64,000 nt of DNA from Rhododendron vialii (taxonomy: Eukaryota; Streptophyta; Magnoliopsida; Ericales; Ericaceae): contig NC_080557.1 in the NCBI RefSeq assembly GCF_030253575.1, positions 47,785,501-47,849,500 on the forward strand. Direction: 5' to 3'. Made by a program: the position numbers and the translations under genes. Under the pieces are notes generated by a model. It saw only the letters and a program-made list of their open reading frames with translations. It was not told the origin of the DNA and did not search any database. Each line of letters opens with the position of its first letter. Within the stretch, counting starts at the first letter, position 1. Of the stretch, positions 1 to 64,000 are shown piece after piece.

Positions 1-409
1 ACCTCTATTGTTGCAGTGTGCTCGTGTTTTAGTTGGTTTCGCAAGGTGTTTTTATGTGTCTTCTTGTATATGCCTTCAGTATGTGTTTGGAGTTTTAGTT
101 GAGGAAGATGATTGATAAGATGTAGTTATATATAATCTAACCCGCCCATGTGAGAGTATTGGAGGGAATTCCTATCCAATCCCTTACTTTGAGTTGCTAA
201 TCTTATTTCTGCAGTGAATTGTTCGCTTCTATGAGGTGCATTAATTTTGAAAATTCTATGGTTGAGTTACGATAGTTTTTTTGCAAACAAACCTTTCTTT
301 TGGTGAGGTTATTCGTTAGTTCATTGGCGGGGATTCTAGGATTATTCATCAGAGTATCTGTCATTATTTGTTCTTAGCCATACTAAAAGTCCTTGCATTC
401 TTTCTGCAG
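1..409 (+). other. Probable intron of the Tubby-like gene
   Basis: AT-rich sequence with no tubby- or F-box-like reading frame. It ends in a pyrimidine-rich tract and CTGCAG immediately before the first recognisable tubby exon at 410, as an intron does. The exons for the F-box and the start of the tubby domain must lie upstream of the window. Confidence 0.6.
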
Positions 410-2300
410 CCTGGTCCTAGGGACTCTCTCATTCAGTGTTTTATAAAACGTGATCGAAGCACTCAAGCATACCTCCTCTACCTCAGTTTAAATCAGAGTG
501 AGTTACTCAAAATTTTGTTTGCATCTTTAATTCTCTTTCTTTCACTTTTATTGGTTTAGTCTGAATGTTTCATAAGTCAAATAACATACAGAGGTCAGCG
601 CGCACACGCACACAAACACATATAGCTTAGGATTTTTAGTTTATGATTTTCTAGTTGGATTAAGTGGTCGGGGTGTAATTTTCCCGTTTCCTCATTTTTT
701 GTCATCTGTGGACAGCTTCCAGTGAGGATGGGAAGCTCCTTCTGGCTGCACGGAAATGCCGGCGTCCAACGTACACAGATTACATCATCTCTCTTAATCC
801 TGAAGACGTGTCAAAGGGGAGCAGCACCTACATTGGGAAGTTAAGGTAATTCAGCTAGTATACGGTGTCATTGCTCAACGTTTGTGTTGGCTAAACTCTC
901 CGTTTCATTCCTTTTGTACAGATCCAACTTTCTGGGGACAAAGTTCACCATATATGATTCACAGCCTCCAAACGCTGAAGCCAAAGTTACTAAATCTCGT
1001 TCAACCAGGCGAATTGGAATGAGACGAGTGTCTCCCAAGTTCCCTGCAGGCAATTATACTGTAGCCCACATTTCATACGAATTGAATGTCTTGGGTTCGA
1101 GGTAAGATAAACTCCTTAGATGTTTGCCTCTTCTTTTGGGCTGTGTTTGGACACTGATTTGTGGAGGGATTTAGCAAAGGGAAAGGACAATGATAGGGAA
1201 ACCACAGTAACAGATTTAGCTTATTCCCTTTGTCTCTCCCTTTGTAAATCTCTTAAAAAATCCATGATCCAACAAAGGTTTAAGGAAAAAACTGGGAAAG
1301 CTTTATGACCAGTAGCTTGTTGGCAGCAAGTCACTCATTATTGTTTATTGAAGAAATTAACTGCTCTGTGACAAGAGCTCGTGAGGATTGTCATTGTTAA
1401 ATTCTTTTAGGCTCCATTTTTGGATGGACTAGAATTTGAATGATGGGATTTGAAATTGCAATTCAATGACAACCATCCTAGTTCAGATGTTCATATATAG
1501 ATTTCGACATTGAATTTGAAATCCTTATCATGATGGATTTGAACAACTTTCATTAGGATTTATTTTAAATCTTTCGTGTTAGGGATTGACTTTAGGATGA
1601 TATTCTACTGTTAATCCATCTTCCTATCTAGTTTCACAAGCTACCGACTGCCACCCCTGTTATATGTTGGTTGAAGTTGAACATGAATCCCTTCAGTTAA
1701 AATCAACATCTATCCAAACGGGGACTTAACTTTTATTCTTCCAAACAAAGAGAAGCTCTCATTGTGAAGTTATTATTTTCATATACTTGTATGTTACAGC
1801 TAAGTTATTGTGAAAATAGGGGGCCAAGGAGGATGCACTGTGTCATGGATGCTATCCCTGCTTCTGCTGTTAAACCAGGGGGAGTGGCCCCCACGCAAAC
1901 CGAATTCATGCTTAGCAGTATGGATTCCTTTCCATCCCTGCCGTTTTTCAGATCCAAATCAACCCGGATGGAAAATTTCCAATCTGGACCTTTGTCCAGC
2001 CAGAAAGATGGAGATGGGATGCTGGTGTTGAAAAACAAGTCCCCAAGATGGCATGAGCAACTCCAGTGCTGGTGTTTGAACTTCAATGGACGCGTGACTG
2101 TAGCCTCTGTGAAGAATTTTCAACTGGTTGCCTCCGTGGAGGATGGAGCTGCCGGCCAACAAGAACATGAGAATGTCATTCTCCAGTTCGGGAAGGTGGG
2201 AAAGGATGTGTTTACCATGGATTATCAGTATCCAATCTCAGCATTCCAGGCATTTGCCATCTGCCTGAGCAGCTTCGACACCAAGATTGCTTGCGAATGA
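410..2300 (+). CDS. Tubby-like F-box protein, C-terminal exons (5' partial)
   Basis: Four exons can be joined in frame: 410-497, 716-845, 922-1101 and 1820-2300, each with GT/AG borders. They encode 292 residues ending in TGA at 2298-2300. The product matches the plant tubby C-terminal domain: [17 protein letters not shown] at the start, then [18 protein letters not shown], the [11 protein letters not shown] block, and the canonical end [15 protein letters not shown]. In this family the tubby barrel binds phosphoinositides at the plasma membrane, and an N-terminal F-box (outside this window) links to SKP1 of an SCF ubiquitin ligase. An insertion of about 50 residues rich in Ser, Pro and Gly separates barrel strands in the last exon, as is usual in plant members. 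No frame breaks are seen. The exact paralogue number cannot be assigned. Confidence 0.93.
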
Positions 2301-3240
2301 CCTGCAAACAGGTCTCTCTCTCTCAGCTATATTACTGCTACAGATCGAATAAGGAATCCTAACTTTGTATTAAGATCTTCACGATTGATATATAGCATCT
2401 TTATATTCAAGCCCTTAAAATGTTTTTCAATTACATTACATGGCAGGTTGTGGAAGTGGTTTTGGAAGGCAGATGGGTGCTGTGTTATGTGGGTACAGTG
2501 CAGCTAGAAGTGGCATTTCTTTCCATTATTGTTGTGTGGTTATTTTTCTTTGTTTCTTCTCTCTCTGTTTCTTTTTATAAGTTTGTTCTCTGTTCTCTTC
2601 TTTTCCTTCTGGTTTTCCTCCAGTGTCCTTGTAAATAAGAATCGTTTGTATCAGAGTGAGACATGCCAGGCCATATTTACTCTATTGTAGACATGCGTTA
2701 ACCCTGCCATAGTTGCGATAATTTGATGCTCTCTCTCTCTCTCCTGTAAATAACTAACTCTCGTATCAGGCGAAATGTGAAATATGCCTGCATACTGGTG
2801 GGGTGTGTGTTTGGCTGGTTTATATGCTTAATAAACTAGTGTGATCATGTTACACAAAGGAGACTACTGGTGCACTTTCCCTCCCAACCATGAATGACTA
2901 ACATATATATCAACAGACCGATACTTGTAAAATCTAAAGCCTCTTCTGAACTCATGCAGCATACCGAAAAGCAGGCAGAACCACAGGAACCATCTGCTCT
3001 TCGTGGTAAACACAGCCTCGTCAAGGCATGAAGCTTTCAGCTCGTAGAGTTCTTAAATGGAAACTCAGAAATGATAACCGGAAAGTAAAGACATCCGCCA
3101 GGAAAATCACAATCAGAAGCCATAACAGACGGTGAAGTATCATCGCCCAAGAACAACTTGGTACGAATCAAAGAAGCCCAAACGAATTGCCTTTACATTG
3201 GGAAAATCAAATGTGCAGAAAGAAAACAGAGCATGAAAGT
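2301..3240. other. 3' UTR of the Tubby-like gene and convergent intergenic DNA
   Basis: The region downstream of the stop is T-rich, with a short TC run near 2728 and AATAAA at about 2831, so it plausibly holds the polyadenylation region. The Tubby-like gene and glycine-rich copy 1 are convergent. No other gene is visible. Confidence 0.5.
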
Positions 3241-3480
3241 CAATTACAATCGTTCACTAATAGTCAATGTATTTCATAAACTTAGCAGAAAGTGACAAGG
3301 CCTGATACAATATGACAAATCCATCATCCATTTCCAAAGAGAGGAAGAAAATGGCTAGCATATGAATATCAAGAAGCTGAGAAACCAGGAACCGTAAACT
3401 TATACAAACGAAATAGGAATTTTATTTCAGAAGTAAGCCGACAAGGCAATCTAAATTCATCATATTGATGCTCAGCAAAA

Positions 3481-4001
3481 TCAGAAAGGACCAGGACCTC
3501 CTCCGGGAGGTCCATAAGGGCCCGGAGGTCCACCGAAACAATCTTGTAGCAACCAGCAACAGCAAAGGCAAGACAAGCTGCATTTTTTCAAAACATTGAA
3601 CCACCATGAGCAGATCCATAAAGAAACTTAACAGAAGAAAAATATCCCATAAATTAAGATCTCAAATCATATTCGAGAAAGAGGATTTTTACTTACCAAG
3701 AACCTATCATGTTGCATAAGCCACCAAAGAAACCACCAGGTCCCCCGAAGCCGAAGCCTCCTCCTGGAAAGAAACCAGGGCCTCCTGGACCTCCCCAGCC
3801 ACCGGGACCCCCAGGACCTCCCCAACCACCAGGACCACCTCCCGGACCTCCCCAACCACCACCAGGTCCGCCCCCCGGACCTCCCCAGCCACCACCAGGA
3901 CCACCCCCAGGTCCGCCCCAGCCACCACCACCCCCAGGTCCACCCCAGCCACCACCACCACCACCAGGACCACCCCCACCTCCAGGTCCTCCTGGACCCA
4001 T
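3481..4001 (-). CDS. Glycine-rich protein with cysteine-cluster tail, copy 1
   Basis: Two exons on the minus strand: 4001-3697 and 3577-3481, with a 119-bp GTAAGT...GCAG phase-2 intron, giving 133 residues. The protein starts MGPGGPGGGGG and consists of GGWGGPGGG-type repeats to about residue 93. It then changes to GGLCNMIGSC, and exon 2 adds LSCLCCCWLLQDCFGG and a Pro/Gly tail. The Cys cluster followed by D-C-F resembles the CYSTM-type membrane-associated tails of small plant stress proteins; that likeness is inference, not a domain hit. There is no signal peptide. The start is the first ATG in frame; upstream in-frame sequence lacks another. It is the first of four paralogues here and has the longest Gly/Trp repeat with a GFGFGG segment. 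Its function is unknown. Confidence 0.8.
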
Positions 4002-4175
4002 ATTCAGCTCTCTACCACTGAGGCAATGCCCGGACTCTCGAGGCTGCTTCTGCCACCACCACCAGGAAGATTTTCAATGTCTTGAGTTCTAAGAGATCCT
4101 CGAGGAAATGGGTAGTATTAATCTTGTTATTAGTAGTAGATCAATAAAGCGTGTGAATTTGGAGCTTGGCTTCTG

Positions 4176-4186
4176 CTTTTATATAG
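4176..4186 (-). promoter_or_regulatory. TATA box of glycine-rich copy 1
   Basis: On the minus strand the sequence reads CTATATAAAAG, about 175 bp upstream of the ATG at 4001. The region between aligns with the leaders of the other copies. Confidence 0.6.
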
Positions 4187-4189
4187 AGA

Positions 4190-5229
4190 GAACACAAGGA
4201 ATTTAGATAATTGCCTTAGACCTTAAGGTTTTAAGTCTTCTGCCTCGACCAATGCAACACTTCTAAGTTATCAACCTACCATTCAAAGAAAGCAACTGCA
4301 GTTCTCTTAGACCTAACATTCAAAATTCAAACATACTAGTTTTTAGAGCATAAATGGCGTACTTATCTTTGAGACATCAGAACAAGCACTTTTTGGATGC
4401 ATGTTCCCTACGCTGTCACTCATTTATCCTCATTCCTCACTCATAGCCGACGGTGGAGAAATATCAAACATGTAATTCCTTCATATTTTTGTTTTCTTCC
4501 TCTTGTTTATTTATTCATTAGCCGTGGAGTATATAACATCCCTGAAGAGAGGAAAACTACGTTACAATAAAACGCGAATGCAGAATTGATCCCTATGAAA
4601 GTCGTATTAGAAGCAGTTGTACTCTGAAGCATGGTACCGACACTGCCAACTGCTTGATGTGCTTGGTTAATTTCTGATGGAATGGTATGGATAAAGCTAG
4701 ATATTTATCTTCATATATCTACATTTTCTTGCATGTCCCTCATCATGTTCGTGTCCCCGTTTATTCAGAACCGACGTGTCCATATTCGTACCTGTATCAG
4801 TTTCCCTGTATCCATTCTTTTTATGTCGTAGTATTTCACCAGCAAGTAATACCCAAACAATAGCCGACCAAACACAGTCAAAATAAAGCAGAATGGATTT
4901 TGTAGCTTAAGCAGGACCGAGCAGAGATCGTGAAGCAGATTCATCCATATTCTCATAGCTCTCAACAATTCCAACATTTTAGCAAAAAATGGATGTTTTT
5001 CCATCCAATTAAGTTCAAATCACCTCAGTCCTCATCTAAGCCATCACCCAGGCTTTTTAATTAATTGGGCTACTTCCCTCTTCTGCGAAAAAAATTTGAG
5101 GGTGGCTTTAATCACTTTGTAAATGCTGATAAGAAAAGTTAATGTTGTGGTTTAGGCAACTAGTCACATGTTACTTGCCATTCACAGATGTGAACATAAT
5201 TTGAGAGAGAGAGAGAGAGAAATCAACAA
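4190..5229. other. Intergenic spacer between glycine-rich copies 1 and 2
   Basis: No gene is visible. Parts (4590-4650 and 4680-4870) recur around 6660-6730, 8300-8520 and 8600-8650, so the spacer was duplicated with the genes. A short GA run lies at about 5203-5220. Confidence 0.6.
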
Positions 5230-5429
5230 ATTTCATAACTAAACATAAAGTAACAAGGTCTGATACAAGATGATAACTCCATCATTCTCTCTCCATTTAC
5301 AAAGAAAGGAAGAAAATGGGCAGTACATACATGTGAAGCAACTGAGAAACCAGGAACTATTATTCTTTTATCACTGAGAGAACACAGGATTTAATTGCTC
5401 AAGTAATCCAACAAAGCAATCTCAGTTCA

Positions 5430-5991
5430 TCAACGAGGGCCGCCACCGCCACCGGGACCGCCGCGGGGTCCACCGAAACAATCTCGCCACAACCAGCAAC
5501 AGCACAGGCAATTTAAGCTGCATTTCCACATCAATGAACAACCGTAATCAGACCCAAAAGAGAAACTGCATTATTCAAATACCAAGCAACAATAAACATT
5601 CTCACTGATCACATTCGAGAAAAGAGAGTGGCACTTACCAAGCACCTATCATGTGGCATAAGCCACCACAGCAACCTCCTAGGAAGAAACCAGGGCCTCC
5701 TGGACCACCACCACCACCTCCACCCCAGCCGCCGCCACCACCCCCAGGACCACCTCCACCCCAGCCGCCGCCGCCCCCAGGACCGCCGCCGCCACCCCCA
5801 GGACCGCCCCCACCACCCCAGCCGCCGCCACCACCCCCAGGACCACCGCCACCACCCCCAGGACCACCGCCACCCCAGCCGCCACCTCCACCCCCAGGAC
5901 CACCACCACCTCCACCCCAGCCACCACCACCACCCCCACGACCACCACCACCACCACCCCCACGACCCCCACCACCACCCCCAGGTCCCAT
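5430..5991 (-). CDS. Glycine-rich protein with cysteine-cluster tail, copy 2
   Basis: Two exons: 5991-5639 and 5517-5430, with a phase-2 intron bounded by GTAAGT and TGCAG, giving 146 residues. The N-terminal part is an almost pure Gly tract broken by Arg, Trp and Pro (GGGWGGGGGG units). It ends GGCCGGLCHMIGAC, and exon 2 supplies LNCLCCCWLWRDCFGG and a Gly/Pro tail. Compared with copy 1 the extra CC before GLC adds cysteines and the Gly tract is longer. ATG at 5991 is chosen because the in-frame extension upstream has only a TTG. The family's cellular role is not known to me; the Cys-rich tail may be lipidated or membrane-associated (inference). The antisense strand is open over the same span because of its CCX repeats, but that is a shadow. 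Confidence 0.8.
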
Positions 5992-6118
5992 AGTCAGCTC
6001 TCTACCACTAAGGCAATGCCTGAACTTGCAAGGCTTTCTTCTGCCACCACCACCTGAGAAGTTTTCCAAGTCTGTGAGTTCTAAGAGATCTGTATGGAAA
6101 TGGGTAGTGTGGATCTTC

Positions 6119-6126
6119 TTATATAG
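6119..6126 (-). promoter_or_regulatory. TATA box of glycine-rich copy 2
   Basis: The minus strand reads TATATAAG in the context GGCTATATAAGAAGATCC, about 130 bp upstream of the ATG. The aligned position in copies 3 and 4 is degraded to TTTAAG. Confidence 0.6.
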
Positions 6127-6735
6127 CCTGTCAAAAAGCGTGTGAATTGGGAGCTTGGCTGCTCAATGAGAAAGAGAACATGAGGAAGTTAATATAATTG
6201 CTTAGCCCTTGAGGTTAAGTATATCATCTTCTAGCTGGCCGCCTCTACCAATGTGACACCTCATAGTTCAAACCAACCATTCAAAGAAAAACAACAACTG
6301 TTCTCCTAAACCTAACAATATTCTAAGCTAGTAGATTATTGTGCAGCAGAGCAGAATGGCATACTCATCTTTTATCGGAAGTATCAGTTTTGGTCTGGCC
6401 AGCAATGCATGTTTCCCTGTGACTCATTAATTCGAAATTCGAATACGTGTATGAATATCGAAACATCTTAACTTTTTCTTCTTTTTCCGTTTATGACATG
6501 TACGAGCTACTCATTTTTTTTTGTTTTGGTCAAACGGAAATATCCATGTACGAGCTCATTGCCCATGGCTCATCAACGCTTGAAAGAGGAAATATGTTAC
6601 TTATATCAAGTGAATAAACAACCGCAAAATGCATGTCCGCACGTTAATTTGTCACTCATTTATCCTCATTCAGTACTCTGAAGCGTGGCACCGACACTCC
6701 TAACGGCTTGTTGTATGCGTGTCGGACACTCCAGA

Positions 6736-7088
6736 CAGTGGTAGAGCCAAAATTTTCGATAAGTAGGGTCGAAAATTTGAACTATGTGTAATTTACGAAC
6801 GAAACCCTTGATTTGTTTTGAGGAATGAACAAACTAGTGCTACGTTTGGAAATTTTGTTTTGAGGAACGAACAAAGTAGCACTACGTTTGAAAATTTATT
6901 GGGTGGAGATTATATTTTGACTCCTTTTTTTCTTAAGTACAAAACCCTTATATGGGTTGGGGCAAAAATAAATTTTAAAGTGGGGTCAAATTAGTAAAAA
7001 TTGGGTAAAAATTATACCTATCTCTGTGAAAATTTGACAGTCAATGGGGTCGGCTGCCCACTCCTGTCTCTATGTCCCTCCACCATTG
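6736..7088. mobile_element. Non-autonomous hAT-like element with 8-bp target duplication
   Basis: A 353-bp insertion with imperfect terminal inverted repeats: CAGTGGTAGAG at the left, and at the right end the reverse complement of CAATGGTGGAG. It is flanked by 8-bp direct repeats ACTCCAGA (6728-6735) and ACTCCCGA (7089-7096). The paralogous spacer at about 8663-8680 runs CACTCCAGAGACAT without the insert, so the empty site is present in the same window. No coding capacity. Confidence 0.85.
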
Positions 7089-7264
7089 ACTCCCGAGACA
7101 TGCGCCATGTCAAGGACACATATGGCACCCGCCAAATTGAGTGTCCCAAAAAGTTAATTATTTTCAAGTCGGGGACACTCGTTTATCAACTTGGATACGG
7201 ATGGAAATATGATAGGGATAATTTATACATTTCATTTCAAAGGTATATACTCCAAAAATGTGAG

Positions 7265-8170
7265 GGAAAATTTCAAAATACCCCAACCTTTACTCTAAAT
7301 TTCAACTAGACTCCCAACCTTTAAAAAAAATCAATTTTACTTCCAATGTTATCTTCCGTTAATCAAAACGCTCCCTTCCGTCCGAATGACTAACGGATTT
7401 CGTTAAAGGCTTCGTTAAATAGCGTCCCGATCGAATTTCGATGATCCGAACCGCTCAATGTGTTCAGAACGTGATTTTAAGGGTACCCTTAAGAAATTAG
7501 CAAAAAAAAATGACCGGGCAAGGCTTCATCCCAATAGTTTTTTATTGAACAGTTCAATAAAAAACTGCTCAAATCAAGCCCTTCCCTATCATTTTTTAGT
7601 TGATTTCTCGAAGATACCCATACAATCACATTTTGAACACATTGAGCGACTCAGATCATCGAAATTTGATCGGGAAATGGGAGGTGCGGACCGATCTGGA
7701 TTTTGTTCAAGTTAAGACGTCTGGATTTTGCTTCGGTTTGCACCTCCCCTTTTCTGATTGAATTTCGATGATCCGAGCCGTTCAATATGTTCAGAACATG
7801 ATTTTAAGGGTACTCGCGAGAAATCAACAAAAAAAATGACCGGAAAGGGCTTGATTTGAGCAGTTTTTTATTGAACTGTTCAATAAAAAACCTTTCAGAT
7901 GAAGCCCTTTCCGGTCTTTTTTTTTTTTTTTACTGATTTCTCGCGAGTACCCTTAAAATCACGTTTTGAACACATTAAGCGGCTCAGATCATCGAAATTT
8001 GATCGGGACGCTATTTAACGGAGCCTTTAATGAAATCCGTTAGTCATTCGGACGGAAGGGGGCATTTTGATTAACAGAAGATAACGTTAGGAGTAAAATT
8101 GATTTTCTTAAAAGGTTGAGAGTCTAATTAAAATTTAGAGTAAAGGTTGGGGGTATTTTGAATTTTTTCC
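7265..8170. mobile_element. Mutator-like foldback element built of two nested palindromes
   Basis: The ends are inverted copies: GGAAAATTTCAAAATACCCC at the left, and the complement of GGAAAAAATTCAAAATACCC at the right. They are flanked by 10-bp direct repeats AAAATGTGAG (7255-7264) and AAAATATGAG (8171-8180). The whole 906 bp folds back. Outer arms (7265 to about 7428, and about 8005-8170) enclose two similar internal palindromes, about 7426-7674 and 7753-8007, each centred on a TTTTTTATTGAAC / GTTCAATAAAAAA pair. No transposase is encoded, so it would have to be moved in trans. The 9-10 bp target duplication and long inverted repeats suggest the Mutator superfamily (inference). Confidence 0.8.
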
Positions 8171-8180
8171 AAAATATGAG

Positions 8181-8869
8181 GAAAAAGAGCATATAAAGAA
8201 ATCTGACCAAATATAACCCTGTTTAACTAAAACTCCATAGTATCTTATAGGAAAAAATAAATCATAAAGATAAAATTAGTTTTGGTTAAGTTCTGATGGA
8301 ATAGTATGGATAAAAACTAGATATCTACCCTTATATATATACATTTTTTTGCATGTCTCTCACCATATTCGTGTCCTCATTTATTTAGAACCACCGTATC
8401 TATATCAGTATCCATATCCACTTTCAATGTTGTAGTATTTCACCAGCATAAAGTCAATCCTACATCAAGTAATACCCAAACAATAGCCGACCAAATTCAG
8501 TCAAAATAAAGCAGAATTGATTTTGTAGCTTAAGCAGGACATCAAAACAAGCACTTTTTGGTTTGGCCCAAAATACATGTTCCGCACGTTTGTCACTCAG
8601 TTATCCTCATTCCGTACTCTGAAGCATGGCACCAACACTCCTAACTGCTTGTTCTATGCGTGTCGGACACTCCAGAGACATGCACCATGTCAAGGACACG
8701 TATGGCACCGCCAAATTGTGTTATTTTTCAAGTAGGGGACACGTCGGGGACACTCGTTTATCAACTTGGATATGGATGTTCACATCTACACTTTTGCGCA
8801 ATGGGAAAAAAATTTATGTACTTGTTAACTTACCAAAGAAGCCCAAATAAATTGATGCGAACATAAATT

Positions 8870-8870
<1 letters not shown>
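8181..8870. other. Duplicated intergenic spacer upstream of copy 3 transcript end
   Basis: No gene. 8560-8790 is paralogous to 6640-6735 joined to 7089-7210, and 8300-8550 to 4690-4930. This shows that the spacer multiplied with the glycine-rich genes. Confidence 0.55.

Positions 8871-8928
<58 letters not shown>
8871..8928. repeat. GA microsatellite
   Basis: About 27 GA units just downstream of the transcript end of glycine-rich copy 3. The paralogous run at 23807-23839 is much shorter, so the array has changed length since duplication. Confidence 0.95.
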
Positions 8929-8930
<2 letters not shown>

Positions 8931-9157
8931 CATAAAAGTCAAAGTCACTGCATTTCATAAACACATAAAGTAACAAGGTCTGATACAAAATGATAACTCC
9001 ATCATTCTCTCCATTTACAAAGGAAGAAAATGGCCAGTAGATACATATGACTGAGAAACAGGAACAGTTATTCTTTTATCACTGAGTGAACACAGGATTT
9101 TATTGCATAAGTAATCCAACAAAGCAATCTCAGTTCATCAAACCCATGCCCAGCAAA

Positions 9158-9516
9158 TCAGAAAGGACGAGGGCCTCCAGGGCCGCCACCGCCGCCGGGT
9201 GGTCCACCGAAACAATCTCGCAGCAACCAGCAACAGCACAGGCAATTTAAGCTGCATTTCCACATCAATAAAAAAACCGTAATCAGACCCAAAAAAGAAA
9301 CTGCATTATTCAAATACCAAGCAAAAAACAAAAATATTTTCACTGATCACATTTGAGAAAAGAGAGTGGCACTTACCCAGAACCTATCAGGTTGCATAAG
9401 CCACCAAAGAAGCCTCCTGGACCCGGGCCCCCATGTCCACCACCACCGCCAGGTCCACCCCAGCCACCACCACCACCCCCACGACCACCACCACCCCCAG
9501 GTCCTCCTGGACCCAT
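9158..9516 (-). CDS. Glycine-rich protein with cysteine-cluster tail, copy 3 (short form)
   Basis: Two exons: 9516-9377 and 9251-9158, phase-2 intron, 77 residues. The Gly repeat is shortened to about 30 residues (MGPGGPGGGGRGG...), followed by PGGFFGGLCNLIGSG and exon 2 LNCLCCCWLLRDCFGG with tail ending PRPF. The codon split by the intron now reads GGC (Gly) instead of the TGC (Cys) of copies 1 and 2, and the Met of NMIG is Leu. The TATA box position reads TTTAAG. The frame and splice sites are intact, so it may be expressed, but the promoter is altered. Confidence 0.78.
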
Positions 9517-10019
9517 AGTCAGCTCTCTACCACTAAGGCAATGCCTGAACTTGCAAGGCTTTCTGAGAAGTTTTCCGAGTCTGTGAGTTCAGGAGATCTG
9601 TATGGAAATGGGTAGTGTGGATCTTCTTAAACAGCCTGTCAAAAAGCGTGTGAATTGGGAGCTTGTGTGAACTGGGAGCTTGGTTTCTTACTCAGAAAGA
9701 GAACATGAGGAAGTTATATAGTTGCTTAGCCCTTGAGGTTAAGTATCATCTTCTGGCTCCACCAATGTGTCATAGTTCAAACCAACCATTCAAAGAAAGC
9801 AACAACTGTTCTCCTAAGCCTACCATTCAAAGCTAGTAGATTGTGCAGCAGAAATGGCATACTTATCTTTTTGCATCGGAAGTTGCAGTTTTGGTCTGGC
9901 CAGCAATGCATGTTCCCCTGTGACTCATTCGAAATTCGAATACGTGTATGAATATCAAAGCTTCTAACTTTTTTTTCTTTTTCCGTTCTGACATGTACGA
10001 GTTCATCGCCCATGGGTCA

Positions 10020-12785
10020 TCAACACTTGAAAGAGAAATATGTTATAACAAGTTAATAAACAACTCAATAGGATTCTGTTCAAGAACTGTTACTAAAGAA
10101 AAATGCATATCAGAATGGTTATAGCATTTCAACCTCACTAACACAATACCTATAGATAAAGAAAATATCAAATAAAATTCAACTAGCCCTAATTTAAAAC
10201 TTATAGCTAAAAAAGGATGACCAGAACTAAGATGAGGCCATGAAGCATATTCACCTAAAGCTTGATTGCCTTAAACACTACCAGCATTTTAGCAAAACTC
10301 AGCGTATTATATAAAACTGTCAATTGGCATCCACTTCAGGCAAATTACCTCCTATATAACCAATCTTGAAAGAGATCTCTGATAACATGAAAAACTGCCG
10401 TTGGATTGGATCATCATTCATTAGACAAACATAAGCCCCATATGTGAATTTCAAAGAAACTGATGACTGATTTACATGGACCAATCTTGAAAGAGATCTC
10501 TGATAACATGAAAAACTGCCGTTGGATTGGATCATCATTCATTAGATGAACATAAGCCCCATATGTGAATTTCAAAGAAACTGATGACTGATTTACATGG
10601 ACCAATAAAAGGAAAAACAACATGGTAATAATGTCGCTCTTTGAGAAAATATAGCAATTGAAATCTATAAAATACATGCAATATCCTGTGGCAATGTACA
10701 ATGCTTTGAATCATTGCCAATAAAGGAAAGGCCTAGACAAAGATGTAAAGAATTTGATGTGATACACAAAAATGCTAAAACATAGTCCACAAAGGCATTA
10801 TGAAACATTGTCAGCGAGCAAACACAAACCACCTTAGCCACAATGCCAAGGATACACATGGAAAAACTTGACCAATGAACTTTACAAGGAGCAATCATGT
10901 CAATTCCACGGTGAAGTAGTAAATACGTATCTTCTGTACATAAGTACCAATTTTACAATAAGCACATCAGTCTTCGTGCAGTCGAAATGTATTACTTGCG
11001 GCTTGCATTACTGCATATTGACATCTTCAGCAGGCTCAGAGTAGACAACTATATTAACCAATCAGATAATGTATCCTGTACATATCAGAAATCAGAATTC
11101 AGTCAAAAAGCCAATTTCCACTGCGTACTAACATCTTCAGCTAGCTCAGAGTAGACAACTAACCAATCAGATAATGTATCCTGTACATATCAGAAATCAG
11201 AATTCAGTCAAAAAGCCAATTTCCAATGGGTAAGTTGAGAAATGTTTGACAACTAAGTTCAAAATGGATCAAGACATGGCAAAATTGGGCAGAAGTGCAA
11301 TGAAAGACTAGGGAACTTCAGCGCTATAAATTCATCAATTCTAAATTTCCTGAATTAGAATTTAGGATTGGAATTTCTCACTCACAAATTGATCGAAATA
11401 TGACCAACAAACTCAGAAACTTCCAAGAAACTCAAAAGGGGTTCATCAGATTTTAGTAATTTGAGTACGAGTTCCATTGCCATAGTTACATTTGTAATAT
11501 ACCCATTGCAAGAAAAGCCTCAGATTAGCATTTTGGCACATTATTCCTCGCATCAACAACCCCAAACCTTATGGGTGCGCAATTTGTTATTGCAGCTCAT
11601 GCCCAAAATTTATCATCACTGGCTTTCTTCCATTATTCAATTTCCTACTCAAACCAGTATTGGATTTGATTAAAGAGACGATATGCAAGAACTAAGACGA
11701 GACCCTGAAGCAAATTCACCTAAAGCTTTATTGCGTTAAATATTACCAGCATTTTAGCGAAACTTGCATAGTATATCAAACTATCAATTGGCATCCCACT
11801 TCAGGCAAATTACCTCCTATAACCAATCTTGAGAGAGAACTTTGATAACATGAAATACTGCCATTGGATCGGATCATCTTTCATTCGATGAAGCATAAGC
11901 TTCAGAAGTGAATTTGAAAGAAACTCATATGACTGAATTACATGGACCGATAATAATGCGAGGTTTTGAGAAAATATAGCAATTGAAATCTATAAAATGC
12001 AATGCAATACTCCATGGCAATGTACAATGCTTTGCATCATGCCAACTAAAGGGAAGTCGTAACAAAGATGTAAAGAATTTGATGCGATACACAAACATGC
12101 CAAAACATAATCCACAGTAAGAACAAAACCATAATGACTTTTCAGTCTGTTTAAGGCAGTATGCAACATTGGCAATGAGCCAAACATAAACCACCTTAGC
12201 CACAATGCTAAGATACACATGAAATAACTTGACCAATGAACTTTACAAGTAGAGGGTTGAATAGTAACTACATATATTCTGTACGTAAGTACAAAAAGAA
12301 CTATAAGCACATCAGTCTAACAGTCTTCATAGTAGTTGGAATGTATTTCTTGTAGCTTGCATTGCTGCATATTGACATCTTCAGCAAGCTCAAAGTAGAC
12401 AAGTATGTTAACCAATTAGATAATCTATCCTCAGTATATCAGAGGTCAGACAAAGGCCGATTTCCTCTAAGTAAGTTGGGAATTGCTTGGAATTAACATC
12501 GGGAAGAACGGAAATAACAAAAGTTGGGAACTTCAGTAATATCCATGAATTCTAAATTTCTTGAATTATAATTCAGGGTTGGACTTCTCCTTCACTAAAT
12601 TGATCTAAAAATGACCAAAGAACTCGGAAACATTCAAGAAACTCAAAAGTCCATCAAATTATTCAATTTGCGTTCAGGTTCCATTGCCACAAGTTATATT
12701 TGCAATATACCCATAGAAAGAGAAGCCTTAGATTAGCATTTTGGCACATTATTCCTCGCATCAACAACCCCAAATCATACATGGG
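10020..12785. repeat. Upstream region of copy 3: two tandem units of about 1.1-1.5 kb, function unknown
   Basis: A unit beginning near 10213 (end near 11672) recurs from about 11690 to 12785, where the gypsy element interrupts it; its last part resumes at 18204-18276. Both copies share the run from GAACTAAGA to TTCTTCCATTATT with about 10-15 percent divergence. Within the first unit, a 121-bp segment is itself tandemly repeated (10360-10480 and 10481-10601). The minus strand has AAACCCTAA near 18400 and T-rich intron-like stretches, so this may be the 5' part of a transcribed non-coding or decayed gene. No recognisable protein is encoded. Confidence 0.55.
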
Positions 12786-13187
12786 TGATGCAGGAGCATA
12801 ATCAGGAGTTGAAAAGTCTATTTAGATTTATTTTATTGTGAAGACCTTTTGACTTCTATGTCTCGTTGTTTTGTGTTGTTAGTCTTGGAAGTGTAGTTTG
12901 CTTTGGAAACTCTTAAAATATTAAGTGTTATGAGGGTAGTCATAGAGTCATCTTTTGTAATCTCTCTATATTTTGTTATGAATGAAATCTGCTGGCAGTT
13001 TGTAGAGTTTATGAAAATATTCTGCAAGTTCTTTTCTTGCTTGAGAGTGAGTGATTCCTCCGATAATCAAGTGTGTGACTTGGTCGCTTGAGTGTCTTCC
13101 GCGATTAGCAACGTCGAGTGACTTCTGTTGCGCCCGGTGACTCTCTTCCCGGGATTATCCTAACCTTGCGGGTCTCGGCCGGCATCA
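12786..13187 (+). repeat. 5' LTR of the gypsy element
   Basis: 402 bp, TG...CA, collinear with 17797-18198. It contains the AATGAAATCTG and CTTGCTTGAGAGTGAGTG stretches shared by both LTRs. Confidence 0.95.
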
Positions 13188-13190
13188 AAT

Positions 13191-13202
13191 TGGTATCAGA
13201 GC
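13191..13202 (+). other. Primer binding site, initiator tRNA-Met type
   Basis: TGGTATCAGAGC lies three bases after the LTR end. It is the complement of the 3' end of plant initiator tRNA-Met and is the usual primer site of gypsy elements. Confidence 0.9.
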
Positions 13203-13250
13203 TAGAAAAAAATCCAGAATTACGGGAGCTTTTCTTTGTTTCCAGTGACG

Positions 13251-16200
13251 ATGCCTCCAAGGCGGCGACGGACGGTTGAGGATGTCACGTTGCATGACGA
13301 GCTTGCTGAATTGCGGCAGTCTAATCAAACGCTTCAACATATGATGAATGAAATTCTCCAAAGGATGCAAACTTTTCCCTGGCGAAGTCGAAGAAGTCAC
13401 TCTAGAATTTCAGGAAGTCAGAGTGATATGGATGAGGGATCTGATTCGTTTAGTTCGAAAGAAAATTCAGAAGCTGCTTTTGGTGATCGTTGGGCCATGG
13501 AACGATTGACGAGAGCTCTTAAAGGAACAGATAGGAGTATTCAAGTTCACGTGCCGGACTTCGAAGGAAAGTTAGACCCTGAACAATATTGTGATTGGGT
13601 TGCCTCTTTGGAAGCATTTTTTGAATGGAAAAACATGACAGAAGAGAGAAAGGTGCAGTTTGTGGCTACAAAATTGAAGGGCCATGCCTTGGTTTGGTGG
13701 CAGCAATATCAACGAAGTCGAGATAGAAGAGGAGTCCCGAGAGTTGGCACATGGGCAGAGATGAAGTTGAAGTTGGATGAGAAATTTCTTCCTCTAGATT
13801 ACTCTCATTCCTTGTACCAAAAGTTCCACCGTCTTCGCCATCACAATGAGCAATCTGTGGCTGATTACACGAAGCAATTTTACAAGTTGTGGAGTCGCAT
13901 TAATCTAATGGAGACAGATGATCAACTTGTTGCTAGATACACAAGTGGTTTGAAACTCAACCTTCAAGGGGAGTTAATGATGCATCCCATCCATTCACTT
14001 GAAGAGGCATATCAGATGGCGCTTAAAGCAGAAGAAAAGGTTAAATGGGCTCCTTTCGGAAAAGGTGACACTAGTAAAGCTTTGAAAGGGAAGACGGTTA
14101 CCCAAAACAAGAAAAATTCAGCACCCAACTCTGAGCATCCAAACCCACATGCTGGAGGAGGAAAAAAGGACTTTGGTAAAGCTGAATCGTCTTCAAGTTC
14201 TAAGTGTTTCAGGTGTGGTGAAGCTGGTCATCGTGCTTATGAATGTCCTACCAAGAAAGCTGAGGTGAATTTTGTTCAAGAAGGGCAAGAAGAAGAAGAA
14301 GAGCCTATTTATGATGAAGAGCCTGAAGGTGGAATTGAAAGGGAGTATTGTGAACCTGAGTATGATGCCCAAAGTCTTGTGATTCAACAGGTAATGACTG
14401 TTCAAGAAAATGATAAGTGGCTCAAGCATAACATCTTCCGAACTTATTGCTTGGCCAATGGGAAAAAGTGTATCTTGATGGTTGATTCTGGAAGTGTAGA
14501 AAATATGGTGTCTAAGACAATGGTCGGGAAGTTGAAACTTGCATGTGAGTAGCATCCTAAACCTTACAAAGTATCATGGTTCAAGAAAGGAGGAGAGGTT
14601 TTGGTGACACAACGATGCCAAGTGAAATTCTCTATTGGAAAGTATGAAGATAAGCTCTACTTTGACGTCCTTCCAATGGATGCTTGTCACGTACTTCTTG
14701 GAAGACCATGGCAATATGATCGATTTGCTCAGCATGATGGGAGGAAGAACACCTACACACTTAAGAAAGGTGGGGTAACATTTGTGTTGAACCCTTTGAA
14801 GGATATCCCCACAAGTGTGGCATCCCAAGGCCCAGTTAGCTTGCTGTCCTATAGAGCTTTTGAACAAGTTTTTAGCAAAGAGAAGGTGGCATATGCTTTG
14901 GTGGCTGTAGGGGAAGATAAGGAAGATGCGAGAGATGTTCCTGAAGAAGTTTCAAGTCTATTCCGTAGATTCAAAGGCTTAGTTCTAGATGAATTACCTG
15001 CTCGCTTGCCACCTCTTCGTGATATTCAGCATCAAATTGATCTCATACCAGGTGCAATCCTTCCTAACTTACCTCATTATAGAATGTCACCAAATGAACA
15101 TGCTGAATTGGAAAGACAAGTTGAAGATTTGCTAAAAAAGGGACTGATTAAGGAGTCATTAAGTCCTTGTGCTGTTCCAGCCCTTCTAACACCAAAAAAA
15201 GATGGAACTTGGAGGATGTGTATTGATAGTAGGGCAACAAACAAGATAACTGTGAAGTACCGGTTCCCAATTCCCCGTCTTGATGACATGTTTGATATGC
15301 TTTGTGGTGCAAAGGTCTTTTCTAAAATTGACCTCCGGAGTGGATACCATCAAATTCCAATTAAACAGGGAGATGAGTGGAAAACAGCCTTTAAAACGAA
15401 GAATGACTTGTATGAATGGCTAGTCATGCCATTTGGGCTCTCTAATGCCCCAAGCACGTTTATGAGGTTGATGACTCAAGCTTTGAAGGACTTTATGGGG
15501 AAGTATGTTGTTGTTTACTTTGACGACATCTTGGTGTATAGCCAAGATAGAATTCAGCACGTCGAGGATCTGAAAAATGTGTTCAAAGTCTTGCATGACA
15601 ACCAACTTTACATTAACCTTAAGAAGTGCTCTTTTATCGCTGATCGAGTTGTATTTCTAGGTTATGTTGTGAGTGCAGATGGTATGCAAATGGATGAAAA
15701 AAAAGGTGAAGGCGATTCTTGATTGGCCGACTCCGAAAAGTTTTACTGAAGTGCGAAGCTTTCATGGCTTGGCTTCTTTTTATCGACGTTTCATCAAAAA
15801 CTTCAGCACTCTTATTGCTCCTATGATGGATGTCCTAAAAAATAAGGAGTTTTGTTGGGCTAAGGAAGCAGAAAAGAGTTTTCAACTTTTGAAGGCAAAG
15901 CTTGTGGAAGCTCCGGTGTTAGCACTACCCAACTTTTCAAAAACTTTCCAACTCGAGTGTGATGCATCCAACGTTGGTATAGGTGCTGTCCTAATGCAAG
16001 AAGGAAGGCCGATTGCTTATTTCAGTGAGAAACTAACTGATGCCAAAAAGAAGTATTCGACTTATGACAAGGAGTTGTATGCGATTGTGCAAGCCTTGCG
16101 ACATTGGGAGGAGTACCTCGTTGGTGTGGAGTTTGTTCTCTATTCAGACCATGAAGCTCTACGGTTTCTCAAGGCATAAAAGAAGCTGAATTCTCGACAT

Positions 16201-17812
16201 GCTGGCTGGGCATCTTACATGGAAAAGTTCAGTTTTGTTCTAAATCACAAAGCAGGTTCCTCTAACAAAGTTGCTGACGCTTTGAGTAGAAAATATAGCT
16301 TATTATCTGCTCTATCTTTCGAAATTGTTGGATTTGATCTCTTGCCAGAATACTATGCAGGGGACACCTTCTTTTCAAAGGTTTTACAAGAGCTAAGTGA
16401 TGGGAAAAGCCAAGATTATTTACTCATGAATGGGTATCTTTTCAAGGGAAATCAGTTGTGTGTTCCAGAGGGATCATTGAGGCTTTTTGTCATTCAAGAG
16501 TTGCATGGTGGGGGACTTGGAGGGCATTTTGGAAGGGACAAAACTGAATGGCTGGTTAAAGAACGCTATTTTTGGCCATCCTTGAAGCGTGATGTTGCTC
16601 GTTTTGTGCAAAGATGCTTGGTGTGTCAAAGGGCCAAAGGAGGAGTGCAAAATACAAGTTTATACCAGCCACTTCCTATCCCTAATGTCCCTTGGGAGGA
16701 TATTTCGATGGACTTTGTTCTAGGCTTGCCGAGAACGCAGCACGGGTATGATTGCATTTTTGTAGTTGTTGATCGCTTCTCAAAAATGGCTCACTTTATA
16801 CCATGCAAGAATGCCACTGACGCTTCCCATGTTGCTACTTTATTTTTCCGAGAGATAGTTCGTTTACATGGCATCCCGAAATCAATATATTGTATCAGAT
16901 CGTGATGTGCGATTTATGAGTCACTTTTGGAAGACACTTTGGAAGCTTTTTGGAACTCAACTTCAGTTTTCTAGTGCTTATCATCCTCAAACTGACAGGC
17001 AAACTGAAGTGGTGAACAGATCGCTTGGAAATTTATTGAGGAGTTTGGTCGGAGACCATCCAAAAAGGTGGGAGTTTGTTATTCCTCAAGCTGAGTTTAC
17101 TTACAATAGTTCTTTCAATCGATCAACTAAGAAGGCACCATTTGAGGTGATTTATGGCAGAAAACCCCATCAAGTTATGGATCTTTTGCCATTAAATAAC
17201 CAAGTTCGAGTTAGCATGGATGCAGAGGAGTTTGCTGCCCACATCAAAAGTATTCATGATCAAGTTCGAGAGCGCTTAAAGGAAGCTTCTAAGTATTACA
17301 AAACCAGGGCAGATGCACACCGAAGGAATAAAGAGTTTGAAGAAGGAGATCTTGTCATGGTTTATCTACGCAAGGAAAGATTTCCAGTGGGTTCTTATAA
17401 CAAGCTCAAGCAAAAGAAGTTTGGACCATGCCGAATAATCAAGAAGCTTAGACCAAATGCTTATCGTTTAGAATTGCCGCAAGGGTTCTCTATCAGTCCA
17501 GTTTTTAACATCAGTGACTTGTATGCTTATTATGGAGATGATGGTGGTGATTCCTTGAAGCTTGAAAACTTGCTTGCTTCACCAGAAAATTCACATCAAG
17601 AAATCATTGATGTATTGGATGTTCGTTCCACCACTACTCGTCGAGGAACCTATACGCAATATCTGCTTCATTGGACAGGAAAAGCACATTGTGAAGATGC
17701 ATGGGTTTCAGCACAAGAACTCAAGAAACTTGATGAAAGGCTTTGGGAAGATTTGGTTGCGAATTCTAGGAGGACTTCTTTTCCAGCGGAGGAGAATGAT
17801 GCAGGAGCATAA
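13251..17812 (+). pseudogene. gag-pol polyprotein of the gypsy element, broken
   Basis: The frame starts MPPRRRRTVEDVT. Gag core (DFEGKLDPEQYCDW, LKGHALVWW), CCHC zinc knuckle CFRCGEAGHRAYEC and the protease motif MVDSGS lie in 13251-14549. RT is in 14601-15720, with the catalytic YFDD at about 15516. RNase H follows ([11 protein letters not shown]), then the integrase HHCC finger (H..H..CLVCQRAK), integrase core (SMDFVLGLP, SDRDVRF) and a chromodomain-like end (YLLHWTG...EDAWVS). Four lesions are visible: a TAG at 14550-14552 after the protease, a one-base A-run frameshift near 15701, a TAA at 16177-16179 in RNase H, and a small AT insertion causing a frameshift near 16890 in integrase. The copy therefore cannot move on its own. 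The frame runs a few codons into the 3' LTR. Confidence 0.93.
17786..17796 (+). other. Polypurine tract
   Basis: GCGGAGGAGAA sits directly before the 3' LTR, at the expected place of the plus-strand primer. Confidence 0.7.
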
Positions 17813-18198
17813 TCAGGAGTTGAAAAGTCTATTTAGATTTATTTTATTATGAAGACCTTTTGGCTTCTATGTCTCGTTGTTTTGTGTTGTTAGTCTTGGA
17901 AGTGTAGTTTGCTTTGGAAAGTCTTAAAATATTAAGTGTTATGAGGGTAGTCATAGAGTCATCTTTTGTAATCTCTCTATATATCTCTATGAATGAAATC
18001 TGTTGGCAGTTTTTGGAGTTTATGAAAATATTCTGCAAGTTCTTTTCTTGCTTGAGAGTGAGTGATTCCTCTGATAATCAAGTGTGTGACTTGATCGCGT
18101 AAGTGTCTTCCGCGATTAGCAACGTCGAGTGACTTCTGTTGCCCCCGGTGAATGTCTTCCCGGGATTATCCTAACCTTGCTGGTCTCGGCCGGCATCA
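17797..18198 (+). repeat. 3' LTR of the gypsy element
   Basis: 402 bp, matching the 5' LTR with about 18 substitutions, several clustered (TATTTTGTTA against TATATCTCTA). It is followed by the target duplication ATGGG. Confidence 0.95.
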
Positions 18199-18575
18199 AT
18201 GGGTGCGCAATTTGTTGTTGCAGCTCATGCCCAAAATTTATCATCACCGGCTTTCTTCCATTATTACTGGATTAACTAAAGAGAACATCATACACACACA
18301 CACACGAAAACTACGTCTAGTGCAGATCAAGTAAACTGCTTTCGATTTCGCAGGATCGAAGTAGAAGGAGGTTAACTGCTGAGTGTTGACAAATCGCCGA
18401 TGCTGTCGACTTAGGGTTTGTTACTGGGAGAACTAATAAATACTAGACAATGAGAGAGATGGGTCAGATGGGCTTTGGGTTGGGCCTATCAGATTGTTCA
18501 TAATTTGGGTCGAACTCCATAGCGTTAAGATCATTATTTGCCCATTGAATTACCGAAGTTCACTATTGGGCCAAT

Positions 18576-19113
18576 TCGGCTGAAAACAATAATAGATTTG
18601 GCCCGCCAACCTCTTTAGGATTTGATCAATAAATGGAAGTGGAAAATGATCATTCCTAGTCATAGAATTAAGCTTTCGATAATCAATACACACACGCCAA
18701 CCAGTCGTCATGCGTGTGGGCACAAACTCACCCTTGTCATTCTCAACGACAGTAATGCCTGACTTCTTGGGCACTACTTGAGTGGGACTCACCCACTTGC
18801 TATCAGAGATGGGGTATATGATACCCGCATCCAGCAATTTGACCACCTCCTTCATAACGACCTCCTTCATGTTAGGGTTCAACCTCCTTTGCATCTCTCT
18901 TGATGGTTTTGCATTTTCCTCGCAATGAATGCGATGCATGCAAATGGAGGGATCAATACCCTTGAGGTCGGCCACTGACCACCCTATCGCACCCTTGAGT
19001 AATTGACCGTCTTGCTCAGAAGAAAGGTCAGAGGCAATGATCACAGGCAAGGTGTCATCGTGGCCAAGAAAAACATACTTCAGAGAAGCCGGGAGAGGCT
19101 GAGTTGCAATTGT
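18576..19113 (-). pseudogene. Athila/Tat-like gypsy pol fragment
   Basis: One open minus-strand frame from about 19113 to 18576 reads ATQPLPASLKYVFLGHDDT, then IGWSVADLKGIDPSICMHRI, RRLNPNMKEVV, WVSPTQVVPKKSG and GWRVCIDYRKLN, stopping after RLAGQIYYCF. This is the linker and the first third of reverse transcriptase typical of non-chromovirus (Athila/Tat) gypsy elements, a different lineage from the element at 12786-18198. The rest of RT, including the catalytic YxDD, is missing: the frame ends exactly at the edge of duplication block A, so the breakpoint cut through it. Confidence 0.85.
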
Positions 19114-20349
19114 TCTAATTAATTTCTAACTTAATTCAGAAAGAGATTTGATTGTTGGATTTCGAAAATATTAAAAGCTAAATTAAATTAAAGCAATTAA
19201 GAAATAACGAAAGTTTATGAGAGAAAAAATCTAAGGTTTCGAATCCACTTGACCCGTTGTAACAATTTCTATACGATGATAAAGGTTAATTATTCGAATC
19301 AATCCGGATATCGTTAGGATTTGCAGGCCCTCACGGTATCGCTTAAAGATATTTATGAATCACGGAATAGCATGGGGTATCGCCGCCTAGCACGAACCGT
19401 CTTACTAGTATGATCGTCTCTATGGCACGGACCGTCTAATAGCACAGCTCATCTTACGGAGCATAACCCATCTTACTCAATTATCACAAAACAATTAAGA
19501 ACCATTGTATGAACGTGCATGAAAATCTAGAAAATCATACACAAGATTTGATAGAGAAAATTAGATTTGATAGAGAAAATTAATACCGCAAATAAATCCT
19601 CAAATCATATAACCACGATTCGAATAATAAAAACACTAAATCAATACATAAAAATCGTTACTTAGAGTTCGAGCTTCATTTATACCCTAGAAAGGAGTTT
19701 AGCCGGACATCGGAGTAGAACTCATCACAATATTGCTTCTGTTTTCCACCGTGATTGACTGTCGAAACTGATTCTGCACAACTCTCGATCACAGCTTTTT
19801 CGTTCTGTGATGGTGTGCATATCTCGCCCACTGTTCTCGTCTCCTTTTATAACCCCTGTAGCCGACTTATATTTTTCGTCGTGCCTTGCATGCGTGGCCT
19901 CCCAAATCCCCAGTAACCCTATTTGTTTCAGTACATGTGTCAAGGCTGTGGGCAATTAATTCCCATTGCAGGCATCAAAAAAAAATTAATTCCCATTGCC
20001 GAGAATAGCTTGGAGGGCCCCCATTTTCCAAACATTGTGGGCCATGCCCATTGCTGAGAACTGGCTTGGGCCAATTTTATTTTCCTCTTTTCTTTTCTTA
20101 GTCTCAGTCAAAATAAGAAAATACTACAATTCTTGGGCCACCAAGACAAGTACTCAAATTGTATTCTGTTACACATTCACTTCCAAAAACACATGCACTG
20201 CAGGAGTATTCATAAGGTCCATTAGAATGTTAAAACCTCTAAGTACCTAAAACACAAAAATCAAGCATTAAGCACTGAGTAATAATATAAATGAACTTAG
20301 CGATGATAAATTAAGGGGCGCTTATGTGAACATCTACGCGCCTATCAAT
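19114..20349. other. Unassigned insert between block A and the shared flank
   Basis: AT-rich sequence with a stretch at 19240-19470 containing repeated ACGGACCGTCT-like motifs. It is absent from the paralogous position in block B and is probably the remainder of the insertion that brought the Athila-like fragment. No gene or clear terminal repeats found. Confidence 0.4.
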
Positions 20350-21163
20350 GATGCCCTAGGACGTACGTAAATTACCTATTTTTTTTTGGAAAAAAAAGAA
20401 TGCAACAGACTCATTATGTTGTATTATCTGAATAGTTGGACCACCACCCAAATGAGATACACATGATGATGTTAGGTGTACAATGCATATCATATCAATG
20501 TCAGTCACTTGCACAATTGGCATATATATGAGGAATTCCTCGTCACAATTTGATCCCTTCAATTCGCCATGGTTTAGACAGACCACCCCTAGCTAGTGGT
20601 CCACATTTTTTCTAATGGTCCGGGGCGGTCGGGCCAGTCTACGGCACCTCGACTAATCCCCTTTCCGATTCGGTCAAAGACAGATCATCCACACCGCGAC
20701 TAGAGGATTCGGAGAAAATTATTTTTTGTGGTCTGATCCCAATAATCGAACCGTGTAGTGGTCCACATTTTGTAAACAAACCACTAAAGGCCAAAAGTGA
20801 CTCAATCAAGTAATTACAACCAAATTGCAGATCCAACCAAAAGAAAAAAGAAGAGGAAATTATAACCAGTTGGGTTTGTGGGTTTTGTGCCTTTGTGGTG
20901 TCCTGATCTGGGGCTTACAGAATGAGGACCACAAGGGGCTTCAAATGGACCCAAAAAGTGTTGAGGCCCGAGACAAAATTTAAAAATAGAAAAAACCGAT
21001 ATCATGGTACTATGGGAAGAGATCATTTTCATACTCAAAACGATAATTTGTTATACCTTTTGGTCCCTCCAAAATTGGCTGACGTGCGTGTAAGTTGACT
21101 CTGATATCTGAATTATTTATAAAAAAAAAAAAACAATAATTTGTTGAGAGAAAGTTTACTATC
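20350..21163. repeat. Shared flank, part 1, copy A (paralogous to 32678-33500)
   Basis: Starts GATGCCCTAGGACGTACG and aligns over about 815 bp with 32678-33500, with roughly 3-4 percent differences by eye. It has no gene. It and 23185-23745 bracket an insertion found only in this copy. Confidence 0.9.
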
Positions 21164-21830
21164 CAGTAGAATAATCCAACCCAACTACCCCTCTTACCTT
21201 ACAGTTAGCAAGCTGCAGAATAAATATGATACGAAGAAGTAAAACCGAGATTCATAAACATCAATTTGTTACTATTCATTATTCTAATGTGAAATCTAAG
21301 ATCTCTCCGCGAGATCTTTCCTTCCCAACCGCTAGCCATGTCCTGTCCTATGAGATCACTTTCTTTTGTTGTCGCGGATTGCACCTCAGTTATGTACCTA
21401 GCGTGTATCCTTCTCATTACAACAAAAGAAAACTTATCATGTCCGAATCATAACTAGGGTTCGCCTATCTGATGCACCACTTCACAATCATCACAATCAT
21501 CATAATCATCATTGGGCTTACTTTGCTAGTATTAATTCATCATTGGACACCCGCCAGTTTCAATTCATCAATCAACACTGGGTTTACTTTGCCAGTTTCA
21601 AATCATCTCATTCAAATCTCAAAATTTTGCCTGCAGACAATCTAAAAATAAAAACTTTTCAATTTATCCATTATCTAGCATCGTCTAGATGAATTCTACT
21701 CCATGTCTCTAGGATCCAATCTAGCATTCAAATCAAGTATTGGAATAATAAACAAGTAATCAAAGTGATAATTGAAATATATAATGAGCGAGACAATCAC
21801 GTAACTTTTTATGAATGGGCCGTTGCCCTA
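21164..21830. other. Unassigned insert in the shared flank
   Basis: Not present at the paralogous place after 33500. It contains repeats of AATCATCA type and a paired TTTACTTTGCCAGT/TTTACTTTGCTAGT. No gene is visible. It may be internal or flanking sequence of the LTR fragment that follows. Confidence 0.3.
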
Positions 21831-23184
21831 AATTTGGTATGGTCAAGAAGTAAATAGTATTAATGAAAATCTTTATTAATAAAGAAAATTAATTTTGTTC
21901 CCTTACTAGTAAGTGTAGGCTTGTATTGGATTAACATATTAGTGATAATATAACAATGGGGTCGAAACTGGGCACGTAAGTACCTTAAGGGCCTAATTGT
22001 TTCAAGTCAAAAACTTAATTGGACCAAATTTCTATACTAAACAACCTCAGGGTGTAACTGCAATAAACTGCAATAAGAAAGCCAATTTCATTTAATGATC
22101 TGGGCTGAAAGGTTACATTCAAAATGAGCAGGGGGATAAGTGTAATTGTTATGCTATTTCTGTAACTTCCAGCGGGTACGAACAGTAAAAAAAATATATG
22201 TGTTCACGCCTATGAACAGTGAACAGTAAATATTTCGGAAAAAATTGAGTTTCATTCGTCCAATTCTAATTTCGATTCTCTTCGATTCTAATCATAAAAA
22301 CTAACCACTTAGTACATTAATATACTTAGGGAGAGGTAGGAGAGGGATTATAATACCTTTAATCCAGACAAAACGATTTTGTGGAGTCCAGTGAGTTTTC
22401 GTTTAGCGGCGAAAGATTAGTATTCTAGCAGCAACTTTGGACTGAAATAACTTACCAAACCTCTGCCGTTTTGGATGATTCATGTGTCTAACGCGAAGAT
22501 CTTGAAACGCTCTACAACTTTTGTGAAGAAGTCGAAGCCCGAAAACCATTCGAACTAGGAGAAAAGTGGGGGTTTTCATAAGTCCTGTTTGCTGTCTGGA
22601 AATAAAAATCCGAAAATTTCACTGAACTTTGGACAGCGATAACTCTTTCAATCCTTGACCGTTTTTGGTGAATCTTGGGTCGAAATTGAATCTCTCGACG
22701 CCTTCTACAACTTTTGTGAAGAAACTTAGGCCTAAAAATGACAGAAACTAGGAGAAAATAGGCCGTGAATAGAGGGACGTGATATGGACGAAAATCGAAA
22801 GGGTGTGATCCCTCTTTTCTTATTTTTTTTTTTTGTTTTTGTAGAGGACTAGGAGTGTTGTATTGTGAGAGAGGAGAGAGGTATTTATAGAGGAAAAGTA
22901 TGGAGGTGGTGGAATGCGGGAGGAGAGAGAGATATAGTTTAGGAAGAGTTTGAAGGGGAGTGGAAGATTAATTTCGATAGAATTTTGGTTAGATAGGATA
23001 AAAGCTGAGTATGAATACTTGTATATCTAAAGTGTAAATATATATCATATACAAGTGTGTAAATAATTTCAATTATACACATAATAATATATAATTAATA
23101 ATTCAATCTAATTAGTTATTGAATTAAAAATTTAACATTATAAATTTGTATAAAAAAAATAGGGCAAAAATCCGGGTCGTTACA
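21830..23184 (-). mobile_element. Gypsy-type LTR fragment, minus orientation
   Basis: Read on the minus strand it begins at 23184 with TGTAACGACCCGGATTTTTG, a common start of plant Tekay/Del-type LTRs. It has a TATAAATACC box at 22889-22880 followed by a pyrimidine-rich leader. Two degenerate copies of CTACAACTTTTGTGAAGAA lie about 195 bp apart. I could not find the other end or a target duplication, so the left border is approximate and the LTR is probably truncated. Confidence 0.6.
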
Positions 23185-23745
23185 ATTTATGCATGCGGCT
23201 TGCTTTCTTCAACATTACTTATATTGTTTCTACTACACTATCGTCGTTGAGACTACTATCCATTTTTTACAACACTAGAATGAAATATTGCGAGCGTTTT
23301 TTTTACTAGATCCGATCTCAAAAACCTTATCATACGAAACGAGTCATTAGCATTTGAGCGTTTGTCGAATGAAAGGAAAATACTGAAAATATGTCACATT
23401 CTATATTGCACAACTAAGTAACGTGTAAGAAGTTGTTTGGTAAATGTTTTGAGAGATTTTTTGAGAATAAGTGAAGAAGGATAGAGAGACGAGACGAGAG
23501 TGATAAACGGAAAGAAAATTTATTAAAAACCACGCCGAGGAGAGAGTGAGCGTGATTCTGAAAACCCCAAGTGAAAGAAAGCTGAGAATTTTTTTGGCAA
23601 TAGCAACCGTGTAGGACTCAAGTTGGCACCCATAAAGGCACGTCTAGTCGAGTGGTGTACCATTGGAGTTTAGATAAGGATTAGGTTAAACACCACTTCG
23701 GACTAATTAATGTAATAAGGAGTAGTTTAATTTGTCCGATTCTGA
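23185..23745. repeat. Shared flank, part 2, copy A (paralogous to 34673-35235)
   Basis: Aligns from ATTTATGCATGCGGC to TAATTTGTCCGATT with 34673-35235, about 5 percent different by eye. It ends exactly where block B begins, which is what identifies the tandem junction. Confidence 0.88.
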
Positions 23746-23746
23746 A

Positions 23747-23801
23747 AAATTTATGCACTTGTTAACTTACCAAAGAAGCCCAAATAAATTGATGCGAACA
23801 T

Positions 23802-23841
<40 letters not shown>

Positions 23842-26800
23842 CATAAAAGTCAAAGCCAATGCATTTCATAAACACATAAAGTAACAAGGTCTGATACAAA
23901 ATGATAACGCCATCATTCTCTCCATTTACGAAGGAAGAAAATGGCCAGTAGATACATATGAAGAAACTGAGAAACAGGAACAGTTATTCTTTTATCACTG
24001 AGTGAACACAGGATTTTATTGCACAAGTAATCCAACAAAGCAATCTCAGTTCACCAAACCCATGCCCAGCAAATCAGAAAGGACGAGGGCCTCCAGGGCC
24101 GCCACCGCCGCCGGGTGGTCCACCGAAACAATCTCGCAGCAACCAGCAACAGCACAGGCAATTTAAGCTGCATTTCCACATCAATGAAAAACCGTAATCA
24201 GACCCAAAAAAGAAACTGCATTATTCATATACCAAGCAAAAAATAAGTATTTTCACTGATCACATTTGAGAAAAGAGAGTGGCACTTACCCAGAACCTAT
24301 CAGGTTGCATAAGCCACCAAAGAAGCCTCCTGGACCCGGGCCCCCATGTCCACCACCACCGCCAGGTCCACCCCAGCCACCACCGCCACCCCCAGGACCA
24401 CCACCACCCCCAGGTCCGCCTGGACCCATAGTCAGCTCTCTACCACTAGGGCAATGCCTGAACTTGCAAGGCTTTCTGAGAAGTTTTCCGAGTCTGTGAG
24501 TTCAAGAGATCTGTATCGAAATGGGTAGTGTGGATCTTCTTAAACAGCCTGTCAAAAAGCGTGTGAATTGGGAGCTTGTGTGAACTGGGAGCTTGGTTTC
24601 CTACTCAGAAAGAGAACATGAGGAAGTTATATAGTTGCTTAGCCCTTGAGGTTAAGTATCATCTTCTGGCTCCACCAATGTGTCATAGTTCAAACCAACC
24701 ATTCAAAGAAAGCAACAACTGTTCTCCTAAGCCTACCATTCAAAGCTAGTAGATTGTGCAGCAGAAATGGCATACTTATCTTTTTGCATCGGAAGTTGCA
24801 GTTTTGGTCTGGCCAGCAATGCATGTTCCCCTGTGACTCATTCGAAATTCGAATACGTGTATGAATATCAAAACTTCTAACTTTTTCTTCTTTTTCCGTT
24901 CTGACATGTACGAGTTCATCGCCCATGGGTCATCAACACTTGAAAGAGAAATATGTTACCCATAACAAGTGAATAAACAACTCAATAGGATTCTGTTCAA
25001 GAACTGTTACTAAAGAAAAATGCATATCAGAATGGTTATAGCATTTCAACCTCACTAACACAACACCTATAGATAAAGAAAATATCAAATAAAATTCAAC
25101 TAGCCCTAATTTAAAACTTATAGCTAAAAAAGGATGATCAGAACTAAGATGAGGCCATGAAGCATATTCACCTAAAGCTTGATTGCCTTAAACACTACCA
25201 GCATTTTAGCAAAACTCAGCGTATTATATAAAACTGTCAATTGGCATCCACTTCAGGCAAATTACCTCCTATATAACCAATCTTGAAAGAGACCTCTGAT
25301 AACATGACAAACTGCCATTGGATTGGATCATCATTCATTAGACGAACATAAGCCCCATATGTGAATTTCAAAGAAACTGATGACTGATTTACATGGACCA
25401 ATCTTGAAAGAGATCTCTGATAACATGAAAAACTGCCGTTGGATTGGATCATCATTCATTAGATGAACATAAGCCCCATATGTGAATTTCAAAGAAACTG
25501 ATGACTGATTTACATGGACCAATAAAAGGAAAAACAACATGGTAATAATGTCGCTCTTTGAGAAAATATAGCAATTGAAATCTATAAAATACATGCAATA
25601 CCCTGTGGCAATGTACAATGCTTTGAATCATTGCCAATAAAGGAAAGGCCTAGACAAAGATGTAAAGAATTTGATGTGATACACAAAAATGCTAAAACAT
25701 AGTCCACAAAGGCATTATGAAACATTGTCAGCAAGCACACACAAACCACCTTAGCCACAATGCCAAGGATACACATGGAAAAACTTGACTAATGAACTTT
25801 ACAAGGAGCAATCATGTCAATTCCACGGTCAAGTAGTAAATACGTATCTTCTGTACATAAGTACCAAAAGAACAATAAGCACATCAGTCTTCGTGCAGTT
25901 GAAATGTATTACTTGCGGCTTGCATTACTGCATATTGACATCTTCAGCAAGCTCAGAGTAGACAACTATATTAACCAATCAGATAATGTATCCTGTACAT
26001 ATCAGAAATCAGAATTCAGTCAAAAAGCCAATTTCCACTGCGTATTAACATCTTCAGCTAGCTCAGAGTAGACAACTATATTAACCAATCAGATAATGTA
26101 TCCTGTACATATCAGAAATCAGAAATCAGAATTCAGTCAAAAAGCCAATTTCCAATGGGTAAGTTGAGAAATGTTTGACAACTAAGTTCAAAATGGATCA
26201 AGACATGGCAAAATTGGGAAGAAGTGCAATGAAAGACTAGGGAACTTCAGCGCTATAAATTCATCAATTCTAAATTTCCTGAATTAGAATTTAGGATTGG
26301 AATTTCTCACTCACAAATTGATCGAAATATGACCAACAAACTCAGAAACTTCCAAGAAACTCAAAAGGGGTTCATCAGATTTTAGTAATTTGAGTTCGAG
26401 TTCCATTGCCATAGTTACATTTGTAATATACCCATTGCAAGAAAAGCCTCAGATTAGCATTTTGGCACATTATTCCTCGCATCAACAACCCCAAACCTTA
26501 TGGGTGCGCAATTTGTTATTGCAGCTCATGCCCAAAATTTATCATCACTGGCTTTCTTCCATTATTCAATTTCCTACTCAAACCAGTATTGGATTCGATT
26601 AAAGAGATGATATGCAAAGAACTAAGACGAGACCCTGAAGCAAATTCACCTAAAGCTTTATTGCATTAAATATTACCAGCATTTTAGCGAAACTCGCATA
26701 GTATATCAAACTATCAATTGGCATCCCACTTCAGGCAAATTACCTCCTATAACCAATCTTGAGAGAGAACTTTGATAACATGAAATACTGCCATTGGATC

Positions 26801-28098
26801 GGATCATCTTTCATTCGATGAAGCATAAGCTTCAGAAGTGAATTTGAAAGAAACTCATATGACTGAATTACATGGACCGATAATAATGCGAGGTTTTGAG
26901 AAAATATAGCAATTGAAATCTATAAAATGCAATGCAATACTCCATGGCAATGTACAATGCTTTGCATCATGCCAACTAAAGGGAAGTCGTAACAAAGATG
27001 TAAAGAATTTGATGCGATACACAAACATGCCAAAAACATAATCCACAGTAAGAACAGAACCATAATGACTTTTCAGTCTGTTTAAGGCAGTATGCAACAT
27101 TGGCAATGAGCCAAACATAAACCACCTTAGCCACAATGCTAAGATACACATGAAATAACTTGACCAATGAACTTTACAAGTAGAGGGTTGAATAGTAACT
27201 ACATATATTCTGTACGTAAGTACAAAAAGAACTATAAGCACATCAGTCTAACAGTCTTCATAGTAGTTGGAATGTATTTCTTGTAGCTTGCATTGCTGCA
27301 TATTGACATCTTCAGCAAGCTCAAAGTAGACAAGTATGTTAACCAATTAGATAATCTATCCTCAGTATATCAGAGGTCAGACAAAGGCCGATTTCCTCTA
27401 AGTAAGTTGGGAATTGCTTGGAATTAACATCGGGAAGAACGGAAATAACAAAAGTTGGGAACTTCAGTAATATCCATGAATTCTAAATTTCTTGAATTAT
27501 AATTCAGGGTTGGACTTCTCCTCCACTAAATTGATCTAAAAATGACCAAAGAACAACATCCAAGAAACTCAAGAGTCCATCAAATTATTCAATTTGCGTT
27601 CAGGTTCCATTGCCACAGTTATATTTGCAATATACCCATAGAAAGAGAAGCCTCAGATTAGCATTTTGGCACGTTATTCCTCGCATCAACAACCCCAAAT
27701 CATACATGGGTGCGCAATTTGTTGTTGCAGCTCATGCCCAAAATTTATCATCACCGGCTTTCTTCCATTATTACTCGATTAACTAAAGAGAACATCATAT
27801 ATACACACACACGCACACACACGAAAACTACGTCTAGTGCAGATCAAGTAAACTGCTTTCGATTTCGCAGGATCGAAGTAGAAGGAGGTTAACTGCCGAG
27901 TGTTGACAAATCGCGATGCTGTCGACTTAGGGTTTGTTACTGGGAGAACTAATAAATACTAGACAATGAGAGAGATGGGTCAGATGGGCTTTGGGTTGGG
28001 CCTATCATATTGTTCATAATTTGGGTCGAACTCCATACCGTTAAAGATCATTATTTGCCCATTGAATTACCGAAGTTCACTATTGGGCCAATTTGGCC
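23747..28098. repeat. Segmental duplication block B (paralogous to 8811-18575 without the gypsy element)
   Basis: Carries glycine-rich copy 4 and the same upstream tandem units as block A. The 121-bp internal repeat is at 25277-25397 and 25398-25518. The gypsy insertion site is empty. No gene other than copy 4 is seen. Confidence 0.9.
24074..24429 (-). CDS. Glycine-rich protein with cysteine-cluster tail, copy 4 (short form)
   Basis: Two exons: 24429-24290 and 24167-24074, phase-2 intron, 77 residues. It differs from copy 3 by one visible residue in the Gly tract (GGGGPGGG where copy 3 has GGGGRGGG). It shares the Gly at the intron-split codon, the NLIGSG end of exon 1, and the tail LNCLCCCWLLRDCFGG...PRPF. 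The TATA position is also TTTAAG. The near identity to copy 3 reflects block duplication rather than independent conservation. Confidence 0.78.
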
Positions 28099-28889
28099 CA
28101 AAAAAAATTGGGGGTCTTTATTCAACTTTTTTTTTTTTGCATTTGTTATTTTATTAGTATAATTTTTTAAATTATTGGTTCGTCTCGACAAGTAAAATCA
28201 AAAATTTTAAAAATATGATCGAAACTCAATAATATTTTTTGGCTTTGTTAAAAAAATGATTTCCAATATACTTTTATTTTTCCGATTCATATTTTCGAGG
28301 CGATCCAATAATCCCAAAAATTTGAACTGAAACCAACAAATGCGGAAAATCGAATAAAGACAAAAAAAAAAAAAAACATTTGGCTATTTGCCAAATCAGC
28401 CCATAGAGAAGAAAAAATAAGGTGAAAAGACAATCATTATTATACTCAGCTCCCATCCAGTTTTTGGCCGCAGCAAAATTATTATTCAACTCGAGCTCCT
28501 CAATCATGATCACAACCATTTGTATTGTAACTCTCGTAGAAAAGGTCATTTCCTAAAAAGTTAATTGATCGGACATTGCTAGTTACTTGAATAAATCACA
28601 TTTGGAAAACAGAAAATGAACGAAATTAATAAGTCGTTTCGAAAAAATTAACTTGATCAGACACACCGCTAGTTACTTGAACAAATCACTTTTGGAGAAA
28701 AAAATAAATGAATGGCATAAATGACTTTAATTATGTATTGTTCCAAATAATACATTTTCAAGGACATAGGTAGTGTCTGAATTCTGATCAAGTTAACTTT
28801 TTTGTAATTGGCCTTGAATAATTATGACCCTGAGTAAACATGAGACACAAGACTTAGCTTGGATATTAGGGTTTTTCTTCTTGAATGAG
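28099..28889. other. AT-rich spacer with a short tandem pair
   Basis: No gene. A unit containing CTAGTTACTTGAA, AAATCAC and TTTGGA occurs twice (about 28559-28646 and 28647-28735). The region is specific to block B. Confidence 0.4.
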
Positions 28890-29153
28890 TGTTACACCCC
28901 GTCTTTTCTTACTCCTAATAATTATATTTCTGTAATAAAAAAAGAGAGGATTTTATGGTTTGGATCCTAATTGATATTTTCTCTCTCACCACATAATACA
29001 ATTGTCGGCACTATTATAGTGATGAGGTATAAGTCTAAATAGTTTTAGTATTGGGTGTTTTACTATATTAAATACTTTTATAAAGTGGTTACCTATTATT
29101 TAGGAGAGAACGTGGATTATAGGAGACTAGGGTTTATATCGAAGTATATCGTT

Positions 29154-29187
<34 letters not shown>

Positions 29188-30097
29188 TAGCAGCCATAGT
29201 TGGGAAGGTTTTTAGAGTGGTCTCTTATACTCCTGTTCTCAAGCTCGTTCTTGATCTTCCGTCGGGGTAAGTAAGATTATTCTTGTGGTTTTCTTACCTT
29301 GGAGTAGTAAAGTCTTTTTCGGGTGCCATCCGTGCTTTAGGCGTGAAGTGGTGTGTGGGTTGGCGTTGTGTGGTGCATGTATGGCGGTGTGGTGATTCAG
29401 TGCAAGAGGTGATTAGGTGATGGAGTTGTGGATGATTTTGATATTAACAGTTGCATGTAGAGGAGTTAAATGGATTTGGGTTTTGTTCTTGTGCTCCATC
29501 TACTTCTTAATTACTTCACTTATTATATTAGCATATTAATTAGTAATCTGCTTGTGAGGATTGAACTGGAAATTGTTATGGAAAAATTGGATGTAGAAAT
29601 TAAAATAGTGGCCGGTGTGTGCACGTGGGTTGGAGGCATGGAGTTTGGTTTCAGTTAGGGGTGGCAAATTGAACCCAGACCCATTAACAAACCCAGACCC
29701 ATCAACTAAAAAATAGACCCAACCCAACCCATTTATTAATTGGGTAAGAATGGGTCCAAACCCAACTAACTCATTATTAGTTGGGTCTTAATTGGACATT
29801 AATTGGGTTAACTAAAATGACCCAATGGGCATGAAAGTAACCCATGAAAAATTTTCATCCTTCACCAGATTCCCAATGAATGCAGCCCACCCCTTACCAC
29901 GCCGCCACTGCCGCCGCCACCACGCCACCCTCACCACCCCACCACCACGCCACCACCACCGCTGCCGCTGCCGCCGTCTCCGTTACCACCACCACCGCGC
30001 CACCACTCTCTCTCTCTCCCTCTCCCTCTCCCTCTCCTAACTTCTTTGTGCTCATGTTTGGGAACTGAAGTACAGAAGGCCCACTTATGCGCTGAGC

Positions 30098-30140
30098 ATC
30101 CCACATCGGAAATCCAGAAAGAGAACTTTCTGTATTTAAA
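30098..30140 (+). promoter_or_regulatory. Plant snRNA-type promoter: USE plus TATA at Pol III spacing
   Basis: The upstream sequence element ATCCCACATCG is at 30098-30108 and the TATA-like TATTTAAA at 30133-30140, 24 bp apart. In plants that spacing marks RNA polymerase III genes of the U6/U3/MRP class, whereas about 34 bp marks Pol II. Transcription should start about 30 bp downstream of the TATA start. Confidence 0.8.
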
Positions 30141-30162
30141 TGAAATGGCCAGAGTTACTCCA

Positions 30163-30503
30163 ACACGGGCCACAAGACGACGTGAACGGGTTCCGGCTCT
30201 GACTTTGTTCAGGGCCTTGCCCAGGAAAGTCCCCGGGCCGTTACACCGCAGAGATGCTCGGAAACGAGTGAGCTTCGAGCGTGGAATCCGATTTGCACTT
30301 GTGCGAATGGGCTGAGACGGGTGTGGAGCCTTATGGATTCAACGCCGGAGTGAGCGTGGAATCCGATTTGCACTTGTGCGAATGGGCTGAGACGGGTGTG
30401 GAGCCTTATGGATTCAACGCCGGAGTGGACTTGGCCGATTGCACAGTTATTCACGTGGCCCGATTGGGCTAACTGAACGTGGCTTACGATCTTGTGGCCA
30501 TTC
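30163..30503 (+). ncRNA. RNase MRP RNA gene copy with 75-nt internal duplication
   Basis: RNase MRP RNA is the RNA core of a nucleolar RNP that cleaves pre-rRNA. Several things support the call. It has the USE/TATA promoter at Pol III spacing. CR-I, AGGAAAGTCCCCGG, at 30221-30234 is the P4 5' strand shared by RNase P and MRP. A following hairpin GCA-GAGA-TGC matches the GARA-type loop of MRP P8. A perfect 9-bp P1 helix pairs GGCCACAAG (30168-30176) with CTTGTGGCC (30491-30499). A CR-V-like GAACGTGGCTTACG precedes P1, and a T6 terminator follows. Removing one copy of the 75-nt repeat gives about 265 nt, close to known plant MRP RNAs. The transcript start is inferred. RNase P RNA is the alternative, but the hairpin favours MRP. 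Confidence 0.8.
30277..30426 (+). repeat. Perfect 75-bp tandem duplication inside the MRP RNA gene
   Basis: 30277-30351 and 30352-30426 are identical, each starting GAGCGTGGAATCC and ending AACGCCGGAGT. The duplication lies between CR-I and CR-V, in the variable MRP-specific domain, so P1 and P4 are not disturbed. Confidence 0.97.
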
Positions 30504-30509
30504 TTTTTT
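30504..30509 (+). terminator. Pol III terminator
   Basis: A run of six T directly after the closing strand of P1 and CATTC. Confidence 0.75.
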
Positions 30510-32161
30510 CAATAACCAAATTCCTCGAGTTTGAGCTTCGAATATATATATTTTAGGAAAACTCGTTACGTTTTTAAAGCAAGCTTGAAAAAGTTATTAT
30601 TTGTGCAACTTATGATTATCAAAAAAGTTCAAGCTAATTGAGGTCAAATCATGATCCAAGCACATTTAAACTTGTGAGGGTGGTGGCGGCGGCGTTGTGG
30701 TGGTGGCGGTAGCGATGGTGGTGACCGCGGTGAGGGAGGTGTGGTGGTGGCGGCGGCGGCGGTGAGGGTGGTGTGGTGGTGGTGGTGGTGGCGACGGCGG
30801 TGAGGGTGGTGTGGTGGTGGCGGCGTTGTGGTGGTGGTGAGTAATTGGGTTAATGGGCGGATCGGGTTTGATTTTAAATAAATGGGTCGGGTTGGGTATG
30901 GGTAATTGAACTCATAATTAATGGGTCTATATGGGTCAATGACCCATTAAAGACCCAACCCACTTATAACTTGCCCATTTTGACCCAAACCCGCCCATTT
31001 GACACCCCTAGTTTCAGTGGTGGTGATTACAGAGGGTAGTAATTGGGATTAGGCTAAGTTTTAGGTATTCTGTATCTACAAAGTGTATACTTGCGTAGTT
31101 AGTCATTTTGTGCTTTGTTCTTTTATTCAGGTTAGCATCTTTTTGAGCGTTCGATTGCATTACTTTTGGGCTCAGGTGAGTAGTTAAGTATGTTACGTAT
31201 TTTCAAAAAATCCCTGTGTCCCTTAAAAGTATTTCCTTCAGAAATTTATGTGAATGTTATTCGGAGACTCAAAATTATTTATAAGTTATTCTATAAATTG
31301 GCATGCGATGAATTTTATGAGATCAATTGTTAATATTCTTTTTGGTGAGAACTTGGTGGATATTAATAGGAACATTTATTTCGAAAGTCCAAGGAAATTA
31401 TTCCTTCTCGTGTTGGTGACCCTGACCATTGGGGAAAAGACCGTATTAGGCTTGTGACTCTAATGCTCAACGGCTTTCTTTCGCCGGATCGTCCTAGGGA
31501 AAAGTACCACGGGCTGCCAACCCTGGTGACTCTAAGTTCGATATTGGATCCAATTTTGACGAGATTTATTTTGGTCATGGTACTGTTTGATTGTGGTTCC
31601 CCATTGTTGATAGAGTTAATGTTGTGATCACCACCAAGAATATTTATTGGTTAAATGCTTCATTAATTAATTTATTATTCTGCTGGACACCTCGTATGCC
31701 AAATTATGATTAATGGTAAATTATTTTAATCTCCGTTTTCAACTTTATTTAATATACATACTTGCTATTCACTGAGCTCGTCAGCTGACGGATTTATTCC
31801 AACTTCTCTTTCAGGCAAGTTGGGAAGTTAGGCAAGGACTCTGGCTGTATCTCAAGGATTTCTTTTTATTGACCTCCATAGGATGTTGCATTTAGTATAA
31901 AGATTTTAATTATCGCTTCTGCACTTTGTATAGCTTTTGAGTAAAATGGAATTACTATATTGTTGGAGGTAAATTTTTATTGGCTAGTTCATGGGATGGT
32001 TTAGCCCCATGTTTATGACTGGGATTTATTTGGTTTTGGATTTATTTAATAAAAAAAATCATTGTTGTTTGACAACTTATTTTATTCTAGGTTACGTATT
32101 CCATGAGTTGGCTTTGTGGTACACGGCCGGTCACTTCTCATTTTTGGGGTGTGACAATGAG

Positions 32162-32677
32162 TTTGGATATTAGACTAACTGGGCGGGTATCTTTGATTGA
32201 TGTTTTTCACCCTCATTAAAAGAGAGTGAACATTATCTCATTTCCTAATAATTTTGTTCACCCTCTTTTACAAAGTCGCACTTGTGCATTCGATCTTGTA
32301 TATCAATGGAGGCAGGGAGTAAATTTAGAGGAGGCTTGGAACCTAAGTTAGAATTAATGGTGATGGAATATTGTGACTAGCTAGGAAGCATGTCCATACG
32401 TAGTGCCTTTTAGACATGATCCCTCCGATGTATAATGCTAGTCTCAATCAACTTCAAACTTGAATACTGGGTTCAAGTGATTTGTTGCCAATAGTCCTCA
32501 AATGCCGAAAATACTTGGAGTATTGTGATTCTATGTGGTACCCCAAGTCCTCCTATATATCTCCAAGCCAGCCCACCGACTCGATAGGAAACTTGAAAAA
32601 TAAGACCTAATCATTTACTCTATATGAAGTGGTAAATTATGGCTAGTTGGATCAGATGTGATGAAAAAAAACAAAGG
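32162..32677. other. Spacer, no gene seen
   Basis: Moderately AT-rich. It holds CACCCTC and GAGGGTG-like inverted pieces at 32205-32275, and nothing else that I can identify. Confidence 0.4.
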
Positions 32678-33500
32678 TGATGCCCTAGGACGTACGTAAA
32701 TTACCTTCTTTTTTTTTTGGAAAAAAGAGAATGCAATAGACTCATTATGTTGTACTATCTGAATAGTTGGACCACCACCCAAATGAGATACACATGATGA
32801 TGTTAGGTGTACAATGCATATCATATCAATGTCAGTCACTTGCACAATTGGCATATATATGAGGAATTCCTCGTCACAATTTGATCCCTTCAATTCGCCA
32901 TGGTTTAGACAGACTACCCCTAGCTAGTGGTCCACTTTTTTTCTAATGGCCGGGGGCAGTCAGGCCAGTCTACGGCACCTCAACTAATCCCTTGTTCGAT
33001 CCGATCAAAAACAGATCATCCACACCGCGACTAGAGGATTCGGAGAAAATTATTTTTTGTGGTCTGATCCCGATAATCAAACCGTGTAGTGGTCCACATT
33101 TTGTAAACAAACCACTAAAGGCCAAAAGTGACTCAGTCAAGTAATTATAACCAAATTGCAGATCCAACCAAAAGAAAAAAGAAGAGGAAATTATAACCAG
33201 CTGGGTTTGTGGGTTTTGTGCCTTTGTGGTGTCCTGATCTGGGGCTTACAGAATGAGGACCACAAGGGGCTTCAAATGGACCCAAAAAGTGTTGAGGCCC
33301 ATGACAAAATTTAAAAATAGAAAAAACCGATATCATGGTACTATGGAGAGAGATCATTTTCATACTCAAAACAATAATTTGTGCTGCTTTTTTATTGAGA
33401 TTGGTCCCTCCAAAATTGGTTGACGTGCGTGTAAGTTGACCCTGATACCTGAATTATTTATTTTAAAAAAAAACAATAATTTGTTGAGAGAAAGTTTACC
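32678..33500. repeat. Shared flank, part 1, copy B
   Basis: Paralogue of 20350-21163, beginning GATGCCCTAGGACGTACG. Several short reading frames are maintained in both copies, but none resembles a known protein and they carry no codon bias I can see. Confidence 0.9.
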
Positions 33501-34672
33501 ACCCCTGTGGTCCCATACGCCAACCCATATTGCATTTGAAGCATCCCAGTATTTTTCATTTGTAAATTAATCAGAAAAGACAACATCAGATTTAAGAACT
33601 ACTGTTATTAATTTTTCAAGGTGATGTAATTGTCAAATTTTCCAGTTGGGCCGGCAAGCCATCGTGAAAATCGGAATAATGCTATGCATACGAAGCTTTT
33701 ACTATTTTAGTCTTTTTAGAGATATGGTACAGTCCTCCAAAAATTAGGAATGCGTGTAAATTGATCCGGACCATCTTTAGTTGTTGTCAGGAGAATTTTA
33801 TATTTGTGGTATGCACAGGTTTTTCTTAAACAACGATGCGGTCATTTACGTGCATGTAAATAGGAGAAATTTTTGGGTACCGGATGCGTACAATGTGGCT
33901 GTGCTCACATGGTACCCAAGCAGCCCAACCGGGCCATTCAGTGTTGTATGGCCCAGATCGAAATCCTCTCTCTCCTCTCACCCCACCACTCCCTCCTCTT
34001 TTTTTCTCATTTTTCTCTCTCCAAATCCAAGCTGTCCAAAACCCAAATGGACTGCCCGGATGCGCCGAGCGGGTACCACGTAGTACCCAACTGGCTCCCA
34101 AAAGTTTCTCCGCAATTAGGTGGTGTCGTAAGATAACGACAAAATTCGTCTCTCTAGCATTTTTGAAAGATAAAGTTTTTTATTCTAGTGACAATTCGTA
34201 AAAGTTAATTTTTTTATTTTTACCCAAGTATTTTTGAGAAATAATTACTTTTTGACGCAAAAACGTCAAATTTTTTTTTTGCTAAAAAATGGTTATTTCT
34301 CAAAATACTTGGGTAAAAATTTTAAAAAATTACTTTTTCAATTCCTCTCATCAGGACGAATTAATAACCTACAAAAATTTGATGCAAAATTAATAAATGC
34401 AAAAAAAAATTCAAATAAAGATAATTTTTAAATTTAAATTAAGTTTAAGTTAAATTCAAAAGAACGGGGATAGCCAATAATAAGTATTCAAATAGTAACT
34501 TGGAAATAATTGGGGAAGAAATAGGATGATGCTTTTACGCAAGCATGCCTTGTAAAAAGTCTCACATTGCATGCAAAGTTGTGCACTGATTGACTGAAAA
34601 CAGATGAACGAAATGATGACTATAAAGTTAGTACTATGTGTTACACGTTTTCGAAAATACTACATTTGTAGC
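33501..34672. other. Intergenic, with possible small MITE and a hairpin
   Basis: At 33863-34111 the ends are similar inverted sequences (GGAGAAATTTTTGGG and the complement of GGAGAAACTTTTGGG), a MITE-like arrangement without a clear target duplication. At 34197-34343 arms around CCCAAGTATTTTTGAGAAATAA and its complement form a hairpin. No gene. Confidence 0.45.
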
Positions 34673-35235
34673 TGAATTTATGCACGCGGCATTGCTTTCT
34701 TCAACATTACTTATATTGTTTCTACTTCTCTATCGTCGTTGAGATTACTATCCATTTTTTACAACACTAGAACGAAATATCGCGTGCGTTTTTTTTACTA
34801 GATCCGATCTCAAAAACCTTATCGTACGAAACGAGTCATTGGCATTTTAGCGTTTGTCGAATCAAAGGAAAATACTGAAAATATGTCACATTCTATATTG
34901 CACAACTAAGTAACGTGTACGAAGTTGTTTGGTAAATGTTTTGAGAGATTTTTTGGGAATAAGTGAAGAAGGATAGAGAGATGAGACGAGAGTGATAAAC
35001 AGAAAGAAAATTTATTAAAAACCGCTCCGAGAAGAGAGTGAGCGTAATTTTGAAAACCCCAAGCGAAGAAAGCGAGAATTTTTTTGGCAATAGCAACCGT
35101 GTGGGACTCAAGTTGGCACCCATAAAGCCACGTCTAGTCGAGTGGTGTACCATTGGAGTTTAGATAAGGATTAGGTTAAACACCACTTCGGACTAATTAA
35201 TGTAATAAGGAGTACTTTAATTTGTCGGATTTGAA
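34673..35235. repeat. Shared flank, part 2, copy B
   Basis: Paralogue of 23185-23745. After TTTGTCGGATT the similarity stops and unique DNA follows, marking the far end of the second tandem block. Confidence 0.88.
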
Positions 35236-38200
35236 TTTCCCACGTTTACAATTAGGCTAGAGACAGTACCATAATGATTAAATCAGGGTCAACGGTAATT
35301 GGAATAGTAGTGTAAGCCAATGAGGCGTGGACCCATAACAAACTGTATAAATGCTATTGCCACGGGTGCGTTTGGTAATTTTTTTAATTTTTAATTTTTT
35401 GTTTTTAAGCAACTAGACGTAGAAACTACTGATTTTTGTTTTCATAAAAACAAAAACAAGAAACACGTTCGGTTAGCTATAGTTTTTCCACGCGACTGTT
35501 GCATTCCACCCTGCTACTGTGAAACCCTACGTACAGCATTAAAGTGAAAGATATTGAACGTTTATATCACAATAATTTGACGATAAACAATATTTATTTG
35601 AGCTATCGGTACGAACGTAGTACCTCATCAATGTAAAAGTTCAAAAAAGGATAGTGATCGATAATTAAACTATATATAGCCGACGTTCATATCTGAAAGT
35701 TATGGTTCCCTCTTCTCAACTTTCCATTATCTAGCTCCATTTTTCGTTTTGGGTGTTTGGCTATCTTTTTTTAAAACACATTATGGTCGGAGGGATATTT
35801 TCAGCAATGAAAATTTTGTAGATTTTTATTTGTGGTTGAGAATTTGTTAGGTATTTTCAGTAGTGAATAAGTTGTTGAAAAATGTCAAGTTGTTTCCGGT
35901 AATGAATAAATTGTTGATGGGTTTATGAATAGAGTTACTGTGGCAAAAAAATATTTGTTTGACAAATTTTTTGTTAACGGAAACGAGTTGGTAAAATGCT
36001 GAAACTTTTTTATTAGTGGAAACGAAATGATAAAATGCGTTAAATTTTTTTGTGATTTTTGTTAGCGGAAACACTATATGAGTTTGCAGTTTTTGTGTTT
36101 AGAGGGCAAAACCTAAAGGCCAATAGGTGTTTTTCCCATTCTGGGATTAATAGCTTTTTTCCTGGCAATGTATAATTACCAAACTACCCACTCCTTTATT
36201 TGACATTTACCCAATCTATCACTCACGGTAAACACGTTTCTATCCACATAAAGTTTTGTTAATATGGTATTTTAATATGTAGTTTTGTGAGTATTTCGTT
36301 TCTTAAAAATTAATTCTGGGTTGGAGTGTCCTGAGAGATCTAAAGTTCTGTGTTCGATTTTGCTAGACCTATTCAGTGTGGATTTTTTATGTTTGTGTTT
36401 GCTTTGCTTTTTCAGTAGATATATATTACACACAGTACAAAAAATATGTTTCATAATATAAATTTTCTATTAAATGACTACAAACATTATTCCTACATCC
36501 TTTAATCCAATAATCAAGAATAAAGGGCAACATGGTAAAAAATCAACTCATGATTTATTTTCGTCGTTTACTTACCAAACACTACTCATGTTTCAAAATA
36601 CTTTATGTACATATCTTCCAAATACTCTTATAAGATTCAAAATACATTCTGACCATAATTCAAAAGGTCGAAAAATCAAAAAGTAAAAAATCAAAAATAA
36701 AAAAAAACTCCCAAACACCCCTGAACTGTGGATCATTTGCATTCTGATATGTAGGATAGTTTTTGCTAGCACAAAATTTTACTCCAGTAAGAACTTGCAT
36801 ATCAATCCAAATTTGAGAGAGAGAGAGAGAGAGGAAAAGTTGTAAAGTAAAGAAGAAGATAGCGTCACTGGAATGTTGATTAGACAGTGCAGGCCGGCCA
36901 TAGCCATAGGGCTGGCTGGGCCCATGTCTATATGGCCATCAGCCACCCCCTCCTCCCCCCCATAGAAAAAGTTTCCTCTTTTTCTCTTGGCCCCCACTTT
37001 TGACCTTGTTTGTTTGCGATCTCCTCGTTCTATCTCAATTTTCTCGATTCCAATTACTAACGATGTATTTGAATGGATTTAAAAAAAAAAAAATAGTTTG
37101 ATTTTTGAATAATAAGTGGAGATAGAAATTAGGATAATAATTGGAGATAAGAGTAATAAGTGAAAAGAGATATGAAGAGAAATGAAAATAATAATTTGAA
37201 AGTGAAAGAGAAAAATGAAAGTAACGATTGAAAATAGGATAATGAGTATTTTTTGAGTTGAATTTTCTTTTTTTCAAAAAGCAAACCAAACAAAGGATAA
37301 AATTTTTTTTAGTTTTAACATTGAAATCGTTGATTTTATCGCCTTTAAAGTAGCCTTATTTGAATTTATTTCAACGTCGATTTATGTTTATTACATTTTT
37401 TTTGTGATTTTTTCTAGTTAAGAGTGGTGATTGTCTTCAAAAATAATTATACTACTCCAATAATTTACTTCAAACTCATTGCGTTAGGACCATGGGTGTG
37501 AAAGGAGTACTGAAAGAACATGTTAAATTAGGTCTTCTTAATCTTATCTTATCTCTTAATTAAAAGCCCCATTGATAGAGTCTTTGACCTAATTAGCATC
37601 CAGCTTTCCATGCACACGTCCTTCTTCCTGATTTCCATTATGATCGTTGAACAATTGGGCTTCAACTTTCCATGCAATTTTACAATTAATGCGCAAAAAC
37701 AAAAGGGCGTGAGACTTTGGCAGTTTGTCCTAGCTTTACTAGGCTTTCTTGGTCTTGCCATTTTTACTTGGTTTCTCTTAATCTTTTTAAGATTCGGGTC
37801 AAATTTTACATTATATTTTTCGTTTCGTCAAGAGGAATCGACAAAGGATAGAAACATAAAAAGCCAACGAGATTCGATAAGCATGCGTAGCTGCTTAGCT
37901 TTTTGGAAGTACTCCAGCTAGCTAGCCTTGGACCTTTCGGTTGGCAACGGCAAAGACTTTTGTCCTCTCCTCCGCATCTCCATCCAGCCTCCATCAGAAT
38001 CAAAGAAGCAATTATGGGGACACTTTCGTGGATAAACTTCAAAGTTAATAATGTCTTATCTCATTCACAATTTACAATCCAATCCTGGAGGCTAGTACAG
38101 TATATTTGCATCAACTGATTTTGTACTAGTAAATATCACTCCATCTGCCCAGGGGTGTTTCAGGTAGAAAATAAGTTAATGAGAAGATGTTGTTGACAAA

Positions 38201-38965
38201 TAACTAGTTGTTTCTACTAACTAATAATTTGTTAATTATGGTGAACAAGATGCTAAATAAATTGTTGATTATGAGTTGATTAGTGTGAATAAGTTGTTGA
38301 TTAGTATGAATAATATGCTAAAATACCAAAACTTATTAATTAGTGTGGACAAGATGGTAAAATGACATAAGTTGTTGCCCAAAAATCTTAGAGGAAATGG
38401 CCTCAAAAGTGGGTGCCATCGAATAATAGAGTTGTCAAATGTGGAGTATGTCCCATATGAGAATCAAAAAAGAAAGGAAAAAAAAGTATGGCCCAAATTA
38501 TTGATATCTACTTTCTATTACAAGCAATGTTACATACGCAATTTTGAAACACAACTTTAGATAAGTTTCCGGAAACGTCGGATGCACACGAGTTCATATG
38601 CATCCAAATTTCAAACAGTTCCAGACCTAGTTGTGTTTCGAGATTTTTTTCTTTTGTTATTGGATAATTGAAAAGTTTACCGTGTGTCCAGCTAAACGCT
38701 TAAGCGGGCCATGTTGCGGCCTTCCTTGTGAGAACACAATAATACTCCTCTCCCAGGGTTAACGCTTAATTGCTAATGCTTAATTGCTAGAGAGAGAGTG
38801 TGTGTGTGTTAAAAAGTGATTTTGATTGATTAAGGTTTGAGAGTCTGTCCAACTACCCAATTTGAAGGTGATTAACATCAACTTAATCCAACTTAGCTTT
38901 CTAATCATGTGTAACTGATTTCCTCCCACTGTGGGCACCAAAAAGAGTCGTTGGCTCAGGACTTG
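35236..38965. other. Intergenic, no gene recognised
   Basis: AT-rich. It has a short GA run at about 36818-36832, an A/T-homopolymer-rich stretch at 37080-37310, and degenerate AAGTTGTTGAT / GTGAATAAG repeats at 38180-38350 and 35850-36060. No conserved protein and no RNA gene that I can support. Confidence 0.5.
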
Positions 38966-39513
38966 TAGTAATTATTTTACGAGAACTTCTATGGGAACCC
39001 AATGGTTAATTTGTGCACAGACCGGTCTTGGGGCTTTGCCCCGTGTCCCACGTAAATAATCCGATACGTTTGATAGTTTTAAAATAATTTATCAAGTGGT
39101 CTCCTGATAAATCAACTTGTGATGTAGGACAAGATTGAAGGATTTTTATATTTTATTTCTATTGCGTTAGAATAAGATTTTTACTAGGAATATTTTTGTT
39201 TAGGTTACAATTATTAACTTTTAGTATTCGGTTTAAGTTTGATTTCTACATTTATTAGAATTCTTGGTCCGCAAGAATTATGATTTTATTTAATTAAATA
39301 GGAAATATCTTTTCTTTAATACCGCTTGTTAGGGTCTTATAAAAAGGACTGTAACCTATACAACTTTTAAAGCTTTTAATCAATAATATTGCAGAGATTT
39401 TTTCTTTCTTTTTTGTGCGCAAGATTAGCTTGTTACGACGAATTGTTTATCTCGTTTGGACTAATATGCTAATTAGTTTCTCGTGAATTCCGCTGCGTCA
39501 GCTTGATTGAATG

Positions 39514-40695
39514 AGTGTAGTTAAATGTTGGTGATATCGATAAAGGTACGCTTCTTGCATCTATCTGCTGGTTCTTGTGGAAAGCCCGCAACAGAGCCCA
39601 TTTTGAAGGCCAAGGTTGGGATAGCGTCAAGATTTTGGAGAGGACTTCTGAGCTTTGTTTGGAGTTTAAGGATGCAGTAGCTTCTTCTCGCTCCTCCTCT
39701 GCAACCTCTTCCATAACTTCTCCTCCTATGTGGCATTTGTCGCCTGTTGGTGCTAAGAAGTTCAATGTTGATGGCGCTGTTGGTAGGAAAAATGGTTTTG
39801 TTGGTGCTGAGATTGTGGCTCGTGATCATTCAGGCCATATCTTGGGTACGGTATCTATTCCATTCCCTGGTTTTTTATCTCCAAGAGCTGCTGAAGCGTT
39901 GGGTTTTCATGAAGTTTTGGTTATTGCTGCGAACAAAGGCTTTTCTAACATTATTATTGAAGGCAACTCGCTTAAGATTGTTCAAGCACTTACTCAAGTA
40001 GGAAAATCAGTATCCGATTGTAGCACTATTTTCTTGGATTGTTTAGAGCTTCTTCCATTATTTTCCTCTTGTCTTTTTAAATATGTTAAACGCTCTTGTA
40101 ATAGGGTAGCTCATTCGTTGACTAAGTAATCTCTATTAGGCGTTAGATTAGAGAATTGAGGGGGTCCTACCTCCCAATATCTAGCTAATCTTGCCCTTGC
40201 TGATGTTAGGTCTTTGGTTAGATTAGAGAATTGGGGGGTCCTGCCTCCCAATATCTAGCTAATCTTGCCTAGGGGTGTACACGGGTCGGGCGGGGTTGAT
40301 TTTGACTCGAAACCCGACCTGACCATGTCGGGTAAAAATATTTAGGCCCACAAACCGAACCGCACAGGTGGTAAAAACCGTTCACGAGCCCGATTATTGA
40401 CTTCGGGGCGGGTTCGACCCAAAAACTGAACTTAACCTTCGGTCTGGCTAGGTCGGGTCAGGTCCGACCTCAGTAAGGAACGCACCAACCTGAACCCCGA
40501 ACCAAAATCTGATTTTTCACAGAAAGTAAACCCGCACCCGTCCGAATCACATGTTCGACTCGCCCGAGACCCTTCGGGTCGGGTCTGTTGGTTTTTTGCT
40601 CACCCCTAATCTTGCCCTTACTAATATTAGGTCTTCGGACCATTGTTCCTTTTAAATAATATCTCCAAATTTTTCGAGCAAAAAAAAATAAAAAT
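39514..40695 (+). mobile_element. 5'-truncated LINE tail with RNase H domain
   Basis: The open frame from about 39518 to 40129 reads TLLASICWFLWKARNRAHFEG, then KFNVDGAVGRKNGFVGAEIVA, AAEALGFHEVL, IIIEGNSLKIV and SCNRVAHSLTK, then TAA. That is the C-terminal RNase H-like domain found at the end of plant LINE ORF2. The acidic positions (D in NVDGA, E in AAEALG, D/N in EGNS) follow the pattern with the usual third-site change. Reverse transcriptase and endonuclease are gone. Downstream come a tandem repeat of about 75 bp, a nested hAT MITE, and an A-rich tail at 40679-40695. A possible imperfect target duplication is TTGATTGA at 39503-39510 and 40705-40712. Confidence 0.78.
40270..40608. mobile_element. 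hAT MITE inserted in the LINE tail
   Basis: 339 bp beginning TAGGGGTGTACACGGG and ending GCTCACCCCTA, flanked by the perfect 8-bp repeat ATCTTGCC (40262-40269 and 40609-40616). The interior is rich in CGGGTCGGG and CCCGACC motifs. It sits inside the second of two tandem LINE-tail units, and the first unit preserves the uninterrupted ATCTTGCCCTTGCTGATG. Confidence 0.9.
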
Positions 40696-40936
40696 AAGCA
40701 TAGTTGATTGATCAAACTTTTTAATTTTTCATTCAGATTATAAATTTCTGTAATATGAATGAAAAATTAGAATATTTAATCAAGCACTTACACTTATCCA
40801 AATCGACTAGACCCTAGAATGAGTCTGACTGAGTTTCTCTGGGCTTTTTGAGCTTTCTCTTGTTTTGTCCGTGTTTGAATTTTTTTCTAAATTTTTAGTT
40901 TTGCGTCAATTTGTTTTTGACTTTTTGATTTGTCTC

Positions 40937-41065
40937 GAATTAGAAAAGTAACCCGAATATTTTGATCAAGGACCACTTTCAGGGTCAAAAAGTCGACAAG
41001 CTTAAAAGTTGTCATTGATCAAAATATTTGGGTAAAAGTAAAAAAAATTACTTTTCCAATTTATC
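40937..41065. repeat. Hairpin MITE-like sequence
   Basis: Arms CCGAATATTTTGATCAA and TTGATCAAAATATTTGGG, with AAAAGTAA / TTACTTTT outside them. The flank that follows (ACGAATCGGAAAGTC, TTGGTGCAAAATGAAAAA) resembles the flank after the hairpin at 34197-34343, so the two are related copies. Confidence 0.5.
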
Positions 41066-44000
41066 TCGTCGAGACGAATCGGAAAGTCAAAAAAAATTGG
41101 TGCAAAATGAAAAAGCGCAAAAATAATTTGAATAAGAACAAAATGTTAACTTTTAAAAAAAATTAAGCGAAACAGGGCGAGCTAATTTCATATAAGGCCA
41201 TTCAAATACTAGTTGCTTTAAAATTACTAAACCTATCAGATAGTCAATGTGGAATCCTTTGTGGGCTCTCAAGACCACCAGTCTGTGCACAAACCATCGG
41301 TTTCCATAGCTTTTTCGCTATTTTACGGATAGAATGTGTAAGGTTGAGACGTGAGATAATTCATCAGCGAATTCCCTCGAAGCAAGTCCAGTGGTCTGAA
41401 ATATTGTCTTGAGTCGTTGTACAAAAACAGCGAAATTTGCAAAAAATGGGGCCCCAATGGTGTGTCATTTTCGGCTTCAATTGCATCAAAAATGGCTTTC
41501 GCATTGGTGCCACGTCAGCAAACCCAACAATCAATTAGAAATGGCATTTCACTATCGCACTATCGATGGAAGTAAGTAGGAAAATGATACAAATGGAATC
41601 TCTCGTAGAAAATTGCACTGAGGGGGTGTACTTAGGTGGTAAGAGTAAAGAAGTCTAGAGGATCAACTCCTTTCAATTGTCGGAAATATTATGTGAAAAA
41701 TTGGTTTCCAGAAAAAAGTAAAGTGATGTGAATTGTGAAGTAAAGGAAAAAGAAATTTATTTTGTGTGTGTATTATTTCGACAAAAAATATTGCAGGAAA
41801 ATAAGAATTCCTTCCTTTTGGCAAGACCTATTTTGCAAGAAAGTGTTTTTCTGTGAAAAAGTTGAAGCTTATAGAAAAGTTAGACAAAAGTTGAACACAC
41901 AGAAAATTATAGAAAAGTTGGTTTTTAAATTATTTCTTATCTTTTCCGTGCAACTGAACGGGACCTAAGGTACTAATCTAGTTATTCTAGCAATACTAAC
42001 TTTTGCCGAGCCAAAAAAAAAATGTAATGCCATTTTGTAGCAAAATGTCACTATTCATTGTAAAAAAAAGGGGTAATGGCTCAAGTCATTTTGCAAAAAC
42101 CATCAAACTTGCTCTCATAGTAAATTTTACTCGTTGTAGTTTGGTCTTAGAACACATATTTTACTACGTTGATGATTTCTGCCAAAGAAATGCTATTCAT
42201 TCTATTAATATCGTATATATTTTATGAAGTCAAACCATACGAAATTCTATTTTGAATTTAAATGAGACCCAACTAATGAACGGTAGAATTTATCTCTAAA
42301 AATTGGGCTACACGTGAATAAGCCTGAACATCATGATCGAGAACTTATTCCAAAAAGCATGTTATTTTGAAAAATATGGCGCAAAGTTAACATTTTTATG
42401 AAAGCAATGAAACGGAGCAATTTTACTTATTTTCAAAACAAGTTTATTCTCTTCACCCACATCACCTATTGAGAAACCGGCTAAACTAACAAATTCATCT
42501 AAGAACAATCGATAAAATAAAACAGAGAACTTCTTCACTTGCTTTCGAAATAAATAAGACCAAATCAGACTCCGTCGACTCCTTCCATCATCAACCACCC
42601 CTTTGAATAATGACTTCCTTTCCCAACTTCAACCAAGTCCATCCCTAATGAATTTTCAACCATTTTTTTATCACTTGTTTTCCGAATAAATTTTCACCAC
42701 GTACGTGTGTAGTACTACCCATATCTTTTGATTTGTTTTTTCAAAAGTATTTTTACGGTTTCGTATCGATGATTTTACCAATTTTATTTAGATTTAATTT
42801 TTGAATGTTGGGGTGTCAATAAAGAAAAGAGAATATGCAAACTATATCTAGGGCGAAACCATGTGACAAACTTTTGTTTAACAATTTATGGTGCTATGGG
42901 AATCAAGAAGTTCAGGAAAAAGAAACATTTGTTTTTTTTTTTTTTTCTTCTTCCATATTTATTGCCCCCAGAAAATCGTTTCCCAAAAAACGTAGTATTA
43001 TTATTGAAATATTGGCAGGTGGAGTTGGCTCGGGGAAACCGCTGGAAAATACTACTACAGCATAGCCCACTCGAGGGGAAGAGAGATTCCCGGAGAGCCA
43101 TGCGTGGGCTTAATTATCGAAATTATTTTAATCACTTCCTTAACCTCCTATTTTAATCCTAATAATCCTGTTTTCATACGGTTCTCCATTAAAAAAATAT
43201 TAGTAATTTTAACTCAATAATTTATCATTTCTTTTACAGCTATGCTCATCTTTTTTTCTTTTTTCTTTAATGAAGATTAAACTATCACCATTTCATTAAC
43301 CCAACAAAAAGCGTAAAAAGAAATAAATGAAATGTTCATTTTGTAGTTTTGCATGTTAAGGACAACGTATATGATAGTTTTGTTAAAGAGGAGTGTTACT
43401 TAAAACCATTTTCATGAAACAATTGTCCAAAGTCGAAGTTGGACAAGCGTTTTTTTTCCCGAATAAAATCAACCCAGTCATATTAATATAAAAATATAAG
43501 TACAACCAAATAAAAATAAAGAAAAGCCGTGTGAAACCAAACACCGAAAGAGTGACCATGCAAGACCCGCAACAACCTAGACCCGCAGGCCGCAACCAAC
43601 TTGAGCTTGTTCCCGCCACAGATTGAAAAACCATTAAGTTCGACAAGTTTTGTATTAAAGCAATCGATACACATAGCATGGTATTTTTCTAGCCCAAATA
43701 CAATATTGAATGATTTTACAAAATTTCGTTTATTTGTAGTTTTGGCACGAGAACAGAGCCCCCAAATTTTACTTTCACTCTACTGTGTGGAGCAGAAGTT
43801 ATGAACGTCATTTGCGGTGTTGCATCAATATCGATCTTTAAAGTAACGCTTAGGCACCATGCATATTAAATTTTATTTTAAACATCTTAAAGTCCAATCG
43901 ATATACTATTCGTGGTGGTGGACGATTTGATAAAGACAGAACAATAAGATTATTTTGAATTCGGAGGCATTATAGTGAAAATTCAAATTTAAAGGGATTA

Positions 44001-44999
44001 AAATATAGTAGTAGTAATCAGGATTTCAAAGGGACTAAAACGTTGAATTTCATTATAATCACTAAATTATATGTAGAAAAAAAAAAGATTACGTAAGAAT
44101 TAGCGTGTAATCGTAATTTGTCTTTTAGTACTTGTGTCGTGTAATTTTGAGCACTAAAAGAGACAATTTATGAAGTGTATTTACAATAACAGGCAGAGCG
44201 CGAAAATTCTTTTTTTAATGTAAACGATAAATCTTTCTTTCGTAAATGTGAGGTTTTAATAAGCTCATTTCTGTTTCTTTATTTATTTGGGAATTGATAA
44301 TGCCAAAATCCTTTTTGTTCATGCCAAAATTCATTCACTACATGACTTAATTGCCCTTCACTATATCACTAATTTTACAAAAATACCCTTTAAAATCCCA
44401 CAAGTGCAATGCGTTTTCCAGTTCCACTTAAATATCAAGCAAACATGCAATTCACGAGCAAAACTAGAGGTAATTTGAAAATAGACATAAACAAAAACAA
44501 TCCTCTGAATTTGAAAGGGCATTTTCGTAAAGTAAGTGATGTAATGAATAGCAATTAAGTTAAGCAATGAATGAGTTTTGACAGAAACAAAAAGGATTTT
44601 GACAGTAACAAAAAAAAAATTTGGCATTATCTGCTCTCATTTATTTTTTTCAATTTAGAGGGGTTTCAAAACAGTGCATGTAGACGCAAGGTTTACGGGT
44701 GGCATCGATATAGGCGCCCATCGAGCGGGCCAACCCACGGTCTGGATCTTTTTCTTTATTGAACTCCAAATCTGGGCCGTCCACGTATTAACCATCGGGT
44801 TTCTCGACATAAAAGGGACAGCTCCATGGAGTCCATGCCGAGGCTGTACCGCCCCATAATACCATGTCCCTTTCACCCACTGACAATAGTACCCCCCATT
44901 TTCTCTCCACCAAAACTGTAGTACTCCTACATCTGGCTAAGGGCAATTCCGTCATTAAGAGCAAAAACAATTCCCCTCACAAATACTCCTATTACCATT
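41066..44999. other. Intergenic, no gene recognised
   Basis: Mostly AT-rich. 41200-41310 is an inverted, diverged match to 38970-39040 (shared GTGCACAGAC and CTATGG motifs), perhaps the right end of an old element. No supported gene. Confidence 0.45.
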
Positions 45000-47900
45000 A
45001 CTTCCCCGGCCTAAGTAGGGATGCAAACGAGCCGGTCGACTTTAGTTTTAAGGTGTTTGAGTTTGATTCTTTAAAATTTAGCAAGTTCAAGATCGACTCA
45101 AGCATATATATCAATTGGTATTTGACAATAACTTTGCTCAATTCTACTAATAAACGAGTGTTGCAATAGTGACTCTTGAAATTTTTATCAGGGTGTTCAA
45201 CAATTACTTTAGCTCTATTAAGTTTATTAATCAACCATATATACACACAAAAATTGTATAGTAGTGTGAATAGTACAACAAAAAATACAAAAATACATAA
45301 GATGTTACAATTGTTCTCGGCAAATTTTTATATTTTGAACCGAGCAAGTTTAAACCAGTGCATAAATACACTAATACTAGTTTCTGTAAAACTTGTGGCT
45401 TGAATAGCTTCGCATGGATCTTTTTTTGACATATGCTCTTCTTTTTTGAGATATATAGTTGATTGTCGTTCAGTGAGAAAACATAGCATGATATTGATAC
45501 TAATAAATTACTTTCTTTCTATCTCTATTTTTGTTATTTTGTCGTTGAGAGTGTAAACCTTATTTTCAAGCTAATGTATTTTAGGTGTTCAATTGTGAAT
45601 TACCTAAATTGATGGATGTTCATTAGTGTAGGAGTAAGGATTTAAATACAATGTGGGATAAATTTTCACATGTAATATTTAAAAATTAAAAAGCCTAGGG
45701 TGTTCAATTGACAATATATAAGCACATGTGGAGCCGCCCATGGAGTGTTGATAAAGGACCTGAATTTATCTCTATGAGCTAATATACGAGTAATTCAAAC
45801 TCGACTCATTTACTGAATAAGTCGAAAAGTCTATTTGAGCACTTACTTTTACTACTATCTCTATCCGTGTTTATTTATTCACTTTTACTATTTCATACAC
45901 CTTAAAAATTACGAACACCCGAAAATGGATCAACAAACATGGACGAATGAAATTTTCTATGCTAAACAATTTGGATCGTGTGGAGGCTAGCCCTATCCTG
46001 AAAGATACTCTTGCGAGCTGGTACCCATAAAATACTCTGCTGATTAGGTGGGGGAATAAACGGCCAAGATCAACAGTAGCGCATGGCAGGGGAAAGCATG
46101 GCCGTACATGCTAAGTCGAATTTTCAACAATCAACGTATGATTGGATGGATGGCCATGATGTCATGATTAATTAACCGTTTTCACATCAGATCAATCCTC
46201 CTCATTTCTCTAATCTTTCTTTCTCACATCAAAAAGTGATGGTCCCCGTCTTAATTAGATCCGTCAGATCCAGCCGTGCAATGCGAATCATGAGATTCCC
46301 TTCCCTCAAGTTCGTCTATAATGGTCGCCCTTTACTTCTGTACTTGAGTTTTGAGTTTCTGCTCGTGTTCGTTCGTTAAATTCCGTTTTGCTAAAGTTTT
46401 TATTTTATAAATATTTATATTTTTGTTTTATGAGATATATTATTTTTTCACAATACAATAATTTTAATTTAAAAAATAAACATTCCAAAAAATATTTATT
46501 TCCTTTAACGGAATGAGCCCAATCAACTAAGCTTAAAATTAAAGTTTGATAAGGTTTCCTTTTTTGGATACTTTTGAGAAGGTTTCCAAACTACAAGCAA
46601 CTATAATCTGACTTGTTCCACTCATAAATGGAGAAAAATTAAGCTACTTGAAAATGGCTTGTAATTTGCGTTGATCAAAATTTGTTTGAGATTGACCCGT
46701 CTATTAAAAGGGTAAGTTGAAACATATTTTTAGAATTTGCTATGTTTTCAAAAAGTTTGATCAACCTCATGCTCGGCTCCAAATAGTGGTGGGAGGAAGA
46801 GTATAGCGGGGTCGCTTGACCCCAATATGATTAAGAAATTAGACAAAATAGTTATCAATTTTATTAGATTTTGAAAGGATTGACTCCACATATATGAAGA
46901 AATACCACAATAATTACATTAAAAATCTAAGTTTTTCCCTGTATAATTGCCGAATTTAATCAAAATTTAATGACTAAAAATATTTGAATTCCCTACTTAC
47001 AAAATTCTGGCTCTCCAGTTGCTGAGCTAGCTTATTACCACGACTGTAAATAAATGGAGCAGCTTGCGAGCTCCGAGTTGAATTAGGTTCGGATCGTTCG
47101 AAAAAAAACTCGGCTCGTCAAAAGAGACTCGATTATATTATAGAGACTCGTTTAATATATGACTAAGCTCAACTCGTTAATACTCGACCTCCAAATTTTA
47201 GCTTGTTTATGCTTTGTTTGGTTTGTGTTTTGAATTTTTTTTTGAAAAATATAGAGTTTATAAGAGGAAAGAAATAGAGAGAGAAATGTTGGAAGTATGG
47301 GTAATCTAGGGGGTATTTTTTGAAAAATTATTTTTGAAAATAAAAAAAAACAAGGCATTAGTAAAATGATCCGAGTTCGAGCTTGATAAAACTCGGCTCA
47401 GCTCGTTTATAGACCTACAATTATCGCACGTACTAACATATCACGACAATATAAAACTCTCGCGACATGGTATGAATTTCTCTCCACGGCGGCATAGGGC
47501 TTTTAGAGCCTCCCGTACATACACACGTTTTTCTGCGGCTGCGCTTCGTCGCAAACGGATAAGATTGGCTTGTCCCTTTCGTCCACCGTTGATCCAACGG
47601 CTGAGATTTGACAGCTAATACGTGTCGAGTGATGAGACCATCAATTACCACCATCATTTTTTGGGGGTACAGAATTTACCGTCATCATTCACGCAACTGA
47701 TTTGCCTTTGGTTTTACCAATGGGTCAACTACACGTTACCCCCCTGTACTATTGTATTTTCTCCATTTGGTTGCTAAAATTGTTTGGGCGGTCTATTTGA
47801 AATCCAGCAACTGTCGCACTCATCACCAAATAGGTTGGAATTGCTCTTGGGAAACACCTGACACTAGACACAACTCATTTTCAGGATTTGATGGTCATGT

Positions 47901-48900
47901 GTTTCCAAGTTTCAAGGTTTGATATATTGCATCTCCGCAATTACTACGTTTTCTAATTAAATAAAGTGGAAACGTGATTATGAAATCCTATCTTACACGA
48001 AATACATTTAAAATTAAGTGTGAATGCAATCTCTCCACATATTTTTTTTTTCCGTAGTCATAACTTTTGTACTAGTTTTATAATAAGATATGAAAATATT
48101 TAACAACAATTTCCTTAAACAAAGTTTGCTTACCAATTCAAATATTACATTTTATTGAGGGATCAAATCTGTCGAATGAGGCTTTGACAAGACTATCAGG
48201 AAAAATCTTTTAGTTTTCACACAGTCAACTCAATTTTTATCTGCTTAATGACCATGAAAAAATAAAAAAAATAAGACCTAATACGAAAAGAACACAACTT
48301 TAATTGTACCAACTTGTTATAAATGATAAATCTATCCTAAAGAATTTACAATCTATGATAAAAAATAGAGAAGTAATCCAAAAAAAAGGCAAAATAGAGT
48401 TCAAAAGACAATATAATTTGGGTAATGATCTTCACAGTCGCTTTAATCCATTGACACTCTCATTTTTTTTGTCTGTTATTCATGTAAAATACCTGTGTTT
48501 GGTTTGTGTTTTGAAAAGTTTTTTGAAAAATAGTAGGGGTAATAAGTGGAGAAAGATAGAGAGATAAATGTTGAAAGTAGGAGGAATCTAAAGGGAATCT
48601 AGGGGGAATTTTTTGAAATTTTTTTTTCAAAAACCAAAGAGAACAAGGTAAGTCATTTTTTTTTATATGAAGGGTAATTTGATACTTTTACATTGACATG
48701 AGTAAAGACAAAAAAAGGTTCCAATGGATAAAAGAGGAGTGTGGAAATTATTTTTCTACTCCTATAATTTATTTTTCTTCCACTTTTCACAAGTTCCAAA
48801 CGGAGACCCCTCAAAGGAAGTCTCGATAGTTTAGGTACTGAATATACAAGACAGCGGAGTACAGGGCTAAACGCTTAATTAACATCGTTACCAATTCTAC
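45000..48900. other. Intergenic and upstream region of the TIR1-type gene
   Basis: AT-rich. 47040-47425 is a GCTCG/CGAGC-rich repeat with similar ends, of the same type as 61010-61300 and 63195-63440. Nothing coding is recognisable. The last few hundred bases are presumably promoter, but I see no single convincing TATA box. Confidence 0.4.
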
Positions 48901-48953
48901 CCTCGCCCAGTCCAACATAAAAATCTTATCCTCTCTCCGGTACCATTTCACTC

Positions 48954-48955
<2 letters not shown>

Positions 48956-48984
<29 letters not shown>
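48956..48984. repeat. TC microsatellite in the 5' leader
   Basis: About 14 TC units some 140 bp upstream of the TIR1-type start codon, a common feature of plant 5' leaders. Confidence 0.9.
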
Positions 48985-48986
<2 letters not shown>

Positions 48987-49120
48987 GTGCACCTGAACTC
49001 AAACTCAACTTCGTCAATGGCGTCCCAGATCTAAACCCACTTCAACCCCACACCCACTCCAAAACCCACTCTCCCAACCATCTCTCTAAAGTATTCGACT
49101 TTTTTGTTAACTAATCTCCA

Positions 49121-52100
49121 ATGGCTCACTCATTCCCAGAGGAAGTACTAGAGCACGTGTTCTCCTTCGTCCACACCGACAAGGACCGCAACTCGGTCTC
49201 CCTCGTCTGCAAGTCCTGGTACGAGATCGAACGGTGGAGCCGGCGCCGGATCTTCATCGGCAACTGCTACGCCGCCAGCCCCGGGATCTTGATCCGACGG
49301 TTCCCCGAGGTCAGATCCGTGGAGATCAAGGGCAAGCCGCATTTCGCGGACTACAACCTGGTGCCTGAAGGGTGGGGTGGGTACGTGTACCCTTGGATCG
49401 TGGCCATGGCCAGGGCGTACCCGTGGCTGGAGGAGATTCGGCTGAAGAGGATGGTGGTTAGTGATGAGGCCTTGGAGTTGGTTTCGAGGTCGTTTAAGAG
49501 CTTCAAGGTTCTGGCTTTGTCGTCTTGTGAGGGGTTTACGACAGATGGGTTGGCCGCCATTGCCTCTAACTGCAAGTGAGTGTTCATTTCTTTTGTCTTT
49601 TAAAAGCCCTTTAGTCATACTTTTTAGAGCTTTAAAAATTTAAGTAAAAGCCAATTCTTTGGGACAAATTTTAGGAAATGCGTCTTTAATGGCATAATTG
49701 TAGATATTTGAGGAAGAAAATAGCCTTAAAAGTTTATGGGACATAGTAGTAAAGTTTGAATCTTGGACGTCTGGTGAAACTGTTGTGGAATGAACGATTC
49801 GTTGTTTTGGAAGATTCATTCTAAATAGATCTTGGGGTTTTAGACGAGATTTATAGGCATTGGCTTCAAAGTTTTTAGTGGATATTGCGGATTAGGGTTG
49901 TTTACAGATTTTGGTTTCTTTGCTTTTTGGAAAATCCTGGTGTCTGTAGGAATTTTTTTTTTTTGGGTTCCCGCAGTTGTGAATTTGGGGGAAATGAAGC
50001 AAAGATGGTTTATTTTGCCTTATCTGAGAGGTTAGAAAGTTTGAATCTTGGATGTGACGATGGAACTGTGTTGGATTGAGCGATTCTTTGTGTTTGGAAG
50101 TTTTTTTTTCCCTGATAGATCTTGGAGTTTTTGTCAATACAACAGAGATGGTTGATTTTTAGACGAGATGTGAATGCATTGGCTTATATATTATTGTGGG
50201 GGAAGCAGATTAAGGTTTCTTTGTTTCTTGGAGAATCTGGTTGCTTTGTGATACCATTCATATTCTTCCATCAGTCCTTTACTTTCTTTGAGTATGCGGG
50301 ATGGATCTTCTTTATGTGGGATTGTTTAAGGGTTGTTGGGGGGTTTCAGTGGTGGTCCTGGAGCGGAGTTTCGAAACTTTATGTTGTTTTATGTGGGTAT
50401 ATGATTGTTTTATTAATTGAAGGCTGTGTCCTTTGTGCGATTTTAAACGGTTAGAAAATGGAAAACAAATGCTGAATAACGACTGTACCAACCATGGTAA
50501 ATTTATTTCTGACAAGGAAAGGACAGTCTTTTCCTTCTCTTGATATTGCTGAGTTGCTAGACGGTTTGAATATGTTTATTGCTTTTCTTAACCAAAGTTT
50601 CATAGTTTTAGCGCATTTTAGTTGACGAGGACCATAAATGGGTTGAAGTACTTTTATTTGTATAGTGGTGTCACTATATTATTTCCAATGTGCGATGTTG
50701 AGCCGTTGTTTTCTTCGTGCAGAAATCTCAGAGAGCTGGATTTGCAGGAGTGCGATGTGGATGATCAGAGTGGGCATTGGTTCTGCCATTTTCCTGATAC
50801 CTTCACATCATTGGTGTCACTTAACATCGCTTGTATAGAATCTGATGTGAGTTTGCCTGCCCTAGAGCGCTTAGTGGCTAGGTGTCCCAACCTGAGGAGT
50901 CTCCGTCTCAACCGTGCTGTGCCGCTGGAGAGGCTTCCTAATTTACTCTGTCGTGCCCCTCAGCTGGTCGAGTTTGGGACCGGTGCCTATTCAGCTGAGA
51001 TCCGAGCCGATGTCCTTGTAAGCTTAACTACAGCTTTTTCAGGATGCAAGTATCTCAAGGGCCTTTCTGGGTTTTGGGATGTGGTTTCAGCTTACATTCC
51101 AGCAGTTCACACTCTATGCTCTGGACTGACTTGTCTCAACTTAAGCTATGCCAATATCCAAACCCCTGACCTTGGCAAACTAGTTAGTCTTTGCCATAAT
51201 TTGCAGCGCCTCTGGGTATGTTTAATCGTTTATGCTGATAGCTTTTGTTTTTTTTTTTCATCACCACTTCTTTATCTGGTTCATATATTATGAATTTAGG
51301 AGGATTTGAGATATTAGCCATTGCTGCCTCCTAAAAGCTAATGAATCAGCCTGAAATAGCTCTAACCTGTGGTGCACCATAATTGGACTTGGGGCCATTT
51401 CATTTGGTTTACTACGTTTGTTAGCAGTTTTGGTTTTTTAGTTCACTTGAAGTAAATGGTGGGTTTGGCGGGTGTGGACATTTTCTGGTATCTAGATTGT
51501 CCATCTCCCCTGCCATATTGCCTGTTCTTGTGGATGACTTTTCTTTTGTTAGGTTGTCTTGTCAAGATATTTTCAAGTTAGAGGGTTTTCGGATATAAGT
51601 CATTAGCTGCCCTCAAGCAGGTAATTAAGGCACCAGAGACAGGTTTAATTTAACTTTGACATTAATAGGATGTGGGGCCATTTCATTTGGTTTATCATGT
51701 GTCTTCACTTGAATCAAATTGGATTGTCTGGGCATATTCTGGTATGAAGATTCTATATCACCCAGCCATAATGTGTTGATCGGCCAAAATAATCTCTAAT
51801 CCCGTATTCCTTTTCTACTAGTTACTTTACTGTCATTACTACCATCTAAGAGCTATTAGATTTTTCCTTGGTTCAAATTTCAGGCGCGCAATGGTTTCCA
51901 TTTTGCACCCTTCAATTAATTAAGATATGATTGCAGGTACTGGATTACATTGAAGACTCTGGCCTTGATGCCCTTGCTGCATTTTGCAAGGATCTCCGAG
52001 AACTGAGGGTATTCCCATCTGATCCATTTGGTCCCGAACCTAATGTATCCTTGACAGAACAAGGCCTTGTATCTGTTTCAGAGGGATGCCCCAAGCTTGA

Positions 52101-52734
52101 GTCAGTTCTCTATTTCTGTCGCCAGATGTCAAATGCCGCACTTACTGCCATCGCTAATAACCGCCCTAACTTAACTCGTTTCCGCCTCTGCATCCTTGAG
52201 CCTCGTGCTCCTGATTACCTAACCCTGGAGCCGCTGGACACAGGTTTTGGAGCTATTGTTGAGCGGTGCAAGGATCTACGCCGCCTTTCGCTATCCGGTC
52301 TTCTAACAGATCGCGTGTTCCAGTACATTGGCACCCATGGTAAGAAGATAGAGATGCTTTCTATTGCTTTTGCTGGGGATAGTGATTTGGGGCTCCACCA
52401 CGTGCTGTCTGGGTGTGAAAGCCTGAAGAAACTAGAGATTAGAGACTGCCCCTTTGGAGACAAGGCTTTGTTGGCCAATGCTGCAAAGCTGGAGACAATG
52501 CGATCCCTTTGGATGTCTTCTTGCCAAGTAAGTTATGGAGCATGTAAACTACTTGGTCAGAAGATGCCAAGGCTTAATGTCGAAGTCATTGATGAGAGGG
52601 GACCACCTGATTCGAGGTCTGAAAGCTCTCTTGTGGAAAAGCTTTACATATATAGGACTGTTGCTGGGCGTAGGATGGATATGCCTAATTTCATATGGAA
52701 AATAGATGACAATGCGAATTTTGGGCTATCTTGA
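49121..52734 (+). CDS. TIR1: TIR1-type auxin receptor F-box protein
   Basis: Three exons: 49121-49575, 50723-51215 and 51937-52734, with GT/AG introns at the positions usual for this family, giving 581 residues (Arabidopsis TIR1 has 594). The F-box is at about residues 4-45 ([13 protein letters not shown]...[12 protein letters not shown]), followed by the leucine-rich repeat solenoid. Visible functional sites include [12 protein letters not shown] with the His that matches TIR1 His78, RLKRMVV (matching Lys113/Arg114, inositol hexakisphosphate contacts), [10 protein letters not shown], and the end [11 protein letters not shown]. The protein forms SCF-TIR1 in the nucleus, binds auxin and recruits Aux/IAA repressors for ubiquitination. 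The N-terminus [11 protein letters not shown] groups with TIR1/AFB1 rather than AFB2/3. The C-terminus is short (ending DDNANFGLS). It is regulated by miR393 through a site in exon 3. Confidence 0.96.
52493..52513 (+). promoter_or_regulatory. miR393 target site in TIR1 exon 3
   Basis: The bases CAATGCGATCCCTTTGGA at 52496-52513 are fully complementary to positions 1-18 of miR393. The site encodes the conserved ETMRSLW segment. In TIR1/AFB genes it directs mRNA cleavage and secondary siRNA production. Confidence 0.95.
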
Positions 52735-54900
52735 GATATCTTGCCGTATGAGTGGAATCCCGTTGTTCTTTCCAATTGATGTGGAAGGTACATGCTCTAC
52801 GTGCTGCTCTTTATTTTCAATTCATTTAATTAAAATGAAGCCTTGAATAGTTGCAGTACTTATTGGAGTGGGGATAGAGTTGTTGGGAGTATAGAGAGGG
52901 TCAAGGGCTCGCGTGCCATCTATTTTACTCTTGGCTGAGCGATTTAATAGCGGTTAGTGATTTAATAAAAGAGGTTAAACTCGTGGTGTTGTAACGCGTA
53001 ATGATTAGGGTCATTTGTACGGTTCTGGATGGTATACCATGTATAATTCTTGCAGACTTATTGTATGGTTATGCATTTTCATTTCAATTGATGTAGCCTT
53101 AAAAATCATGTTTTCACTATGTTGTGGAATAAAAAAAAAAATAGCTTCTGTAATCTTGTGCCAAGACTGCCTCTGTAAGCTTTGTTTGGTGAATGTAGAA
53201 TTCAAATGACAACGGCTAAAATTTTATGGTTTTGGCAATTGAGTACGAGAGCATCTGATGGATGCGATATTGACAACTATTTATTGGCATGAGTTGAACA
53301 TTTTTGTCGCAAGTAATGCAGAATTACGTTTCTTGCACCTTTTTCTATTCTGAAACCTAAGGCTTCGTTTGGATCTTAGTTTTTGTAAAGGTTGTCCGAA
53401 AGTGATTCTGTTTGGGTGTGAATGCTTGGGTATATTGGCAGGCTTCAAAAAGTCTTGTTGGAAGATGGTTAACCTGTTACTGTTATCCCATCTGTCTCTC
53501 TCTCTCTCTCTCTGTTTGTCGTTGAAATCTCAAGTGATAAAACAGATCAAATTTCAGCTTCTAGTATTTCTTATTCATAAATCCCCTCTTTTTCTTGTTC
53601 TGCAATGTGGTGGTACACATCCTGTCGTGTGGTCAACTTATCAGCCGGCCCTGTTAAGTGCCAATATGATTCTTCAACTTTAAACAGGTTTTAATTATGA
53701 TGTTTGTAACGCGAATATGATGTGACATGACAAAATGGGTCACAGCCCGATGTGTGCTACTGCTGTTAATTTTTTTTCTTTCTTCTATATTCAGTTCTGA
53801 TCCCAGTGTTTTTTAATTGCTGTTAATTTTTTTTCTTTCTTCTATATTCAGTTCTGATCCCAGTGTTTTTTAATTTCATTTCTCCATCAATTTCATAAAC
53901 CGACCAACACACGAGAAGAATTCATCTTTCTTGTCGACAAATTTAAGATCCGCATCGTTACTTAGGGATGCCACAAAAATTGAAAGAGCTGCTAAACCGG
54001 TCACTAGTCTGAACTGATTCGAACCATTAATCCATGAACTGCCAAACTGTACTTAGCAATGCTTGTTTAGCTGAAGTTTTGTTTTTTTTAGAACGTGCAA
54101 GAAGTGTCGGTTTATTTTTAGTGGACTAACCCTTGGTTTTGTGCATGGAAATATATGGTGCTTTTCAAATTGGCTACCGCCAACTTGCTGTTTAGCTGAA
54201 GTTGGTTTCTATTGTTGGTGGTGTTATGGCATTGCAACTGCTTCAACTTCGATATTGAGACATCAATGGACTCCCGTTTAAGTCCGTTATATGTCAGGTT
54301 TTCTCTTTCTATTTTGGTTTGTCAATAAGTGGGGAATCATGGATAAAATCGAAACTGAAGTGTGATTCGCAAAATGATTCAGTCAATCCGTAATACTTTT
54401 GAAACAATCGAACAGATTCGAACGGTGTGCAAACCTATTCGTATTATTTGGAGGTTTGGACTTTGGAGGGACCCGAGAGGAAGGAGGAAAATAAAAGAAA
54501 ACTACTAGTACTTGTAGGTTTTTTTTTAATTTCCTCGATCTCTGAAATTCGTTCTACTCCATGCTGTAATAAAGTTAGAAACCAAAATTCAACCACAGGT
54601 AGGAAGGGAAACATCGACTGGTGTGCCACGAGAGAGATTCGGTGATACTTGCAGGATTGCACAGCTTTTGCTAACGCACTCTCTCTCTCTGCTTTAAATT
54701 TCTAGGGGAATTGCATTTCAGTGGCCCTTGGGGCATTTTATTTCCAAGTGATGGAGTACTTTTTTGGAATTGTCCAATCATGTGTAGGAAAACAATAGTA
54801 ATTCTCAAGACATAGTGTTAAAGACAAAAATACTCCCCTCTTCTAAAATTGTTGCACTTTCACACTCCTCTTGTCCTAAGGTGCAACTTAGGTTTATACA
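52735..54900. other. 3' UTR of TIR1-type gene and intergenic DNA
   Basis: The 3' UTR probably ends within a few hundred bases. A short TC run is at about 53496-53513 and a 57-bp tandem pair at 53761-53874. No further gene. Confidence 0.5.
53761..53874. repeat. 57-bp tandem duplication
   Basis: Two essentially identical units, each starting TGCTGTTAATTTTTTTTC and containing CAGTTCTGATCCCAGTG. Confidence 0.95.
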
Positions 54901-54934
54901 CAGAGCAACTTGGATTCATACACGGAGCAACTTA

Positions 54935-55126
54935 GAGAAACCTAACTCCTCCAACTTCCACCATCACCACCTGCTCTCGATGAGTACCTGGACATGCCAT
55001 CCCTATCCTTGCCACCGCCTCCATACCTACCACCACCGCCTCCACCACTCCTGCTACCGTAACCACCACCGTCGCCTCCATAACCACCTCCATCACGGCG
55101 TCCACCTCCGCCGCCTCCATAACCAA
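54935..55126 (-). pseudogene. Possible C-terminus of a glycine-rich RNA-binding-type protein
   Basis: The minus frame reads GYGGGGGGRRDGGGYGGD, then GGYGSRSGGGGGGRYGGGG, KDRDGMSRYSSR and a stop. The Tyr/Arg/Asp-spaced glycine pattern is like the tails of plant glycine-rich RNA-binding proteins rather than the Pro/Trp type in the four-gene cluster. No RRM or zinc knuckle can be read upstream. A short MCAEPDLLRDTIK followed by GTAAGG at about 55409-55370 could be a first exon, but the link is unproven. It could be a small gene, a fragment, or chance. Confidence 0.3.
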
Positions 55127-57480
55127 CTAAATGAGTTGCCGAGAAGTAAATGGAGAAACCCAATCCACTACCCGTCACCAACACCAAAAACCACCACAAG
55201 TTAACACCACCAATCATTGCCAGCACCACAAAAGCACAAACCCTAACCTCCAAAATTGTAGAAAACTAAAAACTAAACCCCAATTTCGAACTCCCAATCC
55301 GCAAACCCCTAATTTCGGATTACAAGCCTCCAAATCGAGATGAAAAATGATGAGAACCAAACCCTTACCTTGATTGTGTCGCGCAAAAGGTCTGGCTCAG
55401 CACACATGGGGGCTTTATGGTGGGCGGTGGAGTGGTGGAGAGAGATGGAGTTGCAGTCTTGCAGATCGGGTGGAAGAAGGGGAGAGGAGGAATGAATTTG
55501 ATTTGAAGCCCTGATTTTGTGGGGGTGTATTAGTAATTTTACCTTGCCCTTTTCATGTATGAACAATTACTTTTTTCCTTCTCATGCCAAGAGCAACTTG
55601 ATAAAAACCTCTCCATGACTTGGAGATTCTTTGCCCCTCCCTTCACTGTCCCGTAAAAACCCCTAATTTCTTCTAACACTACCCACTTGGTGACCCTGGT
55701 GTACTTGAAAAGTCTTAAAGAAACATTCAAGAAGAGAGAGATTGATAGAGAGAGAAGCCCAATAGTTAGTCCAATTGATTGGTGAGTTTGCTCTTCACAC
55801 AATTGAGTAAGATTCGATTCTAGGAATCAAACTGCAAGAAAGTAATTTATTGAAAATCTCTTAATCTCGACATAAACGATTTACCTTTGATAAGACATGG
55901 AGGGAATGTATAAACTAGCCCGAACACGACAGTTGAACCAAAGAAAAAGATATACATAGAGACCAGAGAGAGATAGAGGGAGAGCCCAATTATGACAAGT
56001 ACTGTAGGTGAAAGCAAAGTTAACTGTTCAAAAATTGTGAGTGTACGTGGAAGGTGGTGTAAGTGTAAATTAAATTTGGCACACGACTATGGCTGGATGC
56101 TGATGCCCCCTCACGTTTGATGCAATTATGATCTTCAACATACATGTCAGGGAGAATTAACTGATCCCTTTTTGGTCATTACTAAATTTTCATTTTTTAA
56201 AATTGATTGTCACACCTTTTTTTTATATCCACTCTTTTTTTGTCTTTAATTTAGTAATAAAAAAACACATTTTCAAGAAAAAAAGAGAGAGCGTAAATAT
56301 CAAAAAAGAGTGAAAATAATTTCTTCTTCAATATTACTAAACTGGTAGTGTACGTACAAACTTCCTTTGCCCGTTATGATAGAAAATGGAGTATTACTTA
56401 AAAAAAGTTTAAGTTACACACAAGATAGGTGTAGGTTTTCATAGATTCTGAAAACGAAGTAACCGGATAGGGAATGGTGGAGTTGGTCTTTCAGGGATTA
56501 ATTGAGATATGCGTAAATTTTTTTTTTTTTTGATCCGAGGTATGCGTAAATTAACTCATACCCCTTTGAGTTATTAAAAAGCCGATCGATGTAGCCATCA
56601 GTAAGTTAACTCTAACAAGTCTGGGCCAGCACAATCACTGGACAGAAAATCACGCCGATCTGTATTCTTTGTCATCAGCCGCCCGCCAAGAGGGCGGAGC
56701 GCTTGTTATCCTTACTACCTACCTGCCCCGCGAAGACCTCTCTACCGGACCCTTCTTTTACTTTATTAATGTCTCTTGCCTAGCCTAATGTGGCTTAATT
56801 AAACCCCTGTGAGAGGAAAGTGCAAGGGGTTTTAGGTTGGCTAAAAAAACGCTAGCTAGGTTGTTGTTGTACGCCGGGTCAATTGACTATCATTATCTTT
56901 GATGCAACGATACGCTCTATGGATGTTATTTTTTTGATAATCGGATGTGCAAGTCAGTTCGCGCATCTCGACTAATTTCGAAATCCTGAAATACACGACC
57001 GGATAAACCTTTAGAGACTTCGAAATTTAAAATGTTTGACTTTCATAAAAATCAAACATACGACCTCATAGAAGGTAAACACTTATTCGCTTTCTCATTT
57101 TCTCTTGGCCAAACCTCCCGGGTTTATGGTCGACGGAAGATAGTAGTAGCAGAAGATTCATAAAACTAGTGGAATCATAAAGCTGAGGCTGAGGCTCTGG
57201 AGGTGGAGGTGGAGGTGAGGCAGACTGAAAAGCAAGGCAACTGCATGCATGCAGACAGTACATCCAAGTCTGAGTCAGTGGGTATAACACTCTTCTATTT
57301 ATTGATTCTATAACCGTACATGATGATTTCTTGCTGATTTCATAATCGAATCAAAATCTGTGGGGTTGTAAATGATGATGATGACGATGATGATGTCCAT
57401 ACGTTTTTAAGATAGATAGATAGATACTCGTTTTATGATCACCCACCGTGTACGTACTCTGTCATTTTCCCATATTGACT
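55127..57480. other. Intergenic, no gene recognised
   Basis: AT-rich with scattered homopolymers. The minus frame at 57066-57290 with a Pro-rich run is not similar to anything I know. No RNA genes seen. Confidence 0.4.
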
Positions 57481-57482
57481 GA

Positions 57483-57663
57483 GATTCCCGGGCCGACCCA
57501 CCTGTTCCACCCCTGGCCGTTGATCTTGCAAATCAACGGTTGAGATGGGCTGATAATGTTTTGCTCCAAAACGTCGTTTTGAGAAAAAAGTACTCGGCCC
57601 ATCTCAACCGTTGATTTACGAGATCAACGGCCGAGAGGGGTGGGACAAGCGGGTCGGATAGGG
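57483..57663. repeat. Foldback (MITE-like) sequence
   Basis: Two arms of about 85 bp: from GGCCGACCC...CCACCCCTGGCCGTTGATCT, meeting at CAAAACG|TCGTTTTG, then back through AGATCAACGGCCGAG...GGGTGGGACAAGCGGGTCGG. Loss of the unit would bring together sequence resembling the inverted copy at about 58540-58640. Confidence 0.65.
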
Positions 57664-60320
57664 GATCCGGGTTCGATTTCTTGGGCTTCAGATCCCCTGT
57701 TCCAAGTATCCGGGGATGTTGCCAAACACCCCCGTGCCGGGCGGCATCTAGACGTTTATCTCGGTATAAATGGCTTAGATTGTATTTAAACACACACAAA
57801 TCTGAGCCGTTGATTGTTCAGAAAAGATTCAAACTGTCGATTGTCGAGATCAACGGCTAGATTAGGTGCTTAGTGCCGCTGCCAAGCACATCTCTATCCA
57901 CTCGGGAAATCTTTTCGACACGTATCCACATTAATTCCACCTCTAACCCTAGTCCAATCTCCAGCATCTAACGCCTAATTTTATTATTATTAATAAATGA
58001 AATAAAATTGAAAAACAAAATTCGGAACCGTTTACTGACACGGACAATCTTGTTAGTTGTTACCCCATACTGTCATATGGAGAGAAAATCAGGGGTCAAA
58101 ACATTAATCAAACAATTTTTTCTTGATATCTCAGGTGTCCGGGCCAGCTTATATGCACCTCAACTAATTTTTGGAGAATCAATTTCATCGCCCACTTGCA
58201 AGAATTCAGATTAAAACCGGAGCAAAGCTTTATATTTCTCAAGAAGTGCTCAGGTAGTGAGGGTTCCACAAAATCATAAAAGCCGCCTAAAAGGGGTGTT
58301 CGATAGTAGTAGTATTTATCATGTACTACTTCTAGACCACAAAATTTTTACCTCTTACGTACTATCAGCAATGCAATAAATTAAAAAAAAAATACACGAG
58401 ATTACAAATCGCACTCGATGAGTGTTTCATAATTTTGGAAATATTAATTTGAGTTAGATTAGGTGCACTTCGACTAATTCTGGAGGATCACTCTCACCGC
58501 TTGCGTGCTGGGGTCACCATTAAAGCCAGATAATAACTTTCCTATTGGCATAGAGAGTGGGTACAGAGACTTGGAATAGGGGATCTGAAGCCCAATAAAT
58601 CACTTGAAACGTATGGACATCATCATCATTTAAAATTACAGATTTCTTGGTGGGAATTTTCCATCATCTTCTTAAATAGGAGCTAGTACTTTTTGCTGGT
58701 TCAACTAATTAAATGGCACAATATTGATTGATACTGTCCTCTCTTCGGTAATTATTACTGTTAAATTTTGTCGAAGATCGCTCATGTAAGCCACCAAAGT
58801 TTGGTTAATATATTGTAGAGGTTACTCCATCTATTGTCAATTAGTTTTACGTTGGAACCCTCTATGAAACTAACATGGTATCAAAAAGTCTCTGTCGCCC
58901 GAAGTAAAATCTCCTGGTTCGCTCAATTCGCACCTTCACGTGAGGGGGAGTGTTAAACTTTATCCCACATCGCTCATCTAAACCACCCAAGCTTGGTTAA
59001 TATATTATAGATGTTACTCCACCTATTGCCAATTAATTTTAGATAGTAACCCTCTAAAAAATTTAAAATCTAACAATATACCATTGTACCTACACTGCAT
59101 ATCTGAAGTTGATACGAAGACTTGACTTTTGTGATAACATGGTTTTAGTAACCCACAGATCCAAACTCCTCTCCTAATTTTGGCTTGAAAATTTTATATT
59201 CATCGCAAAATCAATTGACAATGAGTGGAGAGGTCACTCATTAAGTGATCACCTATTTCACTTTCAAGCAATGTGAGACTATATTTCCTTAATACAAATT
59301 GATTATTTTCTTGTTCAAAAAGTCTAATACGGTGACACCTTTAAAACACAACTCCGTTGTGTCCGGAGCCGTTCGATGCGTGTGAACCCAAACGATTCTG
59401 GACACAATCCTATAGAAAACTGTGTTTTCAAAAGTTGTATGCGTCTCATTGCTATTTCTTGTTAGTCATAATAAACTTCGCTAATAAAAACTTTCTTCTT
59501 CATGATAGAAGCCATCTTATGCATGAGCAAAAGGCCACTAATCCATGATGTGATGCGCGTGTGGATAGTAATTTGTCATGTAAGGTTTAATTCTGTCGCC
59601 TGCACGAGTTGTTATTGTTGATACCCAGATCGATTTGGGTTTTAAGGTAGGTTTTTTAGAACGAAGAGAGAGATAGAAAAAATTTATTGAAAACCGTGGC
59701 CATAGATTTTTAAACCTCCAAAAGAACAAGATTTTTGCCGTTGTTGTGAACAATATTAAGTATTTGGATAATTGGGATGAATATTGCAAAAAGGTTTACT
59801 TTTTTTTGACGAATAAGAGAATCTCATTTATATGATAAAACAAATTACAAAGGACCGGAAACTCATTGGTCTGAAAAAACAAGAAAACAACCGGAAAAAA
59901 CAAATACAAAAGTCACAAAAAAATAGTAATAGTAGTAGAAAACCACGATGGGTTTCGGAAAATCCAGATCTGCATCCTGCGAAAAGCACCAAGCCCGTCG
60001 TCGTCGCGCTGTCGACGCCGCCAATACCGTATTGCCGAAACACCACCGCCAATCGGTGAGGAAAACTGTCATTGATAAAGATGAAATTAGTCATTGACAA
60101 AATTTGGTGGCAAGAAATATGGCATTTTCTTTTCTAATAATGTTAGGTTTGTGTGAAAATGAGACTTGTAAGTAAGTTGGCAGTCAATAACGTATATATT
60201 GGGGGTCAAGTAGCAAAAAAAAAAAAAAAAACATAATCTGGAATTGACACCCAATTATAGGAAATAAATTCCAAGTCTAACAAATTGACTGTTAGGAGAA
60301 AATATCACCATAGCTATGTT
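57664..60320. other. Intergenic, no gene recognised
   Basis: 58560-58640 is an inverted relative of 57385-57415 plus 57665-57710. At 58780-59050 a unit with ATCGCTCATCTAAACCACC / TTGGTTAATATATT occurs twice in diverged form. No gene supported. Confidence 0.4.
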
Positions 60321-60322
60321 AG

Positions 60323-60329
60323 TATAAAT
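60323..60329 (+). promoter_or_regulatory. TATA box of the 49-residue protein gene, copy 1
   Basis: TATAAAT lies 143 bp upstream of the ATG at 60466. It lies just outside the duplicated segment. Confidence 0.5.
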
Positions 60330-60465
60330 TGCATCTGCTTTTCTCTCACCCATTTAGAGAGAAGAATTAGAAGCTAGGGAACACAAGAAAGGAGTTTCTC
60401 TTCTCTTCCATTCAGAGAGAGAATTAGTTGGGCGAAATTTTGTTTGTGTTCCTGAAGCATAGAAG

Positions 60466-60615
60466 ATGGGGAAGATGATTTGTGCCGAGTTAGAAGGAGG
60501 TAAAGGTCTGGATCTCTCAGGATTTTTTCTGGCTCTTGTGATCGCCCTAACTCTCATGCTCATATGCACTCCACGCCCACGGCGGGCTATTGTGGTTATG
60601 CGTCCAGCTTGGTGA
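60466..60615 (+). CDS. 49-residue single-pass membrane protein
   Basis: ATG at 60466 opens a 50-codon frame: MGKMICAELEGGKGLDLSGF, then a hydrophobic helix FLALVIALTLMLIC (about residues 21-34), then a basic tail TPRPRRAIVVMRPAW and TGA. The layout (short acidic/Gly N-terminus, one membrane helix, Pro/Arg tail) is like small plant membrane proteins of unknown function that I recall only in outline. The frame is kept in the duplicate with two substitutions before the break (Ala7Ser, Thr29Ala), both conservative. There is a TATA box upstream and a purine-rich leader. A longer frame starting in the tail (to 61030) has no recognisable content. Confidence 0.65.
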   Translation: MGKMICAELEGGKGLDLSGFFLALVIALTLMLICTPRPRRAIVVMRPAW

Positions 60616-60817
60616 TAGGGTTTATATTTCTTTCGCTTGGTTGAGACCGGATCCTCTGTCCTCTTTCCGTCCCATGCCTCCATTACTTTTAGTGGTCTAT
60701 CGCGCCTTTAAGACAGGGACATGTAATGGAGGAGGGGACGAAAAGTCAGATAGAAGATCCGTGATCGATTTGCTTTTATATATTGGTATCTCTCTTGTTC
60801 TGTTGTTCCTTCTCTCC

Positions 60818-60839
60818 TGTAACGCCCCGGGTCGTTACA
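60818..60839. mobile_element. 22-bp LTR-tip scar with target-site duplication
   Basis: The 22 bp are TGTAACGCCCC joined to GGGTCGTTACA, which are the two inverted tips of a TGTAACG-type LTR with nothing between them. The 5-bp repeat TCTCC flanks both sides (60813-60817 and 60840-60844). The duplicate at about 63025 has a single TCTCC and no insert. Confidence 0.8.
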
Positions 60840-61014
60840 TCTCCTGTGTCCCTATTTTCCGAATGGATTATATACGAGAGTCTCATTTTTCTTTCAATAA
60901 TACAACACTTTTTTTCGTTCTACCATTAACTGTTTCAAACAATTTTGCGATGTGTGCTTGGTATCCGTTGGTCATTTTTCCAGGTAAACATAAGATTGTG
61001 AACTCGTGTATAGG

Positions 61015-61300
61015 CAGGGGCTGCAAATGAACCGAGCAGCTCACGAGCTCGAGTTTTCGGCTCGTTTAGTAAAAGGGCCGAGTGGGGCTCGGTTTGTTCG
61101 AAAAAAACTCGGCTCGTTTAGAGAAACTCGACTCGATTAAAGAGGCTCGCCTAGTAAATAACTAAACTCGACTCGTCAAGACTCGAGCCGAGCTCGAGCT
61201 CAAGTTTGTAACTTATTCAAAAAACGATAAACGAGCCGAACTCGAGCTCAAGTTTGTAACTTATTCAAAAAATGATAAACGAGTCGAGCTCGTAGCCTTC
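61015..61300. repeat. GCTCG-rich repeat
   Basis: Dense GAGCTCGAG, CTCGGCTCG and GACTCG motifs beginning near GGGGCTGCAAATGAACCGAG. It is also in the duplicate at 63195-63440 and related to 47040-47425. Probably an old hAT-like MITE; the ends are not certain. Confidence 0.5.
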
Positions 61301-62091
61301 AAATTGTACTACTATCTTCCCATCCTTTTTCATTTACCGAATAAAGCTGCAAAGTGAAACAAATGACTAGTACCGAAAAGTTATGACCTCGACCCAGAGT
61401 CCGATTTGATTAAAAGCTAGGACTCTGCTAAAACATAAGGCAAGGGTAATACTCGCCCGCGGCCTAAGTCACATAATGTCTATGTGAGGGTGAGCAAAAA
61501 CAAAATGGAGAGTGTAAAAACGTCTTTTGTTACCATTATGTATTGGAGTACTAAAATCTTTAAAAAAGGCGAAGATTGAGAGGGAGAACGGGAAGAGTGT
61601 TACGAGAGCATTATGTAATACTCTAATGTAACCTAGCCCAGCCCGTGACAGGTGAGTGAAGAAAATCCATTTGAAACCCATGAGTCACGAAGCATCTTAG
61701 CAGATTCAGAGCTTGACTTGGGAAAGACTTTTGACTTGTTGAAAGTCTTTCCCCCAATCACAAAAATCGTAGTGTGGAAGCATTAGCATGACCATTTGAA
61801 CAGCTGCCAAAGCTGACAATTCTTGTGGGGTGGTAGGCAAATCCAATTTAATGTCTTTTGTTAGGATTTTGATTTTTGCATTTCAAAATTTACTGCTGGC
61901 GCTCCAAAATTAGAGTGTCAAAATCAATTTATATTTTGTTATAAATTTTTTTTTTCCCGGTCAAATGGAAATTCACCATTTAGAGAGAACAATTAGAAGC
62001 TAGGGAACACAAGAAAGGGGTTTCTCTTCTCTTCCATTCAGAGAGAGAATTAGTTGGGCGAAAATTTGTTTGTGTTCCTGAAGTATAGAAG

Positions 62092-62232
62092 ATGGGGAAG
62101 ATGATTTGTTCCGAGTTAGAAGGAGGTAAAGGTCTGGATCTCTCAGGATTTTTTCTGGCTCTTGTGATTGCCCTAGCTCTCATGCTCATATGCACTCCAC
62201 CCCTGTGGAGGCTTCGGTCATGGCCTCGGTAA
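62092..62232 (+). pseudogene. 49-residue membrane protein, copy 2, truncated by a solo LTR
   Basis: The same start MGKMICSELEGGKGLDLSGF and membrane helix FLALVIALALMLIC as copy 1. After residue 37 the frame enters the LTR and ends with LWRLRSWPR and TAA at 62230-62232, giving 46 residues. The original basic tail resumes after the LTR at about 62790. The helix survives, so a chimaeric membrane peptide could still be made; the tail is replaced by another Arg/Trp-rich one. Its own upstream TATA is not that of copy 1 (see 61940). Confidence 0.75.
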
Positions 62233-62784
62233 TCTGACCAGACCACCTTTAACCGAGGCCTCATATCGGCACGGTCTATAGGATTGTACAGGCGGGCCAG
62301 TGTATATCCTTCTATTTCATTCGCTCGGTATTAAGTCTCCTGTTAACTCTTCGGTTAATTACCGAAGAAAGCATTCCGTTAAGGCCTCTTGAAAGAATGT
62401 GGCATAGCAAGAGAGGACCAAGAGCGACACGTGGCGGAAAGGATCATCTAGGCCAAGTCTGGCTATGTGCTTCGTAACCGTCTTATCCAATGCATCATCT
62501 GTGATGTCATCCGAGGCGGTTACCCGAGTGTATCCTTCACGCGCTACCTTGGAGGCCAAGCAAACCTAGGTCTATAAATACAAGGGGATATTCATCTTTG
62601 AGAGGTATGCCATCTTTTCCTAACCCTAGATCTATATCCTCCTCTAAGATCTAACTTGATCGTCGGAGGGTCACTGGGCTATCCTAGCCCTAGTGACTTG
62701 TTGCAGGTTCAGAGGCGGGTGAAACGGAGCAGCGGAAGAGAAGTACTAACTCAGGTCAAGGTCCTTTCAAATCGAACCCCTACA
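62204..62784 (+). mobile_element. Solo LTR
   Basis: 581 bp from TGTGGAGGCTTCGG to CGAACCCCTACA, flanked by the 5-bp repeat ACCCC (62199-62203 and 62785-62789). It has a TATAAATA box at about 62573 followed by a plausible start region, which sets the orientation. No internal retroelement sequence. Copy 1 of the duplication (CACTCCACGCCCACGG at 60568-60583) is the empty site. Confidence 0.9.
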
Positions 62785-64000
62785 ACCCCCACGGCGGGTT
62801 ATTGTGGTTATGCGTCGAGCTTGGTGATAGGGTTTATATTTCTTTCGCTTGGTTGAGACCGGATCCTCTGTCCTCTTTCCGTCCCATGCCTCCATTACTT
62901 TTAGTGGTCTGTCGTGCCTTTAAGGCAGGGACATGTAATGGAGAAGGGGATGGAAAGTCGGATAGAAGATCCGTGATCGATTTGCTTTTATATATTGGTA
63001 TCTCTCTTGTTCAGTTGTTCCTTCTCTCCTGTGTCCCTATTTTCCGAATGGATTGTATACTCTCATTTTTCCTTCAATAATACAGCACTTTTATTCGTTC
63101 TACCATTAACTGTTTCAAACAATTTTGCGATGTGTGCTTGGTATCCGTTGGTCATTTTTTTAGGTAAACATAAGATTGTGAACTTGTGTATAGCCAGGGG
63201 CTGCAAATGAACCGAGCAGCTCGCGAGCTCGAGTTTTCGGCTTGTTTAGTATACGGGCCGAGTGGAGCTCGGTTTGTTCGGAAAAAAACTCGGCTTGTTA
63301 AGGTAGAGTCAGCTCGATTAAAAAGACTCGTTTAGTAAATAACTAAACTCGGCTCGTCAAGACTCGAGCCAAGCTCGAGCTTAAGTTTATGGCTCGTTCA
63401 GAAAACATCAAACGAGCCGAGCTCGAGCTCGTAGCCTTTGTAAAGTTGTACTACTATCTTCCCCTCCTTTTTCATTTACCGAATAAAGCTGCAAAGTGAA
63501 ACAAATGACTCGTACCGAAAAGTTATGACCTCGACCCAGAGTCCGATTTGTTTAAAGCTAGGACTCTGCTATAGCAATAAAACAAAAGGCAAGGGTAAAT
63601 TCGCCCGCGGCCTAAGTCACATAAGGTCTATGTGAGGGTGAGCAAAAACAAAATCGAGAGTGTAAAAACGTCTTTTGTTAACATTATATACTGGAGTACT
63701 AAAATCTTTAAAAAAAGCAAAGATTGAGAGGGAGAACGGGAAGAGTGCTACGAGAGCATTATGTAATACTCTAATGTAACCTAGCCCAGCCCGTGACAGG
63801 TGAGTGAAGAAAATCCATTTGAAACCCATGAGTCACGAAGCATCTTAGCAGATTCAGAGCTTGACTTGGGAAAGACTTTTGACTTGTTGAAACTCTTTCC
63901 CCCAATCACAAAAATCGTAGTGTGGAAGCATTAGCAAGACCATGTGATCACAGCTGCCAAAGCTGACAATTCTTGTGGGGTGCATGGTAGGCAAATGTCT

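Follow-up and report, generated by a model that had tools for sequence, protein, structure and literature searches.

A non-autonomous hAT-type element carrying an RNase MRP RNA gene copy in Rhododendron vialii

Introduction

Studies of gene capture by plant DNA transposons mostly count protein-coding fragments. The locus described here raises the question of whether such an element can also take up a complete non-coding RNA gene, and of what becomes of that gene afterwards. A first-pass annotation had placed an RNase MRP RNA gene, complete with promoter, inside a hAT-like transposon, and had suggested that the element could spread MRP RNA copies through the genome. As set out below, the capture of a complete MRP gene is borne out, and the spreading of copies is not.

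The window, by which is meant the whole 64,000-nucleotide stretch analysed (C1:47785501-47849500), belongs to a genome of 532.6 Mb in 13 contigs. Elsewhere in the window are a reading frame with a Tub-family domain (1764-2300, 1e-59), the reading frames of a Ty3-type LTR retrotransposon (13236-17812, with gag domains, RVT_1 and a chromo-like end spread over several frames), and a TIR1/AFB-like auxin-receptor F-box gene, apparently of three exons (49121-52734, with Transp_inhibit at 2.3e-27 in the first). The F-box gene and the USE-type promoter described below point to a plant. The features of the element are collected in Table 1.

Table 1. Positions in the window of the element, its cargo and the changes in the RNA gene copy
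Feature	Position	Strand	Basis
hAT-type non-autonomous element (Pack-hAT), 1355 bp	29656..31010	+	paired ends, 8-bp duplication, genome family
Left target-site duplication GTTTCAGT	29648..29655	.	single octamer in two empty sites
Right target-site duplication GTTTCAGT	31011..31018	.	exact copy of left octamer
Left arm, ACCCA-rich subterminal part then CCACC tract; common to many family members	29656..30005	.	left-end matches, query 1-351
Right arm, GGTGG tract then ACCCA-type subterminal part	30668..31010	.	right-end matches to query 1355
Captured host DNA, 94-97% identical to C7 MRP locus	30006..30667	+	sequence comparison
Upstream sequence element (USE) ATCCCACATCG	30098..30108	+	sequence
TATA box TATTTAAA, 24 nt past USE	30133..30140	+	sequence
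RNase MRP RNA gene copy, 333 bp, or 258 bp once a duplication unit is left out	30167..30499	+	RF00030, 67.3 bits
4-nt deletion site relative to both C7 genes; P8 without 3' strand	30254..30255	+	alignment, helix count
Two perfect 75-nt tandem copies; self-contained P12-like hairpin; single copy in both C7 genes	30277..30426	+	sequence, alignment
T6 terminator	30504..30509	+	sequence

The element and its insertion site

The element begins with TAGGGGTGGCAA at 29656 and ends with TTGACACCCCTA at 31010. It has the short terminal inverted repeats (TAGGGGTGGC / TAGGGGTGTC) and the 8-bp target duplication, GTTTCAGT on both sides, that characterize hAT elements. When the window was shuffled in 20-base blocks, 2 of 20 runs each produced one case in which a TAGGGGTG end had a partner and was flanked by an 8-bp repeat; the real window contains two such elements, 29656-31010 and 40270-40608. 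The shuffle control alone is not decisive, since element-like pairs do turn up in it. The second of these elements is hAT-type and MITE-like, runs from TAGGGGTGTA to CACCCCTA, and has an exact 8-bp duplication, ATCTTGCC.

The right flank of the element is a high-copy repeat, with 40 matches among those listed (the best 40 of 448 candidates); 9 of the 39 other listed matches start at base 1 of the flank. The two host-repeat copies fetched from among these 39, on C3 and C11, are empty sites, each continuing across the insertion point with a single octamer (GTTTTAGT and GTTTTAGC). On the right side they are identical to the window at 235/250 and 228/249 positions. On the left, the shared repeat extends only about 40 bases outward from the insertion and the flanks are unmatched beyond, so that identity over the whole left part is 180/329 and 169/329. 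The empty sites are better proof of insertion than the shuffle control. They rule out an RNA gene lying outside the element, as well as ends paired by accident, and with them the inverted ends and perfect duplication reported earlier hold. Judged on sequence, the interval is thus confirmed as a non-autonomous hAT-type element carrying an RNase MRP RNA gene, and the original observation is real. Within the arms, two Rfam matches were rejected as weak and below gathering: RsaA, with 32.4 of 50 bits, and MIR6135, with 27 of 99 bits.

The element family and its other cargo

The 27-base left end occurs 468 times in the genome at up to 3 mismatches (223 forward, 245 reverse), and its reversed control not at all. 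From the list of left- and right-end matches, 34 family loci were chosen and fetched. Paired ends with 8-bp repeats are present in 23 of these relatives (20 exact, 3 with one mismatch); of the other 11, 7 have no pair and 4 have a pair with mismatching flanks. The 23 relatives, an element on C13 (L014) and the window element make up the 25 elements used for cargo comparison. A stretch of at least 60 bases common to at most two others is found in 20 of them, and 5 have none.

One such stretch, in the relative L059, has a 95% match on C4 and two more (87% and 85%) within 160 kb of that; it has no Pfam match, and we take it to be a piece of a nitrate/peptide transporter gene. Another, in L069, contains a Stress-antifung piece (1.2e-7). 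The other six cargo stretches scanned against Pfam gave no family over the curated cut-off, and no Rfam RNA is over gathering in the 34 fetched relatives. The family is large, and no fewer than two further members have taken up fragments of other genes, which marks the element as a Pack-hAT.

The RNase MRP RNA gene

The covariance model RF00030 matches the forward strand at 30167-30499 over model positions 1-266, with 67.3 bits against a gathering threshold of 50 and an E-value of 1.5e-16 in the window. The window copy thus belongs to the RNase MRP family by score and by length. The promoter elements, the CR-I motif, the P1 helix (10/10 pairs) and the terminator described in the first-pass annotation are all found inside the element. 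Plant USE/TATA genes of the Pol III type have their TATA box about 23-24 nt after the USE and end in a T-run terminator. The sequence ATCCCACATCG at 30098-30108 is presumably the USE, to go by its consensus; the 24-nt spacing from it to the TATA box marks the promoter as Pol III type under the rule for snRNA-type genes, and a T6 run follows the RNA. A reverse-transcribed copy is ruled out, the promoter and both flanks being present.

The donor-like locus

The genome search with RF00030 gave three matches among those listed (the best 26 of 3940 first-look candidates), two on C7 and the window copy; with 26 of 3940 candidates scored, weak MRP copies could have been missed. The C7 matches are 262 nt with 83.4 bits (L012) and 260 nt with 77.9 bits (L013). 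The better of them, L012, is 94-97% identical to window 30006-30667 across promoter, RNA and 3' flank. It is a recognizable donor elsewhere in the genome, as is characteristic of Pack-TYPE elements, and on this comparison it is likely to be the donor of the captured stretch. Together with the Rfam match, this identity also rules out a chance resemblance to MRP.

At the donor-like locus (L012:1714-2541), the MRP gene and the gene encoding mitochondrial ribosomal protein L53 (PF10780, 3.2e-14) are arranged head to head, about 180 bp apart. No exact TAGGGGTG or CACCCCTA is present in 4001 bases of L012, and no pair of ends is found at 2 mismatches either, which rules out, within those 4001 bases, that the C7 locus is itself part of such an element. 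The RNAs of L012 and L013 agree at 224/259 positions and their flanks align poorly, as expected for genes under constraint.

Several fragments were also seen. A partial copy of the second C7 gene's own 3' part lies downstream of that gene (L013:1305-1391). On C6 (L016), there are two short pieces of the MRP 3' part (3052431-3052512 and 3052806-3052877), 79-82% identical to the window or C7; an MRP match over gathering was not found at this locus. An older duplicate of the L53 locus, 88% identical and without the MRP segment, is present on C11 (L100, 30278600-30280600), with the L53 start codon altered.

A second element with the same cargo

The C13 element (L014:1029-2018) belongs to the same family, is 990 bp long and is flanked on both sides by a different 8-bp duplication, GCGTAAAT. 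Its cargo comprises some 125 bp from the 5' end of the L53 coding sequence (roughly 41 mL53 codons) in antisense, a CT tract, a USE with one change (ATCGCACATCG) and the TATA box. Of the MRP RNA it has only the opening bases, GGGCCAC, and a GGTGG-type tract takes over from there. The L53 coding part was not found in the window copy. Among the 13 candidates, all of which were scored, no elements with the captured stretch were found besides these two.

Counted from the junctions, the two elements jointly cover 741 bp of the C7 locus (L012:1542-2282). The stretch represented consists of the entire MRP RNA gene with about 170 bp of its 3' flank, the promoter region that the two genes share and, in antisense, the first 41 or so mL53 codons. 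It is held between family arms in two differently shortened forms, at two sites with different 8-bp duplications.

It is very probable that a Pack-hAT element captured and moved this stretch of the MRP locus, and that the window copy is most likely a non-functional passenger. The simplest history suggested by the sequences is one capture and two insertions, followed by different deletions. A single ancestral element would have captured the stretch, either by abortive gap repair or through two neighbouring insertions mobilised as one. A hAT transposase acting in trans could then have moved the cargo element, and later deletions may have cost the window copy its L53 part and the C13 copy its MRP body. 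The claim that a hAT-like element captured a complete MRP gene with its promoter is well supported by the donor-like locus, the second cargo element and the empty sites.

The same pair of elements could instead have arisen if each had captured the C7 stretch independently, which we consider unlikely. The two cargoes overlap by only about 165 bp, and the element ends do not group the carriers together. In a tree of the ends (385 columns, 25 elements, 200 bootstrap trees), both fall among 14 unresolved rows, and they form a clade in 0% of the 200 bootstraps; the tree does not decide whether the two cargo elements are sisters, and their failure to group counts against a single capture. However, both elements belong to one subfamily and are nearest to each other, L014 being the nearest row to the window element by path (97% identical). 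Their left arms are in register up to the cargo, and both have C at 30149, where L012 has T. Two captures of one rare locus would also be less parsimonious.

It is highly improbable that the MRP gene was pasted by another route into a hAT element already inserted, and never moved with it. A single complete copy among the matches listed would fit such an event, but a portion of that stretch also sits in the C13 element, elsewhere in the genome and within a separate target duplication. Chance resemblance or an assembly artefact is scarcely credible as an account of the locus. The perfect 75-nt duplication within the RNA could be an assembly error, and element-like pairs do arise in shuffled sequence; against this stand the Rfam match, the donor-like locus at 94-97% identity, the second element and the empty sites.

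State of the window copy

Changes in the window copy were polarised at positions where both C7 MRP genes agree. A G>T change at 30208 disrupts one P3 pair, A>G at 30219 retains a wobble, and G>T at 30480 falls within AACGGGGCUUA. With the helices drawn on the C7 gene by the analyst, P8 has 0/4 pairs in the window copy versus 4/4 in both C7 genes, and the inner part of P3 has 6/7; P1, P2, P9 and P19 are complete. The core set of P1, P2, P3, P8, P9 and P19 is thus not intact. Single broken pairs prove little, as the second C7 gene misses pairs by the same count (P3 inner 5/7, P12 base 7/11, P12 arm a 7/8). At 30246-30247, the window agrees with L013, which places the change (to U-G pairs) in L012. 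In free folding of the P8/P9 stretch, P8 does not form, even with the L012 sequence, which also counts against decay, and free folding of the whole window RNA does not give the canonical MRP shape. The RNA also contains a perfect tandem duplication (30277-30351 and 30352-30426), a feature which, like the loss of P8, is absent from the first-pass annotation.

The window copy and L012 differ at 5/258 positions in the RNA and 9/301 in the captured flanks (Fisher p = 0.59), one of the 9 (30668) sitting at the very edge of the captured stretch. On these counts no constraint is visible, although 14 differences give little power and are compatible with weak constraint.

With P8 gone and the P12-like hairpin doubled, the window copy is most likely a non-functional passenger. 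It is MRP-derived and probably does not encode a working MRP RNA; to judge from its letters, it is probably a decaying pseudogene. The promoter, P1, P2, P9, P19, CR-I and the terminator are intact, as a working gene needs, and this counts against decay. The copy may still be transcribed by Pol III.

It is very unlikely that the transposed copy serves as an additional functional MRP gene in which the doubled hairpin and the lost P8 are tolerated. The USE, the TATA box, their spacing and the T6 run are preserved, as are P1, P2, P9 and P19, and the RF00030 score exceeds gathering. Against such a gene are the missing P8, the substitutions at 30208 and 30480, two positions at which the C7 genes match each other, and the lack of visible constraint. 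A related possibility, that the gene is still transcribed and that its RNA, with a second P12-like arm, acts as a variant MRP RNA or a competitor for MRP proteins, is unlikely. If it were true, the gene for an essential ribozyme would have been relocated by a hAT element in a state fit for transcription.

The proposal that the element could spread MRP RNA copies is not supported. Only the window copy lies in an element among the three matches listed (26 of 3940 candidates scored), the C13 element kept only the first RNA bases, and the window copy carries damaging changes.

Comparison with known systems

Although its gene probably no longer works, the element suggests that Pack-hAT elements can move complete non-coding RNA genes, here to another chromosome (C7 to C1), with a donor-like locus, a second cargo element and an empty site all within one genome. 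MRP genes and others like them may in this way change position or gain copies at the DNA level and take their promoter along. It also calls for caution, in that an Rfam match above threshold can be a transposon passenger.

The window copy resembles other RNase MRP RNA genes (RF00030) in its full-length match, USE/TATA promoter and T-run terminator, and differs from them in its 75-nt tandem duplication, its lost P8 and its position in a transposon. No title on MRP RNA in a DNA transposon was found among those listed from the open-access literature. In PlaNC-TE, a survey of 53 plant genomes, non-coding RNA genes overlap TIR elements (tRNA 192, snRNA 117), and in this respect the survey resembles the present case. 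It differs in that, of its 63 RNase MRP entries, 2 overlap transposons, both LTR and none TIR (PMC6146122).

Pack-hAT elements, and capture via the joint movement of neighbouring insertions, have been described (PMC8903248). The term 'tRNA' is absent from that text, and 'non-coding RNA' appears a single time, within the title of a reference. The window element shares with the Pack-TYPE elements described there its non-autonomous ends, the 8-bp hAT duplication, host DNA between conserved arms and member-specific cargo; the captured DNA described there is coding, whereas a whole Pol III RNA gene is captured here. The carrier is thus of an established type; to judge from the open-access literature, its load, a complete Pol III RNA gene, appears to be novel. 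The locus is a clean, unusual case of a known process.
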